A model generated the notes under the pieces. The model ran no database searches and had not been told where the DNA came from. It saw nothing but the letters and a program-made list of their open reading frames with translations. The translations under genes were made by a program, and so were the position numbers. A stretch of 64,000 nt of DNA from Prochlorococcus sp. AG-355-P16 (lineage in GTDB: Bacteria; Cyanobacteriota; Cyanobacteriia; PCC-6307; Cyanobiaceae): the NCBI GenBank assembly GCA_003278525.1, contig QCEQ01000003.1, positions 62,001-126,000 of the forward strand. Direction: 5' to 3'. Shown in pieces: positions 1 through 64,000 of the stretch; the first letter of the stretch is position 1; each line of letters opens with the position of its first letter.

Positions 1-1745
1 CCATTTTTACCTTTATAGAAAGTTTCAAGGTATGGTAGCCACTCGAGATTACCTGAAGATATTTCATCCAATGAAGATTCCATTTTTGCAGTAAAAGTAG
101 TATCAACCAAATCAGGAAAATGTTCTTCTAAAAGAGCAGTAACAGCAAAGGCTGTAAACGTTGGAGCCAAAGAATTTGAAGAAATATTTGCATAACCTCT
201 ATCCACTATTGTCCCAATAATGCTTGCATATGTAGAAGGTCTTCCAATCCCTTCTTTTTCAAGTACTTTAACTAATGCAGCCTCTGTATATCTTGCAGGA
301 GGTTTAGTTTCATGAAAAGTAGATTCCTTATTAGAAACTTTAAGACATGTCCCAGTTGTTAAGTTTGGGAGAATAATTTCTTGTTGTTCAAGGGATGAAC
401 TTGGATCATCGCTTCCCTCGACATAAGCTCTGAAGAATCCTGCGAAATCAATACTTTTCCCACTCGATTTAAATAATCCATCCCCCACGCTAATTTCAGC
501 ATTAATCATTGTTAGCCTAGCTTCCGCCATTTGACTGGCGACAGTTCTTTTCCAAATCAAATCGTAAAGAGATAAGTCTCTACCAGTTAGATTAGTTTCC
601 TTGGGTGTTTTAAATACCTCACCTGCCGGCCTAATGGCTTCGTGTGCTTCTTGAGCATTTCTTGCAGTTGAATTAAATTGTCTTGGTGAGTTAGATAAAT
701 ATTCTTTTCCATACATAGAACTGACACATTTTCTAGCAGCTCTTGTAGCTTGTTCGGAAAGATGAACCGAATCAGTTCTCATATATGTTATAAAACCTCT
801 CTCATAGAGTCCTTGTGCACATCTCATTGTTTCTCTTGCAGACAACCGAAGCTTCCTGTTTGCTTCTTGTTGTAATGTGCTAGTTGTAAATGGAGGAACA
901 GGCTTACGAGTGGATGGTTTTCTTTCGATTTTTGAGACTAACCAATCCTCTGAGGAAAAAGTCTTCAATAAATCATTTACCTTTTCTTCTCCAATTATTA
1001 AAGATTTATTTCCTTGTTTTAATTTGCCGGTCTGTTCATCAAAATCGGAACCATTAGCAATTCTTTGACCGTTTAAACTGAATAATTTAGTTTCGAAAGT
1101 AATTTTATCCTTTAACAAGGAAGCTTTAATCCCCCAGTAACAAGCTTTTTTAAATGATCTTCTTTCTCTCTCTCTCCTTACAAGAAGTCTTACAGAAACT
1201 GATTGAACACGACCAGCAGATAATCTGGGGGCTACCTTCTTCCAAAGTAAAGGAGATAATTCATATCCAAAAAGCCTGTCTAAGATTCTTCTTGTTTCTT
1301 GAGCCTGAACAAGTTCCATATCAATTTCTCTAGTTTGGTCTAAAGCTTTGTTAATTGCCTTTTTTGTAATTTCATGAAAAACCATTCTCTTAGTAGGTAT
1401 TTTAGGCTTGAGTATTTGCAGAAGATGCCAGCTAATACTCTCTCCCTCTCTATCTTCATCAGTTGCCAGTAATAGCTGAGTCGCACCTTTCAATGCATCT
1501 TTCAACTCCTTAACAACCTTTTTCTTATCTTTTGGAACTATATAAAGTGGTTCAAAATCTTCTGTTGTATTTACTCCTATCCTTGACCATTTTTCTTTTT
1601 TAACCGCAGCAGGTATTTCAGCTGCTCCTTTTGGAAGATCTCTTACGTGTCCCATTGAAGCGAGAACTTCATAATTAGAAGGCAAAAACTTTCTTATAGT
1701 TTTTGCTTTGGTGGGACTTTCAACAATAACGAGTGTGTGATCCAA
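1..1745 (-). CDS. topA: DNA topoisomerase I (partial, C-terminal end cut by window)
   Basis: Type IA topoisomerase that relaxes negative supercoils through a tyrosine-DNA intermediate. Reading leftwards from a TTG at 1745, the protein begins [17 protein letters not shown], the Toprim start. The acidic Toprim motif ATDEDREGE follows. The active-site tyrosine lies in [10 protein letters not shown], and further on come EAHEAIRP and [11 protein letters not shown]. The frame is open to the window edge, so the C-terminal repeats are missing. TTG is chosen because it directly precedes the conserved N-terminus and no ATG lies nearby. The gene diverges from ndhB across about 175 bp that must hold both promoters. 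Confidence 0.96.
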
Positions 1746-1920
1746 GGTTTATTTCAAAAATTGGTGTTTTTGTTCAGTTAGGGCATATTATGATTATTTG
1801 AAGCTTTTTCAAGTAATTTCTTCTGAAAATTTCAAAAATCATACCCACAAATTATAATCAAGTTAAGATTAACTCTTAGACTCTTACATTCAAACATCTA
1901 ATTTAATCCAATTTAATCAA

Positions 1921-3441
1921 GTGCCCAACGAAATCTTTACAATTAATTTAAATGCTCAAGCCATTATTCCAGAGGCTTTTATTTTATTAGGTATTGTTGG
2001 AACACTTCTTGTAGATTTAGCTGGAGAAAAAACTGCATCTAAATGGGCACCAATAATTTGCTATTTATCGATTGGCAGCTCTCTTCTTAGCTTGGCCTTA
2101 CAATGGAGTAATCCTGTTGAAAGCGCATTCCTTGGGTCCTTTAATTCAGATAATTTAGCAATCGCATTTAGAGCAATAATATCTTTATCAACCCTAGTAT
2201 CTTTACTTATAAGTTGGCGGTATACAGAACAAAGTGGAAGTCCTATTGGCGAGTTTGCTGCGATAGTTCTTTCGGCCACCCTTGGAGCAATGCTTTTGTG
2301 TGGATCTACTGACCTTATTAGTGTGTTTATATCTTTGGAAACTTTATCTGTAGCAAGCTATTTACTTTCAGGTTACCTCAAGAGAGATCCAAGAAGTTCA
2401 GAAGCGGCATTAAAATACCTCCTTGTTGGTTCAGCTGCTGCTGCTGTCTATTTGTATGGATCCTCTTTCCTTTATGGATTAAGTGGTTCAACAAACTTAG
2501 CGACAATAGGTTTAGAGATTATCAATAAGCCATCCTTTATTACTTCACTAGCTCTTGTATTTGTCTTATCAACAGTTGCATTTAAAATTGCTGCTGTTCC
2601 CTTTCATCAATGGACTCCTGATGTATATGAGGGTTCACCTACACCTGTCGTAGCTTTTTTATCTGTTGGTTCAAAAACAGCGGGCTTTGCATTCGCTATA
2701 AGAATATTAAGCACAACTTTCTCTTCCTTTGATGAAGAATGGAAACTTTTATTTACCATTTTGGCAATATTGAGCATGGCTCTAGGAAATGTTGTAGCTC
2801 TAGCTCAAACCTCAATGAAAAGGATGCTAGCTTACAGTTCAATTGGACAAGCGGGATTTGTAATGATTGGGATCGTGTCTGGCACACAAGACGGTTTATC
2901 AGCAGCTGTTTTATATTTGGCTGCATATTTGTTTATGAATTTGGGTGCATTTTCTTGCGTAATACTTTTCTCACTAAGAACTGGTTCTGACAGAATTCTT
3001 GATTACTCAGGACTTTACCAAAAAGATCCTCTTATTACATTAGGCTTAAGCCTTTGTCTTCTATCTCTTGGAGGTTTACCTCCAATGTTAGGATTTTTTG
3101 GAAAGATATACTTGTTTTTTGCAGGTTGGGCAAATCATCAATATCTATTAGTAATAGTTGGGTTAGTAACTTCAGTCATATCTATTTATTACTACATTTC
3201 AGTAATAAAAATGATGGTAGTTAAAGAACCCCAGGAAGCTTCTGAAATAGTCAAATCATATCCTGAAATTAATTGGGGAATTGTAGGATTACCTCCCTTG
3301 AGAATTGCACTTTATACTTGCGTCGCAGTAACTGCTCTTGGAGGAATCCTGTCTAATCCTCTTTTTAAATTAGCAAATACAGCAGTTTCAGAAACTCCTT
3401 TCTTACGAGATATTATTGCTACAGCAAACAACATTTCCTAG
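1921..3441 (+). CDS. ndhB: NAD(P)H-quinone oxidoreductase subunit 2 (NdhB)
   Basis: Proton-pumping membrane subunit of the cyanobacterial NDH-1 complex in the thylakoid membrane, used in respiration and cyclic electron flow. The 506-residue protein is almost entirely hydrophobic, with about 14 membrane helices. It carries the family motifs [20 protein letters not shown] near residue 221 and [16 protein letters not shown] near residue 300, which include the conserved lysines of antiporter-like subunits. It starts with GTG. An ABC ATPase follows after 16 bp and may be co-transcribed. Confidence 0.97.
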
Positions 3442-3457
3442 AAGAATTCTTCAATAA

Positions 3458-4144
3458 ATGTCTAAGAAAGTCGCGAGTTTAGAAAATATATCTAAAACAT
3501 ATGGGAAAGACGATCTAACTGTTAAAGCCTTAGACAGCATAAACTTAGAAATTTATAAAGGTGATTATTTAGCTGTAATGGGAGCTAGTGGATCAGGCAA
3601 AAGTACGGCCATGAATATTATTGGATGTCTAGATAGACCAACTGAAGGTATTTATAAGTTAAATGGTATTCCTGTTGAGAATTTATCAGATGATGAGCTC
3701 GCAGAAATACGTAACCAAAAATTAGGTTTTGTTTTTCAACAATTTCATCTTCTTTCAGATGCAACTGCACTTGAAAACGTAACTTTACCGATGATTTATG
3801 CAGGTATTGATCCTGAACAAAGATTGGAGAGAGGAAAGAATGCCTTAAAAAAAGTTGGCCTTTCAGAAAGAATGAGTAATCGTCCAAACCAATTATCAGG
3901 AGGTCAACAACAAAGAGTTGCTATTGCGAGGGCTATTATCAACAATCCTGCAATTTTGTTAGCAGACGAACCTACTGGAGCATTAGATTCAAAAACAACT
4001 GAAGATGTATTAGATCTTTTTGACAAACTTCATGAGTCTGGAATAACTATAGTTTTAGTTACGCACGAAGATGAAGTTGCAAATCGCGCAAAAAAAATAG
4101 CCAAATTTAAAGATGGAAGAATCGTTGAATTAAAAGTTAATTAA
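3458..4144 (+). CDS. ABC transporter ATP-binding protein, MacB/LolD/DevA type
   Basis: ATPase subunit of an ABC exporter of the MacB/LolD group (228 residues). Walker A is GASGSGKST at about residue 42. The signature is LSGGQQQRVAIARA at about residue 146. Walker B is ILLADEPTGALDS, and the switch histidine is in VTHEDEV. The FHLLSDATALENVTLPM stretch is typical of this subfamily. No matching permease lies next to it, so the substrate is unknown. It follows ndhB by 16 bp and converges with birA. Confidence 0.9.
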   Translation: MSKKVASLENISKTYGKDDLTVKALDSINLEIYKGDYLAVMGASGSGKSTAMNIIGCLDRPTEGIYKLNGIPVENLSDDELAEIRNQKLGFVFQQFHLLSDATALENVTLPMIYAGIDPEQRLERGKNALKKVGLSERMSNRPNQLSGGQQQRVAIARAIINNPAILLADEPTGALDSKTTEDVLDLFDKLHESGITIVLVTHEDEVANRAKKIAKFKDGRIVELKVN

Positions 4145-4146
4145 AT

Positions 4147-4896
4147 TCAAAACCCTCTAATTACCTTAAGTTGAGTTTCATTTTCAATTCTTAAATTACC
4201 ATTTGAATCAATATCTTTAATTTTCCATATATCAGGACAATAACCACTAGGTAAAAAACTTTTAGTAAGAAACTTATTTGCAGATTTAATCACATATTCT
4301 TTCTTCTTATTACATTCAATTGAATCATTAAAAGCTTTAAGAACTTTTGCTGTCCAATAATATTGATTAATATTCTTAGTTTGAAGTACTTTTGATAATG
4401 AGATACCTTCTGATGGAGTGTAATTTAAAACATTCATACCAAGACCTATTCTTACATAGGTAATTTCTTTGCCTCTCGTTATCACCCTTGGTAAAAATCC
4501 AATCAATTTTTTTGAGCCAAAAAAAATATCATTCGGCCATTTCAAAGAAACATTTATATTCTCTTCTCTAAGCATTTCACATATCTTGATACCTAAAGAC
4601 AAATTAAATATTTGATATTCAAATTCTTTTGAGAATATTGGGTAAGCTGCACTTAACCAAATCCCGCCATTTGGAGAAACCCAAGTTTTTGAATTTTGGC
4701 CAACCCCTGATATCTGTTCTCTTGCGATTATCGCTACTGGCTGGTTTTTCTTTATTTCAGAATATCCAAGCAGGTTTGTTAGCTCATTTTCGGTACTTTT
4801 ACACTTTATTTTGTAAAAAAGTCTCCAGCTTGGATATTGACCCTGAATTTTTTTTAAATAAAAAACTGTCTTAGCTGCAGGTCCAATAACTTTCAC
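4147..4896 (-). CDS. birA: biotin--[acetyl-CoA-carboxylase] ligase
   Basis: Transfers biotin to the carboxyl carrier protein of acetyl-CoA carboxylase. The 249-residue sequence lacks a DNA-binding N-terminus, so it is a monofunctional ligase and not a repressor. The catalytic-domain motif KWPNDIFFGSKKLIG is present, with GGIWLSAAYP before it. The biotin loop reads ISGVGQNSKTW instead of the usual GRGRRGR-like form, so it is divergent there. It is convergent with the ABC ATPase gene and divergent from the DUF721 gene. Confidence 0.9.
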   Translation of the reverse strand: MKVIGPAAKTVFYLKKIQGQYPSWRLFYKIKCKSTENELTNLLGYSEIKKNQPVAIIAREQISGVGQNSKTWVSPNGGIWLSAAYPIFSKEFEYQIFNLSLGIKICEMLREENINVSLKWPNDIFFGSKKLIGFLPRVITRGKEITYVRIGLGMNVLNYTPSEGISLSKVLQTKNINQYYWTAKVLKAFNDSIECNKKKEYVIKSANKFLTKSFLPSGYCPDIWKIKDIDSNGNLRIENETQLKVIRGF

Positions 4897-4995
4897 AAAT
4901 TCTTTATTAAAACAACGAGCATCTTTTTGAAGATTAGATTAACTTTAGTCTTAATAAGTAAATTTTACAAATTGGACAAAAAGTATTTGTCAGTA

Positions 4996-5457
4996 GTGAA
5001 TAGAAGGAATCCACATCCATTAAGAAATTGTCTTGAAAATTTCAAAAAATCCTGCGGAGACTTAGATAAACTTTCCAAAATCAATGAAAAATGGAAGAAT
5101 TTAATCGGCTTAGAACTATTTCAAGAATGTAAACCATTAAATATTGAAAAAAAAATACTTACTATTGCAGTGAATCATCCACAGTGGCGCCAAGCTTTAA
5201 TTTATAACAAGCATAAATTAAAAGAGAGAATCGAGAAAATTGGAATATCTTTGAATGAAATAAAAATAATACAAAATTATGAAATTAAAAATAAAAATAT
5301 CAAAGCTACTAATGCAAAGATAGTTTGGGCAAAACATCCTAGCAGAATCCATCAAAATAATATGTGCATTTGTACTCTTTGTAATTCCCCTGCTCCTGAG
5401 GGCGAAATCAAAAGATGGGGAAAGTGTTCTTTTTGTTGGAGACAAATAAAAAACTAA
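4996..5457 (+). CDS. DUF721 (DciA-related) protein with C-terminal zinc-ribbon-like cysteines
   Basis: The N-terminal half matches the DUF721 pattern (RNPHPLRNCLENF, then NEKWKNLIGLELFQECKPLNI and LTIAVNHPQWRQAL). This fold is shared with DciA, the helicase loader of bacteria lacking DnaC. The C-terminus has two cysteine pairs (CTLC and CSFC) that could bind zinc. The frame is open upstream to a TTG at 4927. The GTG at 4996 is preferred because the family similarity starts there, but the start is uncertain. The helicase-loading role is inferred from the family. Confidence 0.8.
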   Translation: MNRRNPHPLRNCLENFKKSCGDLDKLSKINEKWKNLIGLELFQECKPLNIEKKILTIAVNHPQWRQALIYNKHKLKERIEKIGISLNEIKIIQNYEIKNKNIKATNAKIVWAKHPSRIHQNNMCICTLCNSPAPEGEIKRWGKCSFCWRQIKN

Positions 5458-5462
5458 ATTCT

Positions 5463-6164
5463 TTATTTAGTTAAAATTAGTATTCCCATTTGCCCTAACA
5501 AAATAGTCCTATATTCAGCTTTTTTAAATCCAACTTCCTTAGCAATATTTATAAGCTCATTTTTCTTTGGAAATCTACTAATACTTTTTTCAATATATGC
5601 GTACTCTGGACCTAAATTAAAAAGCCGCGAAAAGGTTACTACAATTAATCTCAAATAAATTTTCTGAAAAATATTTGATAAAGAATTTCTTGTTGAGTGA
5701 TTAAAATCCAAAAATCCTGCCCTTCCCTTATCCTTCAAAAGATCAAAAACTTTTTTCATTCCTTCTTCAACATTATTTAAGTTTCTTAGTCCATATGACA
5801 TGCAAATCCCATCAAAATTTTTTAAATGATTATCAATTTCCAATACATCTTGAATTTCCCAATTAATAAATTTATTTTTTTTTAGCTCTGATTTTTTCTT
5901 TGCAATATTTAAGATATCCTCTGCACTGTCAATTCCAGTAATTGAGCCCATTGGACTAACTCTTTCAGAAATTAAGAATGCTAAATCTCCAGTTCCACAG
6001 CATAAATCAGCCCAATCTTCACCATTTAAAGGTTCCAATAAATTAACTAATTTCCTTTTCCATAATCTGTGAAGCCCAAAACTTAATAGATTATTTAAAA
6101 AGTCATATTTATGAGAAATTTTATTAAATATATTTTTGACTTCGATAGTTTTTGTGAATTTCAT
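5463..6164 (-). CDS. menG: demethylphylloquinone/demethylmenaquinone methyltransferase, UbiE/MenG family
   Basis: SAM-dependent C-methyltransferase. In cyanobacteria it performs the last methylation of phylloquinone, the photosystem I cofactor. The 233-residue protein starts with the family's KISHKYDFLNNLLSFGLHRLWKR region. The SAM-binding motif WADLCCGTGDLAFL follows at about residue 50, and ISMSYGLRN-like sequence (ICMSYGLRNLNNVEEG) further on. The phylloquinone substrate is inferred from the photosynthetic context. Confidence 0.93.
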   Translation of the reverse strand: MKFTKTIEVKNIFNKISHKYDFLNNLLSFGLHRLWKRKLVNLLEPLNGEDWADLCCGTGDLAFLISERVSPMGSITGIDSAEDILNIAKKKSELKKNKFINWEIQDVLEIDNHLKNFDGICMSYGLRNLNNVEEGMKKVFDLLKDKGRAGFLDFNHSTRNSLSNIFQKIYLRLIVVTFSRLFNLGPEYAYIEKSISRFPKKNELINIAKEVGFKKAEYRTILLGQMGILILTK

Positions 6165-6208
6165 TTTTAAAGTTTTAACTTATTTCTTTTTGGTATTAAA
6201 TTAAATTT

Positions 6209-6979
6209 TTATTCATATGGTCTAATTGGAAGTTTTTTTTCGAGGAGGAAAGTCTTTATTTCTCTTAAAGAAAGTTTCTTATCATGAAGTAATGATGCTA
6301 AAAGTGCGGCAGATGCCCTGCCTTCATTGAAAACATCATAGATATCTTCTAAACAACCTGCCCCTCCAGAAGCAATCACTGGGATGTTAACAATATTGGC
6401 AACAGATTCAGTCAAATGTAAATCATATCCATTCTGCGTGCCATCACCATCCATTGAAGTAAGCAAAATTTCCCCTGCGCCTAACTCCTCAACTTTCTTT
6501 GCCCAAGTTAATACATCTATTCCAGTATTTTCTCTCCCTCCTTTTACATATACTTCCCATTCATCAGTTGTATTAACTTTTCTTTTAGCATCAATTGCTA
6601 TCACGATACATTGATTGCCAAATTCTCTAGAACTTTTAGAAATTAAATCTGGATTTCTAACAGCAGAAGAATTCAAACTCACTTTGTCCGCTCCAGCTCT
6701 TAAAAGATCATTAATTGAAGAAACAGAATCTATTCCTCCACCTACTGTAAATGGTATTTTTACTGATTTTGCGGTCCTAGAGACAAGGTCAACTAATGTA
6801 TTTCTATTTTCTACACTAGCTCTAATATCTAAGAATACTAATTCATCTGCACCCTCATCAGAATACCTACAAGCCAATTCAACAGGATCGCCTGAGTCTC
6901 TCAAGTTAACAAAATTTACACCTTTAACCACTCTGCCATGGGCGACATCTAAACAAGGAATTAAACGAAGAGCTACCAT
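6209..6979 (-). CDS. hisF: imidazole glycerol phosphate synthase subunit HisF
   Basis: Cyclase subunit of the histidine-pathway IGP synthase; it uses ammonia delivered from HisH to close the imidazole ring and release AICAR. The 256-residue TIM barrel has both catalytic aspartates in context: [13 protein letters not shown] at the start and VIAIDAKRK in the middle. The phosphate-binding loops TVGGGI and ASGGAG are present. It is a single gene outside a his operon, as is usual in cyanobacteria. Confidence 0.97.
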
Positions 6980-7038
6980 TTTAGTAAAAATTGTCCAAAT
7001 GCTGTTAATCTTGCATAATAGCTTCCATTTTACCTCTT

Positions 7039-7263
7039 ATGGCTGAAACAAAATTATTACCCAAAATAGGTAGTAAAATCAAAATTAACATTAACAAAGT
7101 AAAAGATAGACTACCAGCTAAATTAATCGATCAAATATCATCGAGTCCTAAAGCCGTAATAACAGGCTATAAAATGACAGATGGCAGAAGTATTGGAATC
7201 ACCGCAAAATTTCAGAATGGTGAGCAAAATTGGTTTTTCCCAGAAGAAATTGAGAAAGGTTAA
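7039..7263 (+). CDS. DUF2862 protein
   Basis: Small soluble protein of 74 residues, conserved in cyanobacteria and recognised from the pattern KVKDRLPAKLIDQI, GYKMTDGRSIGITAKF and NWFFPEEI. It is predicted mostly beta. The function is unknown. It ends 9 bp before chlG and reads in the same direction, so it is probably the first gene of a chlG operon. Confidence 0.85.
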   Translation: MAETKLLPKIGSKIKININKVKDRLPAKLIDQISSSPKAVITGYKMTDGRSIGITAKFQNGEQNWFFPEEIEKG

Positions 7264-7271
7264 AGAGTAAA

Positions 7272-8219
7272 GTGAATGATCCAAAACAACTATTAGGAAT
7301 TAAGGGCGCCTCTGAAACATCAAGTATATGGAAACTCCGTATACAGTTAATGAAACCCATAACGTGGATCCCTTTAATATGGGGAGTTATTTGTGGCGCA
7401 GCTGCAAGTGGGAATTTTGAATGGACATTTAGTAATGTTCTAGCTTCATTAGCATGTATGTTGATGAGTGGACCGCTTCTTGCTGGTTATACCCAAACCA
7501 TAAATGATTTTTTTGATAAAGAAATTGATGCAATTAATGAGCCAAATAGACCAATTCCTTCTGGGAAAATTTCAATTAAAGATGTAAAAATACAAATCTG
7601 GGTATTACTTATAGCGGGTTTAATAGTTGCTTTTCTATTAGATTTATATGCTAAGCACAGCTTCCCCTCCGTCTTACTTTTGGCATTAGGAGGTTCCTTT
7701 GTTAGTTATATATATTCTGCTCCACCACTCAAATTAAAACAAAATGGTTGGCTTGGAAATTATGCATTAGGAGCATCTTATATAGCTTTACCTTGGTGGG
7801 CAGGACAAGCCTTGTTTGGGAAATTAACAATCGTGACGGCGATACTAACACTTGCTTATAGCCTCTCAGGACTTGGAATTGCTGTTATTAATGATTTCAA
7901 AAGTGTTGAAGGAGACTCAAAGCTAGGCTTGAATTCTCTCCCAGTAGTATTTGGAATTAAAAATGCAAGTAGAATAAGTGCAGGACTGATTGATATTTTT
8001 CAATTAGGAATGGTTGTAGTATTAGTCATTATTGGTCAACATTTAGCCTCTGTAATTTTGGTTTTATTGGTAATTCCACAAATTACATTTCAAGATATGT
8101 GGTTACTAAGAGATCCTCTAAAGTTTGATGTCAAATATCAAGCAAGTGCCCAACCGTTCCTTATTACTGGAATGTTAGTTACAGCTTTAGCGATAGGACA
8201 TAGTTTTTTAGTTGCTTAA
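7272..8219 (+). CDS. chlG: chlorophyll synthase (UbiA-type prenyltransferase)
   Basis: Attaches the phytyl/geranylgeranyl tail to (divinyl) chlorophyllide, the last step of chlorophyll synthesis, in the membrane. The 315-residue protein has about 9 hydrophobic helices and the two aspartate-rich prenyl-diphosphate motifs: NDFFDKEIDAINEPNRPIPSG and AVINDFKSVEGDSKLGLNSLP. The start is GTG. The next gene begins 1-2 bp after its stop. Confidence 0.97.
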   Translation: MNDPKQLLGIKGASETSSIWKLRIQLMKPITWIPLIWGVICGAAASGNFEWTFSNVLASLACMLMSGPLLAGYTQTINDFFDKEIDAINEPNRPIPSGKISIKDVKIQIWVLLIAGLIVAFLLDLYAKHSFPSVLLLALGGSFVSYIYSAPPLKLKQNGWLGNYALGASYIALPWWAGQALFGKLTIVTAILTLAYSLSGLGIAVINDFKSVEGDSKLGLNSLPVVFGIKNASRISAGLIDIFQLGMVVVLVIIGQHLASVILVLLVIPQITFQDMWLLRDPLKFDVKYQASAQPFLITGMLVTALAIGHSFLVA

Positions 8220-8220
8220 G

Positions 8221-9990
8221 GTGCAAAAGATTAAATTCAAATCTTTTGTTTTAATAATTCCAATATTAATTTTTTCTGGAACATCTTTTTATTCTTTTAG
8301 TCTAATATTTAGTACCTTAAAATTTGACTTTTCTAAAAATAAAAAGTCTCGAGAAAGCAAATATTCTTACGTAATATCCTCTTCTGATAATAAGATACTA
8401 AGCAAATTAAGCCGCAAATTTGAAATTGATAATAGTTATCATAAAATTCCATTTTTGCTTAAACATTCTTTTATATCTTCTGAGGATAAAAGATTTTATA
8501 AACATAATGGAATAGATCTAAAAAGTATTTCACGTGCCCTTATTCAAAATATTAGAAGTGGTTATGTTAAAGAGGGAGGAAGTACGATCACACAACAAGT
8601 TGCTAGATTACTTTTTCTAAGTAATGATTTAAGTTTTCAAAGAAAAATCAAAGAAATATTTATATCTCTCATACTTGAATTTAGATATAACAAAAATCAA
8701 ATTTTAAAATTATATTTAAATAATATTTATCTAGGATCAGGAGCATACGGGGTAGACGAAGCTGCACAAGTTTATTTTGGAAAATTTATAGAAGAATTGA
8801 CATTATCAGAGATAGCATTAATTGCAGGATTAGCTCCAGCTCCATCAATTTATTCACCTTATCAAAATTTAGAACTAGCTACTAAAAATAGAAATAAAGT
8901 TCTTGAATCAATGTATGTTGATGGATATATTTCCCTTGCAAATAAGAATAAGGCTATTAAAGAAAAAATAAAGTTAAATTATCAAACAGCTGATAATTTT
9001 TTAGATGATAAATTACTAATAAACTTTATTCTTCAGGAAACAGATAAAAAAATTGGAAGTAAAAATGATTATAAGTTTTTAAGAATTAAATCTTCTATCA
9101 ACAAAGATTGGCAAGAAAAGGGTCAAAAAATATCAAGATATTCAGGGCCTAAAGAACTTGAATTTGGTCTGTTATCTATCGAATCAAGCACAGGACTAAT
9201 CAGGACAATGATAACCAGCAAAAATCCATCAATTAATGAATACAATAGAGTGATTTCATCTGTAAGACCTTTAGGTTCTACTTTTAAAATAATCCCTTAT
9301 GCTGCTGCATTAATAGAAGGAATAAAATTAAGCGATAAATTTGAAGACTTACCAATATGCTGGGAAAGTTATTGCCCAAAAAATTTTTCAGAAGACTATA
9401 GAGGTTCAATATCTTTGATTGAATCATTTAAAAGTTCATCAAATATCGTTCCAATATCAATAACAAAAAAAATCGGCTTAAAAAATATTATTAATTTAGC
9501 GAATTCATTTGGACTAGGTTACGAGCAAGAGTTTGAGGAATTCCCATCATTAGCTATTGGCGCATACGGAGATAATCTTTTAAACATCACAAATGCATAT
9601 TCTGCAATAAACAATAATGGGAGGATTCAAAGCCCTGAAATCATAGAAAAAATAGAATCATTTAAAAAACAACCCATTTGGGAAAATAAATCTATTTCCA
9701 AGAAAATATTAGATTTAAAAATAAACAAGAAAATAAATAAACTTCTTGAAAAATCTGTAAAAGAAGGCACTTCAAAAGCAGCCTCTATAAAAGGAAAGAA
9801 AATTTTTGGGAAAACAGGAACATCTGATGGAAATAAAGATCTCTGGTTTATTGGTTCCATTGATAACCTTACAACAGGAATCTGGTTAGGTTACGACGAT
9901 AATAAGGAATCTGAATTATCTAGTGGGAACGCAGCTTATTTATGGAAGAAGTTCATATCTGAAATTTATAAAATTCCAATTAAAAAATAA
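8221..9990 (+). CDS. class A penicillin-binding protein (glycosyltransferase/transpeptidase)
   Basis: Bifunctional peptidoglycan polymerase and cross-linker. One N-terminal membrane anchor spans about residues 8-28. The GT51 glycosyltransferase motifs EDKRFYKHNGID and GGSTITQQVARLL follow. The transpeptidase domain has STFK (the SxxK serine and lysine), SSN and KTGTS. The frame also allows a TTG at 8212 inside chlG; the GTG at 8221 directly after the chlG stop is preferred. At about 589 residues it is shorter than E. coli PBP1A. It converges with rsmB. Confidence 0.93.
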   Translation: MQKIKFKSFVLIIPILIFSGTSFYSFSLIFSTLKFDFSKNKKSRESKYSYVISSSDNKILSKLSRKFEIDNSYHKIPFLLKHSFISSEDKRFYKHNGIDLKSISRALIQNIRSGYVKEGGSTITQQVARLLFLSNDLSFQRKIKEIFISLILEFRYNKNQILKLYLNNIYLGSGAYGVDEAAQVYFGKFIEELTLSEIALIAGLAPAPSIYSPYQNLELATKNRNKVLESMYVDGYISLANKNKAIKEKIKLNYQTADNFLDDKLLINFILQETDKKIGSKNDYKFLRIKSSINKDWQEKGQKISRYSGPKELEFGLLSIESSTGLIRTMITSKNPSINEYNRVISSVRPLGSTFKIIPYAAALIEGIKLSDKFEDLPICWESYCPKNFSEDYRGSISLIESFKSSSNIVPISITKKIGLKNIINLANSFGLGYEQEFEEFPSLAIGAYGDNLLNITNAYSAINNNGRIQSPEIIEKIESFKKQPIWENKSISKKILDLKINKKINKLLEKSVKEGTSKAASIKGKKIFGKTGTSDGNKDLWFIGSIDNLTTGIWLGYDDNKESELSSGNAAYLWKKFISEIYKIPIKK

Positions 9991-9999
9991 ATTATATTT

Positions 10000-11316
10000 T
10001 TAAGATTTATAAGAAATTATTGCAGAATAAAATCCATCACCAGGATAATCCAAGCTAGGTAAAATTTGCTTTTGGCTAACCAATTTTAAAGTTTTGTTTT
10101 TTTCAATAAATCTTTCAATTAATAGATTATTTTCATCGGGACAAATAGTACAAGTTGAATAAACTAAAGTGCCATCTTTTTTCAAAAGAGGGAAAATACT
10201 CTCCAAAAGTTTTTCTTGTAATAAAGTTAAAGATTTTATTTTTTCTTTACTTAAAGACCATCTAGAATCTGGATTCCTGGAAAGGGTTCCAATGCCCGAA
10301 CATGGAGCGTCTAATAAAATCTTATCAAAATAAGATATAAACTTAGGATTTAATTCAATCAAACTCGTAGCATCAGCCTTAAGGGTATTAACAGATTTCA
10401 AATTTAACCTTTCTAAATTTGATTGCAGTATTTTCAATCTTTTTGCTGATCTATCTACGGCAATGATTTCAGCACTATCATTTGTTAATTCTGCAAGGTG
10501 GGTAGACTTACTTCCTGGAGCTGCACAAGCATCTAAAATCTTTTCACCTTCTTTTGGATTTAAAAGAGGTGCTATCCACTGAGAAGATCTATCTTGAATT
10601 GTCCAAAGTCCATCACTATAACCTGGTAAATTTTTTATAGATCTTGGATTAGATTTTAAAGTAATTCCATTATGTAAATCATTAATAATTTCAGCATCAA
10701 TATTATTTTCATGAAGTACTTTCAAAAAGTTATCTAAATTAGTTTTTAATTGGTTAATTCTCAAATCAATTGATGGTTTTTTATTAAATGCCTTAATGAT
10801 ATTTTCACCCTCGCTATTGCCGACCCATCTATAAAGATCCTTCACAAGCCATAATGGAAATGATTCAAGATATGAAATTCTTTCTTTTCTATCAGAAGAT
10901 AATTCCGGAAAGATTTTTTGATCTAATTTTCTTGATGCATTTCTCAATATCGCATTAACAGTTCCAGCTAAACCATTTAAATCTGTTTTTTTAGCTACTT
11001 CTACAGTGGTAGAAATAGCAGCAGGAAATGGAATTTTATCCATTTTCAATAGTTGATACAAACCTATATGTAGAAGCCATCTTAACTTTGGAGGCTGCTT
11101 TTTATGAGTAATTTTTGATGTATGATCCGTCCAAAGATCAAGAAATTTTCTATACCTTATGCATCCAAAAGATAATTCCGTAATAAAAGCTATATCAAGA
11201 GGATTAAATTGATAATTTTTTAAAACCTTTTCAAGAGCATGATCAGAAAAATCACCAGAACTAACTTTTAATAAAATTTCCCAAGCTGCCTTTCTTTGTA
11301 AATATCCTATGCTCAA
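10000..11316 (-). CDS. rsmB: 16S rRNA (cytosine-967-C5)-methyltransferase RsmB
   Basis: Methylates C967 of 16S rRNA with SAM. The N-terminal NusB-like RNA-binding domain covers about residues 1-140. The C-terminal Rossmann methyltransferase has LDACAAPGSKSTHLAE for SAM binding. The two cysteines of the Nol1/Nop2/Sun mechanism lie in LDAPCSGIGTLSRNPD and YSTCTICPDEN. Length 438 is normal for the family. Confidence 0.95.
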   Translation of the reverse strand: MSIGYLQRKAAWEILLKVSSGDFSDHALEKVLKNYQFNPLDIAFITELSFGCIRYRKFLDLWTDHTSKITHKKQPPKLRWLLHIGLYQLLKMDKIPFPAAISTTVEVAKKTDLNGLAGTVNAILRNASRKLDQKIFPELSSDRKERISYLESFPLWLVKDLYRWVGNSEGENIIKAFNKKPSIDLRINQLKTNLDNFLKVLHENNIDAEIINDLHNGITLKSNPRSIKNLPGYSDGLWTIQDRSSQWIAPLLNPKEGEKILDACAAPGSKSTHLAELTNDSAEIIAVDRSAKRLKILQSNLERLNLKSVNTLKADATSLIELNPKFISYFDKILLDAPCSGIGTLSRNPDSRWSLSKEKIKSLTLLQEKLLESIFPLLKKDGTLVYSTCTICPDENNLLIERFIEKNKTLKLVSQKQILPSLDYPGDGFYSAIISYKS

Positions 11317-11367
11317 AATATAATTAATTTTTTAAATATAACTTTAATATACAAAAAATTCAAAAAT

Positions 11368-11529
11368 TTAAACTACTTTTTCAATTGCAGAATTAAACCA
11401 AATAAAACCTAAGATAGAAATAAGTGAAAGATTAAATCCTAAAAAAGGAAGGAATTTAAAGAATGGATTCTTTCCCGAAAAAATATTTTTTTCTCTTTTT
11501 GATACTGCATTATTAAAATAAAAACTTAT
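11368..11529 (-). other. open frame for a small membrane protein with no canonical start codon
   Basis: Immediately after the stop of the 59-residue gene at 11530, the same strand has an open frame of 53 codons. It ends KFLPFLGFNLSLISILGFIWFNSAIEKVV, with one clear hydrophobic helix. The frame is preceded by TGA and contains no ATG, GTG or TTG before the conserved-looking part (NNAVSKREKNIFSG). An ATG at this point is in the +1 frame. It is either a gene that lost its start, or it uses a non-standard start or a frameshift in the adjacent A/T runs. Confidence 0.35.
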
Positions 11530-11709
11530 TCAGGATTTCAAACGGCAACCAATATTGATAGATCCTGCATCAAGCATTCTGCCTAATTTAATTGCTATGG
11601 ATTCCTCCAGCCTAGTGAAATTAGATTGATGGGTAGTTATCCAATCTAATTCAGAAAAAGTGATGATTCCCGTCGAATTACTTTTTAAAAAAAGTGTCCC
11701 AATTTCCAT
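11530..11709 (-). CDS. conserved small hypothetical protein (59 aa)
   Basis: Starts MEIGTLFLKSNSTGIITFSELDWI and ends RMLDAGSINIGCRLKS. It is soluble, with no membrane segment. The composition is coding-like and it begins with ATG. The middle (TRLEESIAIKLGRMLDAG) is probably helical. I believe similar short proteins occur widely in marine picocyanobacteria, but the function is unknown. The open frame for a membrane peptide starts directly after its stop. Confidence 0.7.
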   Translation of the reverse strand: MEIGTLFLKSNSTGIITFSELDWITTHQSNFTRLEESIAIKLGRMLDAGSINIGCRLKS

Positions 11710-11814
11710 TAGATAAATCTAATTTTTTCTAAATTAACATCCGTACTTAATATTTCTTCATAACATAATATTCTTTTAATTTTTCAAAGACAACTTTAGG
11801 TTATTACTCTTAAT

Positions 11815-13305
11815 TTATTGAATATCTCTTAAAAATTTATCGGCTGTTTTTAAGTGATTATTAAATTTTTCCTCTGACATTTTATCGAGATTTCTCGTTA
11901 ACATTGCCAGACGATATTGCTTTCTAAAAAAGCTTTCATTATCTTTAATAAATTTCCAAAATAAGCCATCCCATATTTCACACCATGGGCCACTTTTGAA
12001 ATTAGACATTTTCTTTACATAATTAGAGCTTGATATATATGGCTTTGTTGAAAAGATACCTCCATCACTAAACTGACTCATTCCGTAAACATTTGGGACC
12101 ATAACCCAATCATAGGAATCAATAAACATTTCCATAAACCATTTATAAACTTGGTTGGGGTGAATTCTACATAGAAGCATAAAGTTGCCAACAATCATTA
12201 GCCTCTCAATATGATGACAATAACCAAATTTAATAATATTTTTTATAACAACGTCTACTGGTTCAATTCCTGTATTTCCTTGATAAAAAGATTTTGGAAT
12301 TGGCTTATCTTCAAAATTCCAAAAATTACTATTTCGCATCTTTGTTCCGTACTTTTTATAGACGAGGCAAATAAATTCCCTCCATCCAATAATTTGACGA
12401 ATAAAACCCTCTAGAGAGTTAATAGGAACATTATTATTTTTTGCAAAAAGTAATGCTTTATTTACTACTACATCTGGGGTTAATAAGCCGCTATTTAAGA
12501 GAGGAGAAAGTAAACTGTGCCATAAAAAAGAATTTTCTTTAGAAATAGCATCCTCATAATCTCCAAATAAGAAAAATCTATGTTTAAAAAAATCATTTAA
12601 CCATGCATCTGCCTCTTCAAAATTAGTTGGATATAAAAAGTTGTTACTTTCTCCAATAAACTCAATATCAAAATTGGATAATGACCTTTCTGCATTAACT
12701 ACAAATTTATTTTTTTGTAATTTAGGTGTATCGGGTATATTTATTTTTTTTGGTAATTTTTTTCTGTTCATTTCATCGAAACTCCATTTACCACCTTCAG
12801 GTGTATCATCAGGATTAACTAATATCTTTTGGCTCTTTCTTTGATTCTCATAAAATCTCCCCATAAGAGGTTTTTTTGTATTTGATGCAAATAAATCTTT
12901 TAAATCTTCACTGCTCATAAACATAGGAGAAGGCAAAATATTTAAAGCTAAATTATTACTTTCAACAAAATTATTAATCCTCTTCATTATTAAAAAATCA
13001 TGAGGGTCAATGAGATTTATTTTCTGATATTTATTTTTAATAAGTTCCGATAAGTGATCAACTGTAGAAACATTAGTCTTGTTTTCGATATATAAAACTT
13101 TAAAGCCAGATATTTCTAAATAATTTTTATAAGCGAGCATAGATGCTCTATGAAAAACTAACTTATTTTTATGGTTAATTAATTTATGAAATTTATCATT
13201 TCCAAAAAATAATGAGTCTTCCAAAATCAAAACTTCACAATTTATTTTTAAGATTGGGCTTTCTCTAAAAAGTTGATTGGGGAAAATAATTGATATTTGT
13301 TTCAT
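11815..13305 (-). CDS. PhrB/CryB-type photolyase-related protein, apparently lacking the Fe-S cysteines
   Basis: FAD-dependent cryptochrome/photolyase of the prokaryotic (6-4) photolyase group, which repairs UV photoproducts. The 496-residue protein begins [12 protein letters not shown]. It has [26 protein letters not shown] (the HHxxR motif), [28 protein letters not shown] and [10 protein letters not shown]. Canonical members place CxxC and a further Cys just after that last motif to bind a [4Fe-4S] cluster. Here that stretch reads [16 protein letters not shown] with a single Cys. Its ATG overlaps the stop of the DUF2256 gene (ATGA), so it is the last gene of a four-gene operon. Confidence 0.88.
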
Positions 13306-13433
13306 CTTTGCGACTTCCTGTTACTGCATCTTTTTGAACAGTAGATAACATCATCCCAACAGTTTTTCCATTTTTTACGCCATTCAAATGGCCTATTGCA
13401 AACAGGACAAGTTTTAGTAGAAAGATTTTTCAA
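13302..13433 (-). CDS. DUF2256 small zinc-ribbon-like protein
   Basis: Protein of 43 residues read from a [21 protein letters not shown] then [12 protein letters not shown]. This is the DUF2256 pattern, with a CxxC and a CxxxC able to bind zinc. It overlaps the photolyase start by 4 bp, implying translational coupling. DUF2256 proteins are often found beside or fused to photolyase/cryptochrome genes (established association), but their role is unknown. Confidence 0.85.
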
Positions 13434-13436
13434 AAT

Positions 13437-13673
13437 TTATAATTTTCTTTTATGAGTAGATTTAAATCTAGTTGAATCTTTAAGGGCCATATGTTTTGTA
13501 TTTCTTCCCGAAACTCTCTTTCTCCAGACTTTGAAAGATTTGGGTTTAAGATTTTGACGCATAATTTTTATCGCATCTTCCTCTTTTAAACCAAATTGAT
13601 ACTCGATAGCTTCAAAGGGTGTTCTATCTTCCCAACACATTTCTATTATTCTGTCTATATCGATACTTTCCAT
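13437..13673 (-). CDS. DUF2805 / TIGR03643 family protein
   Basis: Basic protein of 78 residues: IDRIIEMCWEDRTPFEAIEYQFGLKEEDAIKIMR, then RKRVSGRNTKH. The first half looks like a helix-turn-helix; the second is rich in Lys and Arg. It lies 3 bp downstream of the DCC-protein gene and 3 bp upstream of the DUF2256 gene, in a photolyase operon. This is a recurring neighbourhood in bacteria, which suggests a shared role with the photolyase. The function is not established. Confidence 0.85.
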   Translation of the reverse strand: MESIDIDRIIEMCWEDRTPFEAIEYQFGLKEEDAIKIMRQNLKPKSFKVWRKRVSGRNTKHMALKDSTRFKSTHKRKL

Positions 13674-13675
13674 AT

Positions 13676-14068
13676 TTATTGTTCACATTGTGAGGTACAA
13701 AGTTTTTCAATATCGGATCTACCTGTAATTTGAAGTCTATATTTTGCCCAATATCTGTAAACCAATCTCAATAATGGAGATAAGAGCTTAATCTTCAAGG
13801 GATAATAAACCCAACCTAAACCAACTAATTCATAAGAATATGCAAGTACATCTAGTCCCCTAATAATTTCACCATTTTCAATAATCCCATGCAGGTTTGA
13901 CATAGCTTCTGAATATGAGATGTCATTAAAAAGACTTTGATCATAATCCTTACTATTAATATCTATAAATGCAATTTGATTTAAGGTATCTCTTTTTTTA
14001 AGAAAATTTGTTTCCCTCAAACAAAGTGGACAACCACCATCGAATAAAAAGGTTAATTTATTTTTCAT
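13676..14068 (-). CDS. DCC-family thiol-disulfide oxidoreductase-like protein (DUF393)
   Basis: Begins NKLTFLFDGGCPLCLRETNFL, the hallmark DGxCPLC of the DUF393/DCC family, a thioredoxin-like redox group. The middle has GIIENGEIIRGLDVLAYSYELVGLGW, and a C-terminal CTSQCEQ may add a second redox pair. A TTG at 14080 gives four more residues; the ATG at 14068 is preferred. It is the first gene of the operon running to the photolyase. Confidence 0.85.
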   Translation of the reverse strand: MKNKLTFLFDGGCPLCLRETNFLKKRDTLNQIAFIDINSKDYDQSLFNDISYSEAMSNLHGIIENGEIIRGLDVLAYSYELVGLGWVYYPLKIKLLSPLLRLVYRYWAKYRLQITGRSDIEKLCTSQCEQ

Positions 14069-14198
14069 ATTTTTATTCAAATATAGAAATTAAATTACTT
14101 TTTTGTGGAATAAAAAATTTTTTTTAGAGTACAAGCTTTATAAAGCCTTAATAATTGCCAGTTCTAATTTAGTGAAATTATATTATCTTATTAATTAA

Positions 14199-14232
14199 TA
14201 AACCATTGATTAAGGGATACATCAATGGTTTA
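14199..14232 (-). terminator. perfect 12-bp inverted repeat, probable terminator
   Basis: TAAACCATTGAT and its exact complement ATCAATGGTTTA are separated by 10 bp. It lies 14 bp after the stop of the leftward gene at 14246-14449. There is no long T-run on that strand, so a terminator role is likely but not certain. Confidence 0.5.
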
Positions 14233-14245
14233 AAACTATTTATGA

Positions 14246-14449
14246 TCAGTCATCTAGAAGATGAACTCCTTCTCCTATGTCAGGAGTAAATTTACAATAT
14301 TTTTCAAAAATAAGTCCAACACCTCGCATTTTTTCTCCCAATTCATCGTTAAATTTATTCCATTCTTCCGATTCACGATCAGGTAAATCCCACCCTTGTT
14401 TTTCTACCATGCTTGTTATTAATGTATAGTCCCATTCTATGTATGCCAT
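14246..14449 (-). CDS. conserved hypothetical protein (67 aa)
   Basis: Acidic soluble protein: MAYIEWDYTLITSMVEKQGWDLPDRESEEWNKF, ending FTPDIGEGVHLLDD. There is no membrane segment and no known motif. It is a single leftward gene between the photolyase operon and the divergent trmH. The function is unknown. Confidence 0.7.
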   Translation of the reverse strand: MAYIEWDYTLITSMVEKQGWDLPDRESEEWNKFNDELGEKMRGVGLIFEKYCKFTPDIGEGVHLLDD

Positions 14450-14545
14450 TGAGTTAATTTAAACTACCAAAATATTATAAACCAAGAGATTTAATAGGTA
14501 ATCAATATTTTTTGAATATAATTTAAAAGTGTGAAAAAATTATAA

Positions 14546-15217
14546 ATGTCAATTTTGCCGAGAAGATTTGAACGAATCAAAAATGTTTTAGATTGCAGAA
14601 TGAAAAACTTGACTGTTTTAGTTGAGGATGTCAATAAACCACATAATTTATCGGCGATATTAAGGACATGTGATGCGGCAGGAGTTTTCGAAGCAAATTT
14701 TATTAGCAAAACGAATGCCGTTAAGACTTTTAATAGTACAGCTCAAGGAAGTCAAAAATGGGTAAAACTGAATAATCATGAAAACACTATCACTGCAATA
14801 TCTGATTTAAAGAATAAGGGCTTTAAATTATATGGAACGACTCTTAATAGTGAATCAGTAGATTATAGAAATTTTGATTATTCTCAAAATACATGTTTTG
14901 TTTTAGGAGCAGAAAAATGGGGACTAAGTAAAGAACTTATATCAATGGTTGATCAATCAATTTTTATACCTATGAGAGGTATGGTTCAATCTCTGAATGT
15001 TTCAGTTGCTGCTTCTATATTATTATTTGAAGCTGTTCGCCAAAGAAAAAATAAAGGTATATTGCCCGCTAATGGAGAAGGGTTAAATATGGATGAATAT
15101 CAAAAAACACTTTTTGAATGGTGTTACCCAGAATTAGCTGCGATGTATAAAAAATCATCTAAAGAATATCCAAAGTTGAATGATCAAGGAGAACTTGATC
15201 CTGTTACAGATAACTAA
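14546..15217 (+). CDS. trmH: tRNA (guanosine(18)-2'-O)-methyltransferase
   Basis: SPOUT-class enzyme that 2'-O-methylates G18 in the tRNA D-loop. The three SpoU motifs are visible: NLSAILRTCDAAGV near residue 35, VLGAEKWGLSKELI near residue 118, and PMRGMVQSLNVSVAASILLFEAVRQR near residue 142. The C-terminal extension after residue 175 (WCYPELAAMYKK) is typical of TrmH. It is convergent with the ABC permease gene. Confidence 0.93.
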   Translation: MSILPRRFERIKNVLDCRMKNLTVLVEDVNKPHNLSAILRTCDAAGVFEANFISKTNAVKTFNSTAQGSQKWVKLNNHENTITAISDLKNKGFKLYGTTLNSESVDYRNFDYSQNTCFVLGAEKWGLSKELISMVDQSIFIPMRGMVQSLNVSVAASILLFEAVRQRKNKGILPANGEGLNMDEYQKTLFEWCYPELAAMYKKSSKEYPKLNDQGELDPVTDN

Positions 15218-15219
15218 AT

Positions 15220-16065
15220 TTATTCAGAATTTTGACTATCAAAAATTTCTTCAAGGTCCTCTCCGATAAAAGAAAGACCTAAAACTAAGAAAAACATTGC
15301 CAAACCTGGGAACAAAGCCGTCCACCAGATACCTGTAGGTAAAGCGGCAAGAGCCAGATTTAAATCACTTCCCCACTCTGGGACATCCGCAGGAACGCCA
15401 AGGCCTAAAAATCCTAAACTTCCTAATACCAAAACAGCATCTGCAGCATTTAGGGTAAGCAGAATAGGCAATGGTGTTATTACATTGGGGAGAATATATT
15501 TAAAAATAATTTTTTTAACATCAGCTCCTGCAACTTGAGCTGCCTCCACATAAGTTTCGGATTTAACCAATATTGTCTGATTTCTGATTAATCTAAAATA
15601 TTGAGGAGAGTAAACAATACACAATGCCAAAGCCGCGTTAAGGATACCCTTACCCAATACAAAAGCCACAACAACTGAAAGTAAAATTACAGGTATTGAA
15701 AAAATAGTATCCATTATTAGTGATAAGCATTTATCAAAAAAACCACCAAAATATCCACTTAATAATCCCAATGGCAAACCCAAACTTAATGAAAAAAGAA
15801 TAGCCAAGAATACAACTTCTATCGCTAATGATGATCCTTGCAAAGTTCTTAAGCAAACATCTCTTCCTAATCTATCTGTGCCACAAAAATGATTAAGAGA
15901 AGGAGGGGCAAAGATATCATTGCTTAACATTGAAAATGAATAGCCAAAAAAATTATTGGCCTCTAAAAATTTCATTATTAAAACAACAAGAAGATAAAAA
16001 AGTACAATTAAAAATCCAGTTTTTCTGATATTTGCGCCGACACGATTAAATGAGTTAATATCCAA
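15220..16065 (-). CDS. ABC transporter permease, peptide/nickel (DppC) type
   Basis: Inner-membrane permease of 281 residues with about 6 helices and the binding-protein-dependent transport signature EAAQVAGADVKKIIFKYILPNVITPL. The N-terminal CGTDRLGRDVCLRTLQGS motif is characteristic of DppC/OppC. The start is a TTG. Its partner permease and ATPases are not adjacent, so the substrate remains open. Confidence 0.9.
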   Translation of the reverse strand: MDINSFNRVGANIRKTGFLIVLFYLLVVLIMKFLEANNFFGYSFSMLSNDIFAPPSLNHFCGTDRLGRDVCLRTLQGSSLAIEVVFLAILFSLSLGLPLGLLSGYFGGFFDKCLSLIMDTIFSIPVILLSVVVAFVLGKGILNAALALCIVYSPQYFRLIRNQTILVKSETYVEAAQVAGADVKKIIFKYILPNVITPLPILLTLNAADAVLVLGSLGFLGLGVPADVPEWGSDLNLALAALPTGIWWTALFPGLAMFFLVLGLSFIGEDLEEIFDSQNSE

Positions 16066-16144
16066 AATCTTTTTTTAAAGATATAAATGAAATATACCCA
16101 ATTCTTTTAAAAATAAATAGCTATAAATTTTAAATTAAAAGAAA

Positions 16145-17953
16145 TTACTGGTTTAATTTCAAGACTGCCATAAAAGCTTCTTGAGGGACTTCAACTTTAC
16201 CCATTGCCTTCATCCTCTTTTTACCTTTGGCTTGTTTCTTTAAAAGTTTCTTTTTCCTAGAAATATCCCCGCCATAACATTTAGATAAAACATCTTTTCG
16301 CAAAGCACTTATGCTTTCACTTGCAATAATCCTGCTACCGATTGATGCTTGAATAGGTATTTTAAATTGTTGTTTTGGAATAAGTTCTTTTAATTTCTCA
16401 ACTAAACTTCTGCCAATTCCATAAGCCTTATCTTTATGAACAATAGAAGTTAATGGATCTGCTCTTTCTGAATTTATTAGAACATCTAATCTAACAAGGT
16501 CATTTTTTCTATAGCCAATCAAATGATATTCCATTGATGCATACCCTTGGGTTCTACTTTTCATTTGATCAAAGAAATCTGTAACAACTTCTGCTAATGG
16601 AATTTCATAAATCAAGGTAACTCGATCTGTTGTTATGTATTTCATATCTATAAATACACCCCTTCTTTCCTGACATAAACCCATTAATGTTCCATTAAAT
16701 TCATTGGGAGCATAAATTTCCATTTTCACATAAGGCTCTTCTATTGATTCTCTAAGTTGTGGATCAGGAATTGTAGAAGGATTATCAATAAAGATATGTT
16801 CCTGCTGATTTAAATTAACTTTATAAATAACTGATGGTGCCGTTACGATTAGATCCAAGTCATATTCTCTTTCTAATCTTTCTTGAACAATCTCCATATG
16901 AAGAAGTCCTAGGAATCCACACCTAAATCCGAAGCCCATTGCGCTACTGGTTTCGGGCTCATATTTTAAAGCTGCATCAGATAATTGTAATTTTTCTAGT
17001 GATACTCTTAAATCTGGGAATTGATCAGCATCAGTCGGGAATAAGCCACAAAAAACCATAGGATTTGCTGTCTTATATCCAGGCAAAGGATCATTGGCAG
17101 GTGAATTTAAAAGAGTAATCGTATCTCCTACTCTCGCATCAGCAACTGATTTTATAGAAGCAGCTAAATAACCAACTTCTCCTGCATGTAATTCATCAAC
17201 TTGCTGCTGATCAGGCGCCATTATTCCTATCTCATCTAGTTCATAATTTTTCTTACTTGCCATTAATAATATTTTTTCTCTCTTATTTAAAGACCCAGAT
17301 ATTACCCTGAAATAAACAATAACTCCCCTGTACGGATCATAATAAGAATCAAAAATCAGTGCCTTTGTAGGAAGTTTAATTTCATCTTGAGGAGGAGGTA
17401 CTCTTCTCACGATTGCTTCCAAAATATTTTTAATACCAACTCCAGTTTTTGCTGAACAATTTATTGCATTAGATGTATCAAGTCCAATAATTTCCTCTAT
17501 TTCTTGTTTTATTTTTTCAGCATCAGCCCCTGGTAAATCAACTTTATTTAAAACAGGAATTATTTCAAGATTATTCTCTATGGCAAGATAAACATTAGCT
17601 AAGGTTTGAGCTTCTACTCCTTGACTTGCATCAACAACAAGTAAGGCGCCTTCACAAGCTTGAAGAGATCTACTAACCTCATAAGAGAAATCAACATGCC
17701 CAGGAGTATCTATTAAGTTCAAAACATATTCTTGGGAATCGTCAGCTTTATATTTCATCCTAGCGGCCTGTAACTTGATAGTAATTCCTCTCTCTCTTTC
17801 AAGATCCATACTGTCCAAAAATTGTTCTTGCATATCCCTTTGCTGCACAGTACCAGTATCTTGAAGCAACCTATCTGCAAGGGTAGATTTACCATGGTCA
17901 ATATGAGCGATTATGCAGAAATTTCTAATTTTTGAAACCGATATATCAGTCAT
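16145..17953 (-). CDS. lepA: elongation factor 4 (LepA)
   Basis: Ribosomal GTPase that remodels stalled or mis-translocated ribosomes. The G1 loop [14 protein letters not shown] is near residue 15, [12 protein letters not shown] is G3 and NKVDLPGAD is G4. The LepA-specific C-terminal domain carries the [24 protein letters not shown] tail region. Length 602 is standard. It is a stand-alone leftward gene. Confidence 0.98.
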
Positions 17954-18008
17954 ATAGAAAGAAAAATTCTCCTCTTATTTCATCTTGATTAATATTAGCT
18001 AATTAGAA

Positions 18009-19505
18009 TTATGGATGGAAACCAAAAATGGAATTGTTTCTTTTTTTAATTTCTTTTATGAAGGTACTGTTTTTTTCAGAGGCTGTTCGTTCTGGATAAA
18101 TTAAGTCATTTATTTTTTTCTTTAGATTATGCTTGTCGTTTAAAAATAAGACTGATTTTTCTAGAACCTCAACCATAATTGAGACCGCAGTACTTGCTCC
18201 GGGAGATGCTCCTAACAAAGCAGATAATGATCCATCAGATGAATTCACAATCTCAGTTCCAAATTTCAAAGAGCCCCCGCCTTTAGTTTTTTTAATTATT
18301 TGGACTCTTTGACCAGCATTCTTTAAATACCAATCAGAAGGATTAGCTGATGGCATCATATTCTTTAAATTCTCAACTCTTGAGTTATGGCTCTTTAATG
18401 ATTGTGATATTAGGTAATTAATTAAATCGTTGTTCTTGAAACCAACGTCTAACATAGAAAATATATTATTCTTTTTAATTGAACTAAATAGGTCAAAGTA
18501 TGAACTTTGTTTTAAAAATTTCGTTGTAAATCCAGCAAAAGGTCCATATAAAAGAAGTTTTTTATTATCAATCCATCTGGTGTCTAGATGAGGCACAGAC
18601 ATTGGTGGCGATCCAATATCAGCTTTACCATAAACTTTTGAGTTATGTTTTTCTGTTAGATCTTTTTTCTCGCAAATAAGCCATTTCCCACTAACAGGAA
18701 ATCCACCATAACTTTTTGCTTCTGGAATTTTTGATTTTTGCAAATAATTAATTGTTTTTCCACCAGCACCAAGAAAAACATAGCCAGTTCTAATTGAAGT
18801 TTTTCTACCTTCAGAACTAATTTCTAGTTCCCATTGTTTTTTATCAATTTTCTTTAAATCTATTAATTCTGTTTTGTATCTAATTTCAACATTTTTGTTT
18901 AAGGAAACTAATGACAAATACTCTTTAGTTAAAGCCTCAAAATTAATATCAGTTCCTCTGCCTATTCTGGTAGCAGCAATTTGAGTGGATGGATTTCTAT
19001 CTTTTGTTATTAGAGGAGCCCATGATGAAATTTCATCAAAAGATGTAGAAAATTCCATATCGATAAATTCAGGATTTTCGGTCATTTTCTGAAATCTTTT
19101 TTTTAAAAAAGAAATATTATCCTGACCAGACACAAAGCTAATATGAGGAATAAATTTTAGAAACTTCTTAATATCAATTTTCCCTGCTTCATACAATGAG
19201 GCCCATAAAGACATGGATGTTTCAAAAGAACGATTTATTGAGAGCGCTTTATCTATTTTTAGATTTCCTTTTTCATCTAAAGGGGTATAGTTTAATTCGC
19301 AATTAGCCGCATGTCCTGTACCTGCATTATTAAAAGCGCCAGTACTTTCACTTCCTGGAGCATTTAATTTTTCTATAATAAGAAATTTTATATCTGGTAA
19401 AACTTCTGAAATTAGAAGGGCTAAAGTACTACTCATTATCCCTCCTCCTACTAAGACTGCATCAAAGTAGCTATTGTCATTAGTGGGATTTTTAGATGAA
19501 GTCAC
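18009..19505 (-). CDS. mqo: malate:quinone oxidoreductase
   Basis: FAD enzyme at the membrane face that oxidises malate to oxaloacetate and reduces quinone. The FAD dinucleotide motif [18 protein letters not shown] is at residues 14-31, followed by [17 protein letters not shown], a diagnostic Mqo stretch. Near the end, [18 protein letters not shown] closes the fold. The start is GTG at 19505. Length 498 matches the family. Confidence 0.95.
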
Positions 19506-19575
19506 AACAGAAAATTATCTTTTTTGCAATTAATCAGATTTCTTTCTAGGCTTATTATAAAGTTAATCCAAAATT

Positions 19576-19821
19576 ATGAGTACTGAAACACTCTCGCTGA
19601 CAAACGAAAATGTAGAAAAAGTCCTTGACGAGCTAAGACCTTTTCTAATTTCTGATGGAGGTAATGTAGAGATTGCAGAAATAGATGGTCCAATTGTCAA
19701 AGTCAGACTTCAAGGAGCATGTGGTAGTTGCCCAAGTAGCACTATGACTCTCAAAATGGGTATTGAAAGAAAGTTAAAAGAAATGATTCCTGAAATAAGC
19801 GAAGTTGTTCAGGTTTTATAA
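19576..19821 (+). CDS. NifU-like iron-sulfur scaffold (Nfu domain)
   Basis: Single Nfu domain of 81 residues that carries an Fe-S cluster on the CxxC of [16 protein letters not shown]. The start of the domain, [17 protein letters not shown], is textbook. In cyanobacteria this short protein (NfuA/NifU) supplies clusters, including those of photosystem I (family knowledge). It is divergent from mqo. Confidence 0.95.
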
Positions 19822-19842
19822 AAATTTTTTAACTGAAATATA

Positions 19843-20100
19843 TTATTTAGTTTTTAATTCCTTCAACAAAGATGATTCCATATCAAGGCAATCAATTGGA
19901 AGTCCTTGACCAATAGCGATTAAAAGAGGTGCAAGAATTCCTAAAGTAAAAACTAAATTTGATTGGCTTACATCATATTTACTCAAAGTAAAAGTTATCA
20001 AATAAATAATTGAAAAATAAGCATGTAGTGAAAAAAATTCTTTTGGCTTTAACACTGGCCACCTTAAAGTATTTCCCAAGAAATATAAAAAACCTGTCAT
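19843..20100 (-). CDS. conserved small membrane protein (85 aa)
   Basis: Hydrophobic protein with two to three predicted membrane helices (YFSIIYLITFTL and LVFTLGILAPLLIAIGQGL), ending with a charged tail SLLKELKTK. There is no recognised family. It is convergent with nfu. The function is unknown. Confidence 0.65.
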   Translation of the reverse strand: MTGFLYFLGNTLRWPVLKPKEFFSLHAYFSIIYLITFTLSKYDVSQSNLVFTLGILAPLLIAIGQGLPIDCLDMESSLLKELKTK

Positions 20101-20226
20101 AAATAAATAGTTACATGAAGATTAAACCAAATATAAACATAATCCTTTTTAGAGACTATTTATAAAAAAATTTACCTAAGATAATAATTAAAAAAACATT
20201 AAATCTTAGTTTCTATTTGTAAAAGC

Positions 20227-20256
20227 TAGACATGCAGTTAAAAATACGCTTATAAT
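20227..20256 (+). promoter_or_regulatory. putative sigma-70 promoter of the DUF4278 gene
   Basis: TAGACA (20227-20232), an 18-bp spacer and TATAAT (20251-20256) precede the DUF4278 gene and its leader. A start point near 20263 would give a transcript beginning at the hairpin GTAGC-AATC-GCTAC (20263-20267 paired with 20272-20276). Confidence 0.55.
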
Positions 20257-20262
20257 AATTTT

Positions 20263-20355
20263 GTAGCAATCGCTACTTTTTCGTTCACCCTCATTTGAGG
20301 GCGCAGTTCGAGTCATACCATGGAACGGGGGATGGCCGTGTTGTCACATCGAAAC
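20263..20355 (+). promoter_or_regulatory. GC-richer structured 5' leader of the DUF4278 gene
   Basis: The leader contains two hairpins: GTAGC/GCTAC at 20263-20276 and the perfect CCCTCA-TT-TGAGGG at 20288-20301. The rest is notably richer in G and C than the surroundings. An upstream in-frame ATG at 20320 would add MERGMAVLSHRN to the protein. The segment could be a regulatory leader or the 5' part of a small RNA. Confidence 0.4.
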
Positions 20356-20529
20356 ATGACTACTTTAACTTACAGAGGTAAAAACTACGTTCAAAACAAA
20401 GAAGCTGCTAAAAAGCAACTTGTTGAACTTACCTACAGAAGAAACGTATACACCAACAGAATGGATGACGCTTCTTCAAGTAATGAAAAAGCAGAATTAA
20501 ATTACAGAGGTGTTAATTACACTAAATAA
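20356..20529 (+). CDS. DUF4278 protein
   Basis: Short protein of 57 residues with repeated LTYRGxxY-type motifs: LTYRGKNYVQNKE, ELTYRRNVYTNR and LNYRGVNYTK. This is the DUF4278 pattern of marine cyanobacteria. The ATG at 20356 is preferred because the repeat unit starts right after it; ATG 20320 is possible. The function is unknown. A strong terminator follows. Confidence 0.8.
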   Translation: MTTLTYRGKNYVQNKEAAKKQLVELTYRRNVYTNRMDDASSSNEKAELNYRGVNYTK

Positions 20530-20545
20530 TTTAATTAAACAAATT

Positions 20546-20575
20546 AAAGCCCCTTTTTCCAGGGGCTTTTTTTTT
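20546..20575 (+). terminator. intrinsic terminator after the DUF4278 gene
   Basis: An 8-bp stem AAAGCCCC/GGGGCTTT with an 8-nt loop is followed by an unbroken T-run to 20575. This is a textbook Rho-independent terminator. It ends the DUF4278 transcript, so the downstream arsM-like gene needs its own promoter. Confidence 0.9.
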
Positions 20576-20606
20576 GGCTATATTTATCAAGAGTCCTTTA
20601 AAAAAT

Positions 20607-21401
20607 ATGTCTGAAAGTTGCTGTAATACAAACACATCGAATAAAGCATCTAATCAATTCGATCATAAAGATGCGATTCAAGAAAGATATGGTTCAGCCG
20701 CACTTGAAAAAGAAAGTTGTCTTTGTACACCAGTTGGTTTTAATCCCGTTTTACTTGAAGCAATTCCTCAAGAGGTTATAGAAAGAGACTATGGATGTGG
20801 TGATCCAACAAAATATGTTCAAAAAAATGATATAGTCTTAGACCTTGGAAGTGGTAGCGGCAAAAATGCTTTTATTTGTGCCCAAATTGTTGGAAAAAAA
20901 GGGAAAGTTATTGGAGTTGATCAGAATCCTGACATGCTTTGTTTATCAAGATCAGCTTCTAAAGAAGTTACAAAAAATATAGGTTTTAACAATACAGAAT
21001 TTCTTGAAGGATCAATTGAAAAACTTGATGAATTAGATGAAGATTTAAATCCATTAATCGCCGACAAATCAGTCGATATTATTTTAAGTAATTGCGTTTT
21101 AAACTTGGTAAGTCCAGAATCTAGAAATAACCTTCTAAGAAATATAAAAAGAGTTTTAAACGATAATGGAAGAATTGCAATTAGCGATATTGTCTCTAAC
21201 AAAAAAGTACCTTTAAGATTGCAAAATGATCATGATCTATGGACAGGATGTATTAGTGGAGCATGGTATGAACCAGACTTTATAAGTGATTTTAAAGAAC
21301 TAGGATTTAAAAATTTAGAATTTGCAGAAAGAAGTGCTGAACCTTGGAAAGTAATTGAGGATATTGAATTTAGAACAGTAACTTTAGTGGGCAATATTTA
21401 A
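20607..21401 (+). CDS. arsM: arsenite S-adenosylmethionine methyltransferase-like protein
   Basis: SAM methyltransferase resembling ArsM, which methylates As(III). The SAM motif is VLDLGSGSGKNAFICA. Cysteines sit in the positions expected for arsenic binding: CLCTPVGFN near residue 40, SNCVLNLVSP near residue 167, and TGCISGAW near residue 213. The N-terminal SESCCNTNTS adds a Cys pair. A start at 20574 would lie inside the terminator, so ATG 20607 is preferred. The cysteine/cystine lyase gene follows in the same direction. Confidence 0.8.
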   Translation: MSESCCNTNTSNKASNQFDHKDAIQERYGSAALEKESCLCTPVGFNPVLLEAIPQEVIERDYGCGDPTKYVQKNDIVLDLGSGSGKNAFICAQIVGKKGKVIGVDQNPDMLCLSRSASKEVTKNIGFNNTEFLEGSIEKLDELDEDLNPLIADKSVDIILSNCVLNLVSPESRNNLLRNIKRVLNDNGRIAISDIVSNKKVPLRLQNDHDLWTGCISGAWYEPDFISDFKELGFKNLEFAERSAEPWKVIEDIEFRTVTLVGNI

Positions 21402-21431
21402 AAAATTTAAAAGTTTAAAATTTAAATTTCC

Positions 21432-22601
21432 ATGAGAAATAATCTAAGAGATCAAATACCCGCATTAAAAAATAAGTATTATTTTAACTATGGTGGTCAA
21501 GGACCATTACCAAAATCTTCTCTAGAAGCAATAGTTAAAACTTGGGAAATTATCCAAGATTTAGGACCATTTACTAATGATATGTGGCCTTTTATTTATA
21601 AAGAAATATTGACCACAAAAAGAATCATTGCACAAAAATTAGGTGTCAATTCAAAGAATGTAGCTCTTACCGAAAACATCTCTTCTGGTATGATTTTGCC
21701 CTTCTGGGGAATAAAAGTAAAAGAGGGAGAAGAGTTGTTAATAAGTGACTGTGAACATCCTGGAGTAGTGGCTGCAAGTCGTGAATTTTGCAGGAGAAAT
21801 AAATTAATATTCAAAATTTTGCCAATCCAAAAAATTAAAAATCTAAACGAAGAAAATATAATTTTAGAGATTTTGAAAAATCTAAATAGTAAGACTAAGA
21901 TCCTAATTATTTCTCATATCTTATGGAACTTTGGATATAAAATCCCTTTAAAAAAAATTTCTATCGAATTAAAAAATAATCGAGAAGATACTTATTTACT
22001 TGTTGATGGTGCTCAAACCTTTGGTCACATAAATATTGAAAAAGAAGTTTTTTATTCCGATTTATATTCAATAACTTCTCATAAATGGGCATGTGGACCA
22101 GAAGGACTTGGAGCCATTTATGTCTCAGATAGATTTATTCATGAAACAGATCCAACAATAATTGGTTGGAAATCATTAAAAAAAGAACAAGGTATTTATG
22201 AGCCTTCAGATAATCTTTTTCATGATGATGCAAGGAAATTTGAAATAGCTACCTCTTGTATTCCTTTACTTGCTGGGCTTCGGAATTCTTTAGATCTTTT
22301 GGATAAAGACTGCCATGAAAAAGAAAAAAACAAAAATATCAAAAAATTAAGTGGAAAACTTTGGGATGAATTAAATCAATCAAAGGGTGTTGAATTAGTT
22401 TTAGAAAAAAAATATTTAAATGGGATTGTTAGTTTTAATATCGAAAATATTAAAGATAAGGATAAATATGTAAAGAAACTTGGAGAAAAGAAAATTTGGA
22501 TTAGAGTTTTAGAAGATCCAAAATGGTTTAGAGCATGCGTACATCAAATGACTACAGAAGCTGAGATTGATTTACTTGCTAGAGAAATAAAAAAATATTG
22601 A
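21432..22601 (+). CDS. aminotransferase class V-fold PLP enzyme, L-cysteine/cystine lyase (C-DES) type
   Basis: PLP enzyme of 389 residues with the lysine in ITSHKWACGPEGLGAIY and the PLP-phosphate region near LLVDGAQTFGHI. The start YYFNYGGQGPLPKSS and the overall spacing match the cyanobacterial C-DES group, which cleaves cystine to release persulfide sulfur. It lies 30 bp after the arsM-like gene. Substrate assignment is by family; SufS-like desulfurase activity is the alternative. Confidence 0.75.
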   Translation: MRNNLRDQIPALKNKYYFNYGGQGPLPKSSLEAIVKTWEIIQDLGPFTNDMWPFIYKEILTTKRIIAQKLGVNSKNVALTENISSGMILPFWGIKVKEGEELLISDCEHPGVVAASREFCRRNKLIFKILPIQKIKNLNEENIILEILKNLNSKTKILIISHILWNFGYKIPLKKISIELKNNREDTYLLVDGAQTFGHINIEKEVFYSDLYSITSHKWACGPEGLGAIYVSDRFIHETDPTIIGWKSLKKEQGIYEPSDNLFHDDARKFEIATSCIPLLAGLRNSLDLLDKDCHEKEKNKNIKKLSGKLWDELNQSKGVELVLEKKYLNGIVSFNIENIKDKDKYVKKLGEKKIWIRVLEDPKWFRACVHQMTTEAEIDLLAREIKKY

Positions 22602-22635
22602 CTTAAAGATCTATTGATATAAAAAACAATTTAGT

Positions 22636-23340
22636 TTACCAAGGTATCTCCGAATTGTCCCATGCAATAAATTTTCCTGTAGATTCTGGTGATTGATTTT
22701 TAATAATATTTATCAGGAATTGGGAGGATTTTTCTTTACTAAATAATTTATGTTCTGGAACAAATCTATGAAAAGGTCTAGATAAATCAGTATCTACTGT
22801 TCCTGGATGAAGCAATGTGATAACAGCGTTTGGGAAACGTCTAGCCCATTCAATACTTAAAGATTTAAAAAACTGATTTTGCGCAGATTTTGCAGCTCTG
22901 TATGAATACCAACCTCCAGTTTGATTATCTCCAATGCTACCAACTCTTGCACTTATACTTGCAAAATTAAAATCGCAATCTTTTGGTATAAATTCTTCAA
23001 TCGCTTTAGCTAATAAAATAGGAGAAAAGGCATTTATTGAAAAACTTTCCATCATATTCTTTTTATCAAGATGTTGTAATCTTTTTTCCGGTTGAAGAGA
23101 ATCACTATGAAGTCTACCTGTAGCATTAACAACTAGCCTTAATTTTGAAGGATGATTTGATATTTTATTTTTCAACTGCAAAAGGGATTGAGAATCCTCT
23201 ATATCTAATTCCCAAAAAGGATTAAATTCACTTTTTCTTCCACACAAAACAACATCTAAATCTTTTTCACTTTCATTCAGATCTTTAGCTAGTTGTGTTC
23301 CAATTCCACCTGCGCCTACAACCAAGGCTAAGCCTTTCAT
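22636..23340 (-). CDS. short-chain dehydrogenase/reductase family protein
   Basis: Rossmann oxidoreductase of 234 residues. The NAD(P) motif VVGAGGIGTQLAKDL is near the N-terminus, a variant of the usual TGxxxGxG. NATGRLHSD corresponds to NNAG. The catalytic YSYRAAKSAQNQF gives the YxxxK pair, and LHPGTVDTDLSRPF follows. The substrate is unknown. It is convergent with the C-DES gene. Confidence 0.88.
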   Translation of the reverse strand: MKGLALVVGAGGIGTQLAKDLNESEKDLDVVLCGRKSEFNPFWELDIEDSQSLLQLKNKISNHPSKLRLVVNATGRLHSDSLQPEKRLQHLDKKNMMESFSINAFSPILLAKAIEEFIPKDCDFNFASISARVGSIGDNQTGGWYSYRAAKSAQNQFFKSLSIEWARRFPNAVITLLHPGTVDTDLSRPFHRFVPEHKLFSKEKSSQFLINIIKNQSPESTGKFIAWDNSEIPW

Positions 23341-23420
23341 TTTATTAGAAATAACTCCATTTATTCTAAGAAACTTTTCTTGTGATTTGCGTAAAATCTT
23401 TCTTATTTGATTAGGAAATT

Positions 23421-24956
23421 TTATTGAGATTTATTTTTTTCTTTTAATAATTTATAAGCTATTTTTCTATCATCAAAATTAATAACTTTATCATTGAGAA
23501 TTTGGTAGTCTTCATGTCCTTTTCCTGCAATTAAAATAATATCTTTTTTATCGGCAAATTTAATAGATTCATTTATTGCTTTAAATCTATCAATTTCAAT
23601 TGTTATTTTTTCTCTTTTTTTTATACCCATCAAAATATCATTCACTATCTTTTGGGGTTCTTCTGATCTTGGATTATCTGAAGTTATAAAAAGTTGATCA
23701 GACAACTCTTCAGCTATTGATCCCATCAAAGGCCTTTTACTACGATCACGATCTCCGCCACAGCCAAAAACAGTTATTAGTTTCCCTTCACAAAGTTTTT
23801 TAATTGATTGCAAAACTTTTTTTAATCCATCAGGTGTATGGGCATAATCAACAATTACTGTTGGAAGAGATCTTGAAACTTCACTATCATCAATCTGTAT
23901 TTTCTCCATTCTCCCAGGAGCACCAGGGAAACATTGTATTAGCTTTGATAAATCTTTTAAAGAAAAATTCAGTTTATACAAAATTGTTATTGCTTGAATC
24001 GCATTCATTAAATTAAATTCACCAACAAGTGGAACAAACAGTTGAATTTTTTCCCTAGGTGTATGAAAAATGCAAGTGGAACCACTTTCAGTAAATTTTT
24101 TATCTGTTACGAAAAAAAAATCATCATTTTCAAATTCACTTTCAGTAATCTTTGTAGACACTAATGAAGATCTTTTTTCAAGATCAGACGATAATTTAGA
24201 TATCCAATGGTCATCGTGATTTAATACAGAAATTCCATCCTTTTCTCTTAAATAAGGTGGGAAAAACAATTTTCTTTTTGTTTGAAAATAAGATTCCATA
24301 TCTGAGTGATAATCAAGATGATCTTGAGTTAAATTAGTAAAAATAGCCGCCTCAAATTCACATCCTGATATCCTCTTTTGAGCAATAGAATGAGAACTTA
24401 CCTCTAATATCGCGAATTCAGATTCAGCCTCAACAGCAGCATTTAATTTCTTTTGAAGTTTATCAGCGAAATCAGTTGTATGAGAAGCCACTTCTGAGAA
24501 GCCAGGCCATCTATTAAACAAGGTCCCAAATAATGCAGTCTTTTTCCCTAATTTTTTTAAAAGATATTCCAATAAGAAAGTAATTGTCGTTTTTCCATTA
24601 GTACCAGTAACACCAATAAGTTTAAGTTTTCTTGAAGGCCTATTCCAAAACTCAGCGACAATTTGACCAAAAATATAATCTAAATTATCCTCAATAACCA
24701 AAATCCTTTCTCGATCAATAGATCCAATTTTCTCTTTTGCAGCAACCCCAATAATGGCAGCCTCCGCGCCATTTTCAATTGCCTCAATACAAAATTTTCC
24801 TCCATCAACATTTAAACCAGGCATTCCTAAAAATAAAGTTCCTTTTTGTACTTCTTTAGAATTAAAAGAAATATTATTGATTTCATGATCGATTAAATCT
24901 AATGAAGGTATAATTCCTACTAAATCTAAAAGTTTATGTAATTTTATAGATCTCAT
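23421..24956 (-). CDS. murE: UDP-MurNAc-tripeptide synthetase
   Basis: Adds the third residue, in cyanobacteria meso-diaminopimelate, to UDP-MurNAc-L-Ala-D-Glu. The ATP loop is GVTGTNGKTTITFLLEYLL. HTTDFADKLQ and EVSSHSIAQKRISG follow, and the C-terminal domain has TSDNPRSEEPQKIV, whose DNPR motif is the DAP-specificity signature. Length 511 is normal. It leads a leftward cluster with a glutaredoxin-like gene and yidD. Confidence 0.96.
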   Translation of the reverse strand: MRSIKLHKLLDLVGIIPSLDLIDHEINNISFNSKEVQKGTLFLGMPGLNVDGGKFCIEAIENGAEAAIIGVAAKEKIGSIDRERILVIEDNLDYIFGQIVAEFWNRPSRKLKLIGVTGTNGKTTITFLLEYLLKKLGKKTALFGTLFNRWPGFSEVASHTTDFADKLQKKLNAAVEAESEFAILEVSSHSIAQKRISGCEFEAAIFTNLTQDHLDYHSDMESYFQTKRKLFFPPYLREKDGISVLNHDDHWISKLSSDLEKRSSLVSTKITESEFENDDFFFVTDKKFTESGSTCIFHTPREKIQLFVPLVGEFNLMNAIQAITILYKLNFSLKDLSKLIQCFPGAPGRMEKIQIDDSEVSRSLPTVIVDYAHTPDGLKKVLQSIKKLCEGKLITVFGCGGDRDRSKRPLMGSIAEELSDQLFITSDNPRSEEPQKIVNDILMGIKKREKITIEIDRFKAINESIKFADKKDIILIAGKGHEDYQILNDKVINFDDRKIAYKLLKEKNKSQ

Positions 24957-24966
24957 ATAAAAAAAA

Positions 24967-25269
24967 TTATTTCCCCAGAATGGTACTAATATTTTTTTTA
25001 AACCAATTCTTTAATTGATCATCTTTTAATCTTGGAGAAATGCGAGGCAATTCTATGATCTCCTCAGACCTAATTCTTTCAATAGCAATAACAGGTACTT
25101 CATAATCATATTTTTTATATTTATCTTTATATAAATCGACCCTATCAATATCAATTTCTTTAAGCTCTTCTAGATTAGGGAATAACTCATTAAGATTTAT
25201 TTTTGCCAGTTTGTTTTTTAATGAATCACAAAGGCAACATCCCTGCCTAACAAAAATAAATATTTTCAT
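24967..25269 (-). CDS. glutaredoxin-like protein (DUF836)
   Basis: Thioredoxin-fold protein of 100 residues that begins KIFIFVRQGCCLCDSLKNKL with a CxxC redox motif, followed by the cis-proline region YEVPVIAIE. This is the DUF836 pattern. It lies between murE and yidD on the same strand, with 4 bp to yidD. The redox partner is unknown. Confidence 0.85.
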   Translation of the reverse strand: MKIFIFVRQGCCLCDSLKNKLAKINLNELFPNLEELKEIDIDRVDLYKDKYKKYDYEVPVIAIERIRSEEIIELPRISPRLKDDQLKNWFKKNISTILGK

Positions 25270-25273
25270 TCAT

Positions 25274-25510
25274 TTAGTCAGGCACAGGGTCACATCCACA
25301 GGGAGTTAAAGGATGACATCTGCTTAATCTTTTTAAAGTTAACCACCCTCCCTTCCAAGGACCATGTCTAGTAATTGCCTCATATCCATAAGAGCTGCAA
25401 CTTGGAATAAATCTGCATCTTGGTCCAAAAAAAGGAGAAAACCACTTTTGATAAAACGAAATCATAAAAAGAAGTATAGAAGTAATTGATTTATTAATAG
25501 TTTTGAACAC
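25274..25510 (-). CDS. yidD: membrane protein insertion efficiency factor YidD
   Basis: Small membrane-associated protein of 78 residues that assists YidC-dependent insertion. The diagnostic sequence is complete: [36 protein letters not shown], then [17 protein letters not shown]. It is the first gene of the leftward yidD-glutaredoxin-murE run and diverges from rpsD. Confidence 0.96.
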
Positions 25511-25605
25511 TTTAATGATGTAAGATAATGTTTCCAGTAGTAATTAGTTTAATTGAATTTAATCAATTATCCAATTTATTGCAAATTTCTATTTAATTTA
25601 AAATT

Positions 25606-26214
25606 ATGTCAAGATACCGCGGCCCCAGATTAAGGGTTACGCGTCGCTTGGGAGAACTACCAGGTCTCACCAGGAAAGCTTCAAAGAAGTCTAATCCTCC
25701 AGGTCAGCACGGCCAAGCCCGTCGCAAGCGATCAGAATATGCAATTCGTCTAGAAGAAAAGCAGAAACTTAGGTTTAATTATGGAGTTTCTGAAAAACAA
25801 CTAGTTCGTTATGTAAAAAAAGCTAGAGCTCAAGAAGGATCTACAGGAACTAACCTACTAAGACTTTTGGAAAACAGACTTGATAATGTTTGTTTTAGAT
25901 TAGGTTTTGGAGGTACCATTCCAGGCTCAAGACAATTAGTAAATCATGGCCATGTAACCGTTAATGGAAAGGTTCTTGATATTGCTGGTTATCAATGCAA
26001 ATCAGGCGATGTAATCGGAATTAAAGAAAACAAAGCAAGCAAAAAACTTGTTGAAGGTAATATAGAATTCCCTGGCTTAGCAAATGTTCCACCTCATCTT
26101 GATTTAGACAAACCTAAATTAACGGGAAAAATAAATGGGAAATGCGATAGAGAGTGGGTGGCTCTTGAAATAAACGAACTACTAGTTGTTGAATATTATT
26201 CAAGAAAAGTTTAA
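25606..26214 (+). CDS. rpsD: 30S ribosomal protein S4
   Basis: Primary 16S rRNA-binding protein of the 30S body. The N-terminal [21 protein letters not shown] is the cyanobacterial/plastid form. The S4 RNA-binding domain is at about residues 90-155 ([30 protein letters not shown]). Length 202. It is outside the spc/alpha operons, as usual in cyanobacteria. A terminator follows. Confidence 0.98.
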
Positions 26215-26234
26215 TACTACTTTTCTTTGGATTA

Positions 26235-26268
26235 TTAAATCTCTCATTAAAAAAAATGAGAGATTTAA
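26235..26268 (+). terminator. terminator hairpin after rpsD
   Basis: A perfect 14-bp stem (TTAAATCTCTCATT and its complement AATGAGAGATTTAA) with a 6-nt A loop, followed by AT-rich sequence. It lies 20 bp after the rpsD stop and 23 bp before the next gene. Confidence 0.75.
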
Positions 26269-26291
26269 TTTAATTCTTATTTTTAAAAATA

Positions 26292-27455
26292 ATGGGAAAT
26301 AAGGAAAATAATATCAAAAAGCCAGGTTTTAAGACCCTATCTATTCACCATGGGGAAACATTTGCAGAAGAAACTGGATGCGTTATGCCTCCTATTTTTT
26401 CTACATCCACTTTTAAACATGGAAATAAAGATAATTTCGACTACACCAGATCAGGCAATCCAAACTTTAGAATTCTAGAAAGCGTCCTTAAATCAATAGA
26501 AGATTCTAAATACTGTACAGTTTTTGGATCTGGAATTAGCGCGGTAACTGCAATTTCATCAACACTAAAATCAGGTGACAAGATACTCTGCGAATCAAAT
26601 CTCTATGGTTGTACAGTGAGGATGTTCGAAAAAGTTTTCAAGAAATTTGGGCTAGAAGTTTTATACACAGATTTTACAAATGAAAATAATATCAAAAAGA
26701 TTTCATACTTCGAGCCAACCTTGATATGGCTAGAAAGTCCAACTAATCCACTTTTGAAGGTACTTGATATTAAGGCGATTTGTGATGAAGCGAATAAACT
26801 ACAAATCCCAGTAGTAGTAGACAACACCTTTTCAACGGCACTTATTCAAAAACCATTGGACCTTGGTGCAACACTATCACTCGTAAGCACAACAAAATTA
26901 ATTAATGGACATAGTGATGCACTTGGTGGAGCAGTACTTACAAATAATGAGGTATGGAATAGTAAGATGCTTTTCTCTCAAAAAGCTCTAGGGCTTCAAC
27001 CATCTCCTTTTGATAGTTGGCTCATTACAAGAGGAGTAAAAACTCTTCCTTTAAGAATCGAACAACAAACGCAAAGTGCAAAATTAATTTCTGAAGAATT
27101 AGACAATCATAAAATAATTAGTAAAGTAATTTATCCTTTTAATCAAAAACATCCGCAATTTAATTTAGCAAAATCGCAAATGCGATCTGGAGGTTCGATG
27201 ATCACCATAAAATTAAATTTAAATAAAGAGGATACTTTTAAATTTTGCAAATCTCTCAAATATTTCTCGCTAGCAGAAAGCCTTGGAGGAGTTGAAAGTT
27301 TAATTTGTCACCCCGCAACAATGACTCATGCTTCTGTTGATGATGAAACAAAAAATCTTTTAGGGATAAATGATGCTCTTGTCAGATTATCGATTGGATG
27401 TGAAGAAACAAACGATTTAATCTCAGACATATTATTTGCTTTAAATAAATTCTGA
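26292..27455 (+). CDS. cystathionine gamma-synthase/lyase-type PLP enzyme (Cys/Met family)
   Basis: Trans-sulfuration PLP enzyme of 387 residues. The PLP lysine is in SLVSTTKLINGHSDALGGAVL, preceded by VVVDNTFSTALIQKP. The start FKTLSIHHGETFAEETG and the C-terminal VRLSIGCEETNDLISDI are family hallmarks. It probably makes cystathionine from an activated homoserine and cysteine. A larger relative starts 3 bp after its stop, and cysK follows, so this is a sulfur amino-acid block. Synthase versus lyase cannot be decided by eye. Confidence 0.85.
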   Translation: MGNKENNIKKPGFKTLSIHHGETFAEETGCVMPPIFSTSTFKHGNKDNFDYTRSGNPNFRILESVLKSIEDSKYCTVFGSGISAVTAISSTLKSGDKILCESNLYGCTVRMFEKVFKKFGLEVLYTDFTNENNIKKISYFEPTLIWLESPTNPLLKVLDIKAICDEANKLQIPVVVDNTFSTALIQKPLDLGATLSLVSTTKLINGHSDALGGAVLTNNEVWNSKMLFSQKALGLQPSPFDSWLITRGVKTLPLRIEQQTQSAKLISEELDNHKIISKVIYPFNQKHPQFNLAKSQMRSGGSMITIKLNLNKEDTFKFCKSLKYFSLAESLGGVESLICHPATMTHASVDDETKNLLGINDALVRLSIGCEETNDLISDILFALNKF

Positions 27456-27458
27456 AAA

Positions 27459-28928
27459 TTGAGAGATTTACTTAAAAACCCTATATGGAAAAATTTAGAG
27501 TTGGGATATTCTATTCCTGATAGTATTCATGCTGTTTCTGTAGCATTACCAACTTGGAATGATGTAATAAATTACGAGGAAAAAAATGAAGCATGCATGA
27601 ATTTATTGAAGTCCATTTACCCAAGATTTGGGCTAAACCCCATAGTGAAAAGATTATGTGAAAAAGTAAAAAAGGAAAATTATTACAACAATAAAAGTAT
27701 CTGGCCATATCCGAATGAAAGCATAGCTTTTAAAGCTAAAAAATACATTGATAGAAATACTTCTGAACAATTCTCATTAATTGAAAGAAGAGATAATCTA
27801 GCTTTCTTAATAACTGAAAAAGAAGGCAGTATTTATGCAAAATCTTTTTGGCAACATACTGGTCTTGGCATATCTTCAAGGGCTGCTGCTATAGAACTAG
27901 GTCTTGAAGATTGCCCTCCAAAATCTTACGTAAATGAATGTTCTCAAAAAATAAAAAATAGAATTTCTAAATCTACAAAAATTAACTCTAATGATATTCA
28001 CTTAACTTCATCTGGCATGTCTGCATTGCATACATCATTAGAAATCATATATAAATTATTTCCAGCTAAACCAACACTACAAATTGGTTTCCCATATGTA
28101 GATGTACTTAAATTACCAATGAATATATTTCATGGAGCAAAGTTAATTACAGAAGAAAATTGCGAGGATATTGAATTAGAAATCAAAAGCATAAATCCAT
28201 CAGCATTAATTATTGAACTACCGAGTAATCCAATGCTCAAATGTGTAAACATTAAAAAAATTTCAAAAATAGCTAAAAAGTTAAATATTCCATTAATTGT
28301 TGACGATACGATTGGATCAAATTTAAATATAAATTCCCTAGAACATGCAGATATAGTTTTTACTTCACTTACAAAAATTTTTTCAGGTAGTGGTGATATT
28401 CTTGCGGGATCATTAATACTAAATCCAAAAAGCAAATGGATTAATCAATTTAGAAATGCATTAAACGAAATTAATCTTCCAACACTTTCCGATGGAGATA
28501 CAGTTTATCTAGAGAAAGTTAGTAGAGATGTAAATCAAAGAGTTTTTGAACAAAATAAAGCATGTTTAGAATTAAAAAAAAGATTAGAGACCCATAGCGA
28601 GATTAAAAATATTTTCCATCCTGAAAATTGTCCAAATTTTAATTCTTTACTTACTTCTGATGGAGGATACGGCTGCTTATTATCATTTGAATTAAATGGA
28701 GGATTAAACAAAGCTAGGAAATTTTATGATTCTCTACAAGTTTCTAAGGGACCTAGTTTAGGTACAAAATTTACTCTAGTTTGTCCTTATGTTTTACTAG
28801 CTCATTATGACGAGTTGGATTGGGCAGAAAGTTTTGGTATACCCTCGCACCTTATTAGAGTATCAGTTGGATTAGAAGACCAAGATCAATTATGGAAAAG
28901 CTTTTCTGAAGCACTAAATAATTTCTAA
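27459..28928 (+). CDS. long Cys/Met-metabolism PLP enzyme (cystathionine gamma-synthase-like)
   Basis: Second PLP enzyme of the same superfamily, longer at 489 residues because of an N-terminal extension of about 110 residues (SIPDSIHAVSVALPTWNDVINYEEK). The catalytic lysine is in FTSLTKIFSGSGDILAGSL and the preceding aspartate is in LIVDDTIGSN. The C-terminal SHLIRVSVGLEDQDQLWKS matches the family. The start is TTG, 3 bp after the previous stop, so the two genes are co-transcribed and may act as consecutive or paired enzymes. Confidence 0.8.
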   Translation: MRDLLKNPIWKNLELGYSIPDSIHAVSVALPTWNDVINYEEKNEACMNLLKSIYPRFGLNPIVKRLCEKVKKENYYNNKSIWPYPNESIAFKAKKYIDRNTSEQFSLIERRDNLAFLITEKEGSIYAKSFWQHTGLGISSRAAAIELGLEDCPPKSYVNECSQKIKNRISKSTKINSNDIHLTSSGMSALHTSLEIIYKLFPAKPTLQIGFPYVDVLKLPMNIFHGAKLITEENCEDIELEIKSINPSALIIELPSNPMLKCVNIKKISKIAKKLNIPLIVDDTIGSNLNINSLEHADIVFTSLTKIFSGSGDILAGSLILNPKSKWINQFRNALNEINLPTLSDGDTVYLEKVSRDVNQRVFEQNKACLELKKRLETHSEIKNIFHPENCPNFNSLLTSDGGYGCLLSFELNGGLNKARKFYDSLQVSKGPSLGTKFTLVCPYVLLAHYDELDWAESFGIPSHLIRVSVGLEDQDQLWKSFSEALNNF

Positions 28929-29012
28929 ATTCCTAGTATTTACCGTATAGAAACTTATATACTCTTTTTCTGAATAATAGTTAGTATTAATGTATATTTT
29001 CTCAATATATAA

Positions 29013-29999
29013 ATGGCAAAAATTTATGAGGACAACAGTTTTGCTATTGGAAACACTCCATTAGTAAAATTAAAATCAGTTACTAAAAACGCGAAAGCTA
29101 CTGTACTTGCAAAAATTGAAGGTAGGAACCCCGCTTATAGTGTCAAATGCAGGATTGGCGCAAATATGATCTGGGATGCAGAGAAAAGTGGGAAACTTAC
29201 AAAAGACAAAACTATTGTTGAGCCAACTTCTGGTAATACAGGAATTGCTCTAGCTTTTACTGCTTCAGCAAGAGGTTATAAACTCATCCTTACCATGCCA
29301 GAATCCATGTCAATCGAAAGAAGAAGGGTTATGGCAGTGTTGGGTGCTGAAATTGTTTTAACAGAAGCATCTAAAGGTATGCCTGGAGCAATAGCTAAGG
29401 CTAAAGAAATTGCAGAAAGTAATCCTTCTCAATATTTCATGCCAGGTCAATTTGATAATCCAGCAAACCCTGAAATTCATTTCAAAACTACTGGACCAGA
29501 AATCTGGGATGATTGCGATGGTGAAATTGATGTTTTAGTCGCAGGGGTTGGAACTGGCGGCACAATTACAGGGGTTTCAAGATACATTAAGCAAGAGAAG
29601 GGTAAGAATATTACTTCTGTAGCTGTAGAACCCTCGCATAGTCCCGTTATTACACAGACAATGAATGGTGAAGAGGTTAAATCTGGACCTCATAAAATTC
29701 AAGGAATTGGAGCAGGATTTATTCCTAAGAACCTTGACTTATCAATTGTTGATAAGGTTGAACAAGTAACAAATGACGAGTCAATCGAGATGGCTCTTAG
29801 ATTAGCGAAAGAAGAGGGTCTATTAGTGGGAATATCTTGTGGAGCTGCTGCTGCTGCTGCTGTTAGATTAGCTGAACAAGATGAATATGCGGGGAAGACA
29901 ATTGTCGTTGTTCTACCTGATTTAGCAGAGAGGTATTTATCATCAATTATGTTTACTGAAGTTCCAAGCGGAATCATTCAAGAACCAGTCAAAGCCTAA
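29013..29999 (+). CDS. cysK: cysteine synthase A
   Basis: O-acetylserine sulfhydrylase that makes cysteine from O-acetylserine and sulfide. The PLP lysine is in [15 protein letters not shown]. The substrate loop is [12 protein letters not shown], the phosphate loop [15 protein letters not shown], and the C-terminal part has [15 protein letters not shown]. Length 328. It lies downstream of the two Cys/Met PLP genes and is separated by 84 bp that may hold a promoter. Confidence 0.96.
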
Positions 30000-30001
30000 A
30001 T

Positions 30002-31126
30002 CTATTTTTTCTCCAGTAGTGAATCTGGTGAAATATACATCGCATCGCCATAAGAGAAAAATCTAAATTTTTCTTTTATGGCTTTTTTATACAAATCCAA
30101 TAATCTTTCTCTACCAATCATTGCACTTACTAAAAGTAATAATGAACTTTTAGGAAGATGAAAATTAGTTAATAATCCATCAACTACCTTAAATTTATAA
30201 CCTGGCTTAATTACTAAATCCACGTACTTCGCTATGGGAATATAGTCATTAATTTTTTGAGAATAACAACTTTCAAGAGCTCTAACGCTAGTTGTCCCAA
30301 TAGCAATTATTCTTCTATCTGTTTTCTTGATTTTTTTTATTTCCTCCACTACTTCCTTATTAACACTTACCCATTCTTTATGAAGTTTTAAGTTACTTAG
30401 ATCTTCTTGATCAATTGGTTTGAATGTTCCATAGCCCACGTGCAAAGTTATCGGTAAAATTATTACTCCTTTTTTTTTAAGATTAGAAATAAGACTTTTG
30501 CTTAAGTGTAAACCAGCAGTTGGCGCAGCCACGGCCCCTGGATTAGTTGCATACTCAGTTTGATAACTATTCTCATGAAAAGATTCTTCTTCGGTATTTT
30601 TTATATAAGGCGGGAGAGGGATTTCCCCGTATTTATCAAGAAGGTCATTCATTGAATTAAGATCAGTTATATTTTCAGGAAATTTAATAAATCTCCCTCC
30701 AGTTTCTTCATCAACGCCATCAACCATCAAATTAATATCTTGTGCAGAAGGAGATTTTAATATTATTTTTCTATTTATTTTTAACTTTTTCGCTGGCTTT
30801 GCCAAACATAACCAAACACATTCATGGGATCTTTCTAAGACTAATAATTCGACTAACGTCCCATGTTCTAATTCAACCTTTAACCTAGCTTTCATTACCT
30901 TAGTATTGTTAACAACTACAAGATCGCCTTCTCTAAATTCATCTAAAAGATTCTTGGTAAATTTATTAGTTAAGCAGTCTTCTTCTAAAACACTATTTCT
31001 AACTATCATTAATCTTGATTCATGCCTAATTGCAGAAGGTTTACTAGCAATTAATGAAGGATCAAGTAAATAATCATAAGATTCAAGCCTATAATCTTTT
31101 TCTTCTATATTAATTTTAGAAATCAA
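30002..31126 (-). CDS. queA: S-adenosylmethionine:tRNA ribosyltransferase-isomerase
   Basis: Penultimate step of queuosine synthesis: transfers the ribosyl part of SAM to the 7-deazaguanine base in tRNA, forming epoxyqueuosine. Landmarks are the N-terminal DYLLDPSLIASKP, VVNNTKVMKARL, APTAGLHLSKSLI, THLVGYGTFKP-like sequence (ITLHVGYGTFKPI) and LLTNFHLPKSSLLLLVSAMIG. Length 374 is normal. It lies 7 bp downstream of pdhC on the same strand. Confidence 0.96.
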   Translation of the reverse strand: MISKINIEEKDYRLESYDYLLDPSLIASKPSAIRHESRLMIVRNSVLEEDCLTNKFTKNLLDEFREGDLVVVNNTKVMKARLKVELEHGTLVELLVLERSHECVWLCLAKPAKKLKINRKIILKSPSAQDINLMVDGVDEETGGRFIKFPENITDLNSMNDLLDKYGEIPLPPYIKNTEEESFHENSYQTEYATNPGAVAAPTAGLHLSKSLISNLKKKGVIILPITLHVGYGTFKPIDQEDLSNLKLHKEWVSVNKEVVEEIKKIKKTDRRIIAIGTTSVRALESCYSQKINDYIPIAKYVDLVIKPGYKFKVVDGLLTNFHLPKSSLLLLVSAMIGRERLLDLYKKAIKEKFRFFSYGDAMYISPDSLLEKK

Positions 31127-31132
31127 TTAAAT

Positions 31133-32500
31133 TTAAGATACAAGTGTCTCTGGCTCATTTTCAATCAAGTTAGCCAAGTCTTTCAAGAATGAAGCGCCAT
31201 CAGCTCCATAGATCACTCTGTGATCAGCTGTAAGGTTTACTTGCATTATTTTTTTAACAGATATTGAACTATCACTATTAGCTACAACAGTTGGTTTCGA
31301 TGATGCTATCGCTAAGATCGCACCTGTTCCTGGGGGTAGTATTGCGTCAAATCTATCAACACCGAACATACCAAGGTTAGATAAGGTAAATGTTCCCGTT
31401 GAGTATTCATCTGGTTCTAATTGTTTTGATCTCGATCGTTTTACGAGATCTTTCCATTCCCTAGATAATTCAAATAAATCAGTATTGCATGGTTCTTTTA
31501 ATACTGGAGTTATTAGTCCCCCATCTTCCATTGCAACAGCAACAGCAATGTTTATATTTTCTGGATAAGAAATTCCATTTTCTGAAAAGCTTGAGTTAAC
31601 TTGAGGATGTTTCTTTAGTGTCTTTGCAACTGCCTTTACAAGTAAAGCAGTCATAGTAACTCCGTTTTGTTTTACCTTTTTGTAGAAATTATCTAATTTA
31701 TCTGTATTGATAGAGTAACCCACCCTAAAACATGGAACATCTAAACTAGATTCCATATTTTTATTTACCGCTTTTTGAAGAGTATTAAACTGAACCGTTT
31801 CTCCAGGATTACCAAAACTATTTCCTGAAGTTTCTGGTTTACTTTCAACTCCCAAATTTGCACCAAGAATACTTGCAGGAGAACCACCTTCTCCTATCCA
31901 TGGTATAGAAACAGGTTGGCCATTAGCTTTTAAAATATCATCGGCTTGAATCCTTCCGTGAGGGCCAGATCCATGAACCTTTGCTAAATCAACGCCCATT
32001 TGAGAGGCTAGTTTTTTAGCTCTTGGAGATGCAATTATCCTCGAAGAAACATTGCTTGTTGCGGCATTAATTTGATCTACATTAAAAGATGGGACAGGCT
32101 TTTCACTCTTTAAGACGACTTCTTCAGCTTCTTTCTTGATATTTTCAGTCTGAACTACTGGTTTTTCTTCAGTATTATTGCTTACTAATTCAAGTTGGTC
32201 TGAAGTTGAGACTTCGGGTTGATTTCCTTTATTTTGTTCTTGGACAGAAGCTATCTCATCCTCATTTTCTACAATGAGTCCGATAGTTTCTCCAACAGGA
32301 GCAGTGCTGCCAGCAGGCATTAAAACTGCTGCAAGATATCCATCTTGAAAAGATTCAACATCCATATCTGCCTTATCAGATTCAACAACCAAGACAGATT
32401 CTCCTCTTTCAACCTTATCTCCCGGATTTTTCAACCATTCCACAATCTTGCCCTCCGTCATAGTAGAACTCAAGGCAGGCATGAATATTTCGTGACTCAT
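31133..32500 (-). CDS. pdhC: dihydrolipoamide acetyltransferase, E2 of pyruvate dehydrogenase
   Basis: E2 core of the pyruvate dehydrogenase complex; carries acetyl groups to CoA on a lipoyl arm. The lipoyl domain covers residues 1-76 with the lysine in VVESDKADMDVESF. A linker rich in Glu and Val follows. The peripheral-subunit binding domain is at about residues 155-190 (IIASPRAKKLASQMGVDLAKV). The catalytic domain ends in LTADHRVIYGADGASFLKDL with the active His. The integrated element begins about 130 bp upstream of its start, so its promoter lies in the repeated end of that element. Confidence 0.96.
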   Translation of the reverse strand: MSHEIFMPALSSTMTEGKIVEWLKNPGDKVERGESVLVVESDKADMDVESFQDGYLAAVLMPAGSTAPVGETIGLIVENEDEIASVQEQNKGNQPEVSTSDQLELVSNNTEEKPVVQTENIKKEAEEVVLKSEKPVPSFNVDQINAATSNVSSRIIASPRAKKLASQMGVDLAKVHGSGPHGRIQADDILKANGQPVSIPWIGEGGSPASILGANLGVESKPETSGNSFGNPGETVQFNTLQKAVNKNMESSLDVPCFRVGYSINTDKLDNFYKKVKQNGVTMTALLVKAVAKTLKKHPQVNSSFSENGISYPENINIAVAVAMEDGGLITPVLKEPCNTDLFELSREWKDLVKRSRSKQLEPDEYSTGTFTLSNLGMFGVDRFDAILPPGTGAILAIASSKPTVVANSDSSISVKKIMQVNLTADHRVIYGADGASFLKDLANLIENEPETLVS

Positions 32501-32535
32501 AGTAGTTTAGTAACTGCAGTTGGTTTGGGGTTGCT

Positions 32536-32646
32536 GTCTAACTAAGTGTCTAACTTTCTTGACGCTTGAAAGAGCAAATACTGATACTCATATTATACAA
32601 AACCATCCTCACAGAGGGAACATTAAAAGATTAAGAAAGTAATAAT
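32536..32646 (+). repeat. left copy of the 111-bp imperfect direct repeat (putative attL)
   Basis: This segment matches 40140-40250 without gaps at a fixed offset of 7604 bp. The outer end GTCTAACTAAGTGTCT matches 14 of 16. The last 56 bp (from 32591) match 43 of 56. The final 16 bp, TTAAGAAAGTAATAAT (32631-32646), are identical. The middle third (32552-32590) is poorly matched. Read on the minus strand it contains a TATAAT box (complement of 32591-32597 area) suited to driving pdhC. Confidence 0.7.
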
Positions 32647-32943
32647 CTAATTCTTGTAAATCAATTAGCTCCTTGAATATCAATTAAGAATACTAGGTGC
32701 GGTAACTCAATACTATTATTTGCACCTATCAGGGCCTATCACGATTAAACAAGGAAAATATAGGTGTGGGAAAACTGTAGGGTATCTATTACAAAGTCAA
32801 AACCCACGAGAACACAGTTAAAATATGTATTTTTTGTTAAATTATTGTGATACAAAGGGTGTGGGGTTGCTTTTGTAGTAGAATGGGAGAAACAGGGGTG
32901 GTTACGCACACACCTTAATTAACATTCAACTAGCTCCTTCGTT
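32647..32943. other. left non-coding region of the element, with a GGTGCGGTAACT site
   Basis: No convincing gene is visible. It contains GGTGCGGTAACT at 32696-32707, identical to the site at 36266-36277. The phrase AGCTCCTT recurs near both ends (in TCAATTAGCTCCTTG at about 32660 and CAACTAGCTCCTTCG at about 32927). GT-rich stretches follow around 32855-32910. The promoter of the serine recombinase should lie here; I see no consensus box I would defend. Confidence 0.45.
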
Positions 32944-33534
32944 ATGAACAAGATCATTGGATATTCAAGAAAATCTACATCAAAACAACAGAATGCTCCT
33001 GATGTTGAATTACTTAAGGAAGCAGGTTGTGAAATCGTGTATGAAGAAACTGCATCAACAAGAAAAGCAGAAAAGGATAGACCCGAACTAATGAAGTGTT
33101 TAGCAAGTCTTAGAACTGGGGATACGCTCAAGTTATGTTCTCTCAGTAGGCTAGGAAGAACACAACGAGAAGTAATTAATAGACTTCACGAATTACAAGC
33201 ACAATCAATCAATGTAGTTACATTAGATGGTCTTATTAATCTTGGTGCTATGGGTAAGTTTGCACCTCTATTGATTGGATTACTTACAGGATTAAACGAA
33301 GTTGAGCGTGAGTTGATTCAGGAACGCACTCAAGCATCCATTGACTATCGTAGAAAGCACGGAGGGAACTTAGGTGGTAGACCAAAAACATCTGCTAAAA
33401 AAGAACAATTAGTAATCAGACTTAGGGAAGAGGGCGAAAGTTTAAGATCCATTCAAGAGCAAACAGGTGTTGCAGTTAAAACCATTAGAAGAATTATTGC
33501 TGATAATGAAAAAGTAGTGGTAGGAGTCAAATGA
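32944..33534 (+). CDS. serine recombinase (resolvase/invertase family)
   Basis: Small serine recombinase of 196 residues. The catalytic serine is in IIGYSRKSTSKQQ (residue 8). The arginines of the active site are in LCSLSRLGRTQREVI. EVERELIQERTQASIDYRRKHG is the E-helix region. A C-terminal helix-turn-helix (SLRSIQEQTGVAVKTIRRII) binds DNA. In plasmids and transposons such enzymes resolve multimers or invert segments. Which of these applies here is unknown. It overlaps the next gene by 4 bp. Confidence 0.93.
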   Translation: MNKIIGYSRKSTSKQQNAPDVELLKEAGCEIVYEETASTRKAEKDRPELMKCLASLRTGDTLKLCSLSRLGRTQREVINRLHELQAQSINVVTLDGLINLGAMGKFAPLLIGLLTGLNEVERELIQERTQASIDYRRKHGGNLGGRPKTSAKKEQLVIRLREEGESLRSIQEQTGVAVKTIRRIIADNEKVVVGVK

Positions 33535-33731
33535 AGAGAGGAACACCACCATATGTCATTTTCCACGAAACTCAAGAGGTCATCTTCCTTATTGAAAGTG
33601 GTATGGCCTATCTTGGAATGCAATCATTCAAGAAAACACTAGGGATCCCTGATTACAAAGCAATGGTATGCAAGAGCAAAAGTCAATTCAAGGAGCTGCA
33701 ACGACAGGAGGTATCAGGCAATGGTAACTAG
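33531..33731 (+). CDS. hypothetical protein (66 aa) in the recombinase operon
   Basis: Begins MKRGTPPYVIFHETQEVIFLIESGMAYLGMQSFKKTLGI. The ATG overlaps the recombinase stop (ATGA), and its own stop overlaps the start of the next small gene, so three genes are translationally coupled. No family is recognised. A short mixed alpha/beta protein is likely. Confidence 0.6.
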   Translation: MKRGTPPYVIFHETQEVIFLIESGMAYLGMQSFKKTLGIPDYKAMVCKSKSQFKELQRQEVSGNGN

Positions 33732-33882
33732 AGTATGGGAAGTGAGATACAAACTGAATAAACAAGGCAAATACTTCTTCAAGAAGGTAACTGCAACCTA
33801 TCAACACGAAGCAAATCAACTCTTTGATGCAGATCTACCGAATGCTATTAGATGTGGATCTGCACGACCTGTAAAACAGTAG
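33721..33882 (+). CDS. small cyanophage-like protein (53 aa)
   Basis: Reads MVTRVWEVRYKLNKQGKYFF, then VTATYQHEANQLFDADLPNAIRCG. The layout (a WxVxYxxN strand, a second strand ending in TA, then a helix with EAxxxF and a short ...P.A tail) resembles small proteins that I associate with cyanophages and picocyanobacterial mobile elements. It overlaps the upstream 66-residue gene by 11 bp. The function is unknown. Confidence 0.55.
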   Translation: MVTRVWEVRYKLNKQGKYFFKKVTATYQHEANQLFDADLPNAIRCGSARPVKQ

Positions 33883-33884
33883 TT

Positions 33885-33918
33885 GGTAACGAGTTACCGC
33901 ATTATTCGGTAACTGATA
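33885..33918. promoter_or_regulatory. cluster of GGTAAC/GTTACC operator-like motifs
   Basis: GGTAAC-GA-GTTACC (33885-33898) is a perfect palindrome. AGTTACCGCAT (33892-33902) overlaps it and is the complement of ATGCGGTAACT. CGGTAACTGAT follows at 33908-33918, giving the inverted pair GTTACCG-N7-CGGTAAC. The same word occurs in three other non-coding spots of the element. Confidence 0.6.
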
Positions 33919-34157
33919 ATTATATTCTCCAAAATGTTATTAATTACAGGGGAAATTAGTAGTCAGAACTTACGACTTTACACTTTGTTGTGGGCCTGAC
34001 ACAGATAACCAAAAATATATTGAGCGAGCTAATCAAATATTGATCAACAGGTAAAAAAGTAGACTTTTAGCACCAATACTGGGGTTTTATGGGTATTATA
34101 TAACACTAAAAGATTGAAAAAAGCATTAAAAAACATATATTAGTCTTCTATTTAACG

Positions 34158-34211
34158 CTCTTAATTGATACTTTTTATCGTGATCTTAGTCTGTTAAGTA
34201 TCAATTAAGAG
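34158..34211. repeat. perfect 14-bp inverted repeat abutting a promoter
   Basis: CTCTTAATTGATAC (34158-34171) and GTATCAATTAAGAG (34198-34211) are exact complements separated by 26 bp. The right arm ends on the base before the -35 box. A related half-site ATCAATTAAGA occurs near 32679. It could be an operator for a dimer or part of an origin. Confidence 0.75.
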
Positions 34212-34240
34212 TTGACAAAGTTGAAACTTTACTATATAAT
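34212..34240 (+). promoter_or_regulatory. perfect consensus sigma-70 promoter
   Basis: TTGACA (34212-34217), exactly 17 bp, then TATAAT (34235-34240). Both hexamers and the spacing are the ideal values, unusual for this genome. Transcription would start near 34247 and run into the possible Rep gene at 34470 through a leader of about 220 bases. Confidence 0.8.
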
Positions 34241-34362
34241 TTATCCAACATCTATAATAAAATCAAAAGATCAGCGAATAGGGCAGTTCTCAAGTAGCGA
34301 TTAGATTTTATAACCATAATACTTTATACATTGATTCATTATATGATGGATCTCTTTGAGGT

Positions 34363-34380
34363 TCTTAGTATCTACTAAGA
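34363..34380. repeat. perfect 18-bp palindrome in the Rep leader
   Basis: TCTTAGTA-TC-TACTAAGA. It lies inside the predicted leader, about 120 bases after the expected transcription start and 90 bases before the possible Rep start. It may be a hairpin in RNA, an operator or a nick-site hairpin. Confidence 0.6.
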
Positions 34381-34469
34381 GGTTAAATATTAATTAAGAC
34401 TATTAATCACATAGAACTAATTGATAGACGAAGAGCTCACAGAACTATATCAATTAACAAGATATACCA

Positions 34470-35207
34470 ATGAAATTATTAGATAAGAAAGTAAAAGTAT
34501 CCTATGTAAATCCCATTGAAGAATGGTATGAGAGATACACAGTTGATCATTACAGATCCAAATACAACATTGGGAAGTATGACAATGGGATGTTGATATC
34601 AATCAGTAATAAGGAACTCAATTATGAAACCATTATTGCTCAATTCAAAGATATCTACATTTCTATTCTTAAGGCCTGCAAAGGTAAAGGATACAGATTC
34701 AGTAAATGGGATCTAAAAAGGTTCAATGGATATTGGGAAGGGGAACAAATAGTATTACCATCCAAAGAGAAACTCTTAGATGTAATTAGTCAGAAGATTC
34801 CCATTATGATTGGTGGGATTCATAACTACAAGAAAGAAGATGCTAGAAGTTGTGGTAAGGAATATTGCCACACTCACATATACCTCTATAACATTCATCA
34901 TCATTTACCAAATGCCAATGGTAGTGATAGATCTCTAAGAAATATAGAAGATAAAATTGAACGACATCTTCAACGCTATACCAACACTAGAAAGAGGTTG
35001 CAGAACATCATAAGGATCACTCCTGTTGGAGTTGGTGCTTATAAGTTTACCGATACCATTACACCAACAAAATTATATGAATACCTAAGATCTCCTATTG
35101 ATAATCCAGATGCTAATAATCTGATGAATTACATCTCAAACAATAGACATCTACCAAGTATTCAATATCCACTTGCATTGGTTCACTACAACCACCGAAT
35201 TGATTGA
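34470..35207 (+). CDS. possible replication initiator (HUH-like) of the element
   Basis: Protein of 245 residues, no family recognised with certainty. Around residues 130-145 it has a strand with the pattern CHTHIYLYNIHHH. This resembles the HxH of HUH endonucleases (Rep or relaxase), with a candidate motif 1 in GMLISISN near residue 45. Tyrosines are plentiful after it (QRYTNTRKRL, KLYEYL), but I cannot name the catalytic one. It follows the element's best promoter and control region, the place expected for a rep gene. A different nucleic-acid enzyme is possible. Confidence 0.4.
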   Translation: MKLLDKKVKVSYVNPIEEWYERYTVDHYRSKYNIGKYDNGMLISISNKELNYETIIAQFKDIYISILKACKGKGYRFSKWDLKRFNGYWEGEQIVLPSKEKLLDVISQKIPIMIGGIHNYKKEDARSCGKEYCHTHIYLYNIHHHLPNANGSDRSLRNIEDKIERHLQRYTNTRKRLQNIIRITPVGVGAYKFTDTITPTKLYEYLRSPIDNPDANNLMNYISNNRHLPSIQYPLALVHYNHRID

Positions 35208-35256
35208 TTTCATTCTAGGTGGCCTCTTAACTAACAATTACTCCCCAATTAAAACT

Positions 35257-35457
35257 ATGCTCAGATTCACTAAACATTACGCACCAAAACCATACAGACA
35301 AAAAAGTAACATAACTGGTTCATTCTCTATTAAAAAAGAATATGAACAAGACTACCAAGAACTTAGGAAACACCTGTTTGAGAACCATACAAGTATCGGA
35401 GAATATCTTGTTGAGTGTTACCGAGAACTAGACAAAATTGTATATGTCAAAAATTAA
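35257..35457 (+). CDS. hypothetical protein, possible DNA-binding (66 aa)
   Basis: From the ATG at 35257 it reads MLRFTKHYAPKPYRQKSNITGSFSIKKEYEQDYQELRKHLFENHTSIGEYLVECYREL. The second half looks like a strand plus two helices, as in ribbon-helix-helix proteins, but this is weak. The frame is open upstream to 35173, overlapping the previous gene. It may be co-transcribed with the possible Rep. Confidence 0.5.
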   Translation: MLRFTKHYAPKPYRQKSNITGSFSIKKEYEQDYQELRKHLFENHTSIGEYLVECYRELDKIVYVKN

Positions 35458-35486
35458 CTTAACGAGCTAATAACTTATTAAAAACA

Positions 35487-35648
35487 ATGTCAATTACTAT
35501 CAACAATTTCAACCAAACTGAATCAAAGATTGAGAAAGCACTTAAGGAGTTGCCAAACCATATGAAGATTGCGAATAAACAAGAGTTTGCAAAGATTGCG
35601 TGTCAGTTTTACCTTGACGAACTCAAGAGAAAGAAAGTTATTAAGTAA
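35487..35648 (+). CDS. small basic protein (53 aa), possible ribbon-helix-helix type
   Basis: Reads MSITINNFNQTESKIEKALKELPNHMKIANKQEFAKIACQFYLDELKRKK. An N-terminal strand is followed by two amphipathic helices and a Lys-rich tail. This would suit a small DNA-binding protein; the fold is a guess. It lies 29 bp after the previous stop. A longer frame at 35569-35760 overlaps it but has poorer composition. Confidence 0.5.
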   Translation: MSITINNFNQTESKIEKALKELPNHMKIANKQEFAKIACQFYLDELKRKKVIK

Positions 35649-35681
35649 TGGGCTCTTTAACTATCAACAAAGGAATAACAA

Positions 35682-35939
35682 ATGGATCTACGACAACAAC
35701 AAATACAAAATGATGCAAGCAACCATAGCATCATCAACAAAGTGTATTGGATACGAATGAAAGACAATCCAAAATATATGAGAACGATTTACTTTAAATT
35801 AAACCCATTCACAAATCAGATAGACAAACACTTTAGTAACGAACTTTATTCAGAACCACCTATAGGTGTTGAGGAACTCCCACCTAACTTGATGAGATTT
35901 GTAGGTGGAATGTCTAATCCACTCCCATACACAATATGA
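35682..35939 (+). CDS. hypothetical protein (85 aa)
   Basis: Reads MDLRQQQIQNDASNHSIINKVYWIRMKDNPKYMRTIYFKLNPFTNQIDKHF and ends GVEELPPNLMRFVGGMSNPLPYTI. No family is recognised. Its TGA overlaps the ATG of the next gene (ATGA), so the pair is translationally coupled. An acidic, proline-rich end suggests a small globular protein. Confidence 0.55.
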   Translation: MDLRQQQIQNDASNHSIINKVYWIRMKDNPKYMRTIYFKLNPFTNQIDKHFSNELYSEPPIGVEELPPNLMRFVGGMSNPLPYTI

Positions 35940-36157
35940 AAAGACTTAGAGATTCAATTGCTGTAAGAGCAAAGTTTGAGCAATTACAAGATGCTTTAGA
36001 TGATTATTTCTTCCGATTAAAACTTGATGCTCAACTCAAACGACTAACCAAAAAGGTTGAAGAATATGAGGAAAAATGTGGAATCAAAAGATATAGAACA
36101 TTAAATACTAATATGAGTTCCCCACACGCAGAACAAGTTTCAACCAGAGGTGGATAA
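35936..36157 (+). CDS. hypothetical coiled-coil protein (73 aa)
   Basis: Reads MKRLRDSIAVRAKFEQLQDALDDYFFRLKLDAQLKRLTKKVEEYEEKCGI. Most of it is a long amphipathic helix or coiled coil with a disordered tail. It overlaps the upstream gene by 4 bp and is the last rightward gene before a clear terminator. The function is unknown. Confidence 0.55.
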   Translation: MKRLRDSIAVRAKFEQLQDALDDYFFRLKLDAQLKRLTKKVEEYEEKCGIKRYRTLNTNMSSPHAEQVSTRGG

Positions 36158-36203
36158 GGTTACTGCTTATGACCTTGTTTAGTTTGTTGAAGAACTACTA
36201 CTG

Positions 36204-36237
36204 CACATCCTGTCTCTGGTTCAGGGTGTGTTTTTTT
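36204..36237 (+). terminator. intrinsic terminator closing the rightward operon of the element
   Basis: A stem of 9 pairs (CACATCCTG with CAGGGTGTG, one G-U pair) has a 9-nt loop and is followed by seven T. It lies 46 bp after the last rightward stop. The possible Rep operon thus ends here, facing the leftward genes. Confidence 0.85.
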
Positions 36238-36265
36238 ATTGAGTAAAGGCCTGTTATAAGATATT

Positions 36266-36277
36266 GGTGCGGTAACT
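36266..36277 (+). promoter_or_regulatory. GGTGCGGTAACT site between convergent operons
   Basis: Identical over 12 bp to the site at 32696-32707. Its position between two convergent operons, not at a promoter, argues that the motif is not only a transcription operator. Further right, 36351-36363 is a T-run and I see nothing else defensible up to 36418. Confidence 0.5.
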
Positions 36278-36418
36278 GATAAGGCAGTTATATAAGGTTC
36301 CATTATGCAAGTCTACAAATGCAATTTCGGAATCCGTATACAATTGATCTCAATTTTTTTTTCGTGGGTGGAATTGACCCCAGAGGTTTTTATAAATCTG
36401 TTAGCTCTTTAATTGTTG

Positions 36419-36796
36419 TTAATTACCTTCAATAATTCCCATCAAAGTATCAATCTTTTTTTGATATGACTTGAATGACATTATCCTACCTTGTTCCTTC
36501 AGTTTGGATGCTCTGCTAGTAGATGGCACAGGGTTATTGTTTAGTTCATATTGTTCTTTGGTTAGGTCTATTACTTCTCCATCAGGTGTTTCACACCACC
36601 AATGCCATACACCATTATGATCTTTGACTTTCCATAGTATGACCTTGTTTCCCACAAGTTTCTTGAGGGTAACGGATGCACAGTAACACATACCCTCATA
36701 AGGATTTGCCTTCTTTGGATTCCTCGTATGAAACTCCACCAATGCTGATCTAACCTTTATTGATGCTTGCTCTATTTGTGGATCTTGTGAATACAT
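36419..36796 (-). CDS. cysteine-peptidase/transglutaminase-like phage-type protein (125 aa)
   Basis: The centre has three conserved-looking blocks in order: GMCYCASVTLKKLVG, VWHWWCETPDGE and VIDLTKEQY. A Cys, His and Asp in this order and spacing suggest a papain-like/transglutaminase fold triad. I associate the 'CY.AS....HW......G.VIDLT..Q' pattern with phage proteins of unknown role. Its ATG overlaps the stop of the 434-residue gene by 1 bp (TAATG), so the two are coupled. The substrate is unknown. Confidence 0.5.
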   Translation of the reverse strand: MYSQDPQIEQASIKVRSALVEFHTRNPKKANPYEGMCYCASVTLKKLVGNKVILWKVKDHNGVWHWWCETPDGEVIDLTKEQYELNNNPVPSTSRASKLKEQGRIMSFKSYQKKIDTLMGIIEGN

Positions 36797-38100
36797 TAGA
36801 GGGCCTGTTGCTTATGTTTTTCACTTATAACTTTCCTCATTTTTTCGTTCAGATATTCCATCTCAATATGGGTTGGATTTAATACAGATTTATACTTCCT
36901 CATCCCCCAATCGCCTTTAAGGATTTTCTTCTTCCAATACTCAAATATGGATACTAAACTATTTTGCTCTAACTCAACTCTTTCAACATTGATAAGGTTG
37001 TCATCCCAATGTTCTAATCCATAAGTTGATACATAACATCTCTTAGATTCTGTTAATTCCAATAGGCTCGTTAACTGACTATCAAACTTATCTTTTAACG
37101 ACCTAATAGTAATATCTTTCTTGTTATACCAAAGACAATATTCAACATAACTAACCAACTCTCTAAAGGATCTGTCTGCCTTGCTAGACCCTCTGAAAGA
37201 GAACTTAGATCTTTCTATACCTCTACGATCTAACCAATCTTTAATGCGATCAAAGTGAGGGTTCTGCATCCTCATAAAGTGCTTAGATTCAGTCTTACCA
37301 ATGAACTTGATATAACGATCTAATTGATCATATTGGCATTGTGGTTTTGTAGAACCATACAGCGACATTGAATACCAAAGTATGATGTTTCGCTTGTATC
37401 GTTCATTAAACCAATTCCTAATTTCATTACTCTGTGAAAGCAAAGCAAGGAGTTTACCACCTCTATATTTTGATCCAAATGGTTGAGTTGGAACTAATAC
37501 TTTGGCATTCATAATATGAGCATTCACGAAGTCGGGCATCAACTTTGCTTGACCAAGATATTCCTGAAGGGGCTTGTTGTTTAATACTCCTGAATCACAT
37601 CTAATCCAACCTAAAATATATTCATCATTAGGGATCTCACTTTCTTCTTTAATGAACTTAACTGTATCGTGATCGGCTGATTGAGTTACGACAAAATCAC
37701 TACATTGCCAACCACCATAGTTGATATGACTACTCGTGAGATCCAGTAGTTTCAGATATTCTGGTATCTTCTTTCTTGAATCATTCGGAGTTCCCACGAA
37801 ACGAATGTTTATACCAAGTGAGGCTAGGTCAATTTCACTACCCTTCTTGAATGAATGATCAATACCCTTCTTGATATATCCCTTCTTCTTCAGATCCTCA
37901 ATCTTCTGGAACTCCATTAAATCAAGAGCATTCTTAGAAGGTGCGAAGTATCCAAGCAAATAATTTGTGATGTATATGGTATCAGCGATATCCAAGACTA
38001 TGGGGTATCTCTTACGAGTATCAATCTCATCATTATCTGCTCTAATATAATTTGGATTTATTATCAATTTAGAAAAATAATTACACCTGTTAATTAACAT
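36796..38100 (-). CDS. unknown 434-residue protein, DUF4338/DruA-like layout in the middle
   Basis: No confident family. The centre (about residues 195-275) reads NAKVLVPTQPFGSKYRGGKL, then SNEIRNWFNERYKRNIILWYSMSLYG, QYDQLDRYIKFIGKT. This order (a strand with L-P, a GG-L-x-A-L helix, a W...Y-K segment, a strand, then a ...Y..IG.T tail) recalls DUF4338 proteins such as DruA of the Druantia anti-phage system, but the match is by eye and weak. It heads a leftward two-gene operon and diverges from the ribbon-helix-helix gene across a 76-bp control region. Confidence 0.4.
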   Translation of the reverse strand: MLINRCNYFSKLIINPNYIRADNDEIDTRKRYPIVLDIADTIYITNYLLGYFAPSKNALDLMEFQKIEDLKKKGYIKKGIDHSFKKGSEIDLASLGINIRFVGTPNDSRKKIPEYLKLLDLTSSHINYGGWQCSDFVVTQSADHDTVKFIKEESEIPNDEYILGWIRCDSGVLNNKPLQEYLGQAKLMPDFVNAHIMNAKVLVPTQPFGSKYRGGKLLALLSQSNEIRNWFNERYKRNIILWYSMSLYGSTKPQCQYDQLDRYIKFIGKTESKHFMRMQNPHFDRIKDWLDRRGIERSKFSFRGSSKADRSFRELVSYVEYCLWYNKKDITIRSLKDKFDSQLTSLLELTESKRCYVSTYGLEHWDDNLINVERVELEQNSLVSIFEYWKKKILKGDWGMRKYKSVLNPTHIEMEYLNEKMRKVISEKHKQQAL

Positions 38101-38108
38101 TTAAGCGA

Positions 38109-38177
38109 CCCTAATTAGGGAGTGCAAAAATTATATTATTTGTTAATCTAGTAACAGTTACCGCACAGTAACCGCAT
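38109..38177. promoter_or_regulatory. divergent control region with a perfect palindrome and GTTACCGC motifs
   Basis: Only 76 bp separate the divergent starts at 38100 and 38177. It holds a perfect 12-bp palindrome CCCTAATTAGGG (38109-38120), an AT-rich stretch suitable for -10 boxes, and AGTTACCGCAC (38156-38166) followed by the near copy AGTAACCGCAT (38167-38177). The second copy touches the TTG start of the ribbon-helix-helix gene, a natural place for autorepression. Confidence 0.6.
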
Positions 38178-38572
38178 TGGCAAAAAAACCTAACGAAGTT
38201 CACTTAACTTTTTGCATTGATGGGGTTGCAAGAGATCAATTCCAGACTCTATGCAAGACCTATAATGTATCTGCATCAACTGTATTGAGGGAGTGGGTTG
38301 AGGGTGCATTAAAGAGTGGTTCTATTGATAAAGAAAGAGCTCCTGAAGTTGCATCAACACAAACTCAAAGCATTAGTAATACTGACAAAAAGGTTATTGA
38401 AAATATATTGAGCAGGCTAGATGAAGTAGAACGAAATACTGCATATCTCAACGACAATCAAATGCAATTCATCAAAGAGGAAGTTCTAGGAGATGCTATG
38501 GGAACACTAAGGAATCGTATGGGAGTAGCAGAGAATCAGATCCAAGAACTAGGTGGTAACATAACTCGCTAA
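38177..38572 (+). CDS. ribbon-helix-helix-like DNA-binding protein with C-terminal coiled coil
   Basis: Protein of 131 residues. The N-terminal 50 (NEVHLTFCIDGVARDQFQTLCKTYNVSASTVLREWVEGAL) fit a ribbon-helix-helix: one strand, then two helices around the VSASTVLREWV turn. After an acidic linker, residues 75-125 form a long helix or coiled coil (NILSRLDEVERNTAYLNDNQMQFI). The start is TTG. It is a candidate regulator that binds the GCGGTAACT motifs which touch its own start; this is inference. Confidence 0.65.
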   Translation: MAKKPNEVHLTFCIDGVARDQFQTLCKTYNVSASTVLREWVEGALKSGSIDKERAPEVASTQTQSISNTDKKVIENILSRLDEVERNTAYLNDNQMQFIKEEVLGDAMGTLRNRMGVAENQIQELGGNITR

Positions 38573-38598
38573 TTAACAAACTTAGAGCTATACACTTA

Positions 38599-39957
38599 TC
38601 AGTTAATCAGTTCATCTTCTCCTTTATTCGGAACTTGAGTGTCTTTGAAGAATCCAAGTTCATCCATAGAGTATCTGGAACTCAATCTGTCGTAAGTCAT
38701 CTGTATCATTGCCATTGATGTTCCAACATTCTTGGCAACTTTGTTAACTGATATCCCTTGTAGCAACTGATAAGAGATGTGTGTTGACCTAAGTGAGTAA
38801 AGTGTATATCTTTGCTTGAAATCGCACTCTCTAACTACCAAGTTCCACATATCTCTAATATACGATTCGTGATATATTCTTCTCTTTCCATTAAGAAATG
38901 GATTCATTAGAACAAGATCATCCTTTTCAGGATTATGAACTGGTGGTAGTTCCTTTTCGTGTCTACGATTATGAAAATCTAATACCTTATCTCCACCCAA
39001 CAACTTTTCATTCATTAGGCTGATTTGCTTATTACGAATCTTGATACCTTTATTCAGATGATATTTAACATTTAAGAAGGTATTACCATTCATAACTGCT
39101 TCTCTTCTACCAGTTTTAGTGTCAGCATCAATCTGAATTATTGCTACAGGTTTACCATCTTTTCTTTTATCCATCTCTACATCCCCGAATCGGATTTTCC
39201 TTGCTTCGTGACCCCTAAATCCTCCTCCATACATAAACCTCACATAGTTGATAAACCATCTTCTACGCCAAGTTTCATATTCATTTTCATATCCCTGATC
39301 AAACTTATAAAGAACATCCTTAAAGGCCTGCCAATCATTAGGTAAAAACGCAGGATTTGCCTCATCTCTAAACTTTGTTCTGTTCTTGATTCTTTGGATT
39401 ACTGGTTTATGGATAGGGTCAAGATGATTATTGTTTACCATCCAAGTGAACATCACATTCAGAGTGGATATGTCGGTGTTTATGGTAGTAGGAGATAGAC
39501 CCTTACAAGCATTTGCCCATCTACCTCTTTGCGTTTTATCTAATTGGAATCCAGCATAATCATCAAAACTATTTTTCCTAATATCTTTGATGTTGCTTAG
39601 ATTTTTATATTTCAGATATGGTAGGTATCTTTGTTCAATTCTTTGACCATATAATTTTGCAGTTAGTGCTTTAGTTTGACCTCGCTCAACATCTTTATGT
39701 TTCGCCTCCATATACTTTTCAAATATCCTTGCGATAGTCATTGTTGATTTACTTGAACGAGGAGGTTCAGATACAACTTTCACATATGCCTTAATTGCAT
39801 TCTTGCGGGCTTGTTCAATATCATCAGTATTAAGTGAAATATTGGTATATTTTTTACCTCCTCTATACACTTTTAGGTTGAAATATTTTCTATCTTTGTA
39901 TTTGCAAATGGTTGCCTCTCCATTAAGTGTTGATTCTTGATATTCAAGAGCAGGCAT
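38599..39957 (-). CDS. tyrosine recombinase/integrase of the element
   Basis: Integrase of 452 residues, reading leftwards away from the right end. An N-terminal arm-binding part is followed by a SAM-like core-binding domain (about residues 65-180, ending TDISTLNVMFTWMVNNNHLD). The catalytic domain has RFMYGGGFRGHEARKIRFGDVEM (catalytic Arg region), LYSLRSTHISYQLLQG (the RxxH pair) and MIQMTYDRL, which carries the nucleophilic tyrosine. It sits beside the right repeat, the usual place for an integrase. It is unlike the integrase fragment near tRNA-Thr. Confidence 0.92.
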   Translation of the reverse strand: MPALEYQESTLNGEATICKYKDRKYFNLKVYRGGKKYTNISLNTDDIEQARKNAIKAYVKVVSEPPRSSKSTMTIARIFEKYMEAKHKDVERGQTKALTAKLYGQRIEQRYLPYLKYKNLSNIKDIRKNSFDDYAGFQLDKTQRGRWANACKGLSPTTINTDISTLNVMFTWMVNNNHLDPIHKPVIQRIKNRTKFRDEANPAFLPNDWQAFKDVLYKFDQGYENEYETWRRRWFINYVRFMYGGGFRGHEARKIRFGDVEMDKRKDGKPVAIIQIDADTKTGRREAVMNGNTFLNVKYHLNKGIKIRNKQISLMNEKLLGGDKVLDFHNRRHEKELPPVHNPEKDDLVLMNPFLNGKRRIYHESYIRDMWNLVVRECDFKQRYTLYSLRSTHISYQLLQGISVNKVAKNVGTSMAMIQMTYDRLSSRYSMDELGFFKDTQVPNKGEDELIN

Positions 39958-39978
39958 AACAACGAAATGTCTGAATCT

Positions 39979-40174
39979 CTGTCTAACTTACGAACAAAGA
40001 TCCATTATGGTAACTAATTCTATTATACTCTATTTTTACTGTCTAACTACTGTCTAACCACCACTTTCGTTGCTGTCACTACACTATGGATACTTCGTGA
40101 GACATAGGAAATTAGTTATAGCAATGGTTTTCAAGGACTGTCTACCAAAGTGTCTTCTATTTATAAGGTTAGAC
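39979..40174. repeat. repeated ACTGTCTAAC words, candidate integrase arm sites
   Basis: CTGTCTAAC at 39979-39987, ACTGTCTAAC at 40038-40047 and again at 40049-40058, ACTGTCTACC at 40137-40146, and the inverted GTTAGAC at 40168-40174. The left end has the same word twice (32534-32542 and 32546-32554). Short direct repeats at fixed distances from a core are what arm-type integrase sites look like. The segment also carries the integrase promoter. Confidence 0.6.
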
Positions 40175-40250
40175 GCCTTTCAAACACTTGTTATTATTAT
40201 ACGAAATCATGTTCTTAGTGGAAACTCTTAAAACTTAAGAAAGTAATAAT
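40140..40250 (+). repeat. right copy of the 111-bp imperfect direct repeat (putative attR)
   Basis: Matches 32536-32646 at constant offset 7604. The identical 16-bp core TTAAGAAAGTAATAAT is at 40235-40250. Similarity stops abruptly after it on the right. The minus-strand TATAAT box is preserved (complement of 40195-40201). The two copies differ by about a quarter over the last 56 bp, so this is not a recent perfect duplication. Confidence 0.7.
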
Positions 40251-40324
40251 TTAGATCGATTAGAATTTAAAACTTTTCGAAATTAAGATTTACTTATATT
40301 TTTCAAAAATACTAAATCTTCGCT

Positions 40325-40768
40325 TTAATTATTATCTATAGATTGAATAACCCCATCTTTAACCGTAATCGAGACTTGCATTTTTTCAATAAGATTGTCT
40401 CCCACAGTGACATCACAGAAACTATCCACTTGCCCTTGATCAACAATTTCGTCCATTTTTAATTCGCGAACTTGACTCTGTTGTTGAAGTAGATTTCTTT
40501 TTTGTTCTTCAATTTCATTTCGTTTTGCTGCGACTTGTTGTTGCACCTGACTAACCTGTTCTTGAACCCTTGGATCTAAAGGATTAACCGATTGAGATCT
40601 AATATTATTTACTATTTGCTGCCCCTCTTGCTCCAGTTGTGATAATTGCTGATCAATGTTTGAAATTGCTTTACTTAATTCTTTTTCAGCATCTTCCTTC
40701 CAAGTTGGCGTAACTACAGCTTTAATAGCTATTGAGCGCTTTATAGATATTGAGTTTTTTGTTTCCAT
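40325..40768 (-). CDS. YlqD family protein
   Basis: Protein of 147 residues: an N-terminal strand region ISIKRSIAIKAVVTPTWKEDAEKELSKAI, a long coiled coil of about 80 residues rich in Gln and Glu, then VDSFCDVTVGDNLIEKMQVSITVKDGVIQSID. This is the YlqD pattern. The function is unknown. It is the first core gene to the right of the element. Confidence 0.85.
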   Translation of the reverse strand: METKNSISIKRSIAIKAVVTPTWKEDAEKELSKAISNIDQQLSQLEQEGQQIVNNIRSQSVNPLDPRVQEQVSQVQQQVAAKRNEIEEQKRNLLQQQSQVRELKMDEIVDQGQVDSFCDVTVGDNLIEKMQVSITVKDGVIQSIDNN

Positions 40769-40806
40769 AAAAAATTAAATTACCTATTCAATATAGATAG
40801 AACAAA

Positions 40807-42750
40807 TCAAATTTTCTTACTAAATTTGTTTTCATACATATTTTCTATTTGTAATGAATACTTTTTTTCTATTTCTTTTCTTTTTTGTTTAAGAGTTTGT
40901 GTTAATAACCCATTTTCTAAAGTAAAGGCATCAACAAAATAACAATCTAATATTTGTTCTTCTGATCTTGCTCCTAATCGACTTTTAAGCAAATTGTTAA
41001 TTTGTGATTTAAAAAATGTACCAATTTTCTTATTCAGGTTTAATTTTGAAAGGTCTTCTTCCAAAAACTTGCTTTTAACCAATTCGACATTAGGAACTAC
41101 AAGGGCTGTTAAACATTTCTTATCTTGTCCTACTAATTGAATCTGATTAATAAATTCAGAACTAAGAATTTCAGTCTCTAGCGGATTCGGTTCTATATTT
41201 TCACCACTTGATAGCACTATTGTATCCTTAGCTCTTCCCGTTATAAAGAGAGAACCATTTGGTATTAGAAAACCTAAATCACCAGTATCAAACCAACCAT
41301 CCTTGGATAAAACATCTTTTGTAGCTATTTCATTATTAAGATAACCTTTCATTACTTGCGGCCCCCTAACAAGAATTTTCCCAACTTCTCTGAACTTCAG
41401 AATCTTTTTTTTATCATCATTCACTATTTTGATTTCAGTAAATGAAAGAGGCTGCCCAGATGATCCTCTAACATTTAATTCTCTTCTCCTACAAGTTAAT
41501 ACTGGACTAGTTTCTGTGAGTCCATATCCCACCAAAACATCTACACCTAAAGATTCAAAAAAAAGATCTACATGTTCTGGCAAGGCACCTCCACCATTAA
41601 TGGGAAATTTCAGTTTTTCTCCGCATAGTTGTCTAAGAATATTCGGCCATAAAAAAATAATGGACAATTTATGTAAAGGATATCGGCTAATAACAGAACC
41701 CAGTAAGGGGATTTTTGATTTAAAAGTTATTTGATTTATATCTATATTTCTTATCTTTCTAAGACTTCTTTTGAAAACCGAACTATTACTTATCAAAAAC
41801 TTAATAAGTTTTTGTTTTTTAGAAGGCATTTTTTTCAAAGCCTGAAAAAAACCATCATGTATTGCTTCCCATAGTCTCGGTACAGTAGCCATGACAACAG
41901 GTTTTATTTGTGTAATATCATCTTTTAGAAATTTTGGAATTGTATAGTATTGAGAACAACCGCATGAAAAAAAGAAGTATTCAGCACTTCTCTCATAAGA
42001 ATGCCAGATAGGCAAAACGCTTAATACAGAGGTCCCTGGTTCTGGATCAGCGATATAGGCTAAATTAATTATTTGATGTAAAAAATTTGCATGCGTCAAA
42101 GGCACACCTTTAGGTTTTCCGGTCGTACCAGAAGTGTAAAGAATCGTAGCGACGTCATCAATTTCTGGATTAAATTTTTCTAGATTATTATTTTGTGAAT
42201 TTTCTTTTTCTACTGAACTTATGAATGTACTCCAACTTATTAAACTTTCAAATTCTTCATCTTCTAAATTGATTATAAATTTCAGTCTTTTTTTTAATTC
42301 TTCTTTGTTGTTTAACTTTAGCCAAACCTCCTTAGATTGAACTATTAGTCCTACTGAATTAGAGTGCCCAATAATATAGTCTAATTCTACTGAAGGAGAA
42401 TTAATACCTCTCACTGCATTTATAGCTCCTAAACGCATTAAGCCTTGATCTACTGCTAACCATCTTGGAGAATTTTCAGATATTACAGTAACCACATCCC
42501 CCTTTTTTAAACCATAATTTTTAAATGAACAAGAGACTTTTGTTATTAAATCAGCCAGCTCAGAATAAGAAAATTTTTCTTTGTATTTCCCTCTTAAATC
42601 GCAAACAGCTAAAGTATCACCACATTTAAATTTTAATTTTTCCCAAATTTGATCTATATGATCAAGGTTCTTAATAAAATCTCTATTGTTGGCAAATTTA
42701 TTTTTTTTAGAAAGAGGTTTGGCTGCAGGCCAATACGCTAAATCACCCAT
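40807..42750 (-). CDS. AMP-forming long-chain acyl-ACP/acyl-CoA synthetase
   Basis: Adenylate-forming enzyme of 647 residues. The ATP loop is ILYTSGTTGKPKGVPLTHAN, followed by LVGYGLTETSPVLTCRR and GWFDTGDLGFLIPNGSLFITGRAKDTIVLSSGENIEP. In cyanobacteria the single enzyme of this type acts as acyl-ACP synthetase that recycles free fatty acids; that assignment is by family. It lies between ylqD and lipB on the same strand. Confidence 0.92.
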   Translation of the reverse strand: MGDLAYWPAAKPLSKKNKFANNRDFIKNLDHIDQIWEKLKFKCGDTLAVCDLRGKYKEKFSYSELADLITKVSCSFKNYGLKKGDVVTVISENSPRWLAVDQGLMRLGAINAVRGINSPSVELDYIIGHSNSVGLIVQSKEVWLKLNNKEELKKRLKFIINLEDEEFESLISWSTFISSVEKENSQNNNLEKFNPEIDDVATILYTSGTTGKPKGVPLTHANFLHQIINLAYIADPEPGTSVLSVLPIWHSYERSAEYFFFSCGCSQYYTIPKFLKDDITQIKPVVMATVPRLWEAIHDGFFQALKKMPSKKQKLIKFLISNSSVFKRSLRKIRNIDINQITFKSKIPLLGSVISRYPLHKLSIIFLWPNILRQLCGEKLKFPINGGGALPEHVDLFFESLGVDVLVGYGLTETSPVLTCRRRELNVRGSSGQPLSFTEIKIVNDDKKKILKFREVGKILVRGPQVMKGYLNNEIATKDVLSKDGWFDTGDLGFLIPNGSLFITGRAKDTIVLSSGENIEPNPLETEILSSEFINQIQLVGQDKKCLTALVVPNVELVKSKFLEEDLSKLNLNKKIGTFFKSQINNLLKSRLGARSEEQILDCYFVDAFTLENGLLTQTLKQKRKEIEKKYSLQIENMYENKFSKKI

Positions 42751-42777
42751 ATTAAATTGATTTTGAAATTTTAATTT

Positions 42778-43428
42778 CTATTTTGATATAAAATCAAAAT
42801 TAAATTCTTCCTCGATGGTTTTTTTAACAATTCTCTTGACTTCTTGAATATTTAAATTTTTGTTGTAATCAATCATATTTGTCATAAGACAATTTTCTAT
42901 TCCGCAAGGAACAATCTTATTAAAGTTTTCTAATTCGCAGTCAATATTGATTGAAAATCCATTTATCGTAATCCATCTTTTACACCCAATTCCAATTGAT
43001 GCGATTTTCTTATTTCCTATCCAAACACCAGTAAACCCTTTTCTAGAGTGACAATCTATATTAAAAGCTCCAAGGATTTTTATAATAATTTCCTCAATTT
43101 TTCTTAAGTACCAATTTAAATCTTTATTAAAATTTTTCAAATCTAACACCAAATACGTTACTAATTGTCCTGGCATATGACAAGTTACCTCACCACCTCT
43201 ATCAATCTTAAAAACATCATACTTAGTATCATTTAGCGAAAATAGTAAATTATCGTAATTAGATCCTCTCCCCAATGTATAACAGAGTTGATGCTCCCCT
43301 ATCCAAATAAAATCAGGGTTAGAATTATCTAAAATCAATGCATCCTGATATTCTTTTTGTAATTTATAAACATCATTAAAAGAAGAAATATTATCAGGTT
43401 GTTTAATTATTGCTGTTCTATTATCCAT
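42778..43428 (-). CDS. lipB: octanoyl-[ACP]:protein transferase
   Basis: Transfers octanoyl from ACP to lipoyl domains, e.g. of the PdhC E2 encoded in this window, before LipA adds sulfur. Motifs: [36 protein letters not shown], and [23 protein letters not shown] with the catalytic Lys. The catalytic Cys is in [11 protein letters not shown]. Length 216. It diverges from hpf. Confidence 0.95.
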
Positions 43429-43472
43429 ATTTAAGTAGATTTAGAAAGTAAGTAAATATTTTTAGATTTGTT

Positions 43473-44057
43473 ATGAAAATTTTAATCCATGGAAAGAATC
43501 TTGAGCTCACTGGAGCATTAAAAGAATATACTGAGGCAAAGATAGAAAAAGCAACACATCACTATAAGGATATCGTTAAAGAAGCTGACATACATCTTTC
43601 AATTGAAAAGAATCCAAGAGTCTCATTCCAAACTGCAGAAGTTACTATTTTTGCAAATGGTACCGTAATTAGAGCTGAAGAAAAAACTGAAAATCTATAC
43701 TCAAGCATTGATTTAGTTTCAAATAAACTTTGTAGAAAATTACGCAAATACAAAGAAAGAAACAATAAAACAATTCATAATAAACAATTTAAAAATAAAG
43801 ATTCTTTACCAATTGAAAGTATGGAATCAAATTTTTTAGATAAAGCTTTTTTTAAAGAAGGAACTGAAGCAAGTCTGCCTGAGCCATCTATAAAAAATAA
43901 ATACTTTGAAATGACTCCAATTTCATCAGACGACGCAAGAAAACAATTAGATCTAATTGATCATGATTTTTATGTTTTTCGCAACAAGAAAAATAATGAA
44001 CTTCAAGTTATATATAAAAGGAATCATGGAGGTTATGGACTGATTCAATCTAAATAA
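43473..44057 (+). CDS. hpf: ribosome hibernation-promoting factor, long form
   Basis: Ribosome-associated protein (cyanobacterial LrtA, light-repressed transcript protein) that dimerises 70S ribosomes in the dark or in stationary phase. The N-terminal domain, residues 1-100, begins MKILIHGKNLELTGALKEYTEAKIEKATHHY. The C-terminal dimerisation domain reads FEMTPISSDDARKQLDLIDHDFYVFRNKKNNELQVIYKRNHGGYGLI. Length 194 is the long form. Confidence 0.94.
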   Translation: MKILIHGKNLELTGALKEYTEAKIEKATHHYKDIVKEADIHLSIEKNPRVSFQTAEVTIFANGTVIRAEEKTENLYSSIDLVSNKLCRKLRKYKERNNKTIHNKQFKNKDSLPIESMESNFLDKAFFKEGTEASLPEPSIKNKYFEMTPISSDDARKQLDLIDHDFYVFRNKKNNELQVIYKRNHGGYGLIQSK

Positions 44058-44065
44058 AATTTTAA

Positions 44066-44725
44066 ATGCCCAATATTGAATATGAATTAAACGAGAAAAT
44101 TCATGCGATTATTATTAACCCTTATCTATCATGGGAAGATTTCTGCGTGAATTGCGATTTAATAAGAAAATACAATATCAAAAATATTTCTACTTCACTA
44201 AATTATTTAACTGATCTTAAAAACTGTTTGGGTAATTACAGTGCGGATATAAACGCACTTATTTCTTATCCTTTAGCAGATTTACCAGTTTCATTTATTG
44301 AAGAATTAGTTTGTTTTGCAAAAGATAAGGGTGCAAAAGGAATTGAATATATCCCAAACTTTATCAATTTATCCAAAAGAAATTTAGAAACTTTCGCTGC
44401 TGAAATTGAGCAAGTTAAATTATCTGGATTACCAGTTTCAATAATCATAAATAAATCAAAACTTAAAGAAGAAGTTTTTATTAATGCGATAGAAGTATGT
44501 TTGGAATTAGGAATAAAAAATTTTCAATTTGGGGACGGGTTTGGTTCTCCTCTCACATCTTATGATGTCGCCGACATCCTAAAAATAACAGGCTCACAAA
44601 ATCAAATCAAAGTTGTAGGCGGAATAAAAAAACTGACGCAAGTAATTGATTTGTTTGATAATGGAATTAGTTGCGTGGGAACTTCCAATTTTTGTGAAAT
44701 TTTTGAAGAAGTAAACGTTATTTAA
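44066..44725 (+). CDS. deoxyribose-phosphate aldolase (DeoC)-like protein, key lysine missing
   Basis: TIM-barrel protein of 219 residues similar in layout to DeoC: SYPLADLPVSFIEEL, DKGAKGIEYIPNF and the final IKVVGGIKKLTQVIDLF. The third motif keeps the second active-site lysine. The Schiff-base lysine expected in a F-I-K-T-S-T-G strand is absent: the strand reads NFQFGDGFGSPLTSYDV. The first aspartate (VDVV) is a Glu here (IEYI). It may not catalyse the classic reaction. It is 8 bp after hpf and directly abuts recO. Confidence 0.7.
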   Translation: MPNIEYELNEKIHAIIINPYLSWEDFCVNCDLIRKYNIKNISTSLNYLTDLKNCLGNYSADINALISYPLADLPVSFIEELVCFAKDKGAKGIEYIPNFINLSKRNLETFAAEIEQVKLSGLPVSIIINKSKLKEEVFINAIEVCLELGIKNFQFGDGFGSPLTSYDVADILKITGSQNQIKVVGGIKKLTQVIDLFDNGISCVGTSNFCEIFEEVNVI

Positions 44726-45511
44726 ATGTCTGGTTCAGGTGAGTGCAGACTAAAAGGTCTCTGTATTAAAGCTTCTCCATTAGGCGAGAATGATAGGTTA
44801 ATAACTATCCTCACCGATGAGCAAGGGATTGTTAGATTAGCGGTACCTGGTGCTAGGCGTCCTAAAAGTAGTCTTGCTGCAGCTACTCCTTTAACATATT
44901 TAAGTCTGCAGATTTTTGGGAAAAGAAATCTTAAATCTGTACGTCAAATTAAAATATTAAAAAGCTATTCTGGTCTAGGGAAAAATATTGAATGTCTTGC
45001 AGCCGCACAAGCAATAACTGAATTAACATTTTTATTAGTAGGTAATAATGACAAGCAACAAGACTATTTATCTTGCGTTCTTGCACATCTCGATAGGATT
45101 TATTTATATGAAGCGTCTCAAGAAGAAGATATTAAAATGCTCTCAATGAGTATTCAATCTTTAATCCATCTATTGGCCATCGGGGGTATTAATTTACCAA
45201 TTCATCATTGTTGTAAAACTGGAGAACCTATTATTCCACCTTTAGGAAATTGGGAATGGAGTTGTTATTATTTGCCAAGTGAAGGGTTTTCATCCATAGA
45301 AGATCCTCAAGGTAATCTAAAAATAAATGCATCTGAAGTTGCTCTTCTACAGAGACTTCTTTTCCCAGAATTACCAATAAAATCTAATGGAGATTTGTTA
45401 GGTCCAAAAAAAGTCTGGCTTAAAATATTATTTATTATTGAGACATGGATCTCTACTCAATTAGAGAAGGACCTATCTTCACTAAAAATGTTGAGAGAAA
45501 TATATAGTTAG
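44726..45511 (+). CDS. recO: DNA repair protein RecO
   Basis: Recombination mediator that helps RecR load RecA on SSB-coated gaps. The N-terminal OB-fold covers about residues 1-80 (LKGLCIKASPLGENDRLITILTDEQGIVRLAVPGARRPKS). A helical domain and a partial zinc-binding motif follow (IHHCCKTGEPI near residue 155). Length 261. Its ATG immediately follows the stop of the deoC-like gene. Confidence 0.93.
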   Translation: MSGSGECRLKGLCIKASPLGENDRLITILTDEQGIVRLAVPGARRPKSSLAAATPLTYLSLQIFGKRNLKSVRQIKILKSYSGLGKNIECLAAAQAITELTFLLVGNNDKQQDYLSCVLAHLDRIYLYEASQEEDIKMLSMSIQSLIHLLAIGGINLPIHHCCKTGEPIIPPLGNWEWSCYYLPSEGFSSIEDPQGNLKINASEVALLQRLLFPELPIKSNGDLLGPKKVWLKILFIIETWISTQLEKDLSSLKMLREIYS

Positions 45512-45595
45512 CGTTTTCATGAAGCATAAAAAATTTAAAAAATATGATCATGGCGCCTTTGGCTGTTAACTTAATAAATAGTTAATTCAATTAAT

Positions 45596-46762
45596 GTGGT
45601 TCATATTGCCTGGTTAGGGAAAAAATCCCCTTTTTGTGGAAATGTAACTTATGGTGACTCAACTACTAAGGAATTAAAGGCCAGACGGCATAAAATAAGT
45701 TTTATTCATTTCGACAATCCTTCTAGTTCAAATTCATCAAACCCATTATTTCTTGCAAATGATCCTGATGTGAGTCTCCCATATTTAATTAAATCTCAAG
45801 TTTATACAATACCCTCGCCCAGGGCAGAAAAAGAACTAAGGCTATCATTAGAAAGATTAAAACCTGACATAGTACATGCAAGCCTAACTTTATCTCCTTT
45901 AGACTTTAGACTTCCAGAGCTATGTAATGAAATTAATGTTCCTCTAATAGGAACATTTCATCCACCATTTGATGCAAAAAATAGAAATCTAACTGCGAGC
46001 ACTCAACAATTAACATATCAACTTTATGCACCCTCTTTAGCAAAGTTCGATAAAATAATTATTTTTTCTGAACCTCAAAAAAATGTTCTTGAGAAATTAG
46101 GAGTACCTAAAGAAAAACAAATAATTATTCCAAACGGTGTTGATGAGAATATTTGGAAACCTTTTTGCGAAAAAAGTAAAAAATATGATCAGGTAAAAAA
46201 CAAACTTGGAAATGAAAGAATCTTTTTATATATGGGAAGGATTGCAAATGAGAAAAATATCGAGGCACTTTTACGTTCTTGGCGCCAAACAAAAACTCAA
46301 AATTGCAAATTAGTTATTGTCGGGGATGGACCGATGAAGCCAACACTTGAAAATAGTTTTTCTAACCTTGGTGATGAGAAATTAATTTGGTGGGGTGCCG
46401 AATTAGATTTAGAAACTAGGGTAGCAATAATGCAAATAGCAGAAGTATTTTTCTTACCAAGCTTAGTAGAAGGTTTATCATTATCACTTTTAGAGGCAAT
46501 GTCTGCTGGTACTGCTTGTGTAGCTACAGATGCCGGAGCTGATGGTGAAGTTTTAGATAACGGAGCAGGAATAGTAATTTCAACTGATAATGTGGCTGCT
46601 CAATTAAAAACTATAATTCCAATTCTTGTAGAACACCCTTCATTCACAAAAGATCTTGGCGAGAAAGCTAGAGAACGTATTCTTGAGAGATACACAATTA
46701 CTAAAAATATAAATTCACTTGAAAAAGTTTATATGAATTTAAGAAAAAATTTAAAAAACTAA
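45596..46762 (+). CDS. glycosyltransferase family 4-type protein
   Basis: GT-B glycosyltransferase of 388 residues. The N-terminal domain has NVTYGDSTTKELKARRHKISFIHFD and DIVHASLTLSPLDFRLPELC. The donor-binding C-terminal domain has FLYMGRIANEKNIEALLRSW, KLVIVGDGPMKPTLE, and PSLVEGLSLSLLEAMSAGTACVATDAGADGEVL, which contains the E-x7-E motif. The start is GTG. Acceptor unknown; a lipid or envelope glycan role is possible. Confidence 0.88.
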   Translation: MVHIAWLGKKSPFCGNVTYGDSTTKELKARRHKISFIHFDNPSSSNSSNPLFLANDPDVSLPYLIKSQVYTIPSPRAEKELRLSLERLKPDIVHASLTLSPLDFRLPELCNEINVPLIGTFHPPFDAKNRNLTASTQQLTYQLYAPSLAKFDKIIIFSEPQKNVLEKLGVPKEKQIIIPNGVDENIWKPFCEKSKKYDQVKNKLGNERIFLYMGRIANEKNIEALLRSWRQTKTQNCKLVIVGDGPMKPTLENSFSNLGDEKLIWWGAELDLETRVAIMQIAEVFFLPSLVEGLSLSLLEAMSAGTACVATDAGADGEVLDNGAGIVISTDNVAAQLKTIIPILVEHPSFTKDLGEKARERILERYTITKNINSLEKVYMNLRKNLKN

Positions 46763-47571
46763 CGAAACTCTTTACTTCGATTACTAGCTGAAACTATTGA
46801 TTCAATTAATGCGGACCTTACACTCTTTTTTTCTAAAACCCTTAAAGCAGAAATAGTTGTTCCCCCTGGAGAAGTTACTAAATTTTTAAGCTCAGAAGTA
46901 GTTAGTTTATTTTTTTTTATTAAACTAGTTGTACCTAGTATCATTTCCATAACAAGTTCCTCTGAAAGTATTTTTGGTAATCCACCGCTCAATCCTCCAT
47001 CACTTAATGCCTCTATAATTAAAGCAATAATTGCAGGCCCTGATGAAGTTAAGGATAAAAATATATCAAGGTAATCTTCGCTAAATTCATAAATCTTACT
47101 AGTATTTTCAAATAATTTTTTTGTAAATATTTTCTGATCTTCTGTAATTTCTTCTCCCCAAGAAATTCCTGTTAAACCTTTGCCAATAATTATTGGAATA
47201 TTTGTAACCACCCTCACACATTTATGATTAGGAAACTTTTGAGTAAGTCTATTTAATGAAACCCCCGCAAGAATAGAAACTATTAAATTATCCTTGTTTT
47301 TTATATCATGAGCCTCACTTATATCATTAAATTGTTGGGGTTTTATCGAAAGAAGTTTATATTGACAATCCCAAATTATTTTGGACTCTCTAGAACCTGA
47401 TTTGTAAACATTTATATTATATTTATAATTTTTTTTTAAATTTTCTAAACTTTTTTCTGAATTTACAAGACAAAAAACATTCTCTGGCTGAATTAATTTG
47501 TTATCTAATAGAGGGGTTACTATAGCATTTGCAATATTTCCAAAACCAATAATCGCAATTTTTTCAGTCAC
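46759..47571 (-). CDS. proC: pyrroline-5-carboxylate reductase
   Basis: Last step of proline synthesis: reduces P5C with NAD(P)H. The dinucleotide loop is IAIIGFGNIANAIVTPLL. The signature near the C-terminus is TSELKNLVTSPGGTTISALRVLEKKSVRSALIESI, with SSGPAIIALIIEALSDGGLSGGLP before it. Length 270. It is convergent with the glycosyltransferase by 4 bp of overlap. sepF lies just upstream on the same strand. Confidence 0.95.
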   Translation of the reverse strand: MTEKIAIIGFGNIANAIVTPLLDNKLIQPENVFCLVNSEKSLENLKKNYKYNINVYKSGSRESKIIWDCQYKLLSIKPQQFNDISEAHDIKNKDNLIVSILAGVSLNRLTQKFPNHKCVRVVTNIPIIIGKGLTGISWGEEITEDQKIFTKKLFENTSKIYEFSEDYLDIFLSLTSSGPAIIALIIEALSDGGLSGGLPKILSEELVMEMILGTTSLIKKNKLTTSELKNLVTSPGGTTISALRVLEKKSVRSALIESIVSASNRSKEFR

Positions 47572-47578
47572 AGATTAA

Positions 47579-48154
47579 TCATGAATAAGCACTTAATTTA
47601 GAATCACCCCATGCTGGTTTTGGAGTAGTATTTTTACCCAGACTATATTGTGGTGTATTTTCTGGAGTCACAGAAGAAGGAGAAGCTTCTTCTGAAGAAG
47701 AACTAGTTACATTTACACAACTTGGCGCAAAAAGAAAAATACTTTCACCGACTCTCTCTTGATGTCCATCAATTGCATATGTGCCCCCAGCAATAAAATC
47801 AACTGCTCTTTGAGCTTGATCAGGATCCATCATAGTTAAATTAAGAATTACGGTTTTTCTCTCTCTTAATGCTTGTATTGCTTGAGGCATCTCATCAAAA
47901 CTTCTTGGTTCCATTAAGCTTACTTCTGAGGATGAATTTGAAATCCCAGGCATACCAACGACTTTTGATGACCTGTTGTTATTCATAAAATCGAATGGGT
48001 TTGAATTTGTAAGGGCATTTGCATTCCTTGGATTTTGTTTGAAATTATTAATATCATTTAATTCATGCTCTGAAGCATAATCCAACTCATCAAAATCATC
48101 ATCGAGATACTCATCACCTGCAACAACCGCCTTTAATCTAGAAATAAGTGACAC
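47579..48154 (-). CDS. sepF: cell division protein SepF
   Basis: FtsZ-associated membrane anchor and septum protein. The N-terminal [22 protein letters not shown] is an amphipathic helix. A variable linker follows, then the SepF core: [71 protein letters not shown] Ser/Pro tail closes it. Length 191. yggS and pipX lie upstream on the same strand, as in other cyanobacteria. Confidence 0.96.
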
Positions 48155-48176
48155 CTTTTAAATCCTCTTGAAATTG

Positions 48177-48205
48177 ATTACTAAGGTTAAGGAACCTTAA
48201 GTAAT
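48177..48205. promoter_or_regulatory. near-palindrome upstream of sepF
   Basis: ATTACTAAGGTT-AAGG-AACCTTAAGTAAT: twelve bases and their complement with one inserted base, 23 bp before the sepF start. It could be an operator or a hairpin ending yggS transcription. The other 100 bp up to 48304 are AT-rich with nothing clear. Confidence 0.35.
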
Positions 48206-48304
48206 AAATCCATTTTTTAAATGAATAAACTACCTATACTTAAATAACGTTAGTTGAACTTTACTGCAAGTTTAAAAATAAGATTTTTATAAAAAAATAA
48301 CTAA

Positions 48305-48940
48305 TTAGGATCTACCTCCAAATATCAATGATCCTAATCTTAACCAAGTTGATCCAGCGTCAACGGCCTCCTCCCAATCGCTTGACATTCCCATGGAACA
48401 ATCGGGTAGTTGCAGTGAATCAGCTAGAGCACGACATTTTTTGAACAGCCCTGTATTTTCTTTAGAGCTAAGTCCTTTAGGATTGATAGTCATCAAACCA
48501 GTTAATGAAATATTTTTCAACTCTTGAATTTCTCTCCATTTCAAAATTAACAATTCAGGATTAAAGCCTCCTTTAGTGGGGTCCTCACTTAACTTAACTT
48601 GCAACATTATTAATGGATTTTTCTTCTCTTCACGCGAAATATTAGAAATCTTTTGCAACTTTTCGAATGAATCTACTGAGTGAATGTATTTAAAATTTTG
48701 AACTATTTTTCTTATTTTATTACTTTGTATTCTTCCGATAAAGTGCCAATTTATTTGTTTAAGATCTTTCAAGGTTAATTGTTTTTCAAACGCCTCTTGA
48801 ACCTTACTTTCACCAAAATCGTTCTGGCCTATATTTTGAATAGTCTTGATTTCTTGACTTTTAAATCCTTTACTTACCGCAAGAATATTTACATTTGATG
48901 GTATTTTATTTTTTATTTTTAAATAATTTGCAGGGTTCAC
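48305..48940 (-). CDS. YggS-family PLP homeostasis protein
   Basis: Single-domain PLP-binding TIM barrel (COG0325) of 211 residues. The PLP lysine is in NVNILAVSKGFKSQEIK. QNDFGESKVQEAF and NWHFIGRIQSNKIRKIV follow. SMGMSSDWEEAVDAGSTWLRLGSLIFG is the C-terminal signature. The family balances vitamin B6 and amino-acid pools. It lies 3 bp downstream of pipX and upstream of sepF, a conserved trio in cyanobacteria. Confidence 0.94.
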   Translation of the reverse strand: MNPANYLKIKNKIPSNVNILAVSKGFKSQEIKTIQNIGQNDFGESKVQEAFEKQLTLKDLKQINWHFIGRIQSNKIRKIVQNFKYIHSVDSFEKLQKISNISREEKKNPLIMLQVKLSEDPTKGGFNPELLILKWREIQELKNISLTGLMTINPKGLSSKENTGLFKKCRALADSLQLPDCSMGMSSDWEEAVDAGSTWLRLGSLIFGGRS

Positions 48941-48943
48941 CTT

Positions 48944-49210
48944 TTATAAGAAAGTTTGCGTAAATAAATTCTCCCATTTAGATAGTTCTTCAGATCCTTT
49001 TCTTCTAGCTTTTTGAAGGTTTAATTCGGCCTGATTACGGGCATCTAAATAAGGTATAACTTCAAAAAGAACTTCTCTCTGTCGAACTTCTACCAAGAAA
49101 AACATTTTTTGAGCATATAAAGTCGCATAAATATCTCTTCCATCATTTCCAGGAGAAACTTGGTATAACATGCCAAATGTTGGATGGTTTAAATAACGCT
49201 CAGAACTCAA
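48944..49210 (-). CDS. pipX: PII-interacting protein PipX
   Basis: Coactivator of NtcA and partner of PII in cyanobacterial nitrogen control. The 88-residue sequence begins SSERYLNHPTFGMLYQVSP, the Tudor-like domain, with ARDIYATLYAQKMFFLV-type strands and the two C-terminal helices from LDARNQAELNLQKARR onward. The pairing with a YggS gene matches known pipX-pipY clusters. Confidence 0.95.
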   Translation of the reverse strand: MSSERYLNHPTFGMLYQVSPGNDGRDIYATLYAQKMFFLVEVRQREVLFEVIPYLDARNQAELNLQKARRKGSEELSKWENLFTQTFL

Positions 49211-49229
49211 ACCTAAAATATTGTGTTAT

Positions 49230-50144
49230 TTATAATGCACCATACAGTTTTCTAAGAAAAATTGCTATGCAAATAAAACAAATCGATAATGTATTAACAA
49301 TTACATTGAGTGGTTTGGAAGGATAAAGAGTTCTAAATCTGTTGGTTTTTATAATAATTTTTTTCTTTGAGAGTAATGATTCTGCTCCATGATCAATTCT
49401 CAGAAATATATTTTGAAATAACCTTTCCAGTAAGATTAATAAAACATTAAAGGATTTCTTTAATCCTAAATTTCGAAAATTAATTGATCTAACTGATACT
49501 GATTTCATAATATTTTGAAATTCTTCCTGCACTAGAGGAATAAAACGTAATGCAATTAATAACTGAAAAAGCCACTTACTAGTTGGCAATCCAATCTTTC
49601 TCAATGGATACATAAACCAACTTAATCCCCATACAATATCTTCCTGCAATGTGGTTAAAAGCATCAAATTCACACTATGAATAACGGTAAATATCAAAGT
49701 AGAGGTTTTAATTCCTAGTTCTAAGGCTTTTCTTGATAAGTTATAGGGACCAAAATTTATAAACCATATCTTCTGCGATGGAATTTGCAAAATATTCCAT
49801 TCTTTTGGGCTTTCAAGTACTACTTGCAACTCATTTGGATTTCTTAAGTATCCATCAAGAGATTGAATATCAGAAGAGGCAAGTATTGATATACATCCAA
49901 TTAAAAGTGACAAGCATGAGAGAAAAAATAATGATCGCCACCATACTCTAGATGGCAATAAACTTAAAAGAGTAATTAATAGTAAAAAACCAACTAAACT
50001 TAATCTCCATATTGGACCTGCCCAGATTGGAGTGATTAAAAATATCATTACGATAATTATTTTTAATCTACTATCTATAATTCTTAGCCAACTTCTATTA
50101 CCATGAACGTATTGACCAACAGAAAATTTAGTTAGCAAATTCAT
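49230..50144 (-). CDS. energy-coupling factor transporter transmembrane protein (CbiQ/EcfT family)
   Basis: Membrane subunit of ECF-type ABC importers for vitamins or metal ions. The protein has 304 residues and about 5-6 helices. RLKIIIVMIFLITPIW starts the family domain, and the C-terminal coupling helices include SVSVRSINFRNLGLKKSF, the usual ARG-type region in altered form. The substrate is unknown; in cyanobacteria this type is often annotated as a cobalt or biotin transporter. Its start overlaps the der stop. Confidence 0.85.
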   Translation of the reverse strand: MNLLTKFSVGQYVHGNRSWLRIIDSRLKIIIVMIFLITPIWAGPIWRLSLVGFLLLITLLSLLPSRVWWRSLFFLSCLSLLIGCISILASSDIQSLDGYLRNPNELQVVLESPKEWNILQIPSQKIWFINFGPYNLSRKALELGIKTSTLIFTVIHSVNLMLLTTLQEDIVWGLSWFMYPLRKIGLPTSKWLFQLLIALRFIPLVQEEFQNIMKSVSVRSINFRNLGLKKSFNVLLILLERLFQNIFLRIDHGAESLLSKKKIIIKTNRFRTLYPSKPLNVIVNTLSICFICIAIFLRKLYGAL

Positions 50145-51517
50145 TAATCTTTTTGAATTAACTCAATATTTTCTCTTTCGACTTCTTTATTTAAAGCTCT
50201 TTGCTGTTTTCCTCTCCAAAGTAAAATGAGGGGTGTGCCTTCAAAGCCTAAATTTACTCTAATTTGTCTTTCAATATATCTTCTATAAGTTATTCCGAAT
50301 AATTTAGGGTCATTTACAAAAAGAGTAAAAGTGGGAGGTTTATTCTTTACTTGAGTTCCGTAATAAAGCCTACCTTGCTTGCCGCTTCTCTTCGTTGGAG
50401 GACTTTTCCAGCTGATTGATTCTTTTAGTACTTCATTAACTACAGATGTTGTAACTCTTCTTCTATGTTGATTTACAGCATTAAGAGCATGCTCAAAAAT
50501 ATTATCAACTCTTTGACCAGTTAGGGCAGATATAAAAATCATTTTTGACCAATGTAAAAAATAAAGTTTAGATCTAAGTTCTTTTTCTACTTGATAAATT
50601 GTTGAACTATTTTTTTCTACAAGATCCCATTTATTAACAACAATTATACAAGCTCTACCTTGTTCTTCTATGCGCCCAGCCAGCTTCTGGTCTTGATCAG
50701 TTACTCCATCTACAGCATCTATAACTAAAACACAAACATCACTTCTATCAATAGATTTAAAAGCCCTATTAATACCAAAGAATTCAGTACCATATTTAAC
50801 ATTTTTCTTTCTTCTAATCCCTGCAGTATCAATAATTTTCCAATGATTATCACCTTTTTTAATAAGCGTATCTATTGAATCAGTTGTCGTGCCACTAATA
50901 TCACTAACTATTGCTCTTTTTTCTCCACAGATTGAATTTAACAAACTAGATTTACCAACATTAGGCCTACCAATAATTGACATCATCATCTTTTCTTCAT
51001 CATCCTGGATATTATTTTCAGGAAGTTCGCCAATAACGAGATCTAAAAGATCTCCAGTACCTGAACCATGAATAGCTGAAACAGGGTTAGGTTCGCCCAA
51101 ACCTAATTTCCAAAACTCTGAAGCTAGGGATATTCCTAAAGTAGTCGATTCGCATTTATTAACAGCAACAATTGTTTTGCAGCTTGAGTTTCTTAACCAT
51201 TTTGCTATTGATAAATCACCGTCAGTAACGCCTTGATTTCCATCTACCACCAGTAACGCAAGTGAAGCCTCTTCTAGAGCCAAGAATACTTGTGTCCTTA
51301 TCTCTGGGAGAAATTCACTATCGTCATCAAAAACTAAACCTCCAGTATCAACTATTTGAAATTCCTTACCTCCCCATGAAGCATTTTGATAAGTTCTATC
51401 TCTTGTAACACCAGGCTTATCAAATACTATTGCATCATTACTTTGGCAAAGACGATTAACTAAGGTAGATTTCCCAACGTTCGGTCTTCCGATAATTGCT
51501 ATTGTAGGAAGAATCAA
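50144..51517 (-). CDS. der: ribosome biogenesis GTPase Der (EngA)
   Basis: Double GTPase needed for 50S assembly. The first G domain has [14 protein letters not shown] (residue 9) and DTGG; the second has [14 protein letters not shown] and DTAGIRR, with NKWD as its G4. In the first domain G4 reads NKCE instead of NKxD. A C-terminal KH-like domain runs from about residue 350 to the end. Length 457. It is co-directional with the ECF gene. Confidence 0.97.
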
Positions 51518-51591
51518 TTCTTCTCTCCAAAGAAAGTAGTATCTATTACAACTATACCTTTAATAGAATCATTTACCTTATTCAAAAAAAC

Positions 51592-52077
51592 TTATTTAAT
51601 TTCTGGATCACCAAAATGTCCTTTAACTGGATTAGCCTGTGGTGAACTTGGACTTGGCATTAATCCATTATCTTCTGAAAAACAATCATTTTCAATCGCC
51701 CAATAAATTAACCAATTTACTGCCGTCGCTCTTCTAGTTCTTCTTGGATAGAGTTCATTAATCTTATAACCTTTAAAATTAAGAAAATTTTTCAATCCCT
51801 GTTTATATTCTTTTGGAATTGATCGAGTCAAATGTACTGACGCTGGTCGCTCTGAAATGATTTGAGGAGCTTTTTCAAATTTTTCTGACCAGTAAGAAGG
51901 AGTTAATGCGCTAAAGGCCCAATCATTTATAGATAGTTCTTTAGTATAAAAAAGTCTTTCCCAAACTAATTCACAAACAAATACATCACTAACCTTATCT
52001 TCAAGAATAAGAAATAATAGTTTTTTACATATTGGCCATGTAAATTGATTTTCAACTAATTTTTCTTTTTTATACAT
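51592..52077 (-). CDS. DUF1823 protein
   Basis: Protein of 161 residues of a cyanobacteria/plant-specific family: DKVSDVFVCELVWERLFY, WAFSALTPSYWSEKF, APQIISERPASVHLTRSI, and YPRRTRRATAVNWLIYWA. The function is unknown. Its ATG overlaps the cobI stop by 1 bp, so it is coupled to cobI. Confidence 0.88.
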   Translation of the reverse strand: MYKKEKLVENQFTWPICKKLLFLILEDKVSDVFVCELVWERLFYTKELSINDWAFSALTPSYWSEKFEKAPQIISERPASVHLTRSIPKEYKQGLKNFLNFKGYKINELYPRRTRRATAVNWLIYWAIENDCFSEDNGLMPSPSSPQANPVKGHFGDPEIK

Positions 52078-52832
52078 TAATCGAACCTTATCAAAATTAA
52101 AGAAAAATAAGGCATAAATTCCTTTTTATATTGTGATGCATATTGAATAATTTGATCAGGCATTCCAACACTTAAAGCTATCAATGATGTATCGATGATA
52201 TCCTCTTTTTTCAAAATTTCCCTGACTAAATTCCATCTTTTGCCAACTTTCATAATGGCCAATACCGTTCTATTTGCCTTACTTTCCCTAATTAGGGTTG
52301 TTAATTCAGATTCTGAAGAAGAGCATTCTTTGATGATCAATGTCTCACCTTTTTTTACCAAATCAAAATCATTCAAAGCTGCTGCTGCTGAAATAGAGGA
52401 AATACCAGGTATGGTTTTGGTAATAATTTCAGCATGATTATTTTTTATTAACCTCAAGATATTAGAAGAACTTGCAAATAGTGAAGTATCTCCAAGACAA
52501 AGTAAAACAACTGATTCGCGATTTTGTATAAATTTCACAATTATTTCTACAGCATTAGACCATACTTCATCTGGATCAAAATCCTTCCTAGCCATTGGAA
52601 AGATAATAGGGATATTTTTTTTAAATTTGGTGTATTTCTTGACTATTTCCGCAGCAAAACTCTTTTTATTATCATCTGATATTGGGAAAACTATAACTTT
52701 CGCTTTTTTAATTGCATCCACAGCAGCTATTGTTAAAAGCGATGGATCTCCAGGGCCTACACCAACGATGGTGAATGTTGGTAAATCAGTTTTATATGGA
52801 TTAAGTAAACTTAAAAACTTTTTTATTATCAT
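52077..52832 (-). CDS. cobI: precorrin-2 C20-methyltransferase
   Basis: Tetrapyrrole methyltransferase of the cobalamin (pseudocobalamin) pathway that adds the C20 methyl. TIVGVGPGDPSLLTIAAVDAI is the N-terminal loop, LCLGDTSLFASSSNILRLI is the middle and TIPGISSISAAAALNDF follows. The open frame extends to 52901 inside the miaE gene; the ATG at 52832 is preferred because the family core starts shortly after. Confidence 0.92.
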   Translation of the reverse strand: MIIKKFLSLLNPYKTDLPTFTIVGVGPGDPSLLTIAAVDAIKKAKVIVFPISDDNKKSFAAEIVKKYTKFKKNIPIIFPMARKDFDPDEVWSNAVEIIVKFIQNRESVVLLCLGDTSLFASSSNILRLIKNNHAEIITKTIPGISSISAAAALNDFDLVKKGETLIIKECSSSESELTTLIRESKANRTVLAIMKVGKRWNLVREILKKEDIIDTSLIALSVGMPDQIIQYASQYKKEFMPYFSLILIRFD

Positions 52833-52848
52833 TTTTATTTTATTAACT

Positions 52849-53457
52849 TTAGCTATGTACCCTTGGCAATATAAAAGTTTCAGCCAGTATTGCTGACTCA
52901 ATTTCAGACAATTCCTCTAACCTTTTGAAAGTTTGATTTTTAGAGAATTTAGTTTGCGCTAGTTTCCAGTAAACTCCAAAATGTCTTGCCTCACTCTCTA
53001 GCAGAGACTCATAGAGGGATTTAAACGATTTATCTTCATAATTCAGCGCAAGCAAGCTTAATCTTTCATGACTTCTTGCTTCAATAAGTCCTGCTATTAA
53101 GAAACTATCAAGCATTCTATTCGGCTCTTCCTTTCTTATATTCTTGGACAATTCAGCTCCATATGGAGGCGGTTTTAAGGACTCAAGAGAATGTCCAAGA
53201 TCCTTTAAAAAATAAAGTATTTTTTCAAAATGCTCTAATTCCTCTCTCGCTATTGGACTTAAAACTTCTGCCAGATTTGGTTCTGATGGATATCTAAACA
53301 TCAATTGAATAGCTACTCCTGCTGCTTTTCTTTCACAATGAGCATGGTCAATAAGAATATCTATTGGATTAGATAATGCGAGTTTGATCCACTCATCTGA
53401 GGTAAATGACGATAAATATTTAATATGAGAGGTGGGCCTTTTGAAATCGACTAGCAT
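52849..53457 (-). CDS. miaE: tRNA 2-methylthio-N6-isopentenyl adenosine(37) hydroxylase
   Basis: Ferritin-like di-iron monooxygenase that hydroxylates ms2i6A37 to ms2io6A. Metal-ligand stretches are visible: DHAHCERKAAGVAIQLM, IAREELEHFEKIL, LIEARSHERLSLLAL and ESEARHFGVYWKLA. Length 202. It is co-directional with aroQ upstream and cobI downstream. Confidence 0.93.
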   Translation of the reverse strand: MLVDFKRPTSHIKYLSSFTSDEWIKLALSNPIDILIDHAHCERKAAGVAIQLMFRYPSEPNLAEVLSPIAREELEHFEKILYFLKDLGHSLESLKPPPYGAELSKNIRKEEPNRMLDSFLIAGLIEARSHERLSLLALNYEDKSFKSLYESLLESEARHFGVYWKLAQTKFSKNQTFKRLEELSEIESAILAETFILPRVHS

Positions 53458-53898
53458 TTAATCTTTAATACTCAAATATCCAATGATTCCTTCAAGAGCT
53501 AAGGAATAACTTGATATGCCGAATCCACTAATAATTCCAATAGCTTTATCTGTAAGAAAAGATTCTTTACGAAAATCTTCTCTACTGAAAATATTTGAAA
53601 TATGTAACTCAACAAAAGGAATTTTCGATCCAATTAAAGCATCACGAATAGAAATCGAGGTATGAGTAAAAGCACCAGCATTTATAAGAATACCTTGAAT
53701 ACTTTTAACAGACTCCTGAATTTTATCTACTATTTCTCCTTCGTGATTACTTTGAAAACATTCAAGATTAATACTTTTTTCTTTAGCAACTTTAGTTAAA
53801 TCTTTTTCTATATCACTCAATGTTTTATTACCGTATATTTCAGGTTCTCTAGTGCCCAAAAGATTTAGATTTGGTCCATTTATCAATAAAATATTCAT
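53458..53898 (-). CDS. aroQ: 3-dehydroquinate dehydratase, type II
   Basis: Third step of the shikimate pathway. Hallmark sequence: [22 protein letters not shown] with the catalytic Tyr, [18 protein letters not shown], and [21 protein letters not shown]. The open frame reaches 53964, but the family starts at NILLINGPN, so the second ATG of a pair (53901/53898) is preferred. It diverges from the tRNA pair. Confidence 0.95.
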
Positions 53899-54000
53899 CA
53901 TCAATAAAGTCTTTTCTTTACAAATGCTATCTAGAAAGAAACAAAAAAACCAAAACAATTTCACACAAAGTGTCCATTAACTGATAAGTTCAAATAGTGG

Positions 54001-54082
54001 GGGTCGGTGCCCGAGTGGTTAAAGGGGGCGGACTGTAAATCCGCTGGCTCTGCCTACGTTGGTTCAAATCCAACCCGGCCCA
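54001..54082 (+). tRNA. tRNA-Tyr (GUA)
   Basis: An 82-nt cloverleaf with a long variable arm. The acceptor stem GGGTCGG pairs with CCGGCCC (54075-54081), discriminator A. The anticodon stem GCGGA/TCCGC encloses CTGTAAA, anticodon GTA at 54035-54037. GGTTCAAATCC is the T-arm. No CCA is encoded. Confidence 0.96.
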
Positions 54083-54092
54083 CTTTAAAATT

Positions 54093-54164
<72 letters not shown>

Positions 54165-54167
54165 CTC

Positions 54168-54205
54168 GCGGGATAGCTTGGTATCAGTGAGATTACCACT
54201 ATCGC
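54168..54205 (+). other. hairpin immediately after tRNA-Thr
   Basis: GATAG pairs with CTATC and TGGTA with TACCA around the loop TCAGTGAGAT, with flanking GC pairs. It starts 3 bp after the tRNA-Thr end. It is richer in G and C than usual here. It may be a 3' processing element, a small RNA or part of an old attachment region. Confidence 0.4.
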
Positions 54206-54222
54206 AGAAAGAAATTAATCAG

Positions 54223-54250
54223 AAGTGGACGTCCGTTTTCGGGTCCACTT
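54223..54250 (+). terminator. terminator of the tRNA operon
   Basis: An 8-bp stem AAGTGGAC/GTCCACTT with a 12-nt loop, followed by TTCTGTTTTA. It ends the tRNA-Tyr/tRNA-Thr transcript before the integrase remnant. Confidence 0.65.
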
Positions 54251-54304
54251 TTCTGTTTTAAAGGTAGATATCTGGAGGTGCATCACACAATTGATGACAC
54301 CAAA

Positions 54305-54789
54305 ATGGCAACAATCAGAAGAAGCGGCAGCGGCTGGCAGGTCCTAATCAGAAGGAAGAATTATGTCGGTCTAAGGTCCAGAACTTTTCTGTCCAGAGAT
54401 CTGACCAAATCATGGGCAGATGCAGTCGAAGAGAGAACAAAAAAGGTTTTAAATGACATCCCCGTCACCTGGGAGAGACAATCAATGCCTATATAAATGG
54501 TCCGCTGCTTCTGCACCGCAGTGCGGAAAACGAAAAATATCCTCTCAGGGTGACCGCAGAAAGCTGGCTTGGAGATATTCCTCTGAAGGATCTGCAGATA
54601 AAACATTTCGCAGTCTGGCGAAATGAACGATTACTGAAGGTGAAACCAAATACAGTTATGCGGGAACTGAGGATATTGAGAGTATTGATCGACTGGGCAA
54701 GAGATGAAAGAGGAGCGGAAAAAGGAAATAAAAATAATATTGCAGCAAGAATTAGGCGTTTCAAAATTATTCAGAAATCCAGCGGTTAA
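54305..54789 (+). pseudogene. truncated, frameshifted tyrosine integrase
   Basis: The start reads MATIRRSGSGWQVLIRRKNYVGLRSRTF, the N-terminal arm-binding domain. The frame breaks near a run of four C at about 54460. In the shifted frame it continues LGETINAYINGPLLLHRSAENEKYPLRVTAESWLGDIPLKDLQIKHFAVWRNERLLKVKP, the core-binding domain. It then stops after IAARIRRFKII with no catalytic domain. Base composition is clearly richer in G and C than the surroundings, so it is a foreign remnant. Its last 23 bp overlap the end of the DUF3764 gene. Confidence 0.88.
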
Positions 54790-55051
54790 TTATTGTCCCT
54801 TCATATATATGACCGGACGCCTCGACTATTGGTTTAGTTTCTGGATTTACAAAGATGTCGTAACAAGTATTTACTGGCCCTTGAAACATAACGGTTGCTC
54901 TTTTGGGGTCTTCCAATGATTTACCAATATAAAAGGTTTTCACTCCCATCTCTTTAAACATGGCCTGTTGTTCAGGAGCATTCATATGAGCCTCATATTC
55001 CTCAAAAGTATTGCTTAATTTGAAATCTAAAACAGTTGTTTCAATTGACAT
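54767..55051 (-). CDS. DUF3764 protein, predicted dimeric alpha/beta barrel
   Basis: Protein of 94 residues: TTVLDFKLSNTFEEYEAHMNAPEQQAMFKEMGVKTFYIGKSLEDPKRATVMFQGP, ending YEGTIINRWISE. This is the DUF3764 pattern of marine picocyanobacteria, related in layout to antibiotic-biosynthesis-monooxygenase-like barrels. It is transcribed leftwards from the 47-bp leader at 55049-55095. Its 3' end runs into the integrase remnant. Confidence 0.8.
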   Translation of the reverse strand: MSIETTVLDFKLSNTFEEYEAHMNAPEQQAMFKEMGVKTFYIGKSLEDPKRATVMFQGPVNTCYDIFVNPETKPIVEASGHIYEGTIINRWISE

Positions 55052-55095
55052 AAAAAAAGTAGCTAATTGCCCCTTATTCTAGATCGACTGTCAAT
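55049..55095 (-). repeat. 47-bp island leader, copy A (ends in the DUF3764 start codon)
   Basis: Read on the minus strand: ATTGACAGTCGATCTAGAAT, then an imperfect hairpin (AAGGGGC/GCTACTT around AATTA), TTTTTTT and the ATG. It has the same length and layout as copy B at 56115-56161; the first 16 bases are identical. It begins on the last base of the upstream gene's stop codon complement at 55095. No ribosome-binding site is seen between hairpin and ATG. Confidence 0.7.
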
Positions 55096-55307
55096 TAATA
55101 AGCAGCTCCTCCTGATTCCTCTAGTAGTTCATATTTATCTTTTTTCTCATACCACTTATTTAAATCTTCATCGCTTACTGTTCTAAATAAAAATAAGGAT
55201 ATCTTTTCCAAATAATCAGCAATATAAATTCTAGAAATTGGGTTTAGAGAAACAAAAATTATAGTAATTAAAACTACCAAAAGCTCAGCCAAGAGTAAGC
55301 GTTTCAT
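55095..55307 (-). CDS. small membrane protein (70 aa)
   Basis: One N-terminal membrane helix (LLLAELLVVLITIIFVSL) is followed by a basic/acidic soluble tail RTVSDEDLNKWYEKKDKYELLEESGG. No family is recognised. It starts 3 bp after the cupredoxin stop on the same strand, so it is probably co-transcribed with it and might anchor or partner it. Confidence 0.65.
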   Translation of the reverse strand: MKRLLLAELLVVLITIIFVSLNPISRIYIADYLEKISLFLFRTVSDEDLNKWYEKKDKYELLEESGGAAY

Positions 55308-55309
55308 TT

Positions 55310-55714
55310 TTATTCAACAATAATAGATCCTCCCATCCCAAAAGGTGCATGAGGAGAACAAACATAATAGTATTGCCCTGCTGATACACCCGTTGTATTC
55401 CATGATAGTTTTCCATCTTGAGTTCCAGGCGTGCCTGATAATATACCTTTGGTTACCTGATCACCACCTCCACGAGAAAATTTAGTCTTTATATAAAACG
55501 GATGACTAAATGCATCTACATTAAAAATAATAGTATCTCCTTTATTAACAGTAACTGTAGGATCATTTCCACTTACAGATCCATTTCTATCTTTACCACT
55601 AAGAATATAGTTATCTATACTTTCTGCTGAAACATTAATATAGTAAGTCTCTGACTTTGCATTCGCTGGAAATGAAAAACCTAAAAGCAAAGGCAATATC
55701 AAAAGTGAACGCAT
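55310..55714 (-). CDS. exported cupredoxin (type 1 copper protein)
   Basis: Protein of 134 residues. A signal peptide (residues 1-19, ending FPANAKS) is followed by a single plastocyanin-like domain. Copper ligands are in place: His in DAFSHPFYIKT, and Cys, His and Met in YYYVCSPHAPFGMGGSIIV. It is a periplasmic or lumenal electron carrier or copper binder; the redox partner is unknown. A TTG one codon upstream (55717) is the other possible start. It diverges from the second DUF3764 gene. Confidence 0.85.
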   Translation of the reverse strand: MRSLLILPLLLGFSFPANAKSETYYINVSAESIDNYILSGKDRNGSVSGNDPTVTVNKGDTIIFNVDAFSHPFYIKTKFSRGGGDQVTKGILSGTPGTQDGKLSWNTTGVSAGQYYYVCSPHAPFGMGGSIIVE

Positions 55715-55750
55715 CAATTTAAAAAATTTATATGACCATATTAAAAAAAA

Positions 55751-55776
55751 AAGGAGCTAATTGCCCCTTTTTTATG
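55751..55776 (+). promoter_or_regulatory. hairpin leader C ending in a start codon
   Basis: AAGGAGC-TAATT-GCCCCTT followed by T-run and ATG. This hairpin is the reverse complement of the one in copy A with a single change. The upstream TTGACAGTCGATC part is missing here. As in copies A and B the start codon directly follows the T-run. Confidence 0.55.
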
Positions 55777-56079
55777 TCTTGTTCAGTCACCTCCGTGTTT
55801 ACTTTTAAAATTGAAAGCGCTTTCGATGAATGGGCTGCAATATTTGATAGTGCGGAAGCAGATAAAAGGCATTCGGAATTTGATATTAAGCCACTTTTCA
55901 GAGGAGTAAGCAAGGAAGATCCTCAGAAAATAATTGTTATTCATCAAGCTCCAGAAGGTAATGTTCAAAAGTTTGTGGAAGCCAATGGTGACTGGATGGC
56001 AACTCATAGAGTTGACTTATCAACAATGGAGGAAACCTCTTGGACTGCTTCATTAACAAAGGACGATTGTTGTGATTAA
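55774..56079 (+). CDS. DUF3764 protein, second copy
   Basis: From ATG 55774: SCSVTSVFTFKIESAFDEWAAIFDSAEADKRHSEFDIKPLFRGVSKEDPQKIIVIHQAPEG, ending EETSWTASLTKDDCCD. It has the same family as 54767-55051 but is divergent and carries a C-terminal Cys pair. An upstream ATG (55732) would run through the hairpin leader and is rejected. Confidence 0.8.
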   Translation: MSCSVTSVFTFKIESAFDEWAAIFDSAEADKRHSEFDIKPLFRGVSKEDPQKIIVIHQAPEGNVQKFVEANGDWMATHRVDLSTMEETSWTASLTKDDCCD

Positions 56080-56114
56080 CAAATGAAAAGAATGCCATCC
56101 TATACTTACTAACG

Positions 56115-56161
56115 ATTGACAGTCGATCTAAAATAGAGGGATAAAACCCTCTTTTTTTATG
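56115..56161 (+). repeat. 47-bp island leader, copy B (ends in a start codon)
   Basis: ATTGACAGTCGATCTAAAAT, then a perfect 6-bp hairpin AGAGGG/CCCTCT around ATAAAA, TTTTTTT and ATG. It is the same length as copy A and looks exactly like an intrinsic terminator, yet the next gene's start codon is fused to the T-run. Confidence 0.75.
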
Positions 56162-56467
56162 ACTGCTCAAAATTTTATGAATATTGTTCGATTTAAATTA
56201 AAGTCAGATTGTGTAGTTAAGTATTTTGAAGTAATAGATAAAACAAGTTTTGAGGGAATGACTCAAAGATATATCGCTAAAACTGGAGATTATGATTACT
56301 GTTTTGTTGGGATATGGAAAAGTGCAGAAGCTATTGCAGATCAAAGACCAGCTATGATTGCTCACCTTGACGAGGTTAGAGGATTCATGGAAGAGTTGTC
56401 TCCTGAACTTGGAGTTACTGATCCTGTTTCAGGAAATATTGTTTCTAAAGTTGGTTATCATGATTGA
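56159..56467 (+). CDS. predicted dimeric alpha/beta-barrel protein (ABM-like, 102 aa)
   Basis: Reads FMNIVRFKLKSDCVVKYFEVIDKTSFEGMTQRYIAKTGDYDYCFVGIWKSAEAIADQRPAMIAHLDEVRGFMEEL. The strand-helix-strand-strand-helix layout resembles antibiotic-biosynthesis monooxygenase-like proteins. Catalysis is not assured, since many members lack it. It follows leader copy B directly. Confidence 0.65.
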   Translation: MTAQNFMNIVRFKLKSDCVVKYFEVIDKTSFEGMTQRYIAKTGDYDYCFVGIWKSAEAIADQRPAMIAHLDEVRGFMEELSPELGVTDPVSGNIVSKVGYHD

Positions 56468-56572
56468 TACTCGTTTTAAAAGAAAGTTCCATAATACAAG
56501 TATTCATTTCAAGATCTATAACTCAATTTTAAATACTTTATCTTAGAAAGTATTTGTATATCTTTTAATCAA

Positions 56573-56911
56573 ATGAATACTTATTTAGTAACTGCAACTT
56601 TTAAAAATGTTGCTCTAATGGGCGCAGCTTATGATCTTTTTTTAAAGGTTATTGAAGATGGAACTTTGAATGATGAGTTTGAAGGATTCAAAGTTTTGGG
56701 AAGGTATCATGCCTCTTACTCAAATAATGTTTACATTATTGTCCAAGCTTCAGCAGGTATAAAAATGACAGAACACTTTGCTCCTTGGAAAGTTAAGTTT
56801 GATATAGATTTTGATATCAAACCAGTTATGACTGACGATGAAAAAGTTGCCGAGCATAAGCTTGTTGGTTCATTAATGGCAGCAGAACAGAAAATGGGAT
56901 TCACAGGTTAA
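56573..56911 (+). CDS. DUF3303-like protein (112 aa)
   Basis: Reads NTYLVTATFKNVALMGAAYDLFLKVIED, then KVLGRYHASYSNNVYIIVQASAGIKMTEHFAPWKVKFDIDFDIKPVMTDDEKVAEH. The LGRYH and D.-KPVM.D.E pattern is that of DUF3303, another small dimeric alpha/beta barrel. Its leader does not carry the 47-bp repeat. The function is unknown. Confidence 0.7.
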   Translation: MNTYLVTATFKNVALMGAAYDLFLKVIEDGTLNDEFEGFKVLGRYHASYSNNVYIIVQASAGIKMTEHFAPWKVKFDIDFDIKPVMTDDEKVAEHKLVGSLMAAEQKMGFTG

Positions 56912-56981
56912 TTATTTTTTCAAAGATGTAGATAATGAACTTATTGTTTATGTGTTGAAGCAGGCCTAAAGATTAAAAATA

Positions 56982-57095
56982 TTACTGATATATATCGAGT
57001 AATTTTATAAAAATACCCAGCATTATTAATATCGCTAAACCTACCCCAGTAACTTTATTTGATTGATTATGCCAAAGCTCATTTAAAAATTCCAT
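56982..57095 (-). CDS. single-helix membrane peptide (37 aa)
   Basis: Reads MEFLNELWHNQSNKVTGVGLAILIMLGIFIKLLDIYQ, one membrane helix with short tails. Very short; supported only by its ATG and its typical small-membrane-peptide layout. The function is unknown. Confidence 0.4.
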   Translation of the reverse strand: MEFLNELWHNQSNKVTGVGLAILIMLGIFIKLLDIYQ

Positions 57096-57201
57096 TAAGT
57101 ACTAACAAGCAAATTAGTAACTCTAAACCTCTTGCTGCTTCAATAAATAAAACTCTTACTTTATTAAATTCAGATATATTTAATAGAGATTGTCTTCAGT
57201 A

Positions 57202-57414
57202 ATGTCACTATCATCATACCGGATGCACAGAATTTATCTTGCCGCGACAATGAATTATGGTCTAGGTTCTGATGATCCAGAAGAGTTGACCTACTACAAC
57301 AAAATCAGAAAAGAGATGGATAATAAAAAAAGGAATTTAAAAAAGGGATACCTTTTAACTGGAATACCCCCGAAGAAATGGATAATTGAATCTAAATATT
57401 TTTTAATTAATTGA
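57202..57414 (+). CDS. hypothetical protein (70 aa)
   Basis: Reads MSLSSYRMHRIYLAATMNYGLGSDDPEELTYYNKIRKEMDNKKRNLKKGYLLTGIPPKKWI. It is basic and soluble. A TTG at 57190 would add four residues; ATG 57202 is preferred. No family is recognised. Confidence 0.55.
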   Translation: MSLSSYRMHRIYLAATMNYGLGSDDPEELTYYNKIRKEMDNKKRNLKKGYLLTGIPPKKWIIESKYFLIN

Positions 57415-57560
57415 TGGAAGTCTTATGCTTATTGGTCTGCCTTTAATGATTTTTAAAGGAAAAAAACTAATCGAAATAACCTAACATTTTAACCATACTC
57501 AAATTAAATTGTTGGTCCTTTATCCGTATAGGGTAGTACCTTAAACCGTACATATTTTTA

Positions 57561-57581
57561 AGTCAGATGGCTTGCCTGACT
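57561..57581. repeat. inverted repeat AGTCAG...CTGACT
   Basis: AGTCAG and CTGACT are separated by 9 bp in the leader of the 45-residue gene at 57614. It may be a terminator-like hairpin or an operator. Between 57415 and 57613 I see no gene. Confidence 0.35.
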
Positions 57582-57613
57582 AGTTAGAACATGATTGTAG
57601 TCGTCATGAGTAA

Positions 57614-57751
57614 ATGTCTACCAAATCCACTCTAAAAGAAGATCATAAATCTGAAATTCAAGAACTATCACAAGAAGAACTTCTTGAGGAAAAAATCAGG
57701 AATCAGCAAACATTAGATAGCTTTGTTGAGTCTTATAAGAACTGGAGCTAA
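57614..57751 (+). CDS. small acidic protein (45 aa)
   Basis: Reads MSTKSTLKEDHKSEIQELSQEELLEEKIRNQQTLDSFVESYKNWS. It is probably one long amphipathic helix. It lies 27 bp before the next small gene on the same strand. The function is unknown. Confidence 0.5.
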   Translation: MSTKSTLKEDHKSEIQELSQEELLEEKIRNQQTLDSFVESYKNWS

Positions 57752-57778
57752 ACAAAACTTATTTATTAGGAGAAAGCT

Positions 57779-57964
57779 ATGAACTTAAAAAGATCACCAT
57801 TCTCAATCTTGAATAAAGAGAGTAGAGAAATTGACTATATCAAAGGAGTTTACAAGAGAAAAATTCAAGCTGAAATTGAATCTTATAAAGATCCTGAAGA
57901 TGAAGATAAGAGAGATACAATCCAATCTCAAGATATATTAATGCTTAATAGGCTCTCAATTTAG
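57779..57964 (+). CDS. hypothetical protein (61 aa)
   Basis: Reads MNLKRSPFSILNKESREIDYIKGVYKRKIQAEIESYKDPEDEDKRDTIQSQDILMLNRLSI. A good ribosome-binding site (AGGAGAAAGCT) precedes the ATG, rare in this island. It is charged and helical. The function is unknown. Confidence 0.6.
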   Translation: MNLKRSPFSILNKESREIDYIKGVYKRKIQAEIESYKDPEDEDKRDTIQSQDILMLNRLSI

Positions 57965-58260
57965 TTATTTTTTTTTGTTCTTCTTGTCCTTTTTTTCTTC
58001 TTTACTTTTTCATAAACCTCATCAGCCTTCTGTTCAATATTATCCAGCTTTTTTGAAAGTTCCTTTAAAGTTTCTACTTTTCCCCCTTTAACTACGGGAT
58101 TTTTTAGCTCGATAATTTTAACAGGCTCTCTTTTAAGTACAGTTTCTTTTGTCTCTTCAGTTTTAATTCCAAACTTACCTTTTACAAAATTGGCTATAAA
58201 GATAAGAACAGGTACATGGGCTAGACCACCTATTACTATTCTTGTTTCTGAATAAGCCAT
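57961..58260 (-). CDS. membrane-anchored Lys-rich protein (99 aa)
   Basis: The N-terminal part IVIGGLAHVPVLIFIANFVKGKFG is one membrane helix. The rest is charged, with a coiled coil TLKELSKKLDNIEQKADEVYEKVKKKKR and a basic tail. It overlaps the convergent 61-residue gene by 4 bp. The function is unknown. Confidence 0.6.
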   Translation of the reverse strand: MAYSETRIVIGGLAHVPVLIFIANFVKGKFGIKTEETKETVLKREPVKIIELKNPVVKGGKVETLKELSKKLDNIEQKADEVYEKVKKKKRTRRTKKNN

Positions 58261-58401
58261 TTAATAATTAAAAGTTCTGAAATATTTAAGCATAAATTTA
58301 ATTTTTAAATTTATTTTATTAAGCCAATAAATTTTATTAATCATTTCTTGATTCGTAGATCTAAAATCTTGCTATTAATTAAGTAGAGACTTTTTTATTA
58401 A

Positions 58402-58491
58402 ATGCCATTAGACGTTTTTCTAATGAACATGTGTGTTGTAGTTATAGCATTGCTTATTAGAAGAGAAATCAAACTTAAGAAGGCGAGATAA
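58402..58491 (+). CDS. possible membrane peptide (29 aa)
   Basis: Reads MPLDVFLMNMCVVVIALLIRREIKLKKAR: one helix with a basic tail. It lies 3 bp before the next small peptide frame on the same strand, which supports both a little. Confidence 0.35.
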   Translation: MPLDVFLMNMCVVVIALLIRREIKLKKAR

Positions 58492-58494
58492 ATT

Positions 58495-58614
58495 ATGAAA
58501 ACACAAATTTCAAAAGATCATTATATTCCAAATATCCATGCTATTACTATTTTACTAATGCTTCTTCTATGTCTATGGTTACCTCTAACACTAAGATTCT
58601 TATTAATAATTTAG
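58495..58614 (+). CDS. possible membrane peptide (39 aa)
   Basis: Reads MKTQISKDHYIPNIHAITILLMLLLCLWLPLTLRFLLII: a short soluble start and a long hydrophobic helix. It is adjacent to the 29-residue frame. Unknown. Confidence 0.4.
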   Translation: MKTQISKDHYIPNIHAITILLMLLLCLWLPLTLRFLLII

Positions 58615-58921
58615 ACGAATTAATTAGTTAATACTCTTATCCTTAAACTCTGCTATATCCTAATTTTTTTTAAAGATCTTATATGGAACTCCTGTTTCGT
58701 TCATGGCTATGCACATGTCTATGTTCCCATCCTTGATTGTGAAGTGGGGATGGATAGAAACCATGGTTGTATCGAGAGAAATGAATTTATAGATATTTCT
58801 ACTATCTTTTTAACAACTAATCTTGAAAACAATCTAAAAATATAGATTATCTAAAAATTAAGAATTTTAATTTGGTATCACATGTACTGTTTATACGTTT
58901 TTTGGAAGCTATTAATTTGAT
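58615..58921. other. non-coding or small-ORF stretch with a G+C-richer core
   Basis: Positions about 58690-58780 are richer in G and C than the surroundings. They contain a hairpin (CCATCC at 58727-58732 with GGATGG at 58748-58753) and a 29-codon frame from 58703 (MAMHMSMFPSLIVKWGWIETMV). This may be a small RNA or a peptide gene; the rest is AT-rich with nothing seen. Confidence 0.35.
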
Positions 58922-59104
58922 ATGAGTTATTTTGCTGAACCAAATCATATTGAATATGATGCATGGTTCGATGAAAACATCGAGCCAGTGGATCTTGTGA
59001 ATTACTCAGATGAAAAAGAGTTCAGTGATTCGGTACACTTTAAGTTTCATAAGATGTCCACTAGAAATTTAATGATTGGTTCTTCTGATAATTTTCACTG
59101 GTAA
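58922..59104 (+). CDS. hypothetical acidic protein (60 aa)
   Basis: Reads MSYFAEPNHIEYDAWFDENIEPVDLVNYSDEKEFSDSVHFKFHKMSTRNLMIGSSDNFHW. Strongly acidic in the first half. No family is recognised. Confidence 0.5.
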   Translation: MSYFAEPNHIEYDAWFDENIEPVDLVNYSDEKEFSDSVHFKFHKMSTRNLMIGSSDNFHW

Positions 59105-59140
59105 GTAAAAGATTTTTAACTCCATAGATAGTTATGAATC

Positions 59141-59518
59141 TTACGCAGAATATGTTCCATCACTTTCTCTTCGTGCCTTAGCTAATACAATTTCATCTAC
59201 AACTTTTTCAATCATGTAAGCACTTTTTTTACCAAAGCATTTTTCTTTTTTTATACTTTCAAAATCATTTGGGATTAAATCATTATTTTCACAACAATCG
59301 CATTTAATATCAATTTTCTTACCTGTGAAAACCTCCAAAGCTCTAGAAAAAATCCATTGCTGAACTGAAATACTTTCCCAACTATCAAAATTAGACCATT
59401 CATCAAAATCCCTATTAAGGATGCCTTTTAATCCATCAGCCTGATTTACATATACTAAGTGTGAATCTTTTCTTGGTTCATCATTAATACCAATTGTTGT
59501 GACAGAATTTTGATTCAT
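59141..59518 (-). CDS. hypothetical protein (125 aa) with Cys cluster
   Basis: Reads ITTIGINDEPRKDSHL-type start, NFDSWESISVQQWIFSRALEVFTGKKIDIKCDCCENNDLIPNDFES, and AYMIEKVVDEIVLAKARRE. The CDCC could bind metal. No family is recognised. It is a leftward single gene in the island. Confidence 0.6.
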   Translation of the reverse strand: MNQNSVTTIGINDEPRKDSHLVYVNQADGLKGILNRDFDEWSNFDSWESISVQQWIFSRALEVFTGKKIDIKCDCCENNDLIPNDFESIKKEKCFGKKSAYMIEKVVDEIVLAKARRESDGTYSA

Positions 59519-59588
59519 TAAATATAGATTGATTGAGTAGCATTATAAATCTAGAGGATAATTTCAAAAATATAAACAAAAAGATATC

Positions 59589-60056
59589 TCAAATAAGATC
59601 ATTAATTGCTTTATCTAATCTAGAAGTATGATTTGTATTTCTGAGCAATTCAAAATCCTTAAAATCAAAGCCCGGGCCAACACAACAACTCACTAAAGTA
59701 AATTCGCCTGTACTTTTTGCAGCTTGCCAATATCCAGATGGAATCATTTCTACTGGATTATTTGAATCTAAAATTAAATTTCTTATTAACTTATTATCAT
59801 TATCAAGGGACCATAAATTCAGAGGATCGCCCCTTAGATAAATCCAAATTTCATCAGCATTTTTTACTCTGTGCCAGGCACTTTTTGCATCTCTCTCCAA
59901 AAGATAATAAATCCCCGTAATAAAGTTTCTACTTTGGCCATCTTCCCTTATTAAAGAATTCTCACTCCTTACTATCTCTCTAAACCATCCACCCTCAGGA
60001 TGAGGAGATAAATTGAATTGTTTAATTATTTCTATGTTTTTTTTATTAGGATTCAC
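59589..60056 (-). CDS. cupin_5 (DUF985) family protein
   Basis: Cupin of 155 residues: KQFNLSPHPEGGWFREIVRS is the diagnostic start, followed by ITGIYYLLERDAKSAWHRVKNADEIWIYLRGDPL and MIPSGYWQAAKSTGEFTLVSCCVGPGFDF. It likely binds a small sugar-like ligand; the role is unknown. Confidence 0.88.
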   Translation of the reverse strand: MNPNKKNIEIIKQFNLSPHPEGGWFREIVRSENSLIREDGQSRNFITGIYYLLERDAKSAWHRVKNADEIWIYLRGDPLNLWSLDNDNKLIRNLILDSNNPVEMIPSGYWQAAKSTGEFTLVSCCVGPGFDFKDFELLRNTNHTSRLDKAINDLI

Positions 60057-60138
60057 ACCACAAAAATACCTTTTAAATTTCTCTTAAAGTTAAAAGCTAA
60101 GTGAAAACAAATCAAAATAAACTATATTTTCTAAAAAA

Positions 60139-60282
60139 TTAAGCACAAATAACTGACAAATCTACGAAATTTTTATTTTCATCTGCCAGTTCAGTAATGA
60201 TTCTATTGAGCCATTCAGAGGTCGTTTCACAATAGCCTACATTTAAGATAGTTTTTTGCTTTGCTGTTTCTTCTTTATTCAT
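60139..60282 (-). CDS. small conserved-looking protein (47 aa)
   Basis: Reads MNKEETAKQKTILNVGYCETTSEWLNRIITELADENKNFVDLSVICA. Coding-like composition and a clean ATG. It occupies the otherwise empty 60057-60464 gap. The TTGACA at 60413-60418 within that gap may belong to a promoter of the next gene, but no matching -10 is clear. Confidence 0.45.
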   Translation of the reverse strand: MNKEETAKQKTILNVGYCETTSEWLNRIITELADENKNFVDLSVICA

Positions 60283-60464
60283 AGTTAGAGTATTTTTATA
60301 TAAATTAGTCTTTTATTAAATCTATGTGAATAAGTCTTAATTACTATCTATTTTAAAAAGTTGTATTTAATACATATTTAAGAACTGCTAGTAAACAAAT
60401 AAAATTAAATCGTTGACAAGAAAATGTATACAAGTAAGAGTAGAAAAAATTTATTATTTAACCT

Positions 60465-60650
60465 ATGAATAACATCAAGATTGAGGAATTGATGAAAGTA
60501 AGGTTCGATGGTATTTCTAAGAGAATTGGGCAATTAAGCAAAAGGGAAAGTGAGTCTTTATTACTTGAACATCTTGAGTGGTTGGAGGGAGGATGGGAGA
60601 CTGAAGAAATCTTATTTTTAAAAAAGCCCTACAGAAAATGGTGGTTCTAA
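60465..60650 (+). CDS. hypothetical protein (61 aa)
   Basis: Reads MNNIKIEELMKVRFDGISKRIGQLSKRESESLLLEHLEWLEGGWETEEILFLKKPYRKWWF. Two helices and an aromatic tail. It converges with thiD. The function is unknown. Confidence 0.55.
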   Translation: MNNIKIEELMKVRFDGISKRIGQLSKRESESLLLEHLEWLEGGWETEEILFLKKPYRKWWF

Positions 60651-60668
60651 ATCCACTTCTATAAATAA

Positions 60669-61448
60669 TTAATGATGGCCTAAGGGACCAGGACCAGATC
60701 CTATTTTATAAGAATTGTTTAAAGATTTCTCAACAAATAATTTAGCTTTTTTTATGGAATCAAATAGATCAAAACCTAAAGCCTTATAACCGCAAATAGC
60801 AGCACTCAAAGTACAACCACTACCGTGGGTATTTTTTGTATTTATAAAATTATTAAATAGCCACTCTTTTCTACCATTCAAGTCAAGAAAATAATCCTTC
60901 CCTTTCATATCTTTTAAACCACCACCTTTTATAATTACCGCTTTAGTTCCAAGACTAATAATTTTTCTTGCTGAATTTTCGATATCTTCTCTACTCTTTA
61001 TTTCTAAACCAGAGAGAAGATTTGCTTCATAAATATTTGGAGTTACCAAATCAGCAATTGGTAATAAGAGTTTTTTATAAGCATTAATAGCAGAATCTTC
61101 CAGTAATTTAGAACCAGTTCTTGAAACCATTACTGGGTCAATAATTTTGGTTATTTTGTATGTATTTAATTTTGAAGCAGTATCATTAATTATCCTTTCA
61201 TTTAATAACATTCCAGTTTTTAAGGCATCAATACCAAAATCAGAAAATAAAGTATCTAACTGATTTAATAAAGTATTCTTCTCTACTGGTTGAACGCATG
61301 TAACCTCTTTACTATTTTGTGCGGTAATACATGTAATAACAGAACATCCATGTACTTTAAGAGCCATAAAAGTTCTCAAGTCAGCCTGTATGCCTGCTCC
61401 ACCCCCAGAGTCACTACCGCCTATCGAAAGTGCAATTTTAGAATACAT
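60669..61448 (-). CDS. thiD: hydroxymethylpyrimidine/phosphomethylpyrimidine kinase
   Basis: Phosphorylates HMP and HMP-P for thiamin synthesis. Motifs: ALSIGGSDSGGGAGIQADLRTF at the start, TGMLLN, and NTKNTHGSGCTLSAAICGYKALG at the C-terminus. Length 259. It lies 49 bp downstream of tenA, which together form an HMP salvage pair at the island edge. Confidence 0.95.
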   Translation of the reverse strand: MYSKIALSIGGSDSGGGAGIQADLRTFMALKVHGCSVITCITAQNSKEVTCVQPVEKNTLLNQLDTLFSDFGIDALKTGMLLNERIINDTASKLNTYKITKIIDPVMVSRTGSKLLEDSAINAYKKLLLPIADLVTPNIYEANLLSGLEIKSREDIENSARKIISLGTKAVIIKGGGLKDMKGKDYFLDLNGRKEWLFNNFINTKNTHGSGCTLSAAICGYKALGFDLFDSIKKAKLFVEKSLNNSYKIGSGPGPLGHH

Positions 61449-61497
61449 AATTTATTAACTCGTTTTTGAAAGTACTATAAATAAATTTTAATTTAAA

Positions 61498-62121
61498 TCA
61501 GAAATCTGAATATGCATTAAAAAAATTTAACTCCAATTCCATAGCTCTCCTGTATAAAAATTTGGCATGATTAATATCATATGTTTCTTTATTAGTCTCA
61601 ATAAGATTTTCAAGTGAATCTGCAAGCTTTTCAAAGCTCTCATCAGAATAAGTAATTATCCATTCTTTATATTTAATGTCAAAATCCTCCTTATACAAAC
61701 TTTTTCCTATCCAAGAATAAAGTCGCATACATGGAGTCATTGCAAACATTATTTCAACGGAGCTAAGTCTTTTGGAAGTATCATCAAGAAAATCTGTATA
61801 ATTTTTAGTTGCTTTTTTTATATAGTTATTAGACAAATCAATATCCCATTCTTTTGCATACGTTTCATGAAGAATTAACTCCTCTGAAACGCCCATTAAC
61901 AGTTCACTTAACTTCCTTATTGAGTACTTATCTTTTGATTTGGAAACTGCAAGACCATAAGCCTTAGCAAAAGTCTCTAAAAAGAAATAATCTTGAGCTA
62001 AATATTCTTGAAATATATTTTTAGGGAGACTTCCATTCTTTAAACCTTGAACAAATTTTGTATTTAAACTTAGTAAAGCAATCTCATAATTATCCTCCCA
62101 AAGTTTTTTTGTTATTTTCAT
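61498..62121 (-). CDS. tenA: TenA-family aminopyrimidine aminohydrolase / thiaminase II
   Basis: Helical protein of 207 residues that deaminates the amino-HMP moiety released from degraded thiamin. EYLAQDYFFLETFAKAYGLAVSK is a family landmark. The active Cys is likely the one in AMTPCMRLYSWIGKSLY. GVSEELILHETYAKEW lies between them. It pairs with thiD for salvage and diverges from the photolyase gene. Confidence 0.92.
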   Translation of the reverse strand: MKITKKLWEDNYEIALLSLNTKFVQGLKNGSLPKNIFQEYLAQDYFFLETFAKAYGLAVSKSKDKYSIRKLSELLMGVSEELILHETYAKEWDIDLSNNYIKKATKNYTDFLDDTSKRLSSVEIMFAMTPCMRLYSWIGKSLYKEDFDIKYKEWIITYSDESFEKLADSLENLIETNKETYDINHAKFLYRRAMELELNFFNAYSDF

Positions 62122-62207
62122 TTTTCTGGTTTTTAGTTATTCTAAAATTTTTTATATTTTTTAACTACAAACTTAATCTTATTTTTCTAAGATTAAAAGA
62201 AAAAATT

Positions 62208-63701
62208 ATGCAAGAAATAAATATCTTATGGTTTAAGAAAGATTTAAGAATTTTTGATAACGAAGCTCTCTGTGAGTCTATAAAAGATAATGATATTTTA
62301 CCTATTTATATAATTGAGTTAGATATTTGGAGTCAAAATACTCATTCAGATAGACAATGGCAATTTTGCAAAGAAAGTTTAATAGATTTAAGAAACGCAC
62401 TTGCTGAGATTGGACAACCATTAATTATTAGGACTGGAAATGTAATTGAAATCTTTGAAGAAATTAGTTCCAAATTTAATATAATGGGTATATATAGCCA
62501 TCAAGAAACTGGAGATTGGCTTACTTATAAAAGAGATCAAAAAGTAAAATTATGGGCTTCAAATAAAAAAATAATTTGGAAAGAATATTTACAGTTTTCT
62601 GTATTTAGAGGAAATATCAATAGGGATGACTGGTCAAAGAAATGGGCAAAAAATACATCCAGGGGATTAATTAAAGGCCCATTAAAAATTAATCCAATTG
62701 ATTTTGATGCTGGGGCAATACCCGAAGATAAAATATTTTCTTTTAAAAAAGACGAATGCAAAGGAAGATTAAAAGGCGGAAGAAAAAAAGGCCTTGAAAG
62801 GATGGAATATTTTTTTAAAGAAAAATTAAATTCATATTCAAAAGATATTTCAAGCCCAGAAAAATCTTTTGATAGCTGCTCAAGATTATCTCCTTACATT
62901 AGTTGGGGATGTCTTTCATTGAAAGAGATTTTTTATCAAGCAAATTTATATAAAAATAATAATTCAAGAATGTTGAAGAGTAGATTAACTTGGCATTGTC
63001 ATTTTATTCAGAAACTTGAAAGCGAACCAGAATTAGAATTCCAAGATTTCCACCCTTATTTTCAAAACATTAGAACTACTAAAACTGAATTACTTGTTTT
63101 ATGGAGTCAAGGCAATACTGGTTTTCCTTTTATAGATGCTTGTATGCGTTCATTAAACTTTAATGGATGGATTAACTTTAGAATGCGCGCAATGCTCATG
63201 TCATTCGCAAGTTATAATTTGTGGTTACCTTGGCAAGATTCAGGATCAGAATTAGCAACAAAGTTTATAGATTATGAGCCTGGAATACATTGGAATCAAT
63301 CTCAAATGCAGTCTGGAACAACCTCTATAAATACCAATAGAATTTACAATCCTATTAAGCAGGGAAAAGATCATGACCCTAAGGGTAAATTTATAAGAAA
63401 ATGGGTGCCAGAATTAAAGGATATATCACTTAATTTCATTCATGAACCATGGCTATTATCTAGATTTAATAAAGAAGAATACTCAAAATTAGAATACATT
63501 AAACCAATAGTTGATATTTCTAAAACATCTAGAGAAGCTAGGGAAAAAATTCAAGAAATCACACAAAAAAAAGGCTACTGGGATATATCAAAAAAAATAT
63601 ATTTAAAGCATGGCTCAAGGAAAAAAACAGTAATCAATAAAAGACCTAAAAAAATTAATAACAACAAACAAATCCAATATGAATTAAATTTAGGGATATA
63701 A
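62208..63701 (+). CDS. cryptochrome/deoxyribodipyrimidine photolyase family protein
   Basis: FAD photolyase-homology protein of 497 residues. The N-terminal antenna domain starts INILWFKKDLRIFDNEAL. The FAD domain has RLTWHCHFIQKLESEPELE, GFPFIDACMRSLNFNGWINFRMRAMLMSFASYNLWLPW, GIHWNQSQMQSGTT and NPIKQGKDHDPKGKFIRKWVPEL. The frame reaches upstream to 62058 inside the tenA start region, but ATG 62208 is where the family begins. Light-driven DNA repair is likely; a sensor role cannot be excluded. Confidence 0.92.
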   Translation: MQEINILWFKKDLRIFDNEALCESIKDNDILPIYIIELDIWSQNTHSDRQWQFCKESLIDLRNALAEIGQPLIIRTGNVIEIFEEISSKFNIMGIYSHQETGDWLTYKRDQKVKLWASNKKIIWKEYLQFSVFRGNINRDDWSKKWAKNTSRGLIKGPLKINPIDFDAGAIPEDKIFSFKKDECKGRLKGGRKKGLERMEYFFKEKLNSYSKDISSPEKSFDSCSRLSPYISWGCLSLKEIFYQANLYKNNNSRMLKSRLTWHCHFIQKLESEPELEFQDFHPYFQNIRTTKTELLVLWSQGNTGFPFIDACMRSLNFNGWINFRMRAMLMSFASYNLWLPWQDSGSELATKFIDYEPGIHWNQSQMQSGTTSINTNRIYNPIKQGKDHDPKGKFIRKWVPELKDISLNFIHEPWLLSRFNKEEYSKLEYIKPIVDISKTSREAREKIQEITQKKGYWDISKKIYLKHGSRKKTVINKRPKKINNNKQIQYELNLGI

Positions 63702-63840
63702 ATTTAATTGATTATTTTATTATTCATTTATGATTAAATCCTTCATAATTAAATAATCAGGTAATGATTTTGGTAAATCCATTTAAAAAATCCACATTCT
63801 AGTTATCTAAGCTTTAAGGTAGATTTAACAAGATAAGAAC

Positions 63841-64000
63841 ATGCCAAAACCTACTAAAGAGCTAAAGTCAACTCCTTTTACAGAAGTAATAGAACTAGAA
63901 AGGATAGTTACTCCCGATGAAGAAAAAAGAGTTGATCATATTTTTGTAAGGAGAAAGAAAATTTGTACTCGTCATCCTGAAGGTTTTGCTACAGAAGAAA
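63841..64000 (+). CDS. hypothetical protein, cut by window edge
   Basis: Begins MPKPTKELKSTPFTEVIELERIVTPDEEKRVDHIF, then VRRKKICTRHPEGF. Open to the end of the window. No family is recognised from 53 residues. Confidence 0.55.
   Translation, partial: MPKPTKELKSTPFTEVIELERIVTPDEEKRVDHIFVRRKKICTRHPEGFATEE

What the first reader, a model, noticed from the sequence alone, without database searches (positions are those of the whole stretch)
32536..40250. A 7.6-kb integrated element between pdhC and ylqD with recombinases of both families
Two ordinary core genes are separated by a block of recombinase, phage-like and unknown genes, bounded by an imperfect 111-bp direct repeat at constant offset 7604. 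It has an integrase beside the right end and a possible Rep with a control region, but no capsid, packaging or transfer genes. This is what an integrative satellite or tycheposon-like element would look like, yet it uses no tRNA. The combination of a tyrosine integrase, a serine recombinase, a possible HUH Rep and two novel leftward genes is not one I can match to a described family.
Basis: partly seen in the sequence, partly recalled or inferred. Interest (0 to 1): 0.85.

Follow-up and report, generated by a model that had tools for sequence, protein, structure and literature searches.

The report
Mobile element that overwrites pdhC's promoter
A small stretch of mobile DNA in a marine cyanobacterium has inserted itself into the first few codons of a core metabolism gene and handed that gene a replacement leader and start, and related elements in other marine picocyanobacteria sit at the same spot.

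Summary
The block is real: an integrated mobile element of about 7,605 bp between pdhC and ylqD. Of 124 sampled genus genomes with ylqD, 111 have an empty site (120-229 bp); the window and 4 others carry inserts with the same junction.

The target is the first codons of pdhC, not a tRNA. The ylqD side keeps the host's own leader plus ATG-TCT-CAC-GAA. The pdhC side has an element-borne leader, promoter-like box and start (ATG-AGT-CAC-GAA, same residues). Tandem GTTAGACA pairs, probably integrase arm sites, lie only at the two ends.

Every strong integrase relative (10 of 10 family genomes, window included; 8 of 8 named contigs) lies beside ylqD. Cargo varies: serine recombinase, a Mom/DruA-type protein shared with T4-like cyanophages, YunG. 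Three integrase-less mini-inserts share the junction.

HUH Rep is unsupported; packaging and circular form were not testable. It works like the 5'-end integrators at dusA and prfC, fails the tRNA criterion for tycheposons, and is nearest to picocyanobacterial integrase-plus-serine-recombinase islands. A new variant of a known kind.

The parts
31133..32500 (-). pdhC (dihydrolipoamide acetyltransferase, E2), the target gene; its first codons and leader are now supplied by the element
   Evidence: Pfam PF00198, PF02817, PF00364; junction analysis
32489..32495 (.). left attachment core TTCGTGA (TCACGAA read along pdhC); the exact crossover inside the shared letters cannot be placed
   Evidence: shared by both ends and by empty sites
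32496..32650 (-). element-borne pdhC leader with TATAAT 97 nt upstream of the ATG (about 32592-32597)
   Evidence: promoter role inferred
32535..32554 (-). tandem GTTAGACA pair, probable integrase arm-type site
   Evidence: function inferred
32944..33534 (+). small serine recombinase (resolvase/invertase type, 196 aa)
   Evidence: Pfam PF00239 E 1.1e-26, phrog_125 E 2.3e-42
33721..33882 (+). 53-aa ORF, 63% identical over 51 aa to a stretch beside the integrase of L169
34470..35207 (+).
   Evidence: no significant family; AF2 pLDDT 32; one 36% fragment in another genome
35173..36157 (+). four small unidentified ORFs (94, 53, 85, 73 aa)
36419..36796 (-). YunG-family protein (125 aa)
   Evidence: Pfam PF24585 E 2.3e-10; relatives in the L169 and L176 elements
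36796..38100 (-). 434-aa Mom/DruA-type protein, GNAT-like in the model, related to a T4-like cyanophage protein
   Evidence: phrog_19197 E 1.2e-46; DruA E 1.3e-4 below cut-off; phage homologues; fold
38177..38572 (+). 131-aa protein, ribbon-helix-helix-like by eye; 42% identical to one in the G037 element
   Evidence: only weak family hits
38599..39957 (-). tyrosine integrase (452 aa)
   Evidence: phrog_1 E 2.7e-22; R248, K281, R390, H393, Y422 invariant in A1 (catalytic role from general knowledge)
39980..39987 (-). GTTAGACA just upstream of int
40040..40058 (-). tandem GTTAGACA pair, probable integrase arm-type site
40094..40100 (.). right attachment core TTCGTGA
40101..40324 (-). displaced original host pdhC leader and start (ATG TCT CAC GAA)
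   Evidence: 97% identical to an empty site
40325..40768 (-). ylqD, host flank
   Evidence: Pfam PF11068 E 2.1e-36

Best explanation
A site-specific integrative element. Its tyrosine integrase binds arm-type GTTRGACA repeats at both ends of the element and recombines a core of about 7 bp (TCACGAA) in element DNA with the same sequence in the first codons of host pdhC (codons 2-4 in the window). Integration splits pdhC from its leader. The host's leader, start codon and first codons stay beside ylqD. The element supplies pdhC with its own promoter-like leader, ATG and synonymous first codons, so the reading frame stays whole. Excision would restore the original gene. The rest is exchangeable cargo, including a serine recombinase and a Mom-type DNA-modification candidate. 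Shown: the junctions, empty sites, duplicated leader, repeats, in-frame pdhC start and constant site across relatives. Inferred: integrase action at this core, arm-site role, promoter activity, excision, transfer by a helper.
For: (1) Empty site: 111 of 124 ylqD-bearing genus genomes have 120-229 bp between ylqD and pdhC. (2) In 6 of 6 inserts compared (window, G017, G037, G069, G053, and G471/L169), the ylqD-side leader matches some empty site at 95-100%, while the pdhC-side leader reaches at best 80-91%, as expected if the crossover lies in pdhC codons. (3) 14 of 16 integrase-bearing loci carry a copy of the pdhC start between ylqD and int. (4) All ten strong integrase genes among 251 family genomes (window included) have ylqD beside them; so do 8 of 8 loci of a separate scan, several of them the same genomes. 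(5) All five GTTAGACA in 64 kb lie at the two ends (1.17 expected, maximum 4 in 100 shuffles); two tandem pairs against 0.01 expected. (6) In the 12 insert-bearing loci where the pdhC start was held, a start codon (ATG; TTG in L065) stands in frame with the conserved MPALSSTMTEGK. [quoted passage not shown]
Against: A stricter first test, 15 nt of the pdhC start of each locus against random windows, beat every null window in only 10 of 19 loci, the window's own not among them; it counted letters past the crossover, and the looser pattern was written after seeing the ends. L071 (broken integrase) and L176 lack the junction copy. L151 has a 1.5-kb insert without it and was left out of the comparison. 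Codon 2 differs between the two ends only in the window and G037; in the other four inserts both ends read ATG TCT. G037's new leader has GATAAT, not TATAAT. No circular form, excision or expression data exist here. TAGACA pairs also occur in some empty sites (8 of 111 exact), so they could be a host regulatory site.
Confidence: 0.88

Rival explanations
1. A decayed prophage or ordinary genomic island that happens to sit in the pdhC-ylqD gap, with the repeats being a chance or ancestral duplication of the pdhC promoter.
For: One genome of the genus is rearranged here (L141) and one has an insert without junction copy (L151).
Against: Same junction in the first codons of pdhC in loci from Prochlorococcus to Synechococcus; strong integrase relatives always next to ylqD; integrase frame intact; repeat score far above shuffles.
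Confidence: 0.05
2. A minimal phage satellite, PICMI-like, that is packaged by virulent T4-like cyanophages and uses the Mom-type protein to give its DNA the helper's modification.
Against: No related integrase in viral contigs except one at 23% identity (the tool may leave out records of the window's own genome); an 18-base right-end pattern was not found there; no packaging gene.
Confidence: 0.25
3. A member of the picocyanobacterial island family with a novel integrase and a small serine recombinase (PMC10187409), with a swapped integration module.
For: Serine recombinases of the window, L169 and L069 elements are 53-68% identical to those of tRNA-Cys islands L388-L391; zinc-ribbon-like proteins resemble those of two of these (36% and 42%).
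Against: The integrases are not clearly related (no profile hit at E up to 1; hhalign probability 6.6%, E 0.0056, 57 columns of the C-terminal part only). Only 7 of 15 pdhC-site elements searched showed such a recombinase, some of them cut by contig ends. The recombinase is a common gene (33 of 151 family genomes), so sharing it is weak evidence. I could not check that the tRNA-Cys integrases are cluster158946.
Confidence: 0.4

Closest known systems
Integrative elements at the 5' end of dusA (IMEVchUSA3) and SXT/R391 at prfC
   Same: Insertion in the 5' end of a housekeeping gene; the element supplies a new promoter and start (PMC8409611 and PMC4344509, passages seen).
   Different: Here the target is pdhC, the first residues stay the same (Met-Ser-His-Glu in the window), the host is a picocyanobacterium, and no conjugation or mobilisation genes were found among the ORFs scanned.
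Picocyanobacterial islands with integrase cluster158946 and a small serine recombinase (PMC10187409)
   Same: Marine Prochlorococcus and Synechococcus, tyrosine integrase, often a small serine recombinase, variable cargo including restriction/modification.
   Different: Site is pdhC, not tRNA-Phe or tRNA-Cys; the integrase is not clearly related to those I found in tRNA-Cys islands.
Tycheposons
   Same: Tyrosine recombinase, cargo-carrying element, Prochlorococcus; size within the 4-200 kb given in PMC10872708.
   Different: They are described as lying at tRNA genes (PMC10872708 passages; Hackl 2023 not held); this one is not.
PICMI phage satellites
   Same: Very small, integrase-led, next to a fixed host gene, no packaging genes (PMC10803314 passages).
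   Different: No AlpA or primase gene recognised in the window's element; no packaging evidence; different host and site (fis).
Phage Mu Mom / DruA-type proteins
   Same: GNAT-like fold in the model; relatives in sister elements match PF14236 strongly and the Mom-like family phrog_1384 weakly.
   Different: The window's protein is only distantly alike (DruA 21.7 bits against a cut-off of 27); activity unknown.

Membership tests
Site-specific integrative element (tyrosine integrase type) | Integrase gene beside the attachment site | tested here: met
   int at 38599-39957, next to the right core
Site-specific integrative element (tyrosine integrase type) | Empty site in relatives and duplicated core at both ends | tested here: met
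   111 of 124 empty; core at both ends
Site-specific integrative element (tyrosine integrase type) | Excised circular form | not testable with these tools
   no reads
5'-end integrators (dusA, prfC type), as a mechanism | Crossover in first codons; element supplies new 5' coding sequence | tested here: met
   counter-evidence
5'-end integrators (dusA, prfC type), as a mechanism | Supplied leader drives the gene | not testable with these tools
   TATAAT 97 nt from ATG is suggestive only
Tycheposon | Integrated at a tRNA gene | tested here: not met
   no tRNA near the ends; target is pdhC
Tycheposon | Integrase within the tycheposon integrase clades | not testable with these tools
   Hackl 2023 not held
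cluster158946 islands (PMC10187409) | Small serine recombinase near the integrase | tested here: met
   present in the window; 7 of 15 distinct pdhC-site elements searched (window, L067, L068, L069, L070, L073, L169)
cluster158946 islands (PMC10187409) | Integrase of that family | tested here: inconclusive
   no clear relation to integrases of tRNA-Cys islands used as stand-ins; the paper's accession was not available to me
cluster158946 islands (PMC10187409) | Site at tRNA-Phe or tRNA-Cys | tested here: not met
Phage satellite | Packaged in helper virions | not testable with these tools
   IMG/VR searches gave no close copy, which is weak
HUH Rep protein | HUH endonuclease family or fold | tested here: inconclusive
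   no significant family match; model pLDDT 32
Mom/DruA-type GNAT | GNAT fold | tested here: met
   50 of 50 chains listed are acetyl- or acyltransferases, Z 8.7-9.8, 136-169 aligned residues; moderate, since unrelated models often reach Z 7-8 and Foldseek itself had no E below 0.001
Mom/DruA-type GNAT | DNA modification activity | not testable with these tools
   no assay

The most novel reading that the evidence does not exclude
A family of small helper-dependent elements in marine picocyanobacteria has repeatedly overwritten the promoter of pdhC. The leaders of many 'empty' genomes are themselves fossils of earlier visits: they carry intact or decaying TAGACA pairs at the same place, about 62-64 nt before the end of the core (8 of 111 exact, 10 more with one or two mismatches in all, 48 with three, only six of those 48 printed, no shuffle control). 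Integrase binding in the pdhC leader would couple element state to pyruvate dehydrogenase expression. The Mom-type protein would give element DNA the same protection as the T4-like cyanophages that carry it between cells.
Probability: 0.2. Interest if true: 0.82.

Novelty: new variant of a known kind. Interest (0 to 1): 0.62.

Why it matters
In the papers I saw, mobile islands of marine picocyanobacteria, among the most abundant photosynthetic cells on Earth, are tied to tRNA genes. This adds a protein-gene dock, the start of pdhC, used by related integrases in Prochlorococcus and Synechococcus, where each visit replaces the leader of a central carbon gene. It also ties small islands to a candidate DNA-modification protein that T4-like cyanophages carry in their replication gene cluster. 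The site is precise, so it is directly testable: circle PCR, attB PCR and pdhC expression in carriers and empty strains. It also shows inserts without integrase at the same junction, each with one recognised gene (an endonuclease/phosphatase, a TPR protein, a T5orf172 protein), a possible cassette-like system.

Tried and rejected
HUH Rep: no significant match in Pfam, PHROGs or NCBIfam, nothing credible in PDB sequences, no phage hit, a meaningless model. One related fragment lies in an ordinary region of another genome. One viral contig encodes a relative but no locus was returned, so I could not read it.

Defence system: PADLOC gave only a weak hit (RT_UG32, E 0.0019) for the 131-aa protein, and none for the other five proteins given; DruA-like alone is not Druantia.

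Packaged copies: integrase searches of viral contigs found one 23% relative; an 18-base right-end pattern found none. A search with the Mom-like protein alone found no viral contig; the four-sequence alignment then found many.

tRNA-Phe/Cys integrases as close relatives: no match at E up to 1 to the pdhC-integrase profile in 60 loci (1.5 kb either side) around full or partial copies of these tRNAs from 30 genomes. Islands with partial tRNA-Cys copies hold a different integrase family, without a Pfam hit for the two scanned.

Repeats in the 33882-34470 gap looked like chance and were not pursued. One search's junction test was weak (10 of 19) and is told above.

In print: searches of the open-licence library for tycheposon, Prochlorococcus islands and pdhC with picocyanobacteria listed nothing whose title or abstract start speaks of a pdhC site; only listings were seen for most of these papers.
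Full report
What was checked. The repeat, genes and gap were verified first. pdhC and ylqD are as named. The two ends of the block share about 169 aligned bases, offset 7604-7605, with local score 48 against at most 19 in 2,000 shuffles and in 1,401 other pieces of the window. The only tRNAs are some 14 kb away.

Empty site. A search for ylqD in 151 genomes of the genus (the window's own included) found it in 124. Reading the DNA between ylqD and pdhC in these 124 gave 111 empty sites of 120-229 bp. The window and four others have inserts with the diagnostic junction: G037 7.05 kb, G069 1.95 kb, G017 1.73 kb, G053 1.32 kb. One has an insert without it (G015, 1.49 kb). Five, alike in their ylqD, have 0.42-0.46 kb with a small ORF. 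One is rearranged (G054) and one ends at a contig end. The integrase itself is rare: 3 of 266 genus genomes had full-strength matches (G000, G037, G471, 692 bits or more); eight others had short matches of about 45 bits or less. In a sample of 244 genomes of the phylum 3 gave full-strength matches, all in the same family (G000, G154, G194); five more had weak ones.

The target. Aligning empty sites with both ends of the window showed that the right end is not just a repeat: it is the host's complete original pdhC leader, including ATG TCT CAC GAA. The leader now in front of pdhC is a diverged one, with ATG AGT CAC GAA (Ser either way). For six inserts (the five above plus G471/L169, which was not in the 151-genome draw), the ylqD-side leader is 95-100% identical to some empty site, and the pdhC-side leader at best 80-91% (end gaps free, so partial alignments can flatter both). 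Codon 2 differs between the ends only in the window and G037. The shared core is TCACGAA, at window 32489-32495 and 40094-40100, giving a unit of 7605 bp; where inside it the strands cross cannot be said. In the Synechococcus-type genomes the same thing is visible with their own pdhC starts, for example TTGGCGACCCACGACAT between ylqD and int. A pattern for such starts hits that place in 14 of 16 integrase-bearing loci, against 10 hits in 2.3 Mb (both strands) of 215 other loci. The pattern was written after seeing the ends. A stricter test beat all its null windows in only 10 of 19 loci, partly because it counts letters beyond the crossover, and in L064 because the searched stretch ended before the junction. 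L071, whose integrase is broken, and L176 lack the copy.

Constancy of the site. Ten genomes of a 251-genome family sample, the window's included, had strong integrase hits (best segment 199 bits or more), and all ten have ylqD in the fetched neighbourhood. Apart from second segments of the same genes, the other hits score 56 bits or less; none of the 20 loci made for them (L042-L061, 1.5 kb either side) has ylqD or pdhC. A separate scan of named genomes gave eight loci, all beside ylqD: AG-349-G15 (84% identical integrase, G471), AG-426-L07 (the same contig as G037), AG-439-M18, AG-679-B05, an uncultured Synechococcus MAG, AG-673-B04, MU1642 and AG-683-C23. With the profile, family members score 596 bits or more (L174, split in two, 480 plus 140) and the other picocyanobacterial integrases tested 107 or less.

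Arm-like repeats. GTTAGACA occurs five times in 64 kb, all on the same strand at the two ends; 1.17 are expected, maximum 4 in 100 shuffles. Tandem pairs: two against 0.01 expected. Relatives show GTTGGACA or GTTGGAACA pairs near both ends (by eye). Among the 111 empty sites, 8 carry an exact TAGACA pair, 5 one with one mismatch, 5 with two and 48 with three. All 18 with up to two mismatches lie 63-64 nt before the end of the core; of the 48, the six printed lie at 62 (no shuffle control). I read these as fossils of earlier visits, or as a host site that elements copy; I cannot tell which.

Cargo. G037's element has the same plan as the window's: serine recombinase by pdhC, small genes, Mom-like gene (51%), 42% relative of the 131-aa protein, integrase (59%). 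L169 shares an 84% integrase but has other cargo: another serine recombinase, a 326-aa DruA-family protein (PF14236, E 7.7e-21) and a 502-aa YunG-like protein. L069 has a 246-aa DruA-family protein (E 8.2e-20) with a weak Mom-like hit; L067 a ParB/N6-N4 methyltransferase fusion; L064 what looks like type I restriction genes (by eye; the pdhC end of that element was not reached). A serine recombinase was found in 7 of 15 distinct pdhC-site elements searched. The three mini-inserts without integrase carry an endonuclease/exonuclease/phosphatase protein, a TPR protein and a T5orf172 protein.

The 434-aa protein. It is related to proteins of 31 phage records (25.8-30% identity in the 20 shown). 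In S-SSM7 the gene lies, with one small ORF, between clamp loader genes gp44 and gp62; in S-SCSM2R it is annotated 'methylcarbamoylase mom'. The model (mean pLDDT 73.5) has no Foldseek hit below E 0.001, the leading ones being mostly acetyltransferases. In the second look all 50 rows listed are acetyl- or acyltransferases, Z 8.7-9.8, rmsd 2.9-4.0, 136-169 aligned; the tool warns that unrelated models often reach 7-8. A fold shows no function; DNA modification is inferred from the Mom-like hits of relatives and one phage annotation.

The nearest kind. PMC10187409 (passages and section 7 read) describes a novel integrase in picocyanobacteria, distinct from tycheposon integrases, frequently near a small serine recombinase, upstream of tRNA-Phe or tRNA-Cys. 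I found tRNA-Cys islands with partial tRNA copies in four genomes. Their integrases match each other at 38-47%, two scanned have no Pfam hit, and the group is not clearly related to the pdhC integrase (no profile hit; hhalign probability 6.6%, E 0.0056 over 57 C-terminal columns). Their serine recombinases are 53-68% identical to those of the window, L169 and L069 elements. Since the recombinase is widespread (33 of 151 genomes), a shared backbone with exchanged integrases is attractive but unproven.

How it works, in steps. Integrase at a core in the first codons of pdhC: strongly indicated. Replacement leader and start: shown as sequence, activity inferred from a TATAAT 97 nt upstream (G037's leader has GATAAT instead) and from the dusA and prfC precedents. 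Excision, transfer and helper: inferred. Serine recombinase role (resolution or inversion): unknown.

Noticed in passing
L388, L389, L390, L391: Islands at tRNA-Cys carry a ~460-505 aa integrase family (no Pfam hit in the two scanned) together with serine recombinases close to those of the pdhC elements; partial tRNA-Cys copies lie 6.6-12.8 kb away.
   Followed up: partly
L072, L074, L086: Integrase-less inserts of 1.3-1.9 kb, one recognised gene each, with the same pdhC junction and arm-like repeats: possible cassettes moved in trans.
   Followed up: partly
L151 (G015): 1.5-kb insert between ylqD and pdhC with an element-type leader but no host leader copy found beside ylqD: perhaps a relic.
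   Followed up: no
L161-L165: A 60-61 aa ORF between ylqD and pdhC, read in L161 and L163, with similar DNA in the other three.
   Followed up: no
window 20279-20336: Glutamine-II riboswitch (Rfam RF01704).
   Followed up: no
L063, L064, L065, L067, L068, L069, L169, L172: Recurring small cysteine-rich, zinc-ribbon-like protein (grouped by eye and); one (L069) has a weak DNA primase hit (phrog_1139, E 6.9e-4).
   Followed up: partly
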